From NCBI RefSeq assembly GCF_964355755.1, contig NC_092674.1, positions 27,888,001 to 27,952,000 on the forward strand: 64,000 nt of DNA. The letters run 5' to 3'. The stretch is from Antedon mediterranea. Taxonomy: Eukaryota; Echinodermata; Crinoidea; Comatulida; Antedonidae. The notes under the pieces were generated by a model. That model saw only the letters and a list, made by a program, of their open reading frames with translations. It was not told the origin of the DNA and made no database searches. Positions 1-64,000 of this stretch are shown in pieces. The position numbers were made by a program, and so were the translations under genes. Within the stretch, counting starts at the first letter, position 1; each line of letters opens with the position of its first letter.

Positions 1-197
1 TTCACTAATAAAACATTCATTATCTGTATAATATTCAACACATGGACTATCTGCACTTAGTGGATGAAATATTTTACCAATATGTATAAGTATTGTCAGG
101 GAGTGTCAGCCTCGCGTCAGTCAAAATGAAGATATCACAATGCTTAGCATGGAATAGAATTAATAATTTAACATTTAGGAGCTGCTTGTGCGTTTAT
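1..197 (+). other. 3' flank of a further, off-window ACSF2-like copy
   Basis: This stretch matches, with few differences, the sequence that follows the stop codon of gene B (about 15,555-15,753) and, in shortened form, gene A (about 7,380-7,527). It carries AATAAA near position 8. In the other copies this block starts about 60 bases after the stop codon and ends at a 73-bp minisatellite, as it does here. I infer that an acyl-CoA synthetase copy ends just left of the window. No coding sequence of it is visible. Confidence 0.7.
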
Positions 198-1691
198 ATG
201 ATTACTGTCACGTGTTGATATCTTGATACTTTGATTGGTATACATGATTTCATCAAATTACTTCTGTATTATGATTACTGTCACGTGTTGATATCTTGAT
301 ACTTTGATTGGAATACATGATTTCATCAATTTACTTCTGTTTTATGATTACTGTCACGTGTTGATATCTTGATACTTTGATTGGTATACATGATTTCATC
401 AAATTACTTCTGTATTATGATTACTGTCACGTGTTGATATCTTGATACTTTGATTGGAATACATGATTTCATCAAATTACTTCTGTATTATGATTACTGT
501 CACGTGTTGATATCTTGATACTTTGATTGGAATACATGATTTCATCAATTTACTTCTGTATTATGATTACTGTCACGTGTTGATATCTTGATACTTTGAT
601 TGGTATACATGATTTCATCAAATTACTTCTGTTTTATGATTACTGTCACGTGTTGATATCTTGATACTTTGATTGGTATACATGATTTCATCAAATTACT
701 TCTGTATTATGATTACTGTCACGTGTTGATATCTTGATACTTTGATTGGTATACATAATTTCATCAAATTACTTCTGTTTTATGATTACTGTCACGTGTT
801 GATATCTTGATACTTTGATTGGTATACATGATTTCATCAATTTACTTCTGTATTATGATTACTGTCACGTGTTGATATCTTGATACTTTGATTGCATACA
901 TGATTTCATCAAATTACTTCTGTATTATGATTACTGTCACGTGTTGATGTCTTGATACTTTGATTGGTATACATGATTTCATCAAATTACTTCTGTATTA
1001 TGATTACTGTCACGTGTTGATGTCTTGATACTTTGATTGGTATACATAATTTCATCAAATTACTTCTGTATTGTGATTACTGTCACGTGTTGATATCTTG
1101 ATACTTTGATTGGTATACATGATTTCATCAAATTACTTCTGTATTATTACTGTCACGTGTTGATATCTTGATACTTTGATTGGTATACATGACTTCATCA
1201 AATTACTTCTGTTTTATGATTACTGTCACGTGTTGATATCTTGATACTTTGATTGGTATACATGATTTCATCAAATTACTTCTGTATTATGATTACTGTC
1301 ACGTGTTGATATCTTGATACTTTGATTGGTATACATGATTTCATCAAATTACTTCTGTATTATGATTACTGTCACGTGTTGATATCTTGATACTTTGATT
1401 GGTATACATGATTTCATCAAATTACTTCTGTATTATGATTACTGTCACGTGTTGATATCTTGATACTTTGATTGGTATACATGATTTCATCAATTTACTT
1501 CTGTTTTATGATTACTGTCACGTGTTGATGTCTTGATACTTTGATTGGTATACATGATTTCATCAAATTACTTCTGTATTATATTACTGTCACGTGTTGA
1601 TATCTTGATACTTTGATTGGTATACACGATTTCATCAAATTACTTCTGTATTATGATTACTGTCACGTGTTGATGTCTTGATACTTTGATT
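198..1691. repeat. 73-bp minisatellite array 1 (about 21 units)
   Basis: Tandem 73-bp units begin ATGATTACTGTCACGTG and continue TTGATATCTTGATACTTTG. They differ at a few recurring sites (GATATC or GATGTC, CAAATT or CAATTT, GTATTA or GTTTTA), and some units have small deletions. Each unit holds the palindrome CACGTG, a CTTTGATT word (TCF/LEF-like) and ATTGG (inverted CCAAT). The array lies between the 3' flank of one synthetase copy and the 5' region of gene A. The same repeat precedes genes B and C but not D. A regulatory role is only inferred. Confidence 0.97.
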
Positions 1692-1699
1692 TTTTATTT

Positions 1700-1775
1700 T
1701 TATTTTTTGTGGACATATCAGTACCATATTTGGGCACATCACATTGTTTTGTCAAACTACTTTAAAATGAAGGGA
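1700..1775 (-). mobile_element. MITE family 1, terminal relic beside the array
   Basis: The words CATATCAGTACCATATTTGG and GGGCACATCACA followed by TTTTGTCAAACTACTTT match the inner and right part of the family 1 MITE seen many times in PDS5. The terminal inverted repeat has decayed. The same half-element follows arrays 2 and 3, so the minisatellite sits against a truncated MITE in each duplicated unit. Confidence 0.6.
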
Positions 1776-2024
1776 TTAACCTACCGGATTTACTGAACCT
1801 AAAAGAGGGTTGGACTTTTTATTAATCTGTACGAATGAAAAGGCAGTCATTTTCCTATCGTTACCTTCGCGCTCTATTAAAAAATTGATTGTTCAGCCTG
1901 ACAATGCTTAGTTTGTATGTGAACGTAGGGGTTTAAAGTTCATTTTTAAGTTAACATTCATTTTGTATAAGACTGTGTTTGCTTATGCCTACTGCTGCTT
2001 TTTAAAGTTCGTTAGTTGTCTAGA

Positions 2025-5000
2025 ATGGCGTTGTCGCGAAATAAAAGCTACGTCCATGCCCCAAATCTGAAGCCATTTATTGGGCTGACGATGCACGAAA
2101 TGTTGGAAGAGAGAGTGAAGAAAAATCCGGACAGAGAAATGCTTGTTTTTGTCGGTGATAATGAACGAGTTACATTTGCTGAATTCAAGACAAGAGTGAG
2201 TATGAAAATATTAACACGGTAATTGGCTACACGAAGGCCTCTGTTACGTACGGCGTCATACAGTATAGGCCTAATACATGTTTTTCTTTAAAGATATATT
2301 GTCCCCTTGGAACATGAAAAATGAAGATTAATAAAATCAGATATTGAATCGGCCATTATGTAGTTCGGGTTTTTCCGTAGAAAAACCCGAAATCAAATGT
2401 TAAAACAGTTAAATTCACCAAATATATACCCATTGGCTGGAAGCCAATTTTTGCTTTAAAAAAAGAGTGTATTTACCTGGGGAAAAAATAGTCAAATTGG
2501 CTTCCAGCCAATGAGTAAGCCAATGGGGTTTTTAGTTGAATTAACCATTTATTTTGTTTATTTTTATGAAAACATTAACTGGTTTTATATTTTTTACTAC
2601 GGAAGTAATTAATTTAACTACAAAATAAACTATTAAAAATCAAATTTAAATAATCTTTATTTTGTCTTTTTTTTTTGTCAAAATAAATATCATATTCAAC
2701 AATAAAAAAGACAACGCGAGGAACCAGTGCTCTTCGGCTTTTAAATGTATTGTATTAGATACTTTTCTATGCTATATATTTTGTTTTAAGACGTCTCTAT
2801 TATTTTATTGAAAGAAAGAGGTATACAGTATTTCCTTTCTTCTTTTTTTTTTTCAGGTAATAGACTTAGCAGCCGGGTTCTTACTCAAACTTGGTCTTCG
2901 TCGTGGTGATCGTATAGCTGTTATAGGAGCTAACCACGTAGAATTGCCCCTTATAACGGCTGCAGCGAGAGCAATAGGCGTCGGTGTGGTAGGTGCTATG
3001 TATATCAAACAAAAGTTGAGCTTTAATGTTCAGTGTAAAAGAATTCTACCTATTTTAAAATGTTTTACTCGTAATAATGCTAACGTAGCAACATTAACTT
3101 TTTTTCAGGCTAACCTGCTTCTTGGACATACTCCTCAAACATTTAAGAACATAATATCACGGGTATGTTATATATCATATTCTATTATTATATTGAATTA
3201 ATAAACGTCTTATTAGAATTAAGAGGAATTCCCAGACTATCGCACCTTATGTTTCTTAGGCTGAATGTTGGTCAACCCCACCATTCTCCGTAAACTGCCT
3301 GGAATAATTTTTCGAACACATTATTCACAGGTGTCGTGCAAAGCGCTGTTCATAACTCGTAGCCCGGACACACTTTACCCAATATTTTGTGAAATGATTC
3401 CAGAGTTAAGTGAAAGTATTCCAGGTGACCTAAATTCAAAACAGTGAGTATTGCAACAATTTGAATACTATAATTTGCTTAGATGCATTCATGCATACGT
3501 AGGCCATCCTAACATGACTAATGTTTCCTCATTCCTCTCATTCATTCATTACCTAACAATTTACTGTTTATTATATTCGTTTCTGTAGGTTCCCCGATTT
3601 AAAGAAGGTCGTAGGCGCTGGTTCGAACTGTAAAAGGTAAGAACATATAATTGTCCAACACAACGACTTGATACTGTTGTTTTTGCTAGGAACCCCGGAA
3701 AACCCAGATAATTTGTGTGTTGTTTTTTTTTTCTTGTTTTTTTTTTTGGGCATACTGTTTTTCTTTCTTTTCAGTGGAACGTTGAATTTCGATGACATAT
3801 CTACTTCTGGATGTGAGGAAGAAGTAGCAACAGCGGCCAAGAAAGTGACAATTGATGACATTAGCCATTTTCATATGACATCGGTAAAAAATATTACATT
3901 GATTCCTATAAGTAGGCTTATAAGTTACCGGATAAGTAGGATTACTGTTGTTGTGACAATTCAAAATAGTCATGTTCAGCTGTTTTTGTATTATAGTTTA
4001 TAGACTTAGTCGTATTTTTATGTCATGGTAACATAATAGGCTGTTATGGCAATCCACGATCCAGGCCAGTATAATATGTTTTTAATTTTATTCCGCAGGG
4101 CTCAACTGGAACCCCGAAATTGGTACCTTATACTCATTTTACAATACTGAATAATTACACCCTTCCACCAAATCAATTTGACGAAGAACAAGTGAGCAAT
4201 GTTTAAAACTTGGTTCCCACTAGGCCTACAACGTAACGAAGGACATAAGCGTAATATATTGTTGTAACTGTCGCTTGTATTTCTCTTACGTCCTAGTGGG
4301 AACAAAGCTTTAGCTTTATACCTATACCGTAACTATATAATGTGGATGCATGTGACGAATTACATTCTCCTAAATACTCGGATGACAGCTGATGATGATG
4401 ATAACGCAGCTCAATGACGTACGTGCAACGCAAGTGACTTGACCAATCCCAAGACAATTGCGTTGTGATTGGTAAAATTGATAACGTAATTAATTATTAT
4501 TATTTATTTAATATTAATAATATATGTTGTACTAAAGATCAATAAATTAGCATGCATTGGTAACATGGCATACGCTGTAGGAATGCTAATGGGTCAAGTA
4601 CAGCCACTCCTATACGGTACAACTTCAGTGTTTCCTTCACCAACCTACACATTTGAAAAGTTTCTTCAGGCTGTCGAAGCAGAGAGGTAAATAGTTCACA
4701 ATTTCACCTATATGCGGAATTCAACGATTTTAAAATTTGAAATTCCCACAGTAATATAATCGTACGATAATGATGAAGTTAAAGTGACGTATTTTTGTGA
4801 CACATTTATACTGGAATTTCTTTTTTAGATGTACCTTTGTCAATGTTATGATTGACGGTGTAGTTGATCTTTTGTATAATCCTATCTGTGGCAAGTACGA
4901 CCTGTCTTCGTTGAAATCAGGTAACGTATTAAAATGGTAGGGCTATATTATAGTTAGGCCTGTACAAGTATTATCGATAAGAGAGACTTTCATAGTAATT

Positions 5001-7317
5001 TCTAAGTATCAGAAACGACGAAACATTGTTTTCTTTTTAATACAAGGTATGACTGGTGGCTCGCCCATTCCATCAGTTGTTTTTTTCGAATTGAACAAAA
5101 AGCTTGGAATTCGTTTGTTGGTAAGCAAGGAAATTGTTGATTGTTTGATAAATATTTCGGCACATACGGCGTTTCATAATGTACAATATCAAAACGTCTA
5201 TAGTCAGTAAAAACTATCAACGTAAAAAAGAAACTTATAAAGTCTACAAACACTACAGAACAACAACCATCTGCGCATGCTTACAAAAGATTTGACGTTG
5301 TGATAGTTTCTGATTTTGTTTTCTCTTGTACCAGAATTTGTACGGGTCTACAGAAACCCTCTGTATCAGCTCTTTGACAGTCGATGACAGTCCAGATGTT
5401 TGGAGTACATCTGGCCGTCCTTTACCAAATATTGAAGTAAGTTCAACTTTATGAACTTGTTACTTGTTTCATCCCATTCCTTTATAGTTCTGTAATGTAG
5501 ACCTACACAAACAATTATTTCAAATCCCTTTCTAAAGATTCAAATAGTTAATAAAGAAGGACGTTCCGTAGATGTCGGAGAAAAGGGAGAGATATGGGTA
5601 CGAAGTCCGACTGCGTTCAGAGGTTACTGTGGTGATATTGAGAAAACAAAACAGACGATCACTGAAAACGAATGGATTAAAATGGGGTACTATCACAACA
5701 ATGATATTATTTTAAATTGGTGAATAATTTGCCAAGTCAGGTAACATTTAACCACATTTGTTTAAATGGAAGTAAATGTATTAATGTACCACCATTTATT
5801 TTCCAGAGATGTGGGTAAGGTAAATGCGGATGGCTACCTGACAATTGTTGGTCGAATTAAGGTAATTGAATTATACATATTTAACATTACAGTAATTTCA
5901 AACACTGTCGAATACCACAAAAAAACCTCCAGAAGCCCGGCAGCACTCTTTCCAACTTTTGAGTCTAGTCGAATTTAATTAACACCATTGAAATAACTAT
6001 ATTTTCAGAACATAATTATCAGAAGAGGTGTAAATGTCTATCCATCAGAAGTGGAAAGTATAGTAACAACTCATCCAGCCGTAAACATTGCGCAGGTAGT
6101 TGTATTAAATAATGTGGAAAATATTTTAAAGACAGAAGTTAACACTTGATATCATATTTCTTCTAATCTCTCCAGGTTTTTGGAATCCCGGATTACAGAG
6201 TCGGTGAAGATGTGTGTGTATGTGTTACGTAAGTATCATTTTCTTTCAGGCAACCTAAAATGTATGTATACAATTCAAAGATGGTTGCTTTTTTTAATTC
6301 AACAAAACATATATTTTCAAAATAAAATTAATAAAACGGTACTGTTGTGTAATAAATTCTTTCATTAAAAGGAAAAAACATTTTTAATTTCAGATTAAAT
6401 GAAGGTTACGATGTCACTGAAGAAGAACTGAAAACCTTCTTTGTAGGAAAGGTATTAGACAACAAAATGTTGTTATGAGTTAGGATAATAAAAATAAACT
6501 GCAATAAATGCATGCTTGTGATTGAATATTTATAAACATTAGTAGCAAGCTAATTTTTAAATGAATATCTCTTCTTTGTGGCTCTCACCAAGCAGGCTAA
6601 TATTTTCTATATGAGACTAATTGCCAATTAGGACAAAATAAAGTTGACTGGCTGTCAACGAGAATGCTCTTTTTTGGAAGCGGTAGGGGCGTTGTGCGCG
6701 GGGCAGTAACAAATGGTGGCATGTATTATCATCAACCGGGGCAATTACTTAAATCATTATGAATTAGTAGGTGGCTTGCGATAGTCAGTTCTACTCTATT
6801 TAATGACAGTTGCAGAATCACTAATTTATTTCTTGAAACTGCAATTTCCCCCTTTTTTTTCAGATTTCGGATGACATCCAGCCGTCTTACTTTCTTATTT
6901 TTGACTCGTTTCAATCTGGTGCTTCGGGAAAGGTACTTTGTTTTTGTATTTTCATTGCTATAAAAAATATTACGGCTAAACAATAATGTGTTTTTTTACT
7001 CTTTTATCTCTCAATTCATGAAACATAATTATTGCAGTACAAAAGTGCAGTAACTGTAGTAGAAGCTGTCGTTATGGTCTCTAAAGTGTAGAACGTATAC
7101 AAAAGGACTAACTCTAGTAATACTCCTTTCCACATACAAAACTTTTTTTTAATGCATCGAGGAAGTCAGATTGTCTATAGATGATGGCTAGATGGTTATT
7201 AAAATCATGTTCGCAATTTCGTAATTATCGTTACAGGTGGATCGTACGAAGCTACAAGAGATGGCTATTAGTAGAATTGAATTACCGGAAACTCCTTATG
7301 CTGAATTGTACAACTAA
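2025..7317 (+). CDS. ACSF2-like acyl-CoA synthetase, gene A
   Basis: The protein should activate a carboxylic acid, probably a medium-chain fatty acid, to its CoA thioester through an acyl-adenylate. Coding exons: 2025-2195, 2857-2988, 3109-3162, 3331-3443, 3589-3636, 3775-3883, 4099-4191, 4538-4686, 4829-4920, 5047-5120, 5335-5436, 5538-5686, 5807-5861, 6009-6095, 6176-6228, 6394-6451, 6864-6932, 7237-7317. They join without a stop into 562 residues. ANL motifs are the ATP loop TSGSTGTPK (residues 208-216), YGSTE (348-352), MGDVGKVNADGY (from 428), GRIKNIIIRRG (from 444) and SGK (534-536, presumed catalytic Lys536). The SYVHxxxxKPFIGLT start and overall order match ACSF2. The first ATG lies only eight residues before that block, so no mitochondrial presequence is visible. 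Oddities: HVELPL where the other copies have HVEWPL, and Asn for Asp after GRIK. The array at 198-1691 lies upstream. Intron phases are identical in all paralogues. Confidence 0.9.
2288..2700. mobile_element. MITE family 2 copy in intron 1 of gene A
   Basis: The left end TTTAAAGATATATTGTCCCC matches the terminal repeat of the family 2 elements in PDS5 introns (46,493; 51,410; 52,596). The interior contains a hairpin in which ATTGGCTGGAAGCCAATTT near 2,433 pairs with its complement near 2,495. The right end has decayed. Related, more eroded blocks lie in intron 1 of genes B (about 10,180-10,515) and C (about 17,890-18,225), so the insertion predates the duplications. Confidence 0.65.
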
Positions 7318-7527
7318 TTCCATTCATGAAAATATAATCTTTCATCTTTCACCTTATGCAATTATTCGTACTTTTTGATTCATAAAATATTCATTATCTG
7401 TATAATATTCAACAGTTGGACTTCTGCACTTGTCAGCCTCACGTCAGTCAAAATGAAGATAATATCACAATTCTTAGCATGGAATAGAATTAATAATTTA
7501 ACATTTAGGAGCTGCTTGTGTGTTTAT
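7318..7527. other. 3' flank of gene A
   Basis: Non-coding sequence between the gene A stop and the second minisatellite. It matches the 3' flanks of gene B and of the off-window copy, but lacks about 60 bases present in those two. No clean AATAAA is seen. Confidence 0.6.
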
Positions 7528-8745
7528 ATGATTACTGTCACGTGTTGATATCTTGATACTTTGATTGGTATACATGATTTCATCAAATTACTTCTGTATT
7601 ATGATTACTGTCACGTGTTGATGTCTTGATACTTTGATTGGTATACATGATTTCATCAATTTACTTCTGTATTATGATTACTGTCACGTGTTGATATCTT
7701 GATACTTTGATTGCATACATGATTTCATCAAATTACTTCTGTATTATGATTACTGTCACGTGTTGATGTCTTGATACTTTGATTGGCATACATGATTTCA
7801 TCAATTTACTTCTGTATTATGATTACTGTCACGTGTTGATGTCTTGATACTTTGATTGGCATACATGATTTCATCAAATTACTTCTGTTTTATGATTACT
7901 GTCACGTGTTGATATCTTGATACTTTGATTGGTATACATGATTTCATCAAATTACTTCTGTATTATGATTACTGTCACGTGTTGATATCTTGATACTTTG
8001 ATTGGTATACATGATTTCATCAAATTACTTCTGTTTTATGATTACTGTCACGTGTTGATATCTTGATACTTTGATTGGTATACATGATTTCATCAAATTA
8101 CTTCTGTTTTATGATTACTGTCACGTGTTGATATCTTGATACTTTGATTGGCATACATGATTTCATCAATTTACTTCTGTATTATGATTACTGTCACGTG
8201 TTGATGTCTTGATACTTTGATTGGCATACATGATTTCATCAAATTACTTCTGTTTTATGATTACTGTCACGTGTTGATATCTTGATACTTTGATTGGTAT
8301 ACATGATTTCATCAAATTACTTCTGTATTGTGATTACTGTCACGTGTTGATATCTTGATACTTTGATTGGTATACATGATTTCATCAAATTACTTCTGTT
8401 TTATGATTACTGTCACGTGTTGATATCTTGATACTTTGATTGGCATACATGATTTCATCAATTTACTTCTGTTTTATGATTACTGTCACGTGTTGATATC
8501 TTGATACTTTGATTGGTATACATGATTTCATCAATTTACTTCTGTATTATGATTACTGTCACGTGTTGATATCTTGATACTTTGATTGGTATACATGATT
8601 TCATCAATTTACTTCTGTATTATGATTACTGTCACGTGTTGATATCTTGATACTTTGATTGGTATACATGATTTCATCAATTTACTTCTGTATTATATTA
8701 CTGTCACGTGTTGATGTGTTTGATACTTTGATTGGTATACATGAT
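7528..8745. repeat. 73-bp minisatellite array 2 (about 17 units)
   Basis: Same unit as array 1, with the same polymorphic positions and CACGTG in every unit. It ends in a unit with an altered TGTTTGATAC and then runs into a truncated family 1 MITE. Several units share the variant GGCATACATG, which is absent from arrays 1 and 3, showing local homogenisation. Confidence 0.97.
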
Positions 8746-8842
8746 TTCATATCACTACCATATGTGGACATATCACTACAATATTTGGGCACACTTGTTT
8801 TGTCAAACTACTTTGATAGTGTAGACAAAGCTTTATAGTAAA
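8746..8842 (-). mobile_element. MITE family 1, right-half relic
   Basis: ATATCACTACCATATGTGG, then TTTGGGCACAC and TTTGATAGTGTAGACAAAGC, match the right half of the family 1 MITE including its terminal inverted repeat. The left half is missing and the minisatellite stands in its place. Confidence 0.75.
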
Positions 8843-9103
8843 GGGATTAAACTTCCGGATTTACTGAATTTTAAAAAGTCTAAAAGAGGGTTGGACTTTT
8901 TCATTAAAATTGTACGTTTTATCTATTAAATTATATAGTTTATGCAACATTTTCATCTATAAAGATCATTGGCATTATTTCAATTTATGGCAACCTTCGC
9001 ATAATTATGTTGGTAGTCCAATTCTATGTTATCACGATCGTATACATTTAGTGCTTGCTTATTTCATTCACTGTAAAAATCGATACATTCAAGAATGTTT
9101 AAA

Positions 9104-12100
9104 ATGGCCTTGTCGCAAAATAAGAGCTACGTCCATGCCCCCAGTCTGAAGCCATTTATTGGGCTGACGATGCACGAGATGCTGGAAGAGAGAGTGAAGA
9201 AAAATCCGGACAGAGAAATGTTTATTTTTCTCAGCGACAATGAACGAGTTACATTTGCTGAATTTAAGAAAAGGGTGAGTATGACTGTTTAACATACTGT
9301 AAATATGTTAGTTAACATGGTAATTGACTATACGTAGGCCTCTGTTGTACGGTGACGTAGTCGTACCAAAAAGGATGCGTTATTGAAAGCATTTGAACAA
9401 GTAGTAACATTATGTTAGATCTTGTGTATCCGACCGAGCCAACTCCTTGGTCAGAAAATTTAGTATGTGTTCTATCAATGTAAAATGTGTTTTATTTAGG
9501 ACATATTGTGTAAACATGAATTGTGCTACATTATATGGTGCAACTATAATCAGGGTACCTTGCGATCTCTTCAGATATACTCCAATAATTGACAATGATT
9601 GCAATTTTTATTCTGTTTTATATAAATTCTATGTTACTGGGTTGTTAAATGTTTATCCTTGTTAATGTTATTTTGCCACCAGCACTATCAGGAGAGTCTT
9701 TTATAGCGATATTTTTTGCTTTTTGACAATCCGCCAGGATAGTGTTCTGCGCTTTTTCTCTGCTTGTTGTTGTTCTATGTAATATATGCTTTTTGTATTG
9801 TTTTTGTATTATTTTTCTGGATAATAAATGAATATGAATATGAATAATGGTTTAAGAATGTTGCTACAAAGGCCTCGACATTGCCATGTTTACGGAATGT
9901 AGAATTCCTTCTATTTTATGAATTGTTTAGAAAATCAAAATATGACCTGATGGGTAGACTAAATGCAAGCGAAAATGTTTTAGTCTCAACGATTATAAAA
10001 AATGTCTTAGTTAAGTCGAAGATGCTCTCCATGTGGAATGTCATCCTGAGATGAGTAGTAGTAATTAGTCTTGTTTATTTTATTTCATTTATATGTATTT
10101 TTTGTTTTACTTTCTATGGACCAGAGATTCCAAAATAAAAGATTGAATGAATTATAGTAGGCATACATGTTTTTCTTAATTAAAATATATATTGTCATGA
10201 AACATGAAAAAGATTAAAATCAGATATTGAATCGGCCATTATGTAGTTAATCACTTCCGAAGAAACAAAACCCGAAAAACAATTAAAACAGTTAAATTCA
10301 ACAAAATAAGCTACATACTGGAAGCTGGAAGCCAATTTGACTATTGTTTGCTTTAAATAAGAATGTATTTTCCTGGGAAATTAAATTAACCGTTTATTTT
10401 GTCATTTTATAAGTGAAACATCATTTTTTTTTTATACGGAAGTGATTAACTTAAAACTACAAAATAATAATATTGATTAAAAGTCTGATTTAATTAATCT
10501 TTATTTGTCATGTTTTGGAGAGATAACATATTTAAATTACAGTTGTGGATTAGTTGGATTAGACACTAATACTATATGTTGTTTTAAGACGTCTGTCTTA
10601 TTTTGTCTTTTTTTTCAGGTAGTAGACTTAGCAGCCGGGTTTCTACTCAAGCTTGGTCTTCGTCGTGGTGATCGTATAGCTGTTATAGGTGCTAACCACG
10701 TAGAATGGCCCCTTATAACGGCTGCAGCGAGAGCAATAGGTGTCGGTGTGGTAGGTGCCAGGTGCCATGTCATACCAAACTAAAGTTAACCTTACTGTGT
10801 AAAGTAATTATGCCCATTTTGAAATGTTTACTCGTAACAATGCTAACGTAGCAACATTAACTTGTTTCAGGCTAACCTGCTTCTTGGACATACTCCTCAA
10901 ACATTTATGAACATAATATCACGGGTATGTTATGTTGAATTAATGCACTTCGTATTATATAGAATTAAGAGGAATTCAAAGGCTCTCGCACCCTATGTTT
11001 TTTAGGTTGAGTACTGCTTTGATGTTGGTCAACCCCCATCCCTTCGTAAATTGCCAATAATGTTCCAACATGTTATTCACAGGTTTCGTGCAAAGCGTTG
11101 TTCATAACTCGTAGCCCAGACACACTTTACTCAATGGCTTGTGAAATGATTCCAGAGTTAAGTGAAAGTATTCCAGGTGACCTGAATTCAAAACAGTGAG
11201 TAATGCGACAATTTAAATATCTATTAAACGTAGGCTAGCTAGCTTTACCTTACTTACAGCAGGGAGTTAACAACTCCCTGCTTACAGTAAGTATTGGACA
11301 ATTCAAATAGTTTGTTTAGATGCATTCATGCATACGTAGGCTATCCTAACATGGCTAGTGTTTCCGAATCCTTCTCGTTCAATTATTCATGACCTAACAA
11401 TTTACTGTTTATTATAATCGTTTCTGTAGGTTCCCCGATTTAAAGAAGGTCGTAGGCGCTGGTTCAAACTGTAAAAGGTAAGAACATATAATTGTACAAC
11501 ACAACGACTTAATACTGGTGTGTTTGCTAGGAACCAACCTCGTGAAAATCCAGATGTTTTTTGGTTTATTTTTTTGTTTTCTTTTTTGTTTGTTTTTCTT
11601 TTACATACTGTATTTATATCTTTCTTTTCAGTGGAACGTTGAATTTCGATGACATATCTATTTCTGGATGTGAGAAAGAAGTAGCAGAAGCGGCCAAGAA
11701 AGTGACAATTGATGACATTAGCCATTTTAATATGACATCGGTAAAAAATATTACAGTAATTCCTATAAGTAGGCCTATAAGTTACCGGATAAGTAGGATT
11801 ACTATAATGTTGTGTAATGTCCAGCTGTTGTTGTATTAGAGTTTATAGACCTAGATGTTATGTATCTTAACATAGTGGTACTTTTTATTTCATGGTAACA
11901 TAATAGGCTGTCATGCCAATCCACGATCCAGGCCAGTATAATATGTTTTTAATCTTATTCCGCAGGGCTCAACTGGAACCCCGAAATTGGTACCTTATAC
12001 TCACTTTACAATACTGAATTCTTACACCTTTCCACCAAATCAATTTGACGAAGAACAAGTGAGCAATAATTAAAACTTGGTTCCAACTAGGCCTACAACG

Positions 12101-15100
12101 TAACGAAAGACATAAGCGTAATATTTTTTGTAACTGTCTCTTGTATTTCTCTTACGTCCTAGTGAGAACCAAGCTTTAGCTTTATACTTATACCGTAACT
12201 ATATATAATGTGGATGCATTTATATGACGAATTACATTCTCCTAAATACTCAGATGACAGCCGATGACGATGATAAAACGCAGCGCAATGACGTACGCGC
12301 AACGCAAGTGACTTGACCAATCACAATTGGTCAAATTATACTTACGTTACACTATGTCCCTGTGTTGCACTACTTCCATGTGTTGCGAGTTGCGTCCTAG
12401 TGGGAAAGCGACAACTAAAGGTTGATAATAGCGATGATAATTATTGATAACGTAATTAATTATTATTATTTATTTAATAATGATAATGTATTTTGTATTA
12501 AAGATCAATAAATTAGCATGCATTGGTAACATGGCATACGTTGTAGCAACGATAATGAGTCAAGTACAGCCACTTCTGTTCGGTACAACTTCAGTGTTTC
12601 CTTCACCAACCCACACATTTGAAAAGTTTCTCCAGGCTGTCGAAGCAGAGAGGTAAATAGTTCACAATTTCACCATACCCGCGGAATTCAACGATTTTGA
12701 AATTTGAAATTGCGATAGTAATATAATCATACTATGATAATGATGAAGTTAAAGTGATGTATTTTGTGACACATTTATACTGGAGTTTCTTTTTTAGATG
12801 TACCTTTGTCTATGTTATGATTGACGGTGTAGTTGATCTTTTGTATAGTCCTCTATGTGATAAGTACGACCTGTCTTCGTTGAAATCAGGTAACGTATTA
12901 AAATGGTAGGCCTAATAGTAGAGTTAGGCCTATACAATTATTATCGATAAGAGAGAATTTCATAGTAATTTCTAAGTACCTGAAAGACGAAACACTGTTT
13001 TCTTTTTAATACAAGGTGTGACTGGAGGCTCGCCCATTCCATCAGTCATTTTTTTCGAATTGAACAAAAAGCTTGGGATTCGTTTGTTGGTAAGCAAGGA
13101 AATGATTGTTTGATTATTGTTAATATTTCGGCACATATGGCGTTTCGTATGTACAATATCAAAACGTCTATATTCCTCCATATCAGGGAACAATACTAAC
13201 AACACAAAAGAGATAAAAACTTATAAAAAAAATTTTGACATTGTGATAGTTTCTGATTTTGATTTTCTTTGTACCAGAATTTATACGGGTCTACAGAAAC
13301 CCTCTGTATCAGCTCTTTGACAGTCGATGACAGCCCAGATGTTTGGAATACATCAGGCCGTCCTTTACCAAATATTGAAGTATGTTCAACTTTATGATCG
13401 TTTTAACTTGTTTCATCCCATTCCGTTCTGTAATATAGACCTACACAAACAATTTTTCAAATCCTTTTTTAAAGATTCAAATAGTTGATGAAAAAGGATG
13501 TCCCGTAGAAGTGGGAGAAAAGGGAGAGATATGGGTACGAAGTCCGACTGCGTTCCGAGGGTACTATGGTGATATTGAGAAAACTAAACAGACGATCACT
13601 GAAAACGGATGGATTAAAATGGGGTACTATCACAACAATGATATTATTTAAAATTGGTGAATTGAATTGAATTGAATTGAAATTTATATTTATACTGGGT
13701 AACCTCTTCAGTCAAAGACTGGTCTCCCAGAGGGCCCAGTTGGTGATCAGTGGCTGTGATGTACTAATACACCGGGGTAACCCCCTACTCGTCTCGAAAG
13801 ATGTACTAGGTTCTTTAAAGTGCACACGAGCTAGATGTGTACACTGGACCTACGGTTTATAGTCCTTATCCGAGAAGACTCGTTCTACCACCAGAACCAT
13901 GGAGCGAGAATAACTTGCTAATTCAAGTAACATTTAGGGCCTAACCACATTTGTTTAAGTGGAAGTTAAGGTATTAATGTACCACCATTTATTTTCCAGA
14001 GATGTGGGTAAGGTAAATGCGGATGGCTACCTGACAATTGTTGGTCGAATTAAGGTAATTGAATTATACATATTTAACATTACAGTAATTTCAAACACTT
14101 TCGAATACCACAAACCTCCAGAAGCCCAGCACTCTTTCCAACTTTTGAGTCTAGTCGAGTTTAATTAACACCATTGAAATAACTATATTTTCAGAACATA
14201 ATTATCAGAAGAGGTGTAAATGTCCATCCATCAGAAGTGGAAAGTATAGTAACAACTCATCCAGCCGTAAACATTGCGCAGGTAATTGTATTAAATATTG
14301 TGGAAAACATTTTAAAGACAGAAGTTAACACTTGATATCATTTTTCTTCTAATCTCTCCAGGTTTTAGGAATCCCGGATTACAGGGTCGGTGAAGATGTG
14401 TGTGTATGTGTTACGTAAGTATCATTTTCTTTCAGGCAACCTAAAATGTATGTATACAATTCAAAGATGGTTGCTTTTTTTTAATTCAACAAAACATATA
14501 TTTTCAAAATAAAATGAATAAAACGGTACTGTTGTGTAATAAATTCTTTCATTGAAAGGAATAAACATTTTTAATTTCAGATTAAATGAAGGTTACGATG
14601 TCACTGAAGAAGAACTGAAAACCTTCTTTGTAGGAAAGGTATTAGACAACAAAATGTTGTTATGAGTTAGGATAATAAAAATAAACTGCAATAAATGCAT
14701 GCTTGTGATTGAATATTTATAAACATTAGTAGCAAGCTAATTTTTAAATGAATATCTCTTCTTTGTGGCTCTCACCAAGCAGTCTAATATTTTCTATATG
14801 AGACTAATTGCCAATTATGACAAAATAAAGTTGACTGGCTGTCAACGAGAATGCTCTTTTTTGGAAGCGGTGGGGGCGTTGTGCGCGGGGCAGTAACAAA
14901 TGGTGGCATGTATTATCATCAACCGGGGCAATTACTTAAATCATTATGAATTACTAGGTGGCTTGCAATAGTCAGTTCTACTCTATTTAATGACGTTGCA
15001 GAATCACTAATTTATTTCTTGAAACTGCAATTTCCCCCTTTTTTTCAGATGTCGGATGACATCCAGCCGTCTTACTTTCTTATTTTTGACTCGTTTCAAT

Positions 15101-15498
15101 CTGGTGCTTCGGGAAAGGTACTTTGTTTTTGTATTTTCATTGCTATAAAAAATATTACGGCTAAACAATAATGTGTTTTTCTTTTATCTCTCCATTCATG
15201 AAACATAATTATTGCAGTACAAAAGTGCAGTAACTGTAGTAGAAGCTGTCGTTATGGTCTCTAAAGTGTAGAACGTATGCAAAAAGTCTAACTCTAGTAA
15301 TACTCCGTTCCACATACAAAACTTAGGAATACTTTTTTTAATGCATCAGGTTGTCTATAGATGATGGCTAGATGGTTATTAAAATCATGTTCGCAATTTC
15401 GTAATTATCATTTACAGGTGGATCGTACGAAGCTGCAAGAGATGGCTATTAGTAGAATTGAATTACCGGAAACTCCTTATGCTGAATTGTACAACTAA
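9104..15498 (+). CDS. ACSF2-like acyl-CoA synthetase, gene B
   Basis: Same family and predicted reaction as gene A, 562 residues. Exons: 9104-9274, 10619-10750, 10871-10924, 11083-11195, 11430-11477, 11632-11740, 11966-12058, 12504-12652, 12798-12889, 13016-13089, 13278-13379, 13475-13623, 14000-14054, 14195-14281, 14362-14414, 14581-14638, 15049-15117, 15418-15498. An in-frame ATG at 9095 would add three residues; 9104 is the position shared with genes A and D. All ANL motifs are present (TSGSTGTPK, YGSTE, MGDVGK, GRIKNIIIRRG, SGK). The 5' third, introns included, is nearly identical to gene C, and the 3' third is nearly identical to gene A, so this copy looks recombinant. Intron 1 holds LINE fragments shared with gene C only. 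Intron 12 holds a SINE that gene A lacks. Intron 4 holds a 21-bp palindromic insert. Confidence 0.9.
9447..10155 (+). mobile_element. LINE reverse-transcriptase C-terminal fragment, intron 1 of gene B
   Basis: A conceptual translation around 9,470-9,660 (VKCVLFRTYCVNMNCATLYG) and another around 9,930-10,050 (FRKSKYDLMGRLNASENV) resemble the region after the RT domain in CR1/L2-like non-LTR elements. The piece ends with AATAAAAGATTGAATGAATT, a typical LINE 3' tail. An AT-rich segment ending in repeated AATATG is nested at about 9,665-9,845. Stops and frame breaks show it is dead. The same insertion is in gene C but not in gene A. Confidence 0.6.
11260..11280. mobile_element. 21-bp palindromic micro-insert with 7-bp target repeat
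   Basis: CAGGGAGTT, AAC, AACTCCCTG forms a perfect 9-bp-arm palindrome. It is flanked on both sides by CTTACAG (11,253-11,259 and 11,281-11,287). The matching place in intron 4 of gene C (about 19,028-19,045) has one CTTACAG and no palindrome, so this is an insertion that duplicated its target. Confidence 0.85.
13655..13925 (-). mobile_element. SINE-like element in intron 12 of gene B
   Basis: The insert begins with repeated TTGAA and contains ACTGGTCTCCCAGAGGGCCC and ACACCGGGGTAACCCCC. Gene A is contiguous across this point. A related copy in the opposite orientation is in intron 13 of gene C (21,640-21,865), and pieces occur at 43,505-43,720 and 44,045-44,115. The TTGAA run would be the 3' tail if the element points to the - strand. 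Confidence 0.7.
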
Positions 15499-15753
15499 TT
15501 CCATTCATGAAAATATAATCTTTTATCTTTTACCTTATGCAATTATTCGTACTATTTCATTCATAAAATATTCATTATCTGTATAATATTCAACACTTGG
15601 ACTATCTGCACTTAGTGGATGAAATAGTTTACCAATATGTAGTATTGTCAGGGATTGTCAGCCTTACGTCAGTCAAAATGAAGATAATATCACAATGCTT
15701 AGCATGGAATAGAATTAATAATTTAACATTTAGGAGCTGCTTGTGCGTTTATA
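15499..15753. other. 3' flank of gene B
   Basis: Non-coding sequence from the stop codon of gene B to minisatellite array 3. It is nearly identical to the first 197 bases of the window. Only ATAAA-like variants, no clean AATAAA, are seen here. Confidence 0.6.
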
Positions 15754-16466
15754 TGATTACTGTCACGTGTTGATATCTTGATACTTTGATTGGTATACAT
15801 GATTTCTACAAATTACTTCTGTATTATGATTACTGTCACGTGTTGATATCTTGATACTTTGATTGGTATACATGATTTCATCAAATTACTTCTGTATTAT
15901 GATTACTGTCACGTGTTGATATCTTGATACTTTGATTGGTATACATGATTTCATCAAATTACTTCTGTATTATGATTACTGTCACGTGTTGATATCTTGA
16001 TACTTTGATTGGTATACATGATTTCATCAAATTACTTCTGTATTATGATTACTGTCACGTGTTGATATCTTGATACTTTGATTGGTATACATGATTTCAT
16101 CAAATTACTTCTGTATTATGATTACTGTCACGTGTTGATATCTTGATACTTTGATTGGTATACATGATTTCATCAAATTACTTCTGTATTATGATTACTG
16201 TCACGTGTTGATGTCTTGATACTTTGATTGGTATACATAATTTCATCAATTTACTTCTGTATTATGATTACTGTCACGTGTTGATATCTTGATACTTTGA
16301 TTGGTATACATGATTTCATCAATTTACTTCTGTTTTATGATTACTGTCACGTGTTGATATCTTGATACTTTGATTGGTATACATGATTTCATCAAATTAC
16401 TTCTGTATTATGATTACTGTCACGTGTTGATGTGTTGATACTTTGATTGGTATACATGATTTCATA
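15754..16466. repeat. 73-bp minisatellite array 3 (about 10 units)
   Basis: Same unit as arrays 1 and 2. The first unit has the variant TTTCTACAAATT. The last unit ends TGTGTTGATAC and joins the truncated family 1 MITE exactly as array 2 does, which supports duplication of array, MITE relic and gene as one block. Confidence 0.97.
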
Positions 16467-16552
16467 TAACTACCATATGTGGACATATCACTACAATATT
16501 TGGGCACACTTGTTTTGTCAAACTACTTTGATAGTGTAGACAAAGCTTTATA
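16467..16552 (-). mobile_element. MITE family 1, right-half relic
   Basis: Almost identical to 8,746-8,842 and in the same position relative to the array and gene. It ends in TTTGATAGTGTAGACAAAGC. Confidence 0.75.
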
Positions 16553-16818
16553 GTAAAGGGATTAAACTTCCGGATTTACTGAATTTTAAAAAGTCTAAAA
16601 GAGGGTTGGACTTTTTCATTAAAATTGTACGTTTTATCTATTAAATTATATAGTTTATGCAACATTTTCATCTATAAAGATCATTGGCATTATTTCAATT
16701 TATGGCAACCTTCGCATAATTATGTTGGTAGTCCAATTCTATGTTATCACGATCGTATACATTTAGTGCTTGCTTATTTCATTCACTGTAAAAATCGATA
16801 CATTCAAGAATGTTTAAA

Positions 16819-19800
16819 ATGGCCTTGTCGCAAAATAAGAGCTACGTCCATGCCCCCAGTCTGAAGCCATTTATTGGGCTGACGATGCACGAGATGCTGG
16901 AAGAGAGAGTGAAGAAAAATCCGGACAGAGAAATGTTTATTTTTCTCAGCGACAATGAACGAGTTACATTTGCTGAATTTAAGAAAAGGGTGAGTATGAC
17001 TTTTTAACATACTGTAAATATGTTAGTTAACATGGTAATTGACTATACGTAGGCCTCTGTTGTACGGTGACGTAGTCATACCAAAAAGGATGCGTTATTG
17101 AAAGCATTTGAACAAGTAGTAACATTATGTTAGATCTTGTGTATCCGACCGAGCCAACTCCTTGGTCAGAAAATTTAGTATGTGTTCTATCAATGTAAAA
17201 TGTGTTTTATTTAAGACATATTGTGTAAACATGAATTGTGCTACATTATATGGTGCAACTATAATCAGGGTACCTTGCGATCTCTTCAGATATACTCCAA
17301 TAATTGACAATGATTGCAATTTTTATTCTGTTTTATATAAATTCTATGTTACTGGGTTGTTAAATGTTTATCCTTGTTAATGTTATTTTGCCACCAGCAC
17401 TATCAGGAGAGTCTTTTATAGCGATATTTTTTGCTTTTTGACAATCCGCCAGGATAGTGTTCTGCGCTTTTTCTCTGCTTGTTGTTGTTCTATGTAATAT
17501 ATGCTTTTTGTATTGTTTTTGTATTATTTTTCTGGATAATAAATGAATATGAATATGAATAATGGTTTAAGAATGTTGCTACAAAGGCCTCGACATTGCC
17601 ATGTTTACGGAATGTAGAATTCCTTCTATTTTATGAATTGTTTAGAAAATCAAAATATGACCTGATGGGTAGACTAAATGCAAGCGAAAATGTTTTAGTC
17701 TCAACGATTATAAAAAATGTCTTAGTTAAGTTGAAGATGCTCTCCATGTGGAATGTCATCCTGAGATGAGTAGTAGTAATTAGTCTTGTTTATTTTATTT
17801 CATTTATATGTAATTTTTGTTTTACTTTCTATGGACCAGAGATTCCAAAATAAAAGATTGAATGAATTATAGTAGGCATACATGTTTTTCTTAAAATATA
17901 TATTGTCATGAAACATGAAAAAGATTAAAATCAGATATTGAATCGGCCATTATGTAGTTAATCACTTCCGAAGAAACAAAACCCGAAAAACAATTGTTAA
18001 AACAGTTAAATTCAACAAAATAGGCTACATACTGGAAGCTGGAAGCCAATTTGACTATTGTTTGCTTTAAATAAGAATGTATTTTCCTGGGAAATTAAAT
18101 TAACCGTTTATTTTGTCATTTTATAAGTGAAACATCATTTTTTTTTTATACGGAAGTGATTAACTTAAAACTACAAAATAATAATATTGATTAAAAGTCT
18201 GATTTAATTAATCTTTATTTGTCATGTTTTGGAGAGATAACATATTTAAATTACAGTTGTGGATTAGTTGGATTAGACACTAATACTATATGTTGTTGTG
18301 GATTATGTATTGGATTAGACACTAATACTATATGTTGTTTTAAGACGTCTGTCTTATTTTGTGGAAAGAAATTTTGCTTTTTTCTTTTTTTTTTCAGGTA
18401 GTAGACTTAGCAGCCGGGTTTCTACTCAAGCTTGGTCTTCGTCGTGGTGATCGTATAGCTGTTATAGGTGCTAACCACGTAGAATGGCCCCTTATAACGG
18501 CTGCAGCGAGAGCAATAGGTGTCGGTGTGGTAGGTGCCAAGTGCCATGTCATACCAAACTAAAGTTAACCTTACTGTGTAAAGTAATTATGCCCATTTTG
18601 AAATGTTTACTCGTAACAATGCTAACGTAGCAACATTAACTTGTTTCAGGCTAACCTGCTTCTTGGACATACTCCTCAAACATTTATGAACATAATATCA
18701 CGGGTATGTTATGTTGAATTAATGCACTTCGTATTATATAGTATTAAGAGGAATTCAAAGGCTCTCGCACCCTATGTTTCTTTAGGTTGAGTACTGTTTT
18801 GATGTTGGTCAACTCCCACCCCTTCATAAATTGCCAATAATGTTCCAACATGTTATTCACAGGTTTCGTGCAAAGCGTTGTTCATAACTCGTAGCCCGGA
18901 CACACTTTACTCAATGGCTTGTGAAATGATTCCAGAGTTAAGTGAAAGTATTCCAGGTGACCTGAATTCAAAACAGTGAGTAATGCGACAATTTAAATAA
19001 TTACTATACGTAGGCTAGCTAGCTTTACCTTACTTACAGTAAGTATTGGACAATTCAAATAGTTTGTTTAGATGCATTCATGCATATGTAGGCTATCCTA
19101 ACATGGCTAATGTTTCCAAATCCTTCTCTTTAAATTATTCATGACCTAAAAATTTACTGTTTATTATAATCGTAGTTTCCCTGATTTAAAGAAGGTCGTA
19201 GGCGCTGGTTCAAACTGTAAAAGGTAAGAACATATAATTGTACAACACAAAAACTTATTAGATGTGTTTGCTAGGAACCCCGGGCAAAAACTGATGTTTT
19301 CTTTTTGGTTCTTGTTACATACTGTATTTGAATCTTTCTTTTCAGTGGAATGTTGAATTTCGATGAAATATCTATTTCTGGATGTGAGGAAGAAGTAGCA
19401 AAAGTGGCCAAGAAAGTGACAATTGATGACATTAGCCATTTTAATATGACATCGGTAAAACATATTACATTTATTCCTATAGATGTTATATATCTTAACA
19501 TAGTTGTACTTTTTATGTCATGGTAATATAATAGGCTGTTATGGCATCTAGGTGCGTATAATATGTTTTTAATCTTATTCCGCAGGGCTCAACTGGAACC
19601 CCGAAATTGGCACCTTATACTCACTTTACAATGCTGAATTCTTACACCTTTCCACCAAATCATTTTGACGAAGAACAAGTGAGCAATGTTTAAAACTTGG
19701 TTCCCACTAGGCCTACAACGTAACGAATGACATAATCGCAACGCAAGTAATTTTACCAATCACAAGTAATATATTGTTGTAACTGTCGCTTGTATTTCTC

Positions 19801-22800
19801 TTACGTCCTAGTGGGAACCAAGCTTTAGCTTTATACCTATACCGTAACTATATAATGTGGATGCATTTATATGACGAATTACATTTTCCTAAGTACTCGG
19901 ATGACAGCCGATGACGATGAAAACGCAGCGCAATGACGTACGCGCAACGCAAGTGAGTTGACAATTCGTAAGATCCATCGCGGTCGGTGTGATTTGTCAA
20001 ATTATTACGTTACACTACGTCCCTGTGTTGCGTCCTAGTGGGAAAGCGACAACTAAAGGTTGATAATAACGATGATAATTATTAATAACGTAATTAATTA
20101 TTATTATTTATTTAATAATGATAATGAATTTTGTACTAAAGATCAATAAATTAGCATGCATTGGTAACATGGCATATGTTGCAGCAACGCAAATGAGTCA
20201 AGTACAGCCACTCTTATACGGTACAACTTCAGTGTTTCCTTCACCAACCTATACATTTGAAAAGTTTCTTCAGGCTGTCGAAGCCGAGAGGTAAATATTT
20301 CACAAGTCTGGTGGAATTCAACAATTTTGAAATTTTTTATTTCGAGAGTAGGCCTACTATAATCGTACTATGAGGATAATAAGTTAAAAATGACGTTAAA
20401 ATGACATATTTGGTGACAAATTTATACTGGATTTATTTATGACGAGTCTAAATTTCTTTTTAGATGTACCTTTTTCCTTTTGATGATTGATGGTGTAGTC
20501 GATCTTGCGTATAATCCTATTTGTGATAAGTACGACCTGTCTTCATTAAAATCAGGTGACGTATGACAGTGGTTAGGACCTGTACATTTAGTATCAATAA
20601 GAGAGAATGTCATAGGCCAAGTAGAGTATACGACGAAACTTTCTTTTCTTTTTTCAAAAAGGAGTGACTGGTGGTTCGCCTATTCCATCAGATGTTATTT
20701 TCGAATTGAACAAAAAGCTTGGAGTTCATTTGTTGGTAAGCAAGGAAATGTTAATTATGTGATAAATATTTCGGCACATATGGCGTTTCATATGTATAAT
20801 ATCAAAACGTCTATACAGTATAAGAACGGAATATTAACAACGTAAAACCAACAAAAAGGAGAGGCTTATAAAGTCTACAAACCATCTGCGTATGCTTACA
20901 GAAGATTTGATGATGTGATAGTTTCGGTTTTGTTTTCTTTGTAACATACAGAATGTTTACGGATGTACAGAAACCCTCTGTGTCAGCTGTTTGACAGTCA
21001 ATGACAGTCCAGATGTTTGGAATACGTCAGGCCGCCCTTTTCCCAATGTTGAAGTAAGTTCAACTCTAAGGCAAATTTACACAGACGAGCGGTAACAGTA
21101 ATACAAACATAGAAATCTATGTTATTCCTTATGACCATTTAACACAACGCGGAGCGGATAGGCGGTTTCCGCTCACAGGATATAACTACGCGGAACAATC
21201 ATTATTTCAAACCCTTTTTCAGATTCAAATAGTTGATGAAGAAGGATGTCCCGTAGAAGTTGGAGAAAAGGGAGAGATATTTGTACGAAGTCCGACTGCG
21301 TTCAGAGGTTACTGTGGTGATATTGAGAAAACAAAACAGATGATCACTGAAAATGGATGGATAAAAATGGGGTACTATCACAACAAATGAAGTTATTTAA
21401 AATGTGTTAATAATGCTAATTAAAGTCACATGTAAACACATTTGTTTAAATGAAAGTAAATTTATAAATGTACCACCTTTTTTCCCAGAGATGTGGGTAA
21501 GTTAAATGCGGATGGCTACCTGACAATTGTTGGTCGAATTAAGGTAATTTAATTATAAATCTTGAATATACAGTAATTCCAAACACGAATACCACACCCC
21601 CCAGCACCCCAGCATTATTTCCAACTTTTGAGTCGAGACGAGTGGCCTACCGGTTAAGGCAGGAGCGCCGCAAACCATAGCTATACAATCAAGTTTAAGT
21701 TACTCCTCGACCATTGTTTTGGTGGTAGAACAAGTCTTATAAGGACCTAAAACTGGAGGGCAGTGTACATATCTGGTTAGTGTGTACTTTAAAGAACCCA
21801 GTTACTTTTTCGGAAGAGTAGGGGGTTATCCCGGTGTACTAGTCCATTAAGTCCCTTTCGTTGTGGATAGACGAACGGGCGCCGTTTGGTAGCAGTACTC
21901 GACACGAAGTGACTCTTATGTCAGAAGGTGGTTATTGTACGGTCGTCAACTTGGTGCGCAATTCAGCTCAGTTATGCTGCACAGGTTATTCTCCCACATA
22001 TTATATAAAACGCAATATCGAAAAATTGTTCATTCCATTAACATAGATCATTGATTAAAATTGATAAGCTTGGTAAATTCAATATTTTTCTTGATCTGAA
22101 TTAACCCCATTGAAATAACTATGTTTTCTTAGGACATCATTATCAGAAGAGGTGTCAATGTACATCCTTCAGAAGTGGAAAGTATAGTAACAACTCATCC
22201 AGCCGTAAAAAGTGCGCAGGTAAGTGTATTAAATATTGTGGAAAATATTTTACAGACAGAAGTTAATACTTGATATCATATTTCTTCTAATCTCTCCAGG
22301 TTTTAGGAATCCCGGATTACAGGGTCGGTGAAGATGTGTGTGTATGTGTAACGTAGGTATTATTTTCTTTTCAGGCAAACTATAATTCGTGTATACAATA
22401 TTCAAAGATTGTTGCTATATTTAATTTTGTTTTAAATATTTATTTTCATGTAACAAATTAAATACCCGTTTAACATAAATTATCAATTCTTTTATTAAAA
22501 AGAATAATCATTTTATAAATTTAGATTAAATGAAGGTTACGATGTCACTGAAGAAGAACTGAAAACTTTCTTTGAAGGAAAGGTATTAGACAACAAAATG
22601 TTATTATAAAAATAAACAAAGAAAATGCATTACTTGTGATTTATAAATAGTAGTAACAAACTAAGATTTGAATGAACATCTCTTGTTTGTGGCTCTCACC
22701 AATATTGTTTAATATGAGACTAATTGCCAATTTAGAAAATATTAGGTTGACTGGTTGTCAATGAGAGCAGTAGGCCTAACAAGGTAGCATGTATATCACC

Positions 22801-23541
22801 ATCCGGGGCATTAACTTAAATCATTATGAATTACTAGATGACTTGCGATAGTCAGTTCGACCCTATGTAATGACAGTTGCAGAATTAGGTGCACTATTGA
22901 TAGAAAATTTCTTAAACTGTAATTTCCCTTTTTTTTTTCAGATGTCAGATTACATCCAGCCGACCTACTTTCTCATTTTTGCCTCGTTTCAATCTGGTGC
23001 TTCGGGAAAGGTACTGTTAATATTTGTTTTGTTTATTTATTGCTATAAAAATATTACAGTAATATTTTTTTACTGTTTAAACTGTTAATTTATGGAGCAT
23101 AATTACTGCACTAGAAACAGTCGATATGCTCTCATATATTTTTACCCTCGATGAACCATATTCAATTCAGTTGAGATCCATATCTGTTATGGCATGTTAC
23201 TCTCATTTGGAATTGCTCTTTTTCGGTTTATTTATTCCATGGATTTACTTTTATTTTTTATGTGAAGCGCATGGAGCGTTATGCATTATACGCTTTAAAG
23301 ACAGAATAAAGACTCCTCGTTTTCTAATACTCCTTTCCAGATAAAATACGTAAAAATATTCATTTTGTTTAATGCATGGAGGAAGTTTTCAACCAACTTA
23401 GATTGTCTAAAGATTCTGGCTTAATACTTATTCAAATCACATACGCAATTTCGTAATTTTCGTTTACAGGTAAATCGTACGAAGTTGCGAGAGATGGCTA
23501 TTGGTAGAATTGAATTACCGGAAACTCCTTATGCTGAATAA
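16819..23541 (+). CDS. ACSF2-like acyl-CoA synthetase, gene C
   Basis: Paralogue of genes A and B, 559 residues; the last exon is three codons shorter and ends PYAE. Exons: 16819-16989, 18398-18529, 18650-18703, 18863-18975, 19176-19223, 19346-19454, 19586-19678, 20142-20290, 20464-20555, 20662-20735, 20952-21053, 21223-21371, 21489-21543, 22133-22219, 22300-22352, 22525-22582, 22942-23010, 23470-23541. The ATP loop is intact. The adenylate motif is YGCTE where the other copies have YGSTE, and GRIKD has the usual Asp. Exon 5 has lost the pyrimidine tract before its acceptor: the text reads ATAATCGTAG, against CGTTTCTGTAG in A and B. Splicing there still keeps frame but changes Gln to His. From about exon 9 onward it is clearly more diverged than A and B are from each other. 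I see no stop, but the weak acceptor makes correct splicing less certain. Confidence 0.85.
17162..17870 (+). mobile_element. LINE reverse-transcriptase C-terminal fragment, intron 1 of gene C
   Basis: Near-identical to the fragment at 9,447-10,155, with the same nested AT-rich segment and the same GAATGAATT tail. It was inherited by duplication, not by a second insertion. Confidence 0.6.
21640..21865 (+). mobile_element. SINE-like element in intron 13 of gene C
   Basis: The head GTGGCCTACCGGTTAAGGC resembles a tRNA A-box region. The body contains GGTGGTAGAACAAGTCTTAT and GGGGGTTATCCCGGTGTACT, which are the reverse complement of blocks in the intron 12 insert of gene B. A clear B box is not seen. 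The other synthetase copies lack it here. Confidence 0.6.
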
Positions 23542-24630
23542 TGCCTACCTCATTAAATCAAGCCTATCTTGTTGCATGCTATTTTTAGGATAATGGTATT
23601 TATATAATATATATAAAGTTGAATGGTTTTGATCGATCTTTAGGCAGCACAAATAACCAGGGAAGAGTTCCCTGGAATAACGTCACCAAATGAAGAAACC
23701 ATATGCGTCTTCCACGTTAATGTATTAATCATTTAAGGAACAACTAGGCCAGGCATTTACAATATCAATAAAACCATTACAATATCGCAGCCTGTCATAT
23801 TAAAAACCAAATTATTGCACCGCCCACACGGTAAAATACATTAATTAATAGTATATAGATTAAAGTAACGTTTAGCTTCAGTAGTTTTCCGGGAATATAT
23901 AGTTCAAATATATCAATTGAACATTTTACTAATAATATAAGTCTTTAGATTTTTATGAAATTATAAATAATGGTTCCATAACATAGTATAACATAGTATT
24001 GCTGTTTTTGCTTGAAAATAGATCAATTAGACTGCGCAAACGTTTTACACATGTGTATGTGTTGACAACGATCTACAATATTAAAAAAATATTAATATTA
24101 ATAAAATAATTATATAATGATTCGAAACTTTCTATAAGGGACATTGTTTAGAACGTGTGTGTGTTTTATTGACAGCTCTGCAGCGTTTGCGGGTTGGATT
24201 ATTGTTTGATGATAATGATAATAAAAAGTTAACAATAATTGTGTAACTTCACTCTTACCACACACCTATCAATATAAACCCAATAGTACCGTACTGAAGC
24301 AAAAGTGAAATGAACTTAGCATTTGTATTTTGTATAACTACTATGTGTCATTAAATATATCTTTTTTTTCTTTTCTTTTTTTCTCTCTGGGTTAGGGTTA
24401 GGGTTAGTTCAAGTTTTTTACTTCTAATCATGACCCCAATTATGGCATTCCTTTCTCTTATTATTTATTCTTTTTACTGTTTTTTATTCATGTATTATTT
24501 GTCTTAGCATTATTGAATAAATGTTATTATTGAATATTATATATGTTAGCATGTGTCAGAAGCTATTTTGACTCAATTGTTGATAACCGTATTTTAGATC
24601 CTTTTTTTTTCTTTTTGAAACACGTGTTCG
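23542..24630. other. Spacer between gene C and the relic cluster
   Basis: About 1.1 kb without a recognisable gene. It contains a 17-bp palindromic micro-insert (23,658-23,674), AT-rich runs, a pyrimidine run near 24,362-24,388 and three GGGTTA units at 24,389-24,406. No minisatellite array lies here, unlike the spacers before A, B and C. Confidence 0.5.
23658..23674. mobile_element. 17-bp palindromic micro-insert
   Basis: CAGGGAA, GAG, TTCCCTG is a perfect 7-bp-arm palindrome. It is flanked by AAATAAC on the left and GAATAAC on the right, which match in six of seven bases. The layout is the same as at 11,260 and 24,786. Confidence 0.6.
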
Positions 24631-24639
24631 TGCTTATTT

Positions 24640-24740
24640 AGTTCGCTGTCCGAAATCTAAACATTACAATGATAAAGTGTTTAATGACCTTGTCGTGAAA
24701 TAAGAGCTTATGTCCATACCCCCAATCTTAAGCCCTTGTT
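24640..24740 (+). pseudogene. Exon 1 relic of an ACSF2-like copy
   Basis: ATGACCTTGTCGTGAAATAA, followed by a degraded version of the SYVHxPxLKP coding block, aligns with exon 1 of genes B and C. The upstream GTGCTTATTT text also fits their 5' region. An in-frame TGA occurs at codon 5 and the homology stops after about 50 bases. No further exons of this copy follow. Confidence 0.7.
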
Positions 24741-24785
24741 CACACAGATGGATAACGATAGCAAAATCGGCCCCTTGGCTTTCAC

Positions 24786-24818
24786 CAGGGAGTTGTTATT
24801 AGCTAATACAACTCCCTG
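24786..24818. mobile_element. 33-bp palindromic micro-insert with 7-bp target repeat
   Basis: The ends are CAGGGAGTTGT and ACAACTCCCTG around an ATTAGCTAAT-type centre, a near-perfect palindrome. Both flanks read CTTTCAC (24,779-24,785 and 24,819-24,825), an exact 7-bp direct repeat. Confidence 0.8.
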
Positions 24819-25074
24819 CTTTCACATTTCTACTTATGATCGGATGTAAAATTGTTTATTGGTCATATCCTGTCGATATCGTGAATTTCTAAATTTTTTA
24901 AAAAGCTTTAAGATTTATGATTTCTGGGTTATAGGCCTATACTTCCTGGTAAAATACTGGACTCATGGTTATTAAATTAACATGTTTTTTTTATGGTGAT
25001 AGGTTATATATAAAAAGTGCTTTGCTTCTTTTCACTCTCATTGTACAAATCGTCAGATTAGTAAAAAGTTAAGA

Positions 25075-25440
25075 TCTAGTTACTTGAATCTTACTTGAAT
25101 CTTACTTGAATCTTCGGGCTCTTGATTAAGGCAAATGCCTTTTAAACGCCCTCCATTTGGTAGCAAAATTTATCTCCCATTGCTCTGTCTTTGTTTAGTT
25201 GATCCTTGAATGGATTTATGTTTTCTGCTTGTACTGTAGTGTGGTATAGATTGTTCCATGTGTTGACGATTCTACATGAAAAGGAGTGGCTTCTGATTTT
25301 CAGTCGGGCTCTTGGCTTTCTTAATTTGAATTGATGGCCCCTTGTTCTACTGTCCTCTCTAAAGTAAAAAAAAGGTTTCGGCTTCAATATCATCCAAGCC
25401 CTTGATAATTTTAAACACTTGTATAATGTGTGTCTAATAA
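25075..25440 (-). mobile_element. LINE 3'-end fragment
   Basis: On the - strand a reading frame (25,393-25,142) contains RTRGHQFKLRKPRARLK, SFSCRIVNTWNNL and NPFKDQLNK. These are the pattern at the C-terminal end of CR1/Jockey-like reverse transcriptases. Repeated ACTTGAATCTT units at 25,081-25,113 look like the short tandem tail of a LINE. The piece separates the promoter-like text at 24,990-25,060, which resembles the gene D upstream region, from the exon 1 relic at 25,448, so it inserted into the 5' region of that pseudogene. Confidence 0.65.
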
Positions 25441-25447
25441 AGTTAGA

Positions 25448-27003
25448 ATGGCTTTGCGAAAAAAGAGCTACGTCTGAAGCCCTTTATTAATTGAGCTGAC
25501 GATGCACGAGATGTTGGAAGAAAGGGTGAAGAGAAATCTGGACAGAGAAATGTTTGTTTTTGTCAGCGATAACGAACGATTTACGTTTGCTGAATACAAG
25601 AAAATGGTAAGGACTTTTTTGTTAAATTACATAATAGCATTACGGTTTCATTGATGTCCATGGTTTCGCCAAGGCAACTTAACAACAGGCAGGACGCTCG
25701 CCTTGCCAAGTCCTTTGACCTTATATCTGGCTGCGACAAATACCAACAGTACTTCTACCGTATGTAATATTCTCCGCGGAGCGGTGTCTCTTAACAGAAT
25801 TTAAGGAAGACAATTAGCCAATATTCTTTTTCAATTCCTCTGGTGATAGACTTAGCAGCCGGGTTCTTACTCAAACTTGGTCTTCGTCGTGGTGATCGTA
25901 TAGCTGTTATAGGCGCTAACCACGTAGAATGGCCGCTTATTGCAGGTGCAGCGAGAGCCATAGGCGTCGGTGTGGTAGGTACCAATCAATAACTAATTTT
26001 AGACTGATTACTCTATACATTTTACAATATATTTTTGACATTTTTACCGTAACAATACAGGTAACAATGAATATTGGAATTTTGTTTTCTTTTTTCCTTA
26101 TGTTAATCTGCTAATTGGTCATACTCCTCAAACATTCAAGAAAATACTGTTACAGGTATGCCATAAGTAAAATAAACATAATACTAACTTAATATTCTTA
26201 GTCAAGTCGAAGATGCTCTCCAGGTGGAATGTCATCCTGAGATGAGTAGTAGTAATTTGTCTTGTTTATTTTATTTCATTTATATGTAATTTTTTACTTT
26301 ATATGGACCAGAGTTTCCGAAATAAAAGATTGAATGAATTAATGAATGAATGAATAATCTCTGTTCAATCTTGAGTTCCTTCCCGCCCCCTTCGCCCATG
26401 CAATCCATAATATTATATAAACATTGCCAACATTATTTAGGTGTCGTGCAAAGCGCTGTTCATAACTCGTAGCCCGGACACACTTTATCAAATGGTTTGT
26501 GAAATGATTCCAGAGTTAAGTGAAAGTATTCAAGGTGACCTGAATTCAAAACAGTGAGTACGGTATGGCAAAAATGTGAATATTTATTATACGTACCCTA
26601 GCTAGCTTTACCTTACTTGCTGTTTATTTCTTTAGGTTTTCAGACTTAAAGAAGGTCATAGGCACTGGTTCTAATTGTAAAAGGTAAGTAAATACATTTC
26701 TAAAGCATCGCCAATTACAACACAAAGGAACTGTCGACTTGTGATTGTGAAGTAATTAATTTATTCTTTTCAGAGGAACTTTAAATTTCGATGACATATA
26801 TATTTCTGGATTTAAGAAGGAACTAGCAAAAGCGGCCAAGAAAGTCACAATTGATGACGTCAGTCATATTATTATGACATCGGTATGAAATGTCGTATTC
26901 CAATAAGTCAGCATTATTAGTACTGGATATAACTGGATCGTAAGAAGCTGCAAAAGATGGCTATTGGTGGAATTAATTTACCAAAATCTCCTTATGAAGA
27001 ATG
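25448..27003 (+). pseudogene. Truncated ACSF2-like pseudogene (exons 1-6 plus 18)
   Basis: Exon-like blocks: 1 (25448-25606), 2 (25843-25974), 3 (26102-26155), 4 (26441-26553), 5 (26636-26683), 6 (26774-26882) and a piece of exon 18 (about 26934-27003). Exon 1 has lost bases after GCTACGTC, giving a stop at codon 10. The AG acceptors of exons 2 and 3 are gone (CTGGTGATAG and CTTATGTTAAT). Exons 4-6 keep good splice sites and open frames. Exons 7-17, with the ATP loop and all later motifs, are absent, and exon 6 is followed within about 50 bases by the exon 18 piece. The sequence is closest to gene D. A LINE tail sits in intron 3 (26,200-26,345). Confidence 0.85.
26200..26345 (+). mobile_element. 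LINE 3' tail in the pseudogene
   Basis: It matches the last 150 bases of the LINE piece in intron 1 of genes B and C (AGATGCTCTCCA to ATAAAAGATTGAATGAATT) and ends in repeated GAAT. It sits in intron 3 of the pseudogene, not intron 1, so it is a separate insertion of the same family. Confidence 0.7.
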
Positions 27004-27173
27004 CCGTCTGCATCATTGAATCAAACATCAAACATTACTTATAGAATGTATATATAGAGGCTCAATATTTCGTTTGTAGTATTTTTGTCAGACAAAAGTG
27101 ACATTTTACACGCCCGATATTTTTCTCAGGTGGCACCGTACTGAATCCGGGCGCGATGTGAAAGCAGCTTTAG

Positions 27174-28220
27174 CACTTTGACTGCCAGAGGTTTTTCCAG
27201 TTAGAAACTGCCACCGCCAGCGTTTTTAGCCCAATTCGATGTTTTTATTAAAGCTGATTGAAACCATGTATGTGATCTGATTTATATGTAATTTAGACTA
27301 AAATAATTATAAAGATTTTAGCTTTACAATGGTACCAAGAACGATTTTTAAATCGCAATATGTAAATCGTAATAGTAAAATGAAAGTAACCCACTTTTTG
27401 AATTTTTCGTAGTTTCGCGCAAGAAAGTCGAGATAGAGATAATCGCGATTTTGTGCAAGACATCACAATATGAAAATATCGCCCGGTGAGATCAACAAAC
27501 AACGAAAAAGTTACTTACACGGCACCGATAGGCCTATAAAAACAAGTTATCACTATCGAAAAATGTATTACATTTTATAAATCATAAATCTTACATCAAT
27601 GTTTCGCCAAAATCCACATAGTAAAGACACCAGGCCTAAAGTTGGTCCGGAACCGTTTTACGACTAGGGCTAGGCTATAGCCTAGTACTACTAGCCTAGG
27701 CCTAAGAGATAATAAACTGATGATAATAACCATACCATTTCAAAACAAGTTTGTTGCGTGAAACTCGGTCACTTTCAGTAAAACACCAAAACAATTAGGG
27801 TATACATACAATAATAAAATTAAAGACTTCATATTGAAAATGACTCCATTATTTTTTATTCAGATAACAAACAAACATGTCAATCCACAAAAACCTTTGT
27901 AATGCTTCGGCGGCGGCATAGCTAGCGCGCGACCGATACACAATGCGCCAAGCCATCGCTCTACGAGCTACTGTGATGCGCGGTGTTTGTTATTTCGACA
28001 GGTACCATTTTGACAGTCGTTCGTAACCAGATTAGTTACTTTCAAATTGTAAAATATTAACGGTCCAGACCGAATATAGTGTTCATATTTTTAGTATATA
28101 CCAATAATTAACCTATCTACCAGATTTCGTAAAAAAACGCGAAAAACGAAGATCTTCGTTTTTGGCAGTCAAGCGTTGTGTTTCCAAAAACGAAGATCTT
28201 CGTGTTTGGCAGTCAAAGTG
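27174..28220. mobile_element. Non-autonomous DNA transposon, about 1 kb
   Basis: The left end CACTTTGACTGCCAGAG and right end TTTGGCAGTCAAAGTG are inverted repeats of about 14 bp. The right end also carries two copies of a subterminal block with the palindrome CGAAGATCTTCG. The interior has no convincing transposase. The terminal word resembles piggyBac-type ends, but I do not see the expected TTAA flanks (TTTAG left, TTTCA right), so the superfamily is left open. Confidence 0.6.
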
Positions 28221-29394
28221 TTTCAACATCAATATAATATAATTTAAGGGCCATATTATATTTTATTGTAACGGAGACCGTTATTACAAGCGAATAAAGT
28301 TAAACCTACCCGTTTCGTTGTTGAGGTCATTATTTGTATATTGATATGTAGTTCCTTGATAGTGAACCAGTAATGTAAACTTACGTTTGCAAGACAGTTT
28401 CGTCTAGCTGTCAGCTTGACTTCTTCAGTTGCTACCATTGGTATAATCTCCACAATTTAGGTACTATGATTTTTTAAATTAAGCTTCTTTATTTGCTATG
28501 GATTTAGTTAAGTGAACATGATATTCCTAAATAAAAGATAAATGAATGATAGGATTGACTTTTGTGACCAATTTTTCGTTTTCCAATGATTTCCACCGTA
28601 CGTTGCTTATTTACTGAAGAAAATGTTGAAAATGTAAAACTTTTTACTTTTTTGTGCAACACCGTAGTGTCATATTATTTTAGAAAATTATTGTTGATTT
28701 TTGTAGATCAACTGTTGATCATCTGTTTTATTTTGCATTCATCCTTTTTTTGTGGCATAAATGAGGATGTAACAAGTTTCATGTACCATGTCTACAATAA
28801 ATCAGAGTTTCTTAACCTTTTAAAGTCTCTTTTCCATTTGCGGGTATATTCGTGCGAATCGAAAACATTCCTGAGTTATGATTGGTTGCATATTTTTCTA
28901 CGTCACAAAAAGTAGATATTAGTTATTTTAGTGAAAACTTTTGGTTCGCGCGAATAAACTGTCTAATTGAACCGGTTTTAAACCAATTTAGACTAATCTT
29001 AATCGTGGATATTCTCGCAACGACCCTAAATCAAATGGATGACGTAATTAATCACGAGCAAAATACAATTAAGGAGCGTGTCCTACGGTTGTTTAGGAGT
29101 AAGGAGACATTTGAAGAATATGAACATCTCGTTAAATTGCTTTCACTAAATTTACCTTACATTCAGAATGTTAGAAAAGTAAACCTGAAATAACTTAACT
29201 GATTTGGAAACTCGATTAAAAACATTTACTATCTCAAGCCAAGTGGGCTAGCACGTACATTTTAACAATATATAAGAGCGCTCTTCCACCGTGTAAACAA
29301 GTAGGCCTACAGCGAACCTTTTACACAGTAATTATTACTGTGAAATAGACGTTGACATGATCATAAAACCATACGATATTCCTATTATTATTTA
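28221..29394. other. Spacer with two unrecognised short reading frames
   Basis: Two + strand frames lie at 28,586-28,915 (109 codons, hydrophobic) and 28,882-29,193 (103 codons). The latter's second half (VINHEQNTIKERVLRLFRSK and on) looks protein-like and amphipathic. I recognise neither. They overlap in different frames and show no convincing splice partners, and may be remains of a mobile element. No synthetase exon is seen here. Confidence 0.3.
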
Positions 29395-29398
29395 CAGT

Positions 29399-29458
29399 TG
29401 GATTGTAAGAAGCGAGAGCTATTGGTCAAAATTTACCAGATACGCCCTATTTCAAATA
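29399..29458 (+). pseudogene. Lone exon 18 relic of an ACSF2-like copy
   Basis: TTGGATTGTAAGAAGCGAG, followed by GCTATTGG and CCAGATACGCC, aligns with the last exon of gene D (VDRKKLREMAIG...LPDTPY) with an internal deletion that breaks frame. It ends in TAA and lies 120 bases before the start of gene D. It marks the 3' end of a further copy whose exons 1-17 are lost. Confidence 0.65.
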
Positions 29459-29576
29459 ACGTGTTAATAAAGTGGCTAATAAAATTATAATGTGGTGATG
29501 GGTTATATCGTAGTTAATAAGTGGTTTGCTTATATTTCACTCTCAATGTACAAATCGACAGAGTAAGTTGTCTAGA

Positions 29577-29953
29577 ATGGCCTTGTCACGAAAGAAGAGC
29601 TACGTCCATACCCCCAGTCTGAAACCCTTTATTGGGCTGACGATGCACGAAATGTTGGAAGAGAGAGTGAAGAAAAATCCAAACAGAGAAATGCTTGTAT
29701 TTGTCAGCGATAATGAACGAGTTACGTTTGCTGAATTCAAGAAAATGGTAATGGATTTTGAAATATTTGTTTTATCAGTGAGATACGATTGTTAATTCTG
29801 TAATAACAATAATACAGAGCACTCTATTTCTGTTCTACTAAATTTATTGTATACTGGAGGATTTACACTGATTACAGACTGCTGATACTCTTCATTGGTA
29901 CATTCATGGTGAAACTCCATGTTTTAGACAAATCAATCGTTGTATGTTAAGTG

Positions 29954-30006
<53 letters not shown>

Positions 30007-30305
30007 ACTGTAAATTATAGAAACAGTGCTCATATTCGGAACATGATCTCATAATCGCGTCGAGCATAGCTCATTGGCGAAAGTTCCGTATTTTTTTTTT
30101 TTTTTTTTTTTTTTTTTAGTTGTATGAAAAAATGTCTCTGGCGGGAGACATTTTTTCATACAACTAAAAAAAAAAAAAATACGGAACTTTCGCCAATGAG
30201 CTATGCTCGACGCGATTATGAGATCATGTTCCGAATATGAGCACTGTTTCTATAATTTACAGTATGATTTATATATAATTTACACAGTGCTACGCAACAT
30301 CATTG

Positions 30306-30340
<35 letters not shown>

Positions 30341-33300
30341 GGTATAGGTCATACTTAGATATCTGAAAGACTTATTTTTCTATTCTTCAGGTAATAGACT
30401 TAGCAGCCGGGTTCCTCCTCAAACTTGGTCTTCGTCGTGGTGATCGTATAGCTGTTATAGGCGCTAACCACGTAGAATGGCCACTTATAACGAGTGCAGC
30501 GAGAGCAATAGGCGTATGTGTGGTAGGTACCAATCTAATTTTATTTATTATTATTATTATTCTATTCAAACTAATTCTAAGCTGATTTTTCTAAACATTT
30601 TACAATGTAAGTGCATAGGTCTTTTTCTGACATATTTTAACCTTTTCAATACACAGGTAAATAATAGTAAATACTGACATTGTTTTATTTTTTTTCTCAG
30701 ACTTATCTGCTGATTGGTAATACTCCTCAAGCATTTCAGAAAATACTGTTACAGGTATGCCATATGCAAATTAAACATAAATACTAACTTAATATTCTTA
30801 TAATGTCTGTTCAATCCACCCTCTCTCCTCCCTCTCTCTCCTCCTCTCTCTCGCCCCTACCCACCCCCTTCCTCTCTCTCTCTCTTTCTCTCGCTGTATT
30901 CATGTGATCCATACTATTATATAAACAATGTAAAAATTATTATACAGGTTTCGTGCAAAGCGTTGTTCATAACTCGTAGCCCGGACACACTTTACTCAAT
31001 GGCTTGTGAAATGATTCCAGAGTTAAGTGAAAGTATTCCAGGTGACCTGAATTCAAAACAGTGAGTAATGCGACAATTTGAATAATTACTATACGTAGGC
31101 TAGCTAGCTTTACCTTACCTATACTTTTCATTTCCTTAGGTTACCAAAATTAAAGAAGGTCATAGCCACAGGTTCTAATTTCAAAAGGTAAGCAAATTGC
31201 CTGAAGTAAATACATTTCTAAAGCTACGCCAAGTACGGCAAAAGGAACTGTCGACTGATTGTGAAGTAATTAATTTATTTTTTTCAGTGGAACGTTGAAC
31301 TTTGCCGACATATCTATTTCTGGATGTGAGGAAGAAGTAGCAAAAGCGGCGAAGAAAGTGACAATTGATGACGTCAGTCATATTGTTATGACATCGGTAT
31401 GAAATGTATTTCAATAAAGTCAGTATTATTAGTACGGGATAGCCTATATCACACTCAAAGCTAGGACGAGACGCTACAAAGACGTACGCGCAATGTACGT
31501 AGGTTTTCCCAAATCACAAATGGCGAGTACCGTTCTATATACTTAACACAATCTAGCCGTCTTATGATTTTTTATTCCGTAGGGCACAACTGGATTACCA
31601 AAAACGGTACCGTATACTCAATTCATGGCACTCAATTGTAACACGTTTGTACCGGATCAATTTGACGAGAAACAAGTAGGTAACAATTTCCATTTGCCAG
31701 TAACTATAAGGTAGTGACAGATGTATTTATGATGATAATTCTAAAATCTATGAATACGATGACGAAAGTACAATGGTGGTGATGATGATGATGACGAACA
31801 GCACGAAGATGATGACGAAAAGTAAGAAAATGATGACGATCAGTACGAAGAAGATGACGAAAAGTAAGAAGATGATGACGAACAGTAGGAAGATGATGTA
31901 GAAAAGTAAGAAGATGATGACGAAAAAGTACGAAGATGATGATGAAAAATACGAAGATGATGACATAAAATACGAAGATGAGGAAAATTACGTATATATT
32001 ATAATAAGTACACTTATTTAGTATTTTATTTAGATTTATTTTATTGTTTTGTAAAGATCAATAAGTTTGCATGTATTGGTAACATGGCATATGTTGTATC
32101 AATACAAAACGGTGAGGTAGCGCCACTCGTATTCGGTACAACTTCAGTTTTTCCTTCACCAACCATAAATTTTGACAAGTTTCTTCAGGCAGTCGAAGCC
32201 GAGAGGTAAGGTTAATTGTTAACAATAATTCCACTGTCCAACATTTTTAAATGTATGCATGGTGATGTTCGTCAGAATGATGTCTATCAAGAGATCTAGA
32301 GAAACTAAACAATTCTCATTAAAACCCACGTTAATGAATAATGCATTTTTTTTTTATGTGAACACATAAACATAACTGAACCTAATAATTAAAGTAAGAA
32401 TAATAGAAGATATCGATGGGATTCGAACCCAGGACCTTATTTCCTGGTAATTTATGCCATATAAGTAATCACAATCATGATTTCTGCCTCAGATGGCCAG
32501 TAACAAATTCGCGGACTGTCTGACCAGGGAAGAGTAAAATTTCACTCCTCCCTGGTGGATGACGGTCCAGATATCTGGAGTATGTCTCATGTCAACCAAA
32601 TGTTGAAGTAAGGTCAGGTTATTTGTATCTTTACATTCTTTGTTTCTTTATTTATTTCTGTTTCTTGAAAAAAAAGAGTTAAATTTCACTCTTCCCAGTT
32701 CTGACTTATCTAACATTCTTGTGTAGATGTCGCGCTTTCACGTTGATGATCAGTGGTGTGGTCAATCTTGCGTATAACCCAATTTGTGATAAGTACGACC
32801 TGTCTTCATTGAAATTAGGTACGGGGTATAAAGTATTGTTATTGTTATAATGGTATTAGGTAGGTAGGCCTACACTGTAAAAAATATTATCTAGCCGCCT
32901 ATTATTTTAACACTCGTTCTGTTTTCTTTTAATTGTTACAAAAAAGGTATAACCGGTGGTTCACCCATTCCGCCAGCTATCTTTTTGGAGTTGAAAAACA
33001 AGCGAGGAATTCGTTTGTTGGTAAGTATAGACCTTAAAATATTTCCTATAGGTGATCGTTGTTGCAGCTCTCAATGTATAGCAGCACACTGTGAAAAAAA
33101 TAATATTTGAGCATACAAGAAACATTTGTGGCACATGCAAGGGAAACCAGACATAAGTCGGAATATTTAAAATTGAGATTTCCACAAATACTGAAACTAC
33201 ATAATATTAGATTTAAAATGCTGAAAAAATATCTTGATACCATATCTACTTCCAGAAATATCTAAGTCTAAAGTAATTTTTCAGCCTTTTATTGTTTTTG

Positions 33301-35704
33301 GCTGTTTCTACAAATCTAAACATGTGACTTATGTCCGATTTCGCTTGCATGTGCCACATTTTTTGTTGTGATAGCTAATCTACTAAATATAAATTGTTTT
33401 CCAGAATGCTTATGGGTCAACAGAAGCCTACACAATGACCTCTTTGACAGTCGATGACTGTCCAGAAGTTTGGGGTATGTCAGGGCGCCCTTTACCGAAT
33501 GTTGAAGTAAGGTTAACGTTAATTGTATCTTTACATTCTTTGTTTCTTTATTTCTGTTTCTTTCTTTCTTTCCTCTTTCTTTCTTTCCTCTTTCTTTCTT
33601 TCCTCTTTCTTTCCTTCCTCTTTCTTTCTGTTTTGTTCTATTGCTTAATCTTTTTATCTTTCAGTTTTTTCTTTCTTTTTCTTTTGTTTCGTTTCTTTCT
33701 CTGCTTCTTTTTTTTCAGTTTCTTATTTTTTTGCTTCTTTCTTTCAGTTACTTTTTTCAGATTCTTTCTTTCTTTCTCTTCTCTTTGTTTCTTTCTTTCA
33801 TTCCTTCTATTTCTTTCGTTCTCTTTTTGTTTCTTTCTTCCTTTCTCTTTCTTTCTGCTTCTTTCTTTCTTATTCTTTCATTTCGTGTCTTTCTGCTTCT
33901 TTTTTCTGCTTCTTTCTTTGTGTTTCTTTCTTTTTGCCTCTTTCAGTTACTTTTTTAACAGTTCTTTCTTTTTGATTCTTTCTTTCTGCTTCTTTCTTTC
34001 TTTCTTTCTCTTTCTTTTTGTTGTTTCTTTATGTCATTCTGCCTTCCTGTATTACAAAATCCTAAATTTTTCAGCTACAAATAGTTGATGAAGAAGGTTG
34101 TCCCGTAGAAGTCGGAGAAAAGGGAGAGGTTTGGGTACGAAGTCCGGTTGTGTTCAAAGGGTACTATGATAATATTGAGAAAACACAGCAGACGATTACT
34201 GAAAACGGATGGATAAAAATGGGGTACAGTACTATCACAACTTTATGTTTGCTCAACATACATGAATTATACCCAGTCAAAGTGTACGGTATGCATTTAA
34301 CATCGTTTAAGTATAAATGAAAGTAAATGTATTAATGTATCACTAATATCTTCTTTTAGAGATGTGGGTAAGGTCAATGAAGATGGCTATCTTACAATTG
34401 TCGGTCGAATTAAGGTAATTGAATTCACAAAACATTTTGTTACACGGTAAATATTTGTAAAATCGTGTTTTCATATGTTAATTAAGATAAATGAATCGCA
34501 ATTAATGTTCTGAAATTATTTTATTTTCAGGACATAATTATCCGAGGCGGAGACAATGTTCATCCATCAGAGGTGGAAAATAAAATAATAACACATCCCG
34601 CCGTAAAAAGTGCGCAGGTAGGCCTAAGTGTTTTTTTTTTCTCTATCGGCCTATTCATTAATTTGTTCTCACATAAACAGTTGCTGAATAAACCAAAAAA
34701 AACATTTTATAAAAAAAAAGCACTGAAATAGCAAAAACTAACATACGTGGTGTACCGCAAACTTATATCAATATCAGCACGTATGTTGTTCTTCTAATCT
34801 CTCCAGGTTGTAGGAATCCCGGATTACAGGATCGGTGAAGATGTTTGTGTATGTGTTACGTAAGTATTTTTTAAAAATTGAACTTGTTGCTATTTATTTA
34901 ATTTACTTCAAACCAATAATTATAGTCTGAATTAAGACGAAAAATACCACAGTTATAAAATAAAATATTTATAATTTCAGATTAAATGAAGGTTACGATG
35001 TCACCGAAGAAGAACTGAAAACGTTCTTAGCAGGAAAGGTATCCTATAGATATTATTTTGATTTTAATATTATAATCACCATGGAGAGATTATAATTCCT
35101 CCATGGTATCACAACATTCTGTTGATTCTGTTTTTAAATACTCACCCGTTAACGTCGTGTATCTTTCTGGTAACGTCGTGTATCACGCGGCAGCGTCGTG
35201 ACACCCGGTAAAATCGTATCGCCGTATTGAGAAACAATCGAAATGTTTTTTTTTTAGGTTAGGCTACAGTTCTTCAATTTTACGAATTTTTTTTTCAGAT
35301 ATCCGATTTAATCCAGCCGACTTACTTTCTGATTTTTGACTCGTTTCAATATAGTGCTACAGGGAAGGTAATAGGACGTGCCATATTTTATATGGCTGCC
35401 GTCTAATTAGGCCCTATGTTATTGATAATCGATAAAGTAGTATCCGATGGTTGATTAAAACTATTACTTGTTCAAACAAATCATTATATGGAGATACCTC
35501 TACCATATTTGGTTATGAGTTTCCAAATGTATTTCAAATATGTTTCGACCAATCGCAGTAATCCACATAAAAATATTGTCTAGGCCTAATGTTTTAGCAT
35601 ATTATCAAATTTCAATTAATATTTATTTACAGGTGGATCGTAAGAAGCTGCGTGAGATGGCTATTGGTAGAATTGAATTACCAGACACTCCTTATGATTG
35701 TTGA
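29577..35704 (+). CDS. ACSF2-like acyl-CoA synthetase, gene D
   Basis: The most diverged complete paralogue, 559 residues. Exons: 29577-29747, 30391-30522, 30701-30754, 30948-31060, 31140-31187, 31288-31396, 31583-31675, 32057-32205, 32727-32818, 32947-33020, 33405-33506, 34075-34223, 34360-34414, 34531-34617, 34807-34859, 34981-35038, 35299-35367, 35633-35704. Its motifs are closest to the family consensus: TSGTTGLPK, NAYGSTE, GDVGKVNEDGY, GRIKDIIIRGGDN, and ATGK at the C-terminal lysine. It ends TPYDC, so there is no peroxisomal SKL tail. AATAAA is at 35,734. No minisatellite precedes it. Its introns have gathered private repeats: a long hairpin in intron 1, a GA-rich repeat in intron 7, a SINE and an exon 11 fragment in intron 8, and a CTTT tract in intron 11. 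It is probably the founder-like member, and the pseudogene at 25,448 is its nearest relative. Confidence 0.92.
29952..30002. repeat. (AT)n microsatellite
   Basis: An uninterrupted TA run in intron 1 of gene D, on the left side of the long hairpin. A second run lies at about 30,308-30,339 on the other side. Confidence 0.95.
30005..30267. repeat. Long near-perfect inverted repeat (hairpin)
   Basis: Two arms of about 125-130 bases pair almost without mismatch around a 6-base loop (stem GTCTC 30,134-30,138 and GAGAC 30,145-30,149). The arms differ mainly in a T27 versus A14 homopolymer. The outer ends are CACTGTAAATTATAGAAAC and its complement. It lies between two AT runs inside intron 1 of gene D, so the transcript could form a long duplex. 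It is either a foldback-type mobile element or a recent inverted duplication. Confidence 0.93.
31745..31985. repeat. GA/GAT-rich compound minisatellite
   Basis: Repeated GATGATGACGAAAAGTA-like units of about 21 bases in intron 7 of gene D. A Ser/Tyr/Phe/Ile-rich frame on the opposite strand is a by-product of this repeat. Confidence 0.9.
32400..32510 (-). mobile_element. tRNA-like SINE fragment
   Basis: On the - strand GGGTTCGAATCCCATCG (32,415-32,431) is a textbook B box with its pairing arm. It lies in intron 8 of gene D. The A-box side is weak and no intact tRNA fold is claimed. Confidence 0.5.
32557..32660 (+). pseudogene. Duplicated exon 11 fragment inside intron 8 of gene D
   Basis: GGATGACGGTCCAGATATCTG, then ATGTTGAAGTAAGG and TGTATCTTTACATTCTTTG, repeats the 3' part of exon 11 and the first bases of intron 11 (33,450-33,555). 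It has decayed and lacks the first half of the exon. It lies about 850 bases upstream of the true exon 11. Confidence 0.75.
33536..34020. repeat. CTTT-rich polypyrimidine tract
   Basis: Nearly 500 bases of imperfect TTTCTTTC repeat fill intron 11 of gene D and end shortly before the exon 12 acceptor. The tract creates long Phe/Leu/Ser frames on the + strand that are not genes. Confidence 0.95.
35080..35105. mobile_element. Possible older 26-bp palindromic micro-insert
   Basis: CATGGAG...CTCCATG around a TTATAA-containing centre, flanked by TAATCAC and GTATCAC (five of seven bases equal). It resembles the CAGGGAG...CTCCCTG inserts but is less exact. It lies in intron 16 of gene D. Confidence 0.35.
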
Positions 35705-36280
35705 TCCTTGGTTGAATATCGTGTTGAATTGAAAATAAAATGACAATAATTAGGCTACAAATTAAAAAGTACTGCTCATTGGAATATATTATTTTTATAT
35801 TTTATTATATATACTTTTAATGAATTGATATTCATGACAACAGTGGTAATTATCATTCTTATAAATATTATTGTATGCCTCGGACACGCATTAACATTTA
35901 ATCGTGTCGTGACACATGCAAAGATGGTTAATTTTGGTTTTATGATAACTTTAAAAAATGTTATATCGCCCTCTATAATTATTACTAAAGGCTTCCCTTT
36001 GTAAAATAAAGCCGTAGGGTGGTAGTACAACTAATGTGATTGGCTAATTAATTTCGGCTAATTTTAAGGTTTTTTATCGAGACAATTGATTGAAACAACT
36101 GTTTGTATTATTTTAACAATTTACTCTTAGAATATACCATTTGAATGTTATTATTAATGTTAATCGTTAATGTGCTATGTTTAAAACGATGAGATCAGTC
36201 ACAATAATAAAAGAGTTAGCGCTGATCATCAGCCAATGAGTGGGTAGGCTTTACGGTTAATACAACAAAATAACATTGGC
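35705..36280. other. Spacer between gene D and PDS5
   Basis: It contains the gene D polyadenylation signal near 35,734 and then AT-rich sequence with no recognised gene or repeat. The PDS5 promoter should lie at its right end. Confidence 0.5.
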
Positions 36281-36374
36281 GCCATTTTCTCTTCGACGTC
36301 GGAATAAACTGAGAATTTAACCGTCGTTAATTGTGTTAAAAGCCGTATTTGTTTCGTGAACTGAATAAATACAA
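36281..36374 (+). promoter_or_regulatory. Likely PDS5 start region and non-coding exon 1
   Basis: The coding exon at 37,501 begins with an acceptor only five bases before the ATG, so an upstream non-coding exon is needed. The segment around GCGCCATTTTCTCTTCGACG (YY1-like CCATTTT) ends in ACAA before GTAAGTCTTT at 36,375, a strong donor. The start position is a guess, and transcript data are absent. Confidence 0.4.
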
Positions 36375-37505
36375 GTAAGTCTTTGTAATGTTCTGATAAC
36401 ATTAACATTTTTGTAAAAGTAGTCCTATTTAATACAGGTGTAAGATCACTATAATAACTTGGAGAAATCAAGAGGATTGACTGTTTTATCGGCGTAGTAA
36501 GTGAGATGGCGTCAGATGACTGCCGGCTGAGCGAAGCAGTTTGGAAGGCTTGGCGCCCGGTAGCGGCATTAAGATTGAAATGCGGATCGAGAAGCCTACG
36601 AGGGCCTAGATGTGGGAGGTGTAAAAAACACTGTTAATGCTAACTGTGTAATAAAATACCTAGCCTAGGCCTAGTCTATGTGATACTGTATGTTTATTAA
36701 ATATAGGCCTAGGCTAGGACTAAATAGAAAATAATAATAATATTTTTTAAAAAAACGGTCTTGTTGCTTCTTGAATCTTGTTGTTTACTTTCTAGGCCAG
36801 GCCTAGTTTTCATTGTCTGTTATTACTATTATGCATGCAAATTATCTATGGAATCTACACTTATACAAGGCCATATACCACCAATAAAATGACCTAGGCC
36901 TACACAGTAATAATAGCTAATAATAGGCCTAGATAGGCCGGATCGATCCAATAGGCCTAGGCCCCAGGCCTATAATAAAATAAAGAATAACATTGCATTA
37001 CTATAAAATTATATGTGATTAAATTAATGGTGGTTTGTGGTAGGCCTATTTCAAAATATTAAAAACAACTTTAAAATACTTTTATAATTTTTATCGACTA
37101 TCGTGAGTGTTAGTAAATTATTCCTTTTTTTGTGTTACGAAATAACTTCAATTGAATTAAGTGAACGTTCATCTGTTGTTAAATAAAATATTAAATAAAT
37201 TGTTTCAAATTGGCCTACTGTAAATGGTTTTCTAAGTTGTAGATCTTTTTCTGAGTGACCATCGCTTGAAATACTGTATAGTTTCCAGCTAATTACAAAA
37301 GTAATCTGAAAAAAAAACCAGTTATATTAAAAATATTAATCGTTTTCCATCAAACTTTATGTGACAATAAAATATTAAATGCCCATACTCAGTATATAGA
37401 AATGATGATGTCATACAGTATCACACTACCATATTTAGTTCAGTACTATAGCAATCTGGAAATACTAATTTGTTTTGTAAAAATAATTATTATATTTCAG
37501 GGATC

Positions 37506-40500
37506 ATGACTCGCACAAAGGGTCATAGATCAACGGCACGCATTGTCTATCCATCAGGAGTAAAGGAATTAACCTCTGACCTCTCCAAAGATGAACTTAT
37601 GAGACGACTAAAGGTAAATTAATGTTGAATAATGTTTATTTAGTAATAAAATGCAGGCTGACTCATTCATTGATAGAAAACTGTTATTGTTGATAAAAAG
37701 AAATCAATATTGTTGTTTTATTTTCTAGGCCCTTGCAAGGGCATTTCAAGATATGGAGCAGGAGGAGGAGACGGATCAGTACGAACCCCTAGCACTTCAT
37801 CTGGTGAATGACATGTTCTTTAAACATCCTAGTAAAGATGTGCGACTTCTTGTGGCATGTTGTCTAGCTGACATTTTCAGAATATTTGCACCGGAAGCAC
37901 CATACAAAACCATGGAAACTTTGAAGGTAACTTTTTGTGGTACAGTCTTGTGGTCAGCCCAGTTACCAGCTGTTCCTAGACTGGACTCTTTTTCTATACC
38001 CTTTGTAGGTTTTGCACAAGGTATGATAAAGTGATTTCTATGAGTCTTCCCATCCATGCTGCTGTTGTCTTCAAATTACTCCAGGAAGAACCATTTTTTT
38101 GATGTCTGTAGTTTCCTTTGTCAGCTGTTCGTAGACTGGCTTCTTTTCATCTTCCATTTATTTGTAGGATTTGGTTTGTACAAGGAATAATATAAATATT
38201 TGGAGGTGCTCTTTACCAAAAGGTCTCACAGTAATACTCAAATCAATATAGGTGTAATTATTTAAAATATTTTTGTAGAAATTCTAGGGGGTGAGGGAGC
38301 ATACAATTGTTTGTAAGGTCTTTTATTTGTCCATGGCAATCCTTAAATTACTGTCAGAAATATTGCAGGGAAAAATTTCGCCAGTATCGCATCGCAAATC
38401 GCGACACAAAATAAAACAATTGCTACGCAATTACCGAAACGGATCGCATGTTTTCGCGATACAACAATGTCCAATAATATGAACAACGGCTAGCTAATAA
38501 GCCTAGGCCAGGTTTTAGGCCTAGGTAACTAGTGTGCGGCCGTAGTCTAGTCTAGACATCGCAGGCTCTTCTGAAGCCTCCGAATTTTAGTCAAGAACCG
38601 TCACTTACGTTGTTTTGTTTATTTCATCAAAAATTAGTAGGCCTAGGCTAGAGATATAATTATTTTTTGTAAAGATCGAAGACCTAGGCTAGGCCTACAT
38701 CGTTATGTTTTTACTTTTCAATAATTGAGGGCAGCAAAATGCATGCCGTGTGCAAATTGCTTGGGCGAATTGTGACAACACACGATTCCTGCTCGTGATG
38801 AATGTTTGGTATGAGGTTTGCATTCGCTGGCTTGTCAAACGCGTGTGTGCAAGCGCAGGTCATTCAAACTGATACAAAAGGTAATTGCCTTATGTTTCGT
38901 GACGTTTACAAGCGTTTGTATAGTAAAATAAATGTTATTAAACATCAATTAATTTTTTAAACTTTATTACTGAAGAGAAAAATAAAGAAATAAATAAGCA
39001 TACGTCTATTTTGTGTTTATTTGTATTGTTTAGTTTAATACCTACCCTTTGCCATAATACATGAAACCAACAACATACATTCTGTTTTTCTGTGACACTA
39101 CTCTCTTCTTGTGGTTCTGTTGTTATCTCAACATGGATAAATTAAAAATTAAGAAATCTGTTCGTTTCGTAACTGCTCAGAAGTGGCAGAAAGAAACCGA
39201 ATTTAGAGCGTGGCTTAAGCTGGAAAGTAATACGAATGGTGAGTACCTTGACAAGATGTGGTGCTCAGTCTGTGCTTTGCACGTCAATAAAATAAATAAA
39301 TACAGAAACTATAGTCCGGCATTTGTAGACGGCATAAGCGATCAAAGCGCACTAAAACGGGACCAGGTTACCAAACATTCCAGGTCTGAACAACATCAAA
39401 GAGCCATGAATATGGACAGTAATCCATTTAGCCGTGCCCAACTGTACACTCAAACTAAAATTGGAAAGTCGATGGCCAAAGGTGAAACGGAGGAACGAGA
39501 AAAGGTACAAAAACTCATGGACATTTGTTACATGATGGCGTTGGAAGAGATTCCGTTCAGTAAGTTTCCTCGTATTGCCCAGCTGGAAATACGACACAAA
39601 GTGCCACTGGGTCAAACATACTTAACAGAGCCTAAGTGTAGGGAATTCTCCGAAATAATTGGAGAGGTAATCGAGAATGAAACCCTTAATAAAATCAAAG
39701 AAGCAAAGTATATTTCTATTTTATCAGACGGCTCTACCGATGTGTCAAACCTAGAAAAAGAGCTAGTATATGTCACTTTCGCTACAAATGCTGAAGTATC
39801 AACCAAGTTGTTATCAATTAGAAATATTAAATATGCTCATGCCGAAGGTTTGACAGAGCTCCTGCTAGATGTAATGAAGTGTGCTGGCATAGACCCCAAA
39901 AAGCAACTTGTGGGCTACTGTGCCGATGGAGCCAGTGTTAATATGGGGCGTGTCAACGGCGTCGCAGCTCGTCTCAAACAGGACGTTCCAGTACCTTGGA
40001 TGGTTGTAATCCATTGTGCAAGTCACAGGTTGGAGCTTGCCATTAAGGATGCCTTTAAAGGTGTCTCGGGTATCGACATGGTAATTGATATGCTGCAATC
40101 AATTTATTACCTATATGAAAAAAGCAGCAAGCGACTCAGAGAACTGAGAGTTATTGGAGAGGTAATGGAGGAAGCCGTCTTAAAACCATGCAAGGCTAAC
40201 GGCACAAGATGGATTCAACACAAAGCAAGGGCCTGCTCGGCACTTATACAGAATTATCAAGCTATTGTTGCCCACTTGGAGGCCCAGGGAGCAGACAACT
40301 TTGATGTTCCAGCTGCCGAAAAAACCCGTCTAAAAGGATACCTGAAGATTCTTAAAAGCCTGAAGTTTGTCTTCCACCTTCTATACATGAATATTGTGCT
40401 TGTGCCATTATCACACGTTTGCCGTAACTTCCAAAAAGGCAGCATCGATTTGTTACAGGCCACATCATGTTTGGAACAGCTATCCACAACGCTTAATCAT

Positions 40501-43500
40501 ATTGTCAATGACAGTACTGAAAACATCGCTACCATGGGTCCACTTGGTGACCTAATCGTACGGGCGGACGCTGATCCTGGTAATGCAACATACAAGCTTG
40601 TCCGACTTTCCAATGGCTCACCCGCAGTTGTCACGGCCTTCAAAAATCAAATGGTCGTAATTGCCGAAAAAATAATGGAGTGCATGTCCATTCGATTCAG
40701 AGACATTGAACATGACAACAAAATCAAATGCCTCAAATTGCTTGACTGCACGCTGTGGCCCAAAGACAAAGACCAGCTATCTAGTTACGGTATTGATATC
40801 CTGGACACATTCATTGACGAGTTCGCTGATCTATTATCTGCAAATCAGGTAAACACTGACAACTTGCAAATTGAATGGGCTAATTTCAAGCACTTCTGGT
40901 TGGAAAATCTTGCTCATCTGCCCAGATCAGATTTGTGGAACACCGTGACCAAGCATTATGCTGACGTATACCCTAATTTGATTCATGTCATCAATGTGTA
41001 AATAGTCTTCCCAGGTATAGTTGGCCTTATTATTACTGTTATTTCACAGACCGATATACTAAAGTAGTAATATTAAGGCATTCCTAATATCTTCCAAAAG
41101 GTAAGGGTTTTTTTTGCTGTTTTTCAGTTTCGAATGCTGTAGTCGAACGTGGATTTTCTGCTATGGGTCGCGTGAAAACTGACCACAGAAACCGTTTAGG
41201 AGAGAAGACCTTGGAGCAGCTGATGCGAATCAATTTAGAGGGAGACAAGCTTGAACACTTTAACCCCACACTCGCAACAGATCGATTTTTTTCTTCTGTG
41301 CGATACCCAAACCGCCAACCCTATGGAAAGCGCACAATGGATGACCCTGAAGGCGATGATATTGTTACAGCCAAACATGCCAAATAAACTTGAATACTGA
41401 TCAGATGATGTTAATTTAATAGTTAACATCCATATGTTGTGTTAAATTTTCTGTTGAATTATGATGATCAATAAAAACATTGAGTATTGTTTCTTGATTT
41501 AATAGTTAATTTTTGTTTATTTAAAACACATTTATTTGAATCAAAACCTCCACGACGGACGTAACAACGGTAAAATTTAGATTTTAAAAGTCGGAACATT
41601 TAAGACGATCCATCCAGTAAAACTTATCGTAAGGGCACTTCTGTTGAACATTATAAATTAAGACGATCCCCAACCCATTCGTTCCTTCATCATGGGGCAT
41701 GCATCACCTTTCACGCGATACGGTAAATAATGCTGTGCGCCGAAGCGTAACCAACAGAAATAACATATAGCATCGTGAGCACACCTGCATTTTCCGAGGA
41801 AGCAAGTTACTTAAATAAACATATTTAACTCCAATCCATAACGAAATGTTGTAGTATGAACATACATTTTGCACATATTATGTATGGTATGTATGTTCAA
41901 CCTTGTAATAAAAGCAAAAATATGTGTTGGTTTCGACCAATGCTGTATTGTGAGTTAGGCTAGTTGGATGCATACCAATGCATGATACAGCAGTAGTACA
42001 GGTAGTCGGGGTACCTTGACGCACCACACACATTTCATTTAAGCTTAGTCCAGGAAGAATGTTAGGCCTACTGGTATACTGCTGGCCTGCACATCGGATA
42101 ATGCGCGACGTTTTTAACTTCGAATTTTTTAAGTAATTACCAAATTGGTATATAAAATACAATAGAAAAGATGGTTACTTTTAAAAGTATAAAACACTAA
42201 AATGTGTTTTTGTTAACTTACTACATACACAAAAAAATTGCTACACAAATTGATTAAATTGCTAATCAATTTTCAAATTGATTAGCAATTATTGCTATTC
42301 AAAATTTTTCCACGAAATTTTTCCCTGTATTGCTAAAATTTATAAAATCTATCTTTTCAGTGTATCTTTCGTTTCATTACGAAGCAGTTTTGGGGTCTCG
42401 AAAATGTTGAAAGTTCGTCATGGAAGCGCAATTTCTATCTTTTAGAGAACGTCGCAATGGTTAAATCGTACAACATATGCATGGAACTACCGGATTCTAA
42501 CGAAATATTTGTAGAATTGTTTAATGTGTTTTTTACAATAATAAGGTAAGATCTACTGTGAAGCTCTGTATACACTATCAACTAGTTGTACCAAATATGG
42601 TACTGATATGCCCAAAAATGGTACTAATATGCCCAAATATGGTACTGATATTTCATCATCATGTCCATATATGGGCACATCACATTTTATTGTCGGGTAA
42701 AGTTTGATAGTGTAGTCAAGGCTTTAGAATTTGTTAAAAACTGTTTCTAGTATATGAATAATTAGTGTTGGTGGTATTTAATTGAATTTGTCAGTATTTT
42801 AATGGTAGAGTAGTGTAAGCTTACTATTCAAAATGACCAGGTTCAAGCAACTTCATGTCCTCTTAATAAACAATTTAATTTTGTTTAAGGAACAACTTTT
42901 TCACCCATTTAATTCAAAATTATTTTCAGTGACAACCACGCTTCAAAGGTCCGTACATTTATGCTGGATATCATGTGTCCTCTGATAAGCGAAAATGATG
43001 CAGTAGCCTCCGAGTTATTGGAGCGAATCTTGGTCAATTTGCTAGACTCGAAGAAAATTGAAAACCCAAGTGCTTTCATTCTAGCAAGGGACCTGATTAA
43101 AAGGACCGCTTCCAGTATTGAACCATCCATCCAAGTAGTAAGTACACTAATCCTAAAGTTCTGTCTGCACTATCGAACAAGTTTGACAAAAAAAAGTGTG
43201 ATGTGTCCAAATATGGTAGTGACATGCTTAAATACGATTGTGATAAGACATGTCCATATGGGCACATCACATTTTTTATCACATAAAGTTTGATAGTGTA
43301 GACAGAGCTTTACACAAGAATTGTCAATGCAATCCCTACAAACAAGTAAACTACTACTACTGCATTCTTCTCCTCTAAAGCTCTGTCTACACCATCAAAC
43401 TGTATGCGACAACAAAATGTGGAGTCATATCACTACCACATTTGGGTATATCAATACCATATTTGGGCACATCACAATTTTGATACGGGTTAAGGGTAAC

Positions 43501-46500
43501 GTCATATCCTTCCTGCCATTTTAGGCTCTCTCTTCTATCCATGACTGTTGCTCTGTGTGTGTGAACTAGAACTGTTCCCCGTACTTGTCTAGAAAGATAC
43601 GCTTTCACACAAGCAATTGTGTGTACATTGGATCTATAGCTGGTAGTCCTTGCCCAAGATGACTTGGTCTATGACCAGAACATGGAGTGAGTGAGCTGAT
43701 AACCCATGCCAGAGTATTGTGGCTCCACTGTCTAAACCGTTTAATTTCTTCACTATATTCTATAGCCAGGTCTATTTGTAGTGAATCATTGTGACCATGC
43801 TGAGTTACTAACAGTAATTATAAATTGTATCTCTTTTTTTTATTTATAGTTATTCAATAGCATATTAATTCTTGGCAAGAAAGATAAAACTGAGCTTGGC
43901 CCGTACATGTACGAACTCATCTATCAGCTTAACCAGGTTTCAAGTAATATACTTCTGTCTGTTCTACCTCAGCTAGAACTTAAGCTAAAAGTAAGTATGT
44001 TTGCTTGAAATTAGTGAACTATGTTTTGTTTGTTTTGTATTATTTATTTATGCTGGGTAACCTCTTCAGTTAAAGACTGGTCTCCCAGAGGGCCCAGTTA
44101 TGATCAGTAGCTTTTACAGTAGATTACAGACTGAATGACCTTTGAACTCTTGTTACAGAGCAATGATGAACGAGAGAGATTGAGCGTTACTAAACTTCTT
44201 GGCAAAATGTTCTCTGATAAGGATTCAGATCTAGCTACTCAACACAAACCACTGTGGAACTGCTTTTTAGGAAGGTGGGTAATAAAATAAATGAAATATT
44301 TAAAAATGTCAAAAATATAAGATTTCCTTTAAGTAGTAATCGTATTATGACGTTGCACGTTGAAACACTGGTTCTTGTCAGATCACCGAAGTTGAGCAAC
44401 GTTGGGCCCGGTTAGAGCTGGGATGGGAGACCATATGAGAATATGCAGGCCTTGAGTGCGATCACTCACCTAACACACTCCTAAAATCTCCTTGAGGAGT
44501 GCGATTTACAGCACGCTCAAATTTGGTAAACTTCTACACGCTAAAATACAAACAAAATACAAACAACACACCTACAGCGCCCCTACAGGTATTGAGGAGT
44601 GCAATTTGTAGCACACCTACAATTTTCAAAAGACAAGCCTGCTGTTTATATAAAGCTGGGGTCCCATCAGGCAAATCAGTCCCTGGATCTAATATCTTCT
44701 GCTTAATGCCTTTCCTCTGGGCAAGGTAGGCCCTTGATCAATGATAAACAATCATTCTGACTATATCTTATTTTGTAGATTTGGAGACATCAATATAAAC
44801 GTTAGACTTCAATGCGTTCGTTTTGCTAGTCAGTTTATATTGTATCATCCGTATCTTGTTCAAGATTTAACCGGTAAGTACAATTTGAATAATTCTGACA
44901 CTACCATGATATGACTTACTTACTGGGGTAAAGTCGAAAACGAAGCTTATTTGCTCATCTTCATTTCATTTAGCGTTTGGGCCAGACCCCTCTGTAATGT
45001 GTATGTTTATTGATGTTTATTCATTAGTCAGTTTTTAATTAACCTGTTCTGTTGTTATCACAGAAAAATTAAGTGAGCGTGCTCACGATGCTGAAGAGTC
45101 GGTGCGTCAAGCCGTGGTCGTTAGTATAATTACAGCTGCCAAGAAGGACATGACTAATGTGACCGATGACCTCTTTAATGTTGTTAGGGAAAGAACACTT
45201 GATAAAAAGGTAAACAAGTAAAAAAAAAATTCGCTTCAATACTTATATTGAATAAAATAATTTTCTTTTTTTGATTTACTCTGTATATAACCCCAGTCTA
45301 AAGCTCTGCCTACACTATCAAACTTTATGTGACACAAAAATGTCATGTGCCCATATATGGGCATGATGTCATATCACTACCATACTTGGAGGTATCACTA
45401 CCATATTTGGGCACATCACACTTTTAAAACAACATAGCTTGAACAAGAATTTACTTTAAAATGGCTAATTATATTTTATTTTGCTTATAGTGGTCAATAC
45501 GTAAAGATTCTATTCTGGGCCTAAGCCACGTCTACAAGAAATGGTATTACAGTACGGATTCTACTAATGCTGACAAGGTCAAGCTGGCTTGGATTAAGGA
45601 TAAAATATTGCACATGTACTACCAGACTAATATGGATGATAAGTATGTACTAATTGATGTTTTATGAGAGATAGCTCGGCAATTGCAGAATAAAACTGTT
45701 GCCGGAAATAAGTTAAATGCATTGTAGTCCGCCCTCTAGCCAATTTATATAGTCTCATTGTTCTAATGACATCCATTTGAACATGTTTTTTTTTTCAGGT
45801 TGTTGGTCGAAAGAATATTCACGGTATCACTTGCCCCGTACACTCTGGAAAACAAAGAGAGAATGAAACGAATGTTTGAACTTTACGCTACGGTTGATCA
45901 GCATTCTGTGAGAGCTATTAACGAATTATTGAAAAATCAATTCATGGTGCGCACTCATTTACAAGGGCTGTTGGAACTCTATGAACAAGAATCGGATGAG
46001 ATCAGAGCTAAAAAGATGTTTACAAAACTTATTGTTATAAGTAGTACGTAGCTAATTTGTGTTTGTAAAATAGAGATATAAAGTAGTAAATATAAATAAA
46101 AATAAATACATTATAAATAAATAAATACTAGAGTCAACTAGGCGATATTGAAATGAAAAACCACCATATACTGTATGTGTTGAAAAATATTCTGAATGGA
46201 CCAATGACATGTAGCCAAATTTGATGGTCCCTCTCGATAGTTTAATGCTTTTTGTTTTGTTTTTTCAGAGTGTTTACCAGACCCAACTAAAGCGCAAGAA
46301 CATTTAAAACGGTTACGTGAAGTCCTGGATACCGATCAGAGAATTAGGAAATTCTTGCAGATTATTGTCAGTCCAAGTGTTACCTGTAAGAGGGCGCAAC
46401 AGGCAGTGGTACGCATGATTTCGATTTTAATATTTAAATTGGAAATCCTAAATTGAGAATTGTCTCATAGGTTCCAAATTATAAATAATTACTTAAAGAT

Positions 46501-49500
46501 GTATTGTCCCTTGAAACACAAAAAATGAAAAAAAAAAATATTCTAAATTTAAATTGGCCATATCAAAGTAATATTAAAGTTATTCACTTTAAATCGAAAA
46601 TTCAAGCCAAAAACAACAGTTTACGTAATTAACAGGTAAATTAATTAGATTACATTTCGTCTGAGAAATCGTCGCAAGTGAAAGTAAACAAAGATTTCAA
46701 ACCATGAGTATGCATGATGCTAATTAGGATTGTTTACAACTTGTCACGGTTGAGAAGGTGTTTTCACACAGATCGCGAGGAAGTTTTATGATTATGCATA
46801 CAGAGTAGCCAAACAAGCGCATTGCATTATGGGATATGTTTTGATTGAAAACTTTGACTGGAAGTCAAAGTTATTTTTTGAACAAAAAAACATCTGTATT
46901 TCGGTTAAATTATTTTTTTTTTTGACTAATTTTTGGTGAAAGTTAAGAAATATTGTGATACTTAAAAATGACCCACTTTTTTTCGAAATTAAAAAAAAAA
47001 AATTTTTTTGGAATTAGTCAAAGGGACAATACACTACAACTATACATTGCAATTGGTAATTTGAGCAATAAGTTTCATGTTATTATTCTTGTTTGCAGAA
47101 AGAAATTATGAAGAAATTTGGTGACCCTGCCAACCCGTCGGCCATGTTTGAAACAGTTCAGAAGTTGCTTGAGCGTAGCGCGCCATTTACAATAGACAGC
47201 GAGGCTGTGAAATCACTCATCGAATATGTAGCGAAAGAGGCATCTGGCCAGGGGGATGAAATCAGTGGCGAGGCGGAAGAGGGCGCTCTTGTAAGAGGCC
47301 TACAGCTTTTACAAGTTAGTGGTTTGATTATTTTTATTTTTCTCGTTATTAAAAACACATCTAATAATCATATAATTTATTGAATTACAAGCTAAAGCTT
47401 GGTTCCCACTAGCGACAGAACCTACAAAAATGCATTTGCAATAATTGTGTTTTCCCCCGCCTGCTTGAAATCAAACCTGCGATGTTTGCAGCACTATTGC
47501 ATCATCGGTTCCCACTTGTGATTACGCAATAAAGCAACTTCAATACGTTGTTGCGTTCTAGTAGGAACCACACTTTAATAACCATAGCATCCTTTTTTCT
47601 TCAGACTCTTTCTGTGATATTCCCAGCCACATTCAAATCTGAAGAAACGTACAATATTTTGATCGAGTTGCTCGACAGCGTTGATGATATGGTGTCCAGC
47701 GCGGCACTACAGGTTCTTATCAACACTGGTGACGACTTGGAAGCGTCTTTTCCGAATTCAGCACAGTACGTTTTTCAAATTTTGTTATTAATTATTCTGT
47801 TAATTCAATTTATGACCAGTTACCTCCATAATTTCCAATAATTTAAACACTTATTTTTTCCATTAGAAAATTGATACCAGTACTTCAGACTAGAGCAAGA
47901 GAGGGCACCCCAGCTGAGGCCAAAAGGGCTGTTCTGTGCCTCAACAAAATACTGGCAGACAAAATAGGAGCTTTTAAAGTTTTATTTGAAGTAAGTAAGA
48001 AATGGTTGGAATACAATAGAGCCTCTTCTTTGCATCATCCCTATTCAGGTGGGAACACCCTATTATGGAGACATTTTGCAAACACACTATTATTGAGATA
48101 TTTTGCAAACACACTATTAAGGAGACACTGTGCTGTCTCCCAAAAGTGTCCCCCCTAGTAGGGGTTCTACTGTATTGCATGAAACTACTAAGAGAAATTT
48201 ATAGTTTTTTATAGTAATTTCAGTATAATTTATCTTTGTAAATTACCACTGTGTTGATCTAGACTTCCACTCATAAATAAATTTAGCTTTAAACAGGTAT
48301 AAACTTTAACCTTCTCCCCACTTGCCTCTGAGCCTGCAAAACATAAATTCATAATAATACAAATATGACACAGCATTTTCTTAAGCTCTGTCTACACTAT
48401 CAAAGTAGTTTGACAAAAAGAGTGTGATGTGCCCAAAAATGGTAGTGATATTACATCATCATGGCCATATATGGGCACATAAAATAAAATTTGATAGTGC
48501 AGACAGAGCTTTACTTATTTCTAAATACAGGATATGAAAGAGAAAGTAAGCCTTGACAATGATGATATCTTGACCACGCTGACAACGTTAGGCTTAATAG
48601 CCAAATGTACCCCTGAGCATTTCAGCAGCCCTATGAAGAACGTAGTGGCAGTGAATGTAGTGAAAGGCTTACTGATGTTAGATAGCACTGAGGGTACACA
48701 CAGCAAGGGTATATGGTGCCCAGATGATCAAGTGTGTTTGGAGACACAAGCTAAGGTAAGATCAACGATTCATCATACCATATTGAACTGTATTAGACGA
48801 TCTGTCTACACTATCAAACTTTATGTGAAAAAAAGTGTGATGTGCCCGTATATGGTAGTGATATGCCCAAATATGATACTGATATGCCCAAAATATGATA
48901 CTGATATGCCCAAAATATGATACTGATATGCCCAAATTTGGTACTGATATGCCCAAATATGATACTAATATGCCCAAATATGATACTAATATGATACTGA
49001 TATCATTGTGTACATTTATTTTTTGTCACATAAAATTTGAGAGTGTAGACGGAGCTTAACATAGATGTATTTATTTATTTGTCCAGCAAACAATGCAGAA
49101 CATTATAGAAAAATAAAGACATGAATAACTAAACTAAGCAAACAAAAACAAAATTAACTAGAGGGTACTCCGAGAGTACAAACCTCCGCCTACTGTAAAA
49201 TTCCCCTGCATAAAATGCCCCCTGAATATTTTTTTTTTTACATTTTTTTTTATTAGCTCTAAGTGTAAATATGTTAACTGCACACTACAAAGTTGTGGAT
49301 GACAGTGTGGTGTAATGGTTATGTATCCAGCCTCTCAGAGTTGAGATCGCTGGTTCAAGTCCCACTGAGGGTTTTTTTTTTTTTTTTTTTATCTTTGACC
49401 CTGACCCTTCAAAATTTAACCACAATTATATGATGTGTCATTGATCATTGTGGCTAAGTTTGGTGAGAATCGGATCAAAACTGTGGTCTCTAGGCAGTAA

Positions 49501-52500
49501 AATAGTTTTTGTTAGTTGTGACCTTGACCTATGACCTTTCCCCCTCAAATTCGAACTCGTCCGAGCTTTTTGGGCATAGATCATTGTGTCCAAATTTGGT
49601 TAGAATCGGATAAAAACTGTGGCCTCCAGGCTGTTCACAGACACACACACGTACACACACACACAAACACACACACAAACATACAGGGGTGAAAACATAA
49701 CCTCCTTGGCGGAGGTAACTAGAAATTACAGTATTTACAAGCAACAATACAATAAATTAATCATTGGGAGTACTTTAAAGAGGATTGTTTCTCCCATGCA
49801 GGACTTAAATATTTTTTACAAAATGTATCAAATGAGTTATATGATTTATTAGAAAAAGGAACAGACTCTCCTCCTAATATAAAACTTAATTTGTTTTCAT
49901 CATTTATTTTTTCATTTATTACAAGCCTACAATAACAAGTTGTAAACTGGTATATTGCTAGTGTGCTAAACTACAACAATAAGTAGCAATAGTACAGTGT
50001 TCTCACAATATAAAGTTTCTAACAGCAACTATGTTAAATTTCTCTATAGATACATGCAATAAAACTACTGGTACACTGGCTTGAAGGTCTAAAAGCGAAC
50101 GCAGGAGGTTCTGGCTCGTCTACTATCCGATTGCTAGCAACAATGATTAAAAACGACGGTGATCTTATGGAAAGGCAAAAGATTCAGTAAGCTGTTCTCT
50201 TCACTCTCAAAGAATTGTAATAAAGCTCTGTCCACACTATCAAACTTTATGCGACAAAAAAATGTGATGTGCCCATATATGGTCATGATAATGTCATATC
50301 ACTACTATATTTAAGCATATCACTGCCATGTTTAGGCACATCACACTTTTTTGTCAAACTAGTTTGATAGTGTAGACAGAGCTTAAGTATATGTTTGTCA
50401 TTATTTAATGGGGAGGCCACTTTGTTACCTACTAGCTTTAACAGCTATCAGGCTTCTCCATGAGATTTGTCTCCAAACTGTCATAAAATAAAACAATAAA
50501 ACCTTTTAAATAACATTCTTTTTTTTTAAATCATCACGCTTTTTTTTCTAGGAGAGCTGACATGGCTAGGCTACGACTTGCTGCTGGCTGTGCAATGCTA
50601 AAGTTAGCGCAAGAACCCTGCTTTGCAGAACTAATGACACAAGACCAATTCCAGCTAGTGGCCTTACTTATTAATGTGAGTCATGTAGGCCTATAGTTAA
50701 ATTTCAACCAGACTTGCTCTGTAATTAAAAAATTTTGAATGAAGATGGATGTATATTTGTTTTTATTTCTATAATAATAAGATATATTCGGCAAAAGTTC
50801 TTAAAAAGTATGTTTTACATTTCATCTTGCCAAGAGCAAGTAATAGGCGTGAGCTCAAACAGAAAAACTGCTCTTACTACATCGTTATTATAATAATATA
50901 ATTATATATATATATGATTTATATATAAATAAAATTGGGCCCTGCGTTTGACCTGAAAAGCCCAAGAACTTCGGCAAATCGCAGACTAAGGTTACGAATA
51001 GGGGGTGCTGTTCTATGACTAGCAAAGCTACAGTAATAGCAACCACTAACATCTTGTAATTGCCAGATTAAAATTTGTTGAAAACAAGTTGAAATGTAGC
51101 ACACGCACTTCATTAATGGTTTAACGTAAAGAATTATATATAGATAGTAATTTGACATGTTTCTTTACTTTAGGATGAATGTTATCACGTTCGCACTCGT
51201 TTTGCTAAGAAGCTTAACAAGCATCTGGCCACACTTAAGCTACCGCTAAGCTATATGAGCATCTTCTCGCTGTGCGCCAAAGATCCTGTGAAGGAAAACC
51301 GGACACAAGCCAGACAGTTCATTGTGCGCAACATACAGACAAGGAGGGAGTGTGTACGCCAACATGTTAGAAATAATGGTAAAGATTTTTATGGAGTTCT
51401 TTTCTAGCATTAAAGATGTATTGTTCCCCGAAACATGAAAAATGAAGATTAATCAGACTTTGATTAGGCCATGTTGCGGTTTTAATAACAAGTGTTTCAC
51501 TTCTGTAGAAAAAAACAATTATTATTTCAATTCACTTTCAAATGGTTGATCCAGTTTTTGGTCAAAGTTAACTAAAGTTATTAAAATGGCATATTTGACA
51601 CACAATTTACAACAAAAAATATTTTCGGGGGACAATATATCTTTAAGTAGATCTAATTAATTATATGATTCTAAAAATATTGGTGTATTTGATTGACATA
51701 ATGTCTATTTTTGATTGACAGCTCAAATGATGAGTTTATTACCAGAATATGTGATTCCATACACCATTCATCTCCTGGCACATGACCCCGACTTTGTTAC
51801 CTTAAAGGATTTAGAAGCCATGAGAGATATTAAAGAGTAAGTATTTAATTGAATCAGCTGCTTTGTGTAATAATAATAATACTTTCTTAAGCTTTGTCTA
51901 CACTATCAAACTAGTTTAACAAAAAGGTGTGATGTGCCCAAATATGGTAGTGATATGCTAAAATATGGTAGTGATGTGCCCAAATATGGTAGTGATGTGC
52001 CCAAATATGGTAGTGATATGCTAAAATATGGTAGTGATATGCTAAAATATGGTAGTGATATGACATAGTTGTGTCCATATGGGCACATAACTTTTTTTTG
52101 TGACATAAAGTTTGATGGTGTAGACTGAGTTTAATATAGCACATATTATAAGCAAGCTCTCAATGTGCTGTACATAAAGTGAAATAGCCGAGCAAAAATT
52201 AATGAAAAACTTGTTTGAAATGCATTCTAGCGCTTCGATTGGTTTAATAGAATAATTGATTTTTATTTCAGATGTTTACTTTTTATGCTGGAACCATTGC
52301 TTGCAAAGAGTGAGAATTTTAGTTTTCTTAAGAAGCTGATTGAAACAATTAAAACAATGAAAGATGGGCAGAATCCTGATGAAAAATCTGCAAACAGGGT
52401 AGGTATATCAAATGGATAGTATACAGTAATGGAAGTTTATGAGTGTAATGGTACAAATAATGGCATGAGGTGAATGATAAAAGGTTATATTTCAATGAGG

Positions 52501-55500
52501 CATATGACCCACAATCATCCAATCAAATGACAGGAATTTATTTGTGTGTAATATATACACCAATATATGTATAGTATACACATTATGAATGTATGTTAAA
52601 GATATATTGTCCCCCTAAAAAAATGTAATTTAAAGCAAAATATAACCAAATTGTCTAGAAGACAATGGTTGAAATTAACCGTTTCTTTTGTCTTTTTATA
52701 AGTGAAATAATTATTTTTGATTTTTTTTTTCTACAGAAGTGAATAACTTTATTAGAACTGTGAAATTGCCTATTCAAAATCTGATTTTATTAATCTTTAT
52801 TTGTCATGTTTTTGGGGGACAATACATCTTTAACACTAATGTAACACTAACTAATGTATTCATATTACGCTATTTATACTTTCTCATTGTCATACAAATT
52901 TCTCTTTTTTTCCCTCCAGAAATTATATGCAGTGTGTGATTTAGCGCATGGCCTGCTAATGTCCAAGAGTGCCAGTTTTGACCTTAAGGAATACCCCACA
53001 CCAACCGCATTACCTTCTAAGCTGTTTTCAAAGCCAAAGAAACCACTCAACAATTCTGAGAGCTTTCTGCCTAAAGCCATGCAACACGAGTTTAATGTTA
53101 GTGATAGCAAAGTAAGTCAAATGAGGTTAGCATAGACAAGCACAGCTAAGTATTAAACCTAGAGTTTTTATCAGAAATTGGGGTGAAATGGTTTATTTAC
53201 TTATTTTGTGTTCTTTGTTTTTTGGGGTTTTTTTTTTTTTTTATCTTTGTTTTTTTTCCATGTCGTGTGTACTTGTGTTTTGACGTTGTTTTTGTATGTT
53301 ATTACTGTTGTATATGATATTTAATATTATAAATGTTTATAATACTTTCACAACATTTACAATTGATTATACTTTAAAAGGGTTTTTGCCTCTTTTATTG
53401 ATTTTTTTATACCAATTTTCATTTTTTTTATTACAATTTTTGGCCCTTTTTACTTATCTTAATTTTATTACCAATTTTAGCATATTACTTTGATTTTCAC
53501 TCTGTTTTAATTTCACCAAAAATAATAAATTAAAAGCAATGTGTTAAATTTGATTTGAAAGAAATAAATGTTGATTTTGATGTTAATGGAACTGAGACAC
53601 TTAACTGATAAATTGATCTTTCAGCCAAAGAATGCAACGGGCAAACAAGTAGAATCTCCACCCAAGAATGAGGAATCAACAAAAGAAGGAAGGTCAACCA
53701 GAAGGAAGTCAGAGAAATCTGATGAAAACACACCTAGTAAAACAAACGAGAAAGCGCAAGAAGAAGAAGTGCCAACCTCTAAAAAACGTGGCAGAAAAAG
53801 TAAAGCGGAAACATCTACCAGTAATAATAATAAGAGACCATTGAGGGAGTCTCATTCATCTCAGGTTGAGTCATCTTCGTCGACGTCAAGTCCCGCCAAA
53901 GTTGGGAGGAAACGAACCGCGGAAGGTTCTCCCGCAAAAACAATAAATAAACGTATTAAGGTTAATGGCATTGCACCGAAAAAATCAAGCGCACGGTTGA
54001 AATCTTCTAAGAAAACGGACGATTCTGGTCAAACTGATTCGCCGTCTAAGTTGCATATTGACAACAAAGGTATGGTTATTAGGGACTTGTCGTCTCAAAG
54101 TAGTAGCGAGAGCGAGGTCAAGAAACCAAGAGGTCGTCCGCCAAAATCACCAGCTAATGTGAAATCTCCTAGTACTGCGAAAGGTAGAGGAAAAACGAAA
54201 TCTGTACCAGAATCACAAAGTATTAAAAGGTATTTATAGAAGTATAAAACAGCATGTATAAGTATAAAAGTATTTTTATAAGTATAAATATAATAAAGAT
54301 ATTTTTATGTATAGTCTTTAACATTTTTATTATCAATGAAATAATCAATATTGTTATCAAATATCAATAAATTTATATATTTTCCTTCACTAAAGCTCTG
54401 TCCACACTATCAAACTAGTTTGACAAAAAAAGTGTGCCCAAATATGGTAGTGATATGCCCAAATATGGTAGTGACATGACATCATGTCCATATATGGGCA
54501 CATCACATTTTATTGTCACATAAAGTTTGATAGTGTAGACAAAGCTTAAGGATTTATTTCAAAAAGGGTAATTACAAGGATTAATATTCTTTTCAGGTTT
54601 TTCACAAAAACGTCTCAGTCTTCACTTTCCTCCTCATCATCACAAGAGAGCTCAGATTTACTCTCATCAAGTGATGCATCACCAGCTAAGAAATCAAAAC
54701 TCTCCACTTCACCCAGTAAAAAAATCACACAAATAAGCAGTGCAAAGAAAAATACCTCTCCAATAAAAAAGGCTTTGAATTCATCAAGAAAGTCACCAAC
54801 TAAAAGGCTCCTTGCCACCAAGTCACCAAAGAGATCTCGTCAAGTTGTTTCCAGTCCTGCAAAGAGCCAACAACAAGTTAAAAATGGTTCTTCATCGACT
54901 GCGACCACCTCGGATTCGTCTGACAAACAGTCGCCTAAGAGACCCTCAACTTCAGATTCGTCTGACAAACAGTCGCCTAAGAGGCCCTCAACTCGAGTAA
55001 AGTCTTCACCGGTTAAGAGAATGACTCGAACAAGGGCATCTCCAGTCAAAAGAAAGTTGCCAATGTCACCGCAAAAGTCCACACCAGTAAAGAGGTCTAA
55101 GATATCAACCCCATTGAAAAAACTATCTCCAGTTAAAAAATCCAAGCTATCTTCAGTAAAGAAACTTACAGCAAAGTCTTCACCGATGAAGAAGTCTAAA
55201 CCATCAAGTCCAGTGAAAAAGTCACCAGTTAAAAAAGCTGTATCTTCTCCAGTTAAAAAGGTTACAAAATCTCCAGTTAAAAAGGTTACATCATCACCAG
55301 TTAAAAAGGTTACATCATCTCCAGTTAAAAAGGCTACACCAGTCAAGACCAGTCTGTAAGTAAATTGTCCACTATTCATAGAGTATTGTTTTATTTTCAA
55401 CGTATTATTAACTGTATTGTAAAAAAAAAACAACCATTTTATTTTTTAGCAGAAATGTGCGCAGAGCACCAGCAAAGTTAACAAATGGGACGTCAAACTC

Positions 55501-55772
55501 ACAGACCGACAGTGAGGGAAGTGGACGGTCAAGCAGGAAGATTAAGCCAACTCCGAAGGCTGCGGCGGCAGCAGCAGAGGCCGCAGCCAAACAGAACAGA
55601 AAATCACCAAATAAAGCAGGAGTGACTCTTAATGTACGTCTACTTGACATTTATACAATAAATTGAAGATTTTTTAGCTTTAAAATTGGTGTTTCAATAT
55701 CTGATTTAACTGTATTTTATGTTTTCTTTTGTTTTTTAGATATCTCGGAAAAGCCGAAATAGACGGCGATAG
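37506..55772 (+). CDS. PDS5: Sister chromatid cohesion protein PDS5
   Basis: PDS5 binds the cohesin ring, works with WAPL and the SMC3 acetyltransferases, and controls cohesin release and loop size in the nucleus. Coding exons: 37506-37613, 37729-37926, 42361-42545, 42930-43137, 43850-43990, 44159-44274, 44779-44873, 45064-45209, 45491-45642, 45799-46043, 46269-46408, 47099-47314, 47605-47765, 47867-47990, 48531-48755, 50050-50186, 50552-50675, 51174-51378, 51722-51836, 52272-52398, 52920-53111, 53625-54229, 54597-55355, 55450-55633, 55740-55772. All phases agree and give about 1,646 residues; vertebrate PDS5B has roughly 1,450. Residues 1 to about 1,120 align throughout with the HEAT-repeat body ([61 protein letters not shown]). 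The tail is basic and disordered, with an AT-hook (PRGRPPK) and many SPVKK motifs, and it ends SRKSRNRRR like vertebrate PDS5B. The start MTRTKG...[10 protein letters not shown] fits the family start. Confidence 0.96.
38366..42327 (+). mobile_element. hAT-type DNA transposon, complete ends
   Basis: The left end CAGGGAAAAATTTCG (38,366-38,380) is exactly inverted at the right end (42,313-42,327). Both sides are flanked by TATTG, a 5-bp target duplication. Most hAT elements make 8 bp; a 5-bp group is known. The element lies in the PDS5 intron 37,927-42,360, with its right end only 33 bases from the next PDS5 acceptor. It encodes one two-exon transposase in the same direction as PDS5. Confidence 0.88.
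39133..41387 (+). pseudogene. hAT transposase, two exons, one in-frame stop
   Basis: Exon 1 runs 39,133-41,014 and exon 2 runs 41,128-41,387, joined through a GTATAG donor and TTTTTCAG acceptor. The N-terminus has a CSVC...H...H zinc-finger-like block. The RNase H-like core shows SDGSTD (Asp at about residue 199), CADGAS (Asp at about residue 265), [13 protein letters not shown] and NGTRW (Arg359-Trp360). The C-terminal catalytic Glu is in [14 protein letters not shown], rebuilt across the splice junction. A TAA at 40,999-41,001 interrupts the frame four codons before the junction (INV, stop, [13 protein letters not shown]). A different donor (GTAAAT at 41,000) avoids the stop but puts exon 2 out of frame. 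An in-frame upstream ATG at 39,061 would add a hydrophobic leader unlikely for a nuclear protein. The type is ZNF862/KIAA1586-like hAT. Confidence 0.85.
42561..42725. mobile_element. MITE family 1 copy
   Basis: Terminal inverted repeats AAGCTCTGTATACACTATC and GATAGTGTAGTCAAGGCTT. Internal units of the type ATATGCCCAAATATGGTACTG. PDS5 intron starting 42,546. Confidence 0.85.
43155..43312. mobile_element. MITE family 1 copy
   Basis: Ends AAAGTTCTGTCTGCACTATC and GATAGTGTAGACAGAGCTTT. It begins only about 17 bases after the donor of PDS5 exon 42,930-43,137. Confidence 0.88.
43376..43500. mobile_element. MITE family 1 copy, right end lost
   Basis: AAAGCTCTGTCTACACCATC at the left, then TATCACTACCACATTTGGG units. 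There is no matching right repeat, and a SINE-like piece follows directly. Confidence 0.75.
43505..43720 (-). mobile_element. SINE-like fragment related to 13,655-13,925
   Basis: Diverged match to the second half of that family (GTGTGTACATTGGATC, TGGTAGTCCTTGCCC, ACCAGAACATGGAG). PDS5 intron. Confidence 0.5.
44045..44115 (-). mobile_element. SINE-like fragment
   Basis: CTGGGTAACCTCTTCAGT and AGACTGGTCTCCCAGAGGGC are nearly identical to the start of the insert in intron 12 of gene B. Only about 70 bases remain. Confidence 0.7.
44375..44740 (+). mobile_element. 5S rRNA-derived SINE
   Basis: GATCACCGAAGTTGAGCAAC, then GGGCCCGGTTAGAGCTGGGA and TGGGAGACC (44,381-44,432), align with the internal control region of 5S rRNA (A box, intermediate element, C box). 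The 5' third of 5S is absent. A non-5S body follows in which GGAGTGCGATTTACAGCAC is repeated at about 44,590 as GGAGTGCAATTTGTAGCAC. It lies in the PDS5 intron 44,275-44,778. The right boundary is uncertain. Confidence 0.65.
45300..45440. mobile_element. MITE family 1 copy, decayed right end
   Basis: AAAGCTCTGCCTACACTATC at the left and ACCATATTTGGGCACATCAC inside. The right repeat is reduced to CATAGCTTG. Confidence 0.7.
46493..47037. mobile_element. MITE family 2, long copy
   Basis: Left end TTAAAGATGTATTGTCCCTT, right end AAGGGACAATACACTAC, inverted with respect to each other. About 545 bases, non-coding, in the PDS5 intron 46,409-47,098. Confidence 0.75.
48383..48512. mobile_element. MITE family 1 copy
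   Basis: Ends AAGCTCTGTCTACACTATC and GATAGTGCAGACAGAGCTT. It finishes 18 bases before the acceptor of PDS5 exon 48,531. Confidence 0.9.
48797..49060. mobile_element. MITE family 1 copy with expanded internal repeat
   Basis: Ends GATCTGTCTACACTATCAAA and TTTGAGAGTGTAGACGGAGC. Inside are about seven tandem ATATGCCCAAATATGATACTG units, more than in any sibling copy. Confidence 0.85.
49155..49722 (+). mobile_element. SINE with tRNA-like head
   Basis: Flanked by the direct repeat AACTAGA. A tRNA-like head at about 49,303-49,372 has an A box (TGGTGTAATGG) and B box (GGTTCAAGTCC). Two related blocks follow (TTTGGTGAGAATCGGAT and TTTGGTTAGAATCGGAT), then a CA-rich run and TTGGCGGAGGT at the end. 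The leading segment before the head contains the inverted ACCTCCGCC. PDS5 intron 48,756-50,049. Confidence 0.7.
50223..50387. mobile_element. MITE family 1 copy
   Basis: AAAGCTCTGTCCACACTATC and GATAGTGTAGACAGAGCTTA, both ends well preserved. PDS5 intron 50,187-50,551. Confidence 0.9.
51410..51646. mobile_element. MITE family 2 copy
   Basis: TTAAAGATGTATTGTTCCCC and GGGGGACAATATATCTTTAA are inverted ends. The subterminal GAAACATGAAAAATGAAG is shared with the copy in gene A intron 1. Confidence 0.85.
51889..52133. mobile_element. MITE family 1 copy with expanded internal repeat
   Basis: AAGCTTTGTCTACACTATC and GATGGTGTAGACTGAGTTT. Six or so internal AAATATGGTAGTGATATGC units. Confidence 0.88.
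52596..52833. mobile_element. MITE family 2 copy
   Basis: TTAAAGATATATTGTCCCCC and GGGGGACAATACATCTTTAA, near-perfect inverted ends. PDS5 intron 52,399-52,919. Confidence 0.88.
54393..54548. mobile_element. MITE family 1 copy
   Basis: AAGCTCTGTCCACACTATC and GATAGTGTAGACAAAGCTT, in the intron between the two long basic-tail exons of PDS5. Confidence 0.9.
54914..54998 (+). repeat. Coding 42-bp tandem duplication in PDS5
   Basis: Two adjacent copies of a 14-residue block ([14 protein letters not shown]) differ by three or four silent bases. This is a recent in-frame duplication in the tail. Confidence 0.92.
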
Positions 55773-56531
55773 ATAGATAGATGAACCATCAGACAACCTT
55801 GCTAGAAATCTCTATTTTAGCAGTATTAGCTGTAGTGCTATGATGGGTGCAATTGCATCCCATGTGAATTGGGTTGCATACAGATGCATGATAATATACA
55901 ATTTGTAGCCTTGTATTTTGGAGTGGAAGTCAGGGCTTAAAGGTTGCACTAGGGTTGCAGTGTGAATGCCACCAGTAACCATACTGTGTTTAAGATTACT
56001 GACCATGGAAGCTCAGCTGCAGCTCCTTGGTGTGATGAGTTGCAACATGGAGGATGTACTGGACATTGGTTCAAAGTAATCGAGTCTTGTTGGTTGCATT
56101 GAAGAATAATGTTGCAACTCTTTGGTGAGTTCCAAATGGATAAAAGTGCTGGATTGTTTGTTTGATTGCAGACAAAAATACAAATTTATCAAGTCATGGG
56201 CTGCATTGAAGTTTCAAGTACAGTTGACCAGTTGCAGTTCTTGTTGATGAGTTGCAAATGGATAAAAGTACAATTGCAAATCTGTAATGGATTGCAAGTG
56301 GATGCAAAGCTTGAAGGATACAGTTGCATTTCTCTTGTAGTTGTGAAGCAGCGAAAAGGAGCTATTATTGCAGTTGCAAATTCAATCAGTTGTTTTGCTA
56401 GAATTAATATTTTGGAAACTTTTTAAAATTAGGCAAGAAGTATTTCTACATTTTTAAATCTTTCATTCAGTGAGTTCCAGCATAAATCAGCTTGAAAATC
56501 TTGTAAATGTTTTAATTATGAATGAAATAAA
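55773..56531 (+). other. PDS5 3' UTR with decayed TTGCA-rich repeat
   Basis: Follows the TAG stop; an overlapping AATAAA cluster at about 56,526 is a likely polyadenylation signal. Between 55,853 and 56,380 the word TTGCA occurs about 15 times. Blocks near 55,993, 56,110 and 56,229 share GAGTT.CAA.ATGGATAAAAGT-like text, suggesting a decayed tandem repeat of about 115 bases. Confidence 0.6.
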
Positions 56532-58061
56532 ATAAAAATATTCTTGTCTTTCATCTTTTTAATATATATATATATATATATACCTGTATTATATATATTG
56601 CAGCTAAATGTCTACACAATTGTAAAACTGTTGTATAATAATTATTCTCAAACGTTTTCCTCTTGATGTATTTCCGATGAATTTTGCAACAGTTATGTTT
56701 CAAGTAATGTACAGATAGTGTTCCTAAATTATTTATTACCAATGTCAGTAAATCAATTTGGGGAATAGCAGGTTTTTTTTTTAATGTTTTTTTACTGTAA
56801 TAAATTAAGAATATGTTAATTATTGTGTATTTTTTTTGGGAAGAAAGGGGTGTTTTTTGTAATGTAATGGATAAATTGATTTTTTACTACATGATATCAG
56901 CTATGCACAGAATGTTACTGAGGACATTTTAATTTGTAACTGTTTAATGTTTATGAGTTGAAACAGTGAAAAAAGTAAATGTGCGAAATGCAGGGGTGGG
57001 TCCAGAATTCATTTTACAGCGAGTGCTAACAAATAATATTAATAGTCAATAAAAGATATCAAAAGTTGGTTCCATAATTTTAAAAAAAGGAGGGAGTAAG
57101 CACACACTCTGGATCAGCCCAATGAAATACTTGAATTAAATGTATTCATACAAACTTTAAAAAAAAATGTTCAACTTTCATTTATTGAATTTAAATTCAT
57201 TTTAATGTTAATTGTATTGCTTTTAATTGATACAGTATTAATTAATCACTGTACTTATATTGATTAAATCATTTGTATTTAATACATTGATTAAAATAAT
57301 CGCTATTTAATTGTTATCTTTGATTTAATATTTAATATTTGTATCATGCAAATTAATTTTATCTGTCCTGAATTGTTTAAAACATTTTTTTTTAAATATT
57401 TTATACTAATAGTCATTAGATAATCTTAATGCTGGTTTATATTGTAAAATGTATTTCAAATATACTGTGTATTTGGTTTTTAGTGAATTTGTAACATAAA
57501 ATGACTAATTGTATTACTGTTTTTAAATCCCATGTTGAAATGCTTTTTGAGATTGTAAATAAGATTCTTGGGTTTGGAACCAATGTTCACCTTTCAGTTT
57601 TTGTTTTTAGACTTTTTGTTTGTTCATCATCATAACATATACATATTGCCATCATTATGTGGGTATTGCGGCTCATTATTCGAAAATGAATCCGTTTAAA
57701 CTAACCAAGTGATTCAATTCGATCACATTCTATGGTTATTTGCACTTGGGCTCTATGAAAGGGCGTTGTGGTGACCTCTAGCTTTGCTAAGTTTAAACGT
57801 AACGCTTACTAAAATAGCATTCACACTGCGTGTCTTCGTGTCAACTTGACCAGTCGCTTTCGTTTGTATAATGCACCACTCGATGTGGCATTTATCGCAT
57901 TTTTTTTACCAATTTATAGAGCTGCAGGGTAGGTGCGCGTATTAACCAAATCGGTACAATCCACATAGGTTCAAAGATCACCGTTGTCCTATTGGTAGAA
58001 TAAGGTCCCAATGCTTCTTTCAATTTAACACGGTTTATTGTCTGCTGCTCGCACAAACCAT
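56532..58061. other. Intergenic, no gene recognised
   Basis: AT-rich sequence with a short TA run at 56,563-56,580 and scattered A/T homopolymers. No conserved coding stretch was found on either strand. Confidence 0.5.
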
Positions 58062-58261
58062 TAAGCTTTGTCTACATTATCAAACTTTATGTGATATGGC
58101 CATATATGGACACGATGACGTCATATCACTACCATATATGGACACGATGACGTCATATCACTACCATATATGGACACGATGACGTCATATCACTACCATA
58201 TTTGGACACATCACATTTAATTTGATGTACAGGGTAGTTTGATAGTATAGACAGAGCTTTA
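58062..58261. mobile_element. MITE family 1 copy with three GATGACGTCA units
   Basis: Ends AAGCTTTGTCTACATTATC and GATAGTATAGACAGAGCTT. The interior has three tandem units each containing GATGACGTCATATCACTACC, so three perfect TGACGTCA (CRE) palindromes. Confidence 0.9.
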
Positions 58262-60394
58262 GTGGATCAGGAGTTGTAAGTAGTTGGTCCACACCTGTCC
58301 ACAATTCATCCAATTTACAATTTCCCGTATTTAGCATTTCTGTGCAACATTAAACAAATCACAATTTTATTTCATTTATTTTATTATGATTTATTAACCT
58401 ACAAAGAAAGTTGTATGATACAGAAACTATTATAAATTCCAAAGAAAAAAAAACTTATGCATAAAATAGTTTCCAATAATTATTGCAATACAGTCCATAG
58501 GAAAAACAATAATTATACACACTGCATTCTATCTACGGTCTATCAATCCTAAACTCAATAGAGGAAAAACTAAATTCTAATTTTATAATCGGAGAAATAT
58601 TTTTTTGCGGGAAAACAATAAAAAAAAACTATTGATGTGTACACAATTACTGTTTTAAAATGAAACCGAAAAATAGGAGGTAAGCATAAATTGTTTGACT
58701 AAATTAGATATTTTAATAAAGAATTTTGCCCAAGCACATTAAAAATTAGCTTAAAAATTATTTGTTTTTTAAAGGGCGTAAGTTATCGGACAATATCAAC
58801 CTCTCATCTTGATGATATACTACACGCCTATGGATTCGGAAAGTAATTCTGCACAATGTTGGACTTGATCGATGCGTATCTAGTGGACTACATCACGATA
58901 CAAAAGGTGAATAAATTAGGGGAGGATCCAGGCTCCTAGGAGCACTCCCCCATTTAAAAAATCTGTCCCTGCTAATAAAAACATTATAGGGATACAAGTA
59001 AATTACATCATATTAATAAATGTTTCGATAACGTGGGTATTATCATTAATACAGACCTAAATTGTATTAGGAGATTTTATAAATTTTATCATTTATTGAA
59101 ATTACTAATTTACTAGATTCAGCACCAAACATTTTGTGGTAATAAAGTTTCGATTTATATCCATTTGGCTAATTGACGAGTGTACAGATAAAATATCTAT
59201 GGTACAGAGATATATAACAATTACTACTTGTTGCATTTACAATCATTTACAATTTTTTTACAGAAATTTACAAGTGGAAAACAGCGTGTTTCTGCCTAAA
59301 TTAGAAATAGTAAGATGAAATGATTTTATTATTTGTCAATGCATGCAATATGTTTATTAAATTGTGCCTAATAGATATTTTTCGATTTGAGTACCTACTA
59401 CCTGATACAGAAACAGTATCGTGTCTTCTGACAGCATTATTTATCCCATATGTGATACAGTAGTAGTGAGAGCTTACTTATCGGGTTAAGTTGATGCTAT
59501 GGTATGGGCTGTTGCTGTCAGCAGACACGATACTGCAGGATGTTTATTGTCGCCAGACATGATACTGTACAAGAATCGGTTGAATACCAGTAATACAGTA
59601 TTGTCATTTAATTTTTACTTATTTACTTTATTGCAGCATTTATTTCACTGCAGAGCACATTTAATTTGGTGATATTCCATAGATTGAGATGCCCAATTGT
59701 TAGATAATATTTTTACCTGTTCCGGGCACATGGTGCTGCCCATTATTCAATCATTTTATATAAAATGAACAAAATTTACTATCAAAGTGTTAAGAATTAA
59801 TTACAAATATTATAAACACATGCAGAAATAAATTATTTAAAACTGATAACATTTCAGCCCGACAACATCAACACAGGCTTCATTATGAATTAAAGAAGGG
59901 GAGACATGCATACATATTAAACGGCAGAAAGCAGTGTGGGAGCACTCAAATTTAATAAAAAAAAAACTGGTTACTACTCGGAGAGTGGAATGCATTTAAA
60001 AGGTGCATGGACGCTAGGTTATCTTTGTCCACAGTCTGTGTCACCAGTGAGTATAAGCAATATTATCATTAGCTAATTATTTATAATATCGAGTGAACAG
60101 ATGGTTTTTAATTAATTTTCTTTTATAGCAAGTAAAATTATTTTATTATATAAACTTTATATTTTGTTGGCGTTGTTTAAGCTCCACATATTTGTTAGGT
60201 CTTTCTTTTATTTTCACTCCGACGACCGTCACACATGGTTTGTCTACCAATGTCTTTATCAGTAACATCAGTTGCCATTAACATTGGACTATGATTTTCA
60301 TTTTCTGCTGTTCTGTTTGCTGGTATGCCTCCCCCTATATCACAGCACTTGCATTAATACATCTTGCAAATTTATTTAAAAGTCTTATGTGTTG
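58262..60394. other. Intergenic or 3' UTR of UBE2K
   Basis: AT-rich, no coding stretch recognised. Part of it is probably the 3' UTR of UBE2K on the - strand, since the UBE2K stop is at 60,395; the end of that transcript cannot be placed. Confidence 0.4.
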
Positions 60395-61901
<1,507 letters not shown>

Positions 61902-63038
61902 ACTTCCATAAACATAAACTCAATTTAATTGTTTACAATTCTAAGTCTATTGAAAGTGTAACAACAAGAAACACTAAATAAACTACAAAATATTCGCTCA
62001 GTTTTTTACGTAAAGACCAAAATGGGACTGGTTCACGAGCGAAGCAAAAGTACGAATATCGTTAGGCCGAACGCCCAATTGACCGAGCGAATTACTGTCT
62101 AACGTTTATTAGTTGGTCGGTCGGTCGGTAAACACTAACTCAAATTTGCGCACGCAACTGCAGCCATGTATATGGCCTTGTTTTAACGGTGATGCGGTGC
62201 GATAGAAGAGAAATGTTTCTTTTTATTTGATATAATAGATCGAAAGTACTAAAAATGGTACTTAAAACGAATGCTTGCGGAAATTATTTTAAGGGTGAGA
62301 TGAAAATTATGACAAAACAGAATATTAAATGCATGAAATTAAATTAATTTTTAGAAATGGTTATGGTAATGTTATGACATAGGCCTATAAAACGTAACCC
62401 CATTATATTAAGCTTGCCATGGAGGTATAACCATATGGCTTAGCTTGGCTGTTATATTATGTAATCTCGTTTTCCTTCATTGCGATTCTTCCCATAGAAT
62501 ATAAAATAATAAAATTGACCTCCTAAACTAATTTTTTTTTCAATTGTTATATGTCATTTTAATGTCACACAATAGTTATTTACTTTGACAAAAAAAATTT
62601 GATGAAAAAAAAATGTATTTACCTGAAAAAAAAAAAACTTTAAAAAAATGATTCGCACTTTTGGGTGTAGTTCGACCTCCCATTGATATTTTGAATGGTA
62701 GGCCTACAACGTAATATAGGCGTAATAACTACACGATTACTCGAATTTAATCTTTTATATGCGTAATCCAGTGTAATACAAATGACCAAGGCCTATTTAA
62801 AAACGAAATGTATTTTTATTTTATTTCCAAAAGATTCTGTTTACTTTTTGTTATCTGACCCCCACTTTCTTTGATGACATGCGCACTAATTGACCAATCA
62901 CCGTCCAGATTTTTCTGAGCCATGGATGATCTTGAACACATGTATTTTGTCGAATCTGGCGCACTTACTTTTTGTGGTCAGTCTTCATCTTTAATTTTTA
63001 GCCTGTATATTTTATAAACAAAACATTCCTGTGTTAAA
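61902..63038. promoter_or_regulatory. Divergent spacer between UBE2K and PRPS
   Basis: Separates the two start codons. It contains GGTCGGTCGGTCGG near 62,113 and A-rich runs near 62,585-62,650. No TATA box or other core element can be placed with confidence. The head-to-head layout of two housekeeping genes suggests promoters for both lie here. Confidence 0.45.
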
Positions 63039-63791
<753 letters not shown>

Positions 63792-64000
63792 TAAATTCTA
63801 CACATTTTCCAATGCAACAAGCATGGTTTCTTAATACATACATGTGATGTATTGCCTGTCACTGAATCTATCTACCCTTACTCTGTTTTTATTGCTATGC
63901 CTCCATCTCCTTTATATGTATGTTTGAATTATTGGTATTTTGTGTATTTCTGTCATACCAAAATGATACACTAATTCAAATTGTCTGTTTACACTGTGTA

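Follow-up and report, generated by a model that had tools for sequence, protein, structure and literature searches.

Micro-palindromes flanked by 7-bp duplications in the Antedon mediterranea genome: very probable excision footprints of P-superfamily transposons

Palindromes and target duplications in the window

In Antedon mediterranea, one intron of a gene that has been duplicated in tandem contains a 21-bp palindrome lodged between two copies of the same heptamer, and structures of similar design recur elsewhere in the window, the stretch of 64,000 nucleotides that was analysed. The question raised by this locus is how sequences of such a size come to lie within a duplicated target. The original prediction considered three sources: extreme internal deletion of a hAT-like element, products of excision and reinsertion, and mobile palindromes of a new class. 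The data presented here indicate that the micro-palindromes are very probably excision footprints of P-superfamily DNA transposons.

The sites in the window are collected in Table 1. The palindrome at 11260 and the two CTTACAG copies that enclose it are as originally described, the flanks matching at 7/7 positions. Each CAGGGAGTTGTT-type end contributes 9-12 nt to it, with a short overlap at the join. The description also held for the sites at 24786 and 23658. The palindrome at 24786 is almost two full overhangs joined, and the two best window sites have the related end CAGGGAGTTGTTATTAG, for which no parent element was found. The original prediction was tentative about the site at 35080, and only part of it stood: the duplication is poor, while the ends resemble those of another P family, a relative of which has its intact parent in L033. 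This site is probably an old footprint from a relative of the CATGGAGGTATAAAAATA family. The pattern CAGGGA-N0-30-TCCCTG has 4 matches within the window against 0.03 expected. When the ends are relaxed to 6 nt of any family, the window contains 5 pairs; 100 shuffles averaged 0.82 pairs and never exceeded 3. Taken by themselves, the weak candidates at 32525 and 35080 therefore count for little.

Table 1. Coordinates of the putative excision footprints, their flanking duplications and the empty site in the window
Feature	Position	Strand	Remarks
Left target-site duplication CTTACAG	11253..11259	.	7 bp
Footprint CAGGGAGTTAACAACTCCCTG	11260..11280	.	Intron of a tandemly duplicated gene
Right target-site duplication CTTACAG	11281..11287	.	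7 bp
Empty site, single CTTACAG	19033..19039	.	Equivalent position in the paralogue (90.7% identity)
Left duplication AAATAAC	23651..23657	.	6/7 match
Footprint CAGGGAAGAGTTCCCTG, CAGGGAAGAG family	23658..23674	.	
Right duplication GAATAAC	23675..23681	.	6/7 against AAATAAC
Left duplication CTTTCAC	24779..24785	.	Perfect 7 bp
Footprint CAGGGAGTTGTTATTAG (17 nt) + CTAATACAACTCCCTG (16 nt)	24786..24818	.	
Right duplication CTTTCAC	24819..24825	.	Perfect 7 bp
Candidate footprint CAGGGAAGAGTAAAATTTCACTCCTCCCTG	32525..32554	.	No recognisable duplication; uncertain
Old footprint candidate CATGGAGAGATTATAATTCCTCCATG	35080..35105	.	Flanks TAATCAC / GTATCAC, 5/7

Insertion with target duplication, for which a paralogue had been invoked as the empty site, is supported by the copy at 18679-19279, which has one CTTACAG and lacks the palindrome. 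In the outgroup comparison for polarity the intron segment was absent from the paralogues at 3280, 26420 and 30930, and only the 19033 copy is therefore informative. In two paralogues (26618 and 31121) the intron homology to the 11-kb copy stops a few bases from the later footprint target, and a different and shorter intron tail lies beyond the break. Two other structures in the window were noted. A 36-bp inverted repeat, CGTTTTTGG..CCAAAAACG, at 28157-28192 has the 8-bp palindrome AAGATCTT at both flanks; it is a small element-like structure with a duplication length that differs from that of the footprints. At 24392-24408 there is a short interstitial telomere-like run, GGGTTAGGGTTAGGGTTAG.

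Genome-wide families, duplication length and junctions

Counts were made in the 354-Mb assembly that contains the window, with the reversed pattern as control. The pattern CAGGGAGTT-N0-30-AACTCCCTG, which also takes in the CAGGGAGTTGTTATTAG type, has 783 matches in the whole genome and its reversed control 0. The corresponding figures are 797 and 0 for CATGGAGGT-N0-30-ACCTCCATG, built on the end of L033, and 74 and 0 for CTGAGACAA-N0-30-TTGTCTCAG, built on the end of L029. The CAGGGAAGAG family has 554 forward and 576 reverse matches genome-wide, its reversed control again giving 0. Chance palindromes are ruled out by the shuffles and the reversed controls.

The flanks were read at 65 unique sites, 54 from the CAGGGAGTT family and 11 from the CATGGAGGT family, mostly on contigs C1-C3. 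An exact 7-bp repeat flanks 46 of the 65, whereas at the same offset exact 6-bp and exact 8-bp matches occur once each, showing that the duplication is 7 bp. Together with the 783 matches against none in the reversed control, this bears out the genome-wide excess of flanked palindromes that the original prediction had anticipated. The repeat is perfect in 10 of the 11 sampled CATGGAGGT footprints. Flank identity is below 6/7 in about one fifth of the sampled sites, which is attributed to age, nested changes or trimming of the ends. The target approaches the consensus GTTWAAC; with both orientations counted, 83% of cases have T at position 2, and the same share have A at position 6.

Two samples of 50 footprints contained 33 and 34 distinct sequences, respectively. 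Most copies are thus differing junctions and not one amplified sequence, consistent with the original view that these are not ordinary MITEs. The features of end joining are all present: microhomology (overlaps of 0-5 nt), filler (1 to more than 6 nt) and asymmetry. The last is illustrated by the one-sided footprint ATCATAC-CAGGGAGTTGTAAAAT-ATCATAC (L069), and L097 is also one-sided. Some footprints have been copied after their formation. The commonest CTGAG 32-mer has identical flanks in 4/4 copies read (L121-L124), indicating that a larger dispersed repeat carried the footprint as a passenger, and L008 and L010 likewise have common flanks.

Probable parent elements and the length of retained ends

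The P-type domain PF21787, used as a query, identified 35 places in the genome. Among these, L029-L031 are three near-identical (99%) 5.55-kb elements with 47-bp inverted repeats that start CTGAGACAACAATCAAAGAG, flanked on both sides by CGGACAC, GCTAGCT and GTTTATA, respectively. The element in L033 spans 357-6680, with CATGGAGGTATAAAAATAGAAGGAGAGAGC at both ends and GATACCG at both flanks. The four intact elements, each with 7-bp flanks, show that P elements duplicate 7 bp in this genome. The proteins of L029 and L033 both contain PF21787, and that of L029 also contains PF21788; these domains are the RNase H N-terminal domain and the GTP-binding insertion of P transposase, respectively. Both proteins match 6p5a, the solved structure of the Drosophila P transposase, with E values of 1.5e-14 and 6.3e-5.

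The ends of these elements recur in the micro-palindromes. The footprint ends equal the P-element terminal repeat for CATGGAGGTATAAAAATA (L033) and for CTGAGACAACAATCAAA, the terminal repeat of L029-L031. The start of the L033 end CATGGAGGTATAAAAATAGAAGGAGAGAGC is exactly that of the family of 797 footprints, the number of micro-palindromes (control, 0) that match the complete P element whose ends begin CATGGAGGTATAAAAATAGAAGGAG. Micro-palindromes of this design are thus linked, through the end patterns of L029 and L033, to elements coding for P transposase. The CAGGGAGTT footprint ends match P-element ends only through the similarity of the full ends. The true ends of this family, CAGGGAGTTGTAAAATAARAGGAGAG, have the continuation AGGAGAG in common with the L033 end, which argues that the CAGGGAGTT family is a close relative; the identity of its lost autonomous parent is inferred. 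No complete CAGGGAGTT-ended element with a transposase was found in the genome; five full CAGGGAGTTGTAAAATAARAGGAGAG ends were identified by end match, at C2:13917819+, C3:10074733-, C6:3686413-, C6:29834397- and C7:15044963-. Two sampled single ends (L086 and L106) are real element ends, CAGGGAGTTGTAAAATAARAGGAGAGAG. The exact longer ends CAGGGAGTTGTAAAATAAATAA occur at three sites only, all of them footprints with filler. A candidate parent end in L063 lies inside an intron of a TACO1-like gene, with no partner end seen.

The length of parental sequence that is kept was measured in 69 CAGGGAGTTGTAAAATA ends (at least 17 nt), picked blind to the downstream sequence. Retention was 17 nt in 18 ends, 18 nt in 20, 19 nt in 20 and 20 nt in 9, such that 67 of the 69 stop matching the parent by nucleotide 20. 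None stops at 21-27, and the two that retain 28 nt or more are real element ends. Position 18 matches in 74% of the ends; in our reading, positions 19 and 20 match at about the rate set by base composition, A and G both being counted at position 19. A spacer of 31-61 instead of 0-30 gave 29 matches compared with 783, and nine of the 29 are another repeat, CAGGGAGTTCCCTGGTCTG. According to PMC7776569, the cut made by P transposase on the other strand lies 17 nt within the element, which leaves a 17-nt tail on each chromosome end, and the ends retained here fit 17-18 nt. The CAGGGAAGAG family seems to keep somewhat more than the other families, up to ~21 nt per end.

Identical 42-bp CAGGGAAGAGTTAAATTACAATTGTAATTTAACTCTTCCCTG palindromes, from a family that seemingly keeps up to ~21 nt per end and so more than the others, are paired ~2.9 kb apart at C1:2878763/2881679 and C1:11811027/11813953. 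A 72-75 bp repeat, CAGGGAGTTCCCTGGTCTGTGCAGGAACATC...TAACTCCCTG, is found at C1:21379699 and in at least eight other places, near-unchanged except that the length of its A-run varies; it could represent a short element of its own, either mobile or repeated.

Probable origin of the micro-palindromes and what they may record

A route from P element to micro-palindrome can be proposed from these data. A full-size P element bearing, for example, CAGGGAGTTGTAAAATAARAGGAGAG or CATGGAGGTATAAAAATAGAAGGAGA ends would insert and duplicate a 7-bp target close to GTTWAAC. Excision by P transposase would follow, through a cut whose long stagger leaves ~17-18 nt of either element end on the chromosome as 3' single-stranded tails. 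These tails would be trimmed and subsequently joined through 0-5 nt of microhomology or with short filler. The product would read as a tiny palindrome in which the two target copies enclose remnants of both element ends, each at most 18 nt long and the second in reverse. The cut itself and the pathway of its repair are what we infer from the products.

Products of this form have been published for Drosophila melanogaster, where P excision leaves the target, up to 17 nt, a microhomology or insertion, up to 17 nt and the target again (PMC2895639 Table 1). The joins in the fly are made by microhomology, bluntly or with templated insertions, with the involvement of DNA polymerase theta (PMC2895639), and the same pathway may act here. 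The format is the same in the two animals, including one-sided and fully trimmed variants. The Drosophila element differs in its 8-bp duplication and 17-nt tails, compared with 7 bp and ~18 nt here, and its products come from a laboratory assay, whereas each family described here has hundreds of copies fixed in a natural genome. Galileo and other 7-bp elements of Drosophila (PMC3573991) resemble the present elements in their P-superfamily transposase and duplication length. Galileo, however, has long foldback ends in contrast to the short or 47-bp terminal repeats seen here, and a large set of Galileo excision footprints was not found in the literature search. The zebrafish Pdre2/THAP9 system (PMC10983969) is likewise a P-like element of an animal outside the flies, with ends that begin CAT; its 8-bp duplication and its ends differ from those reported here, and no footprint catalogue for Pdre2 was found in the literature consulted. 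The open-access literature, to which the search was confined, yielded no genome-wide catalogue of P footprints.

Three other origins were weighed. A micro-palindrome of 17-44 bp could be mobile itself, as a non-autonomous element moved as such by a transposase, and would then represent the new class envisaged by the original prediction. The hundreds of copies with 7-bp duplications, the empty paralogue site and the frequent recurrence of some identical sequences, for example CTGAGACAACAAATAAATAGTTATTGTCTCAG, could be explained in this way. Such mobility is nevertheless very improbable, as most copies vary in length and junction in the manner of repair products (33-34 distinct per 50), one-sided footprints keep a single end, and 17 bp hardly offers room for two transposase binding sites. 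The identical CTGAG 32-mers were dropped as evidence for mobility once their flanks proved common; among the recurring 32-mers read, no identical copies at unrelated sites were found, since 4/4 share their flanks. Excision was also among the options first offered, and that part of the proposal stands, while the mobile palindrome does not. The footprints resemble MITEs in having short palindromic ends, target duplications and no coding capacity, but MITEs are amplified copies of a single sequence with binding sites and the footprints are one-off junctions of 17-59 bp.

It might also be argued that the palindromes are random internal-deletion derivatives of P elements, produced by aborted gap repair and very short by chance, which would account for the same families and duplications. 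One clear longer case, C4:26093194, is 58 bp and keeps sequence beyond nucleotide 18. Random deletions would be expected to stop anywhere, however, whereas the observed ends break off at ~18-20 nt and the 21-27 range is empty. Long spacers, moreover, are rare: the 783 matches fall to 29, and nine of these belong to the CAGGGAGTTCCCTGGTCTG repeat. We consider there to be only a slight chance that this explanation is correct. The chance is negligible for the CAGGG-ended hAT element (CAGGGAGTTGTAAAATAAGAGGAG ends) suggested originally. The ends of hAT elements commonly begin CAG or CA, which is in its favour, but hAT elements make an 8-bp duplication and their cut leaves footprints with little or no terminal repeat. 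Here the exact 8-bp repeat occurs in 1 of 65 sites and the exact 7-bp repeat in 46 of 65, as much as 18 nt of either end is retained, and the matching parents encode P transposase. A hAT origin is therefore rejected on duplication length and transposase type.

If the micro-palindromes are P excision footprints, scars greatly outnumber elements. When up to 2 mismatches are allowed, the genome contains 5 full-length ends of the CAGGGAGTT family and 8 of the CATGGAGGT family, and thus for the two main patterns there are 1,580 exact scars (783 + 797) against 13 full ends; as the scar counts include the CAGGGAGTTGTTATTAG type and repeat-amplified copies, and older parents with more than 2 mismatches are missed, the true ratio of events is lower, yet still large. 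The ratio fits repair that is nearly always by end joining and seldom copies the element back. It also fits a process in which full elements, being harmful, are lost in the ordinary way and small scars reach fixation by drift. It is possible, and we put it forward tentatively, that these are hit-and-run P elements, repaired nearly exclusively by end joining, leaving permanent scars and rarely persisting, such that the genome is a log of the jumps of near-extinct lineages.

Work on excision footprints has usually dealt with small numbers of them in flies, whereas well over a thousand are present in this single genome. As the duplicated target and the flanks of each scar serve to date it, transposition events can be counted after the elements have vanished. 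The scars also allow the cleavage stagger of P transposase to be inferred outside flies, and record the outcomes of germline end joining across evolutionary time. For annotation they carry a warning: they mimic a new micro-MITE class, are copied within other repeats and can seed satellites. In L109 (C3:297700-298600) a footprint and its flank, CAGGGAGTTGTAAAATAAGATTATCTTACAACTCCCTGATTGGCT, now form a tandem array with periods of 45 and 61 bp, a transposon scar seeding a satellite. At C1:2816759-2816843 (L007, 1490-1590) a CAGGGAGTT and a CATGGAGGT footprint are adjacent, with three copies of GTCAAAC between and around them, as if one target had been struck twice by different P families.
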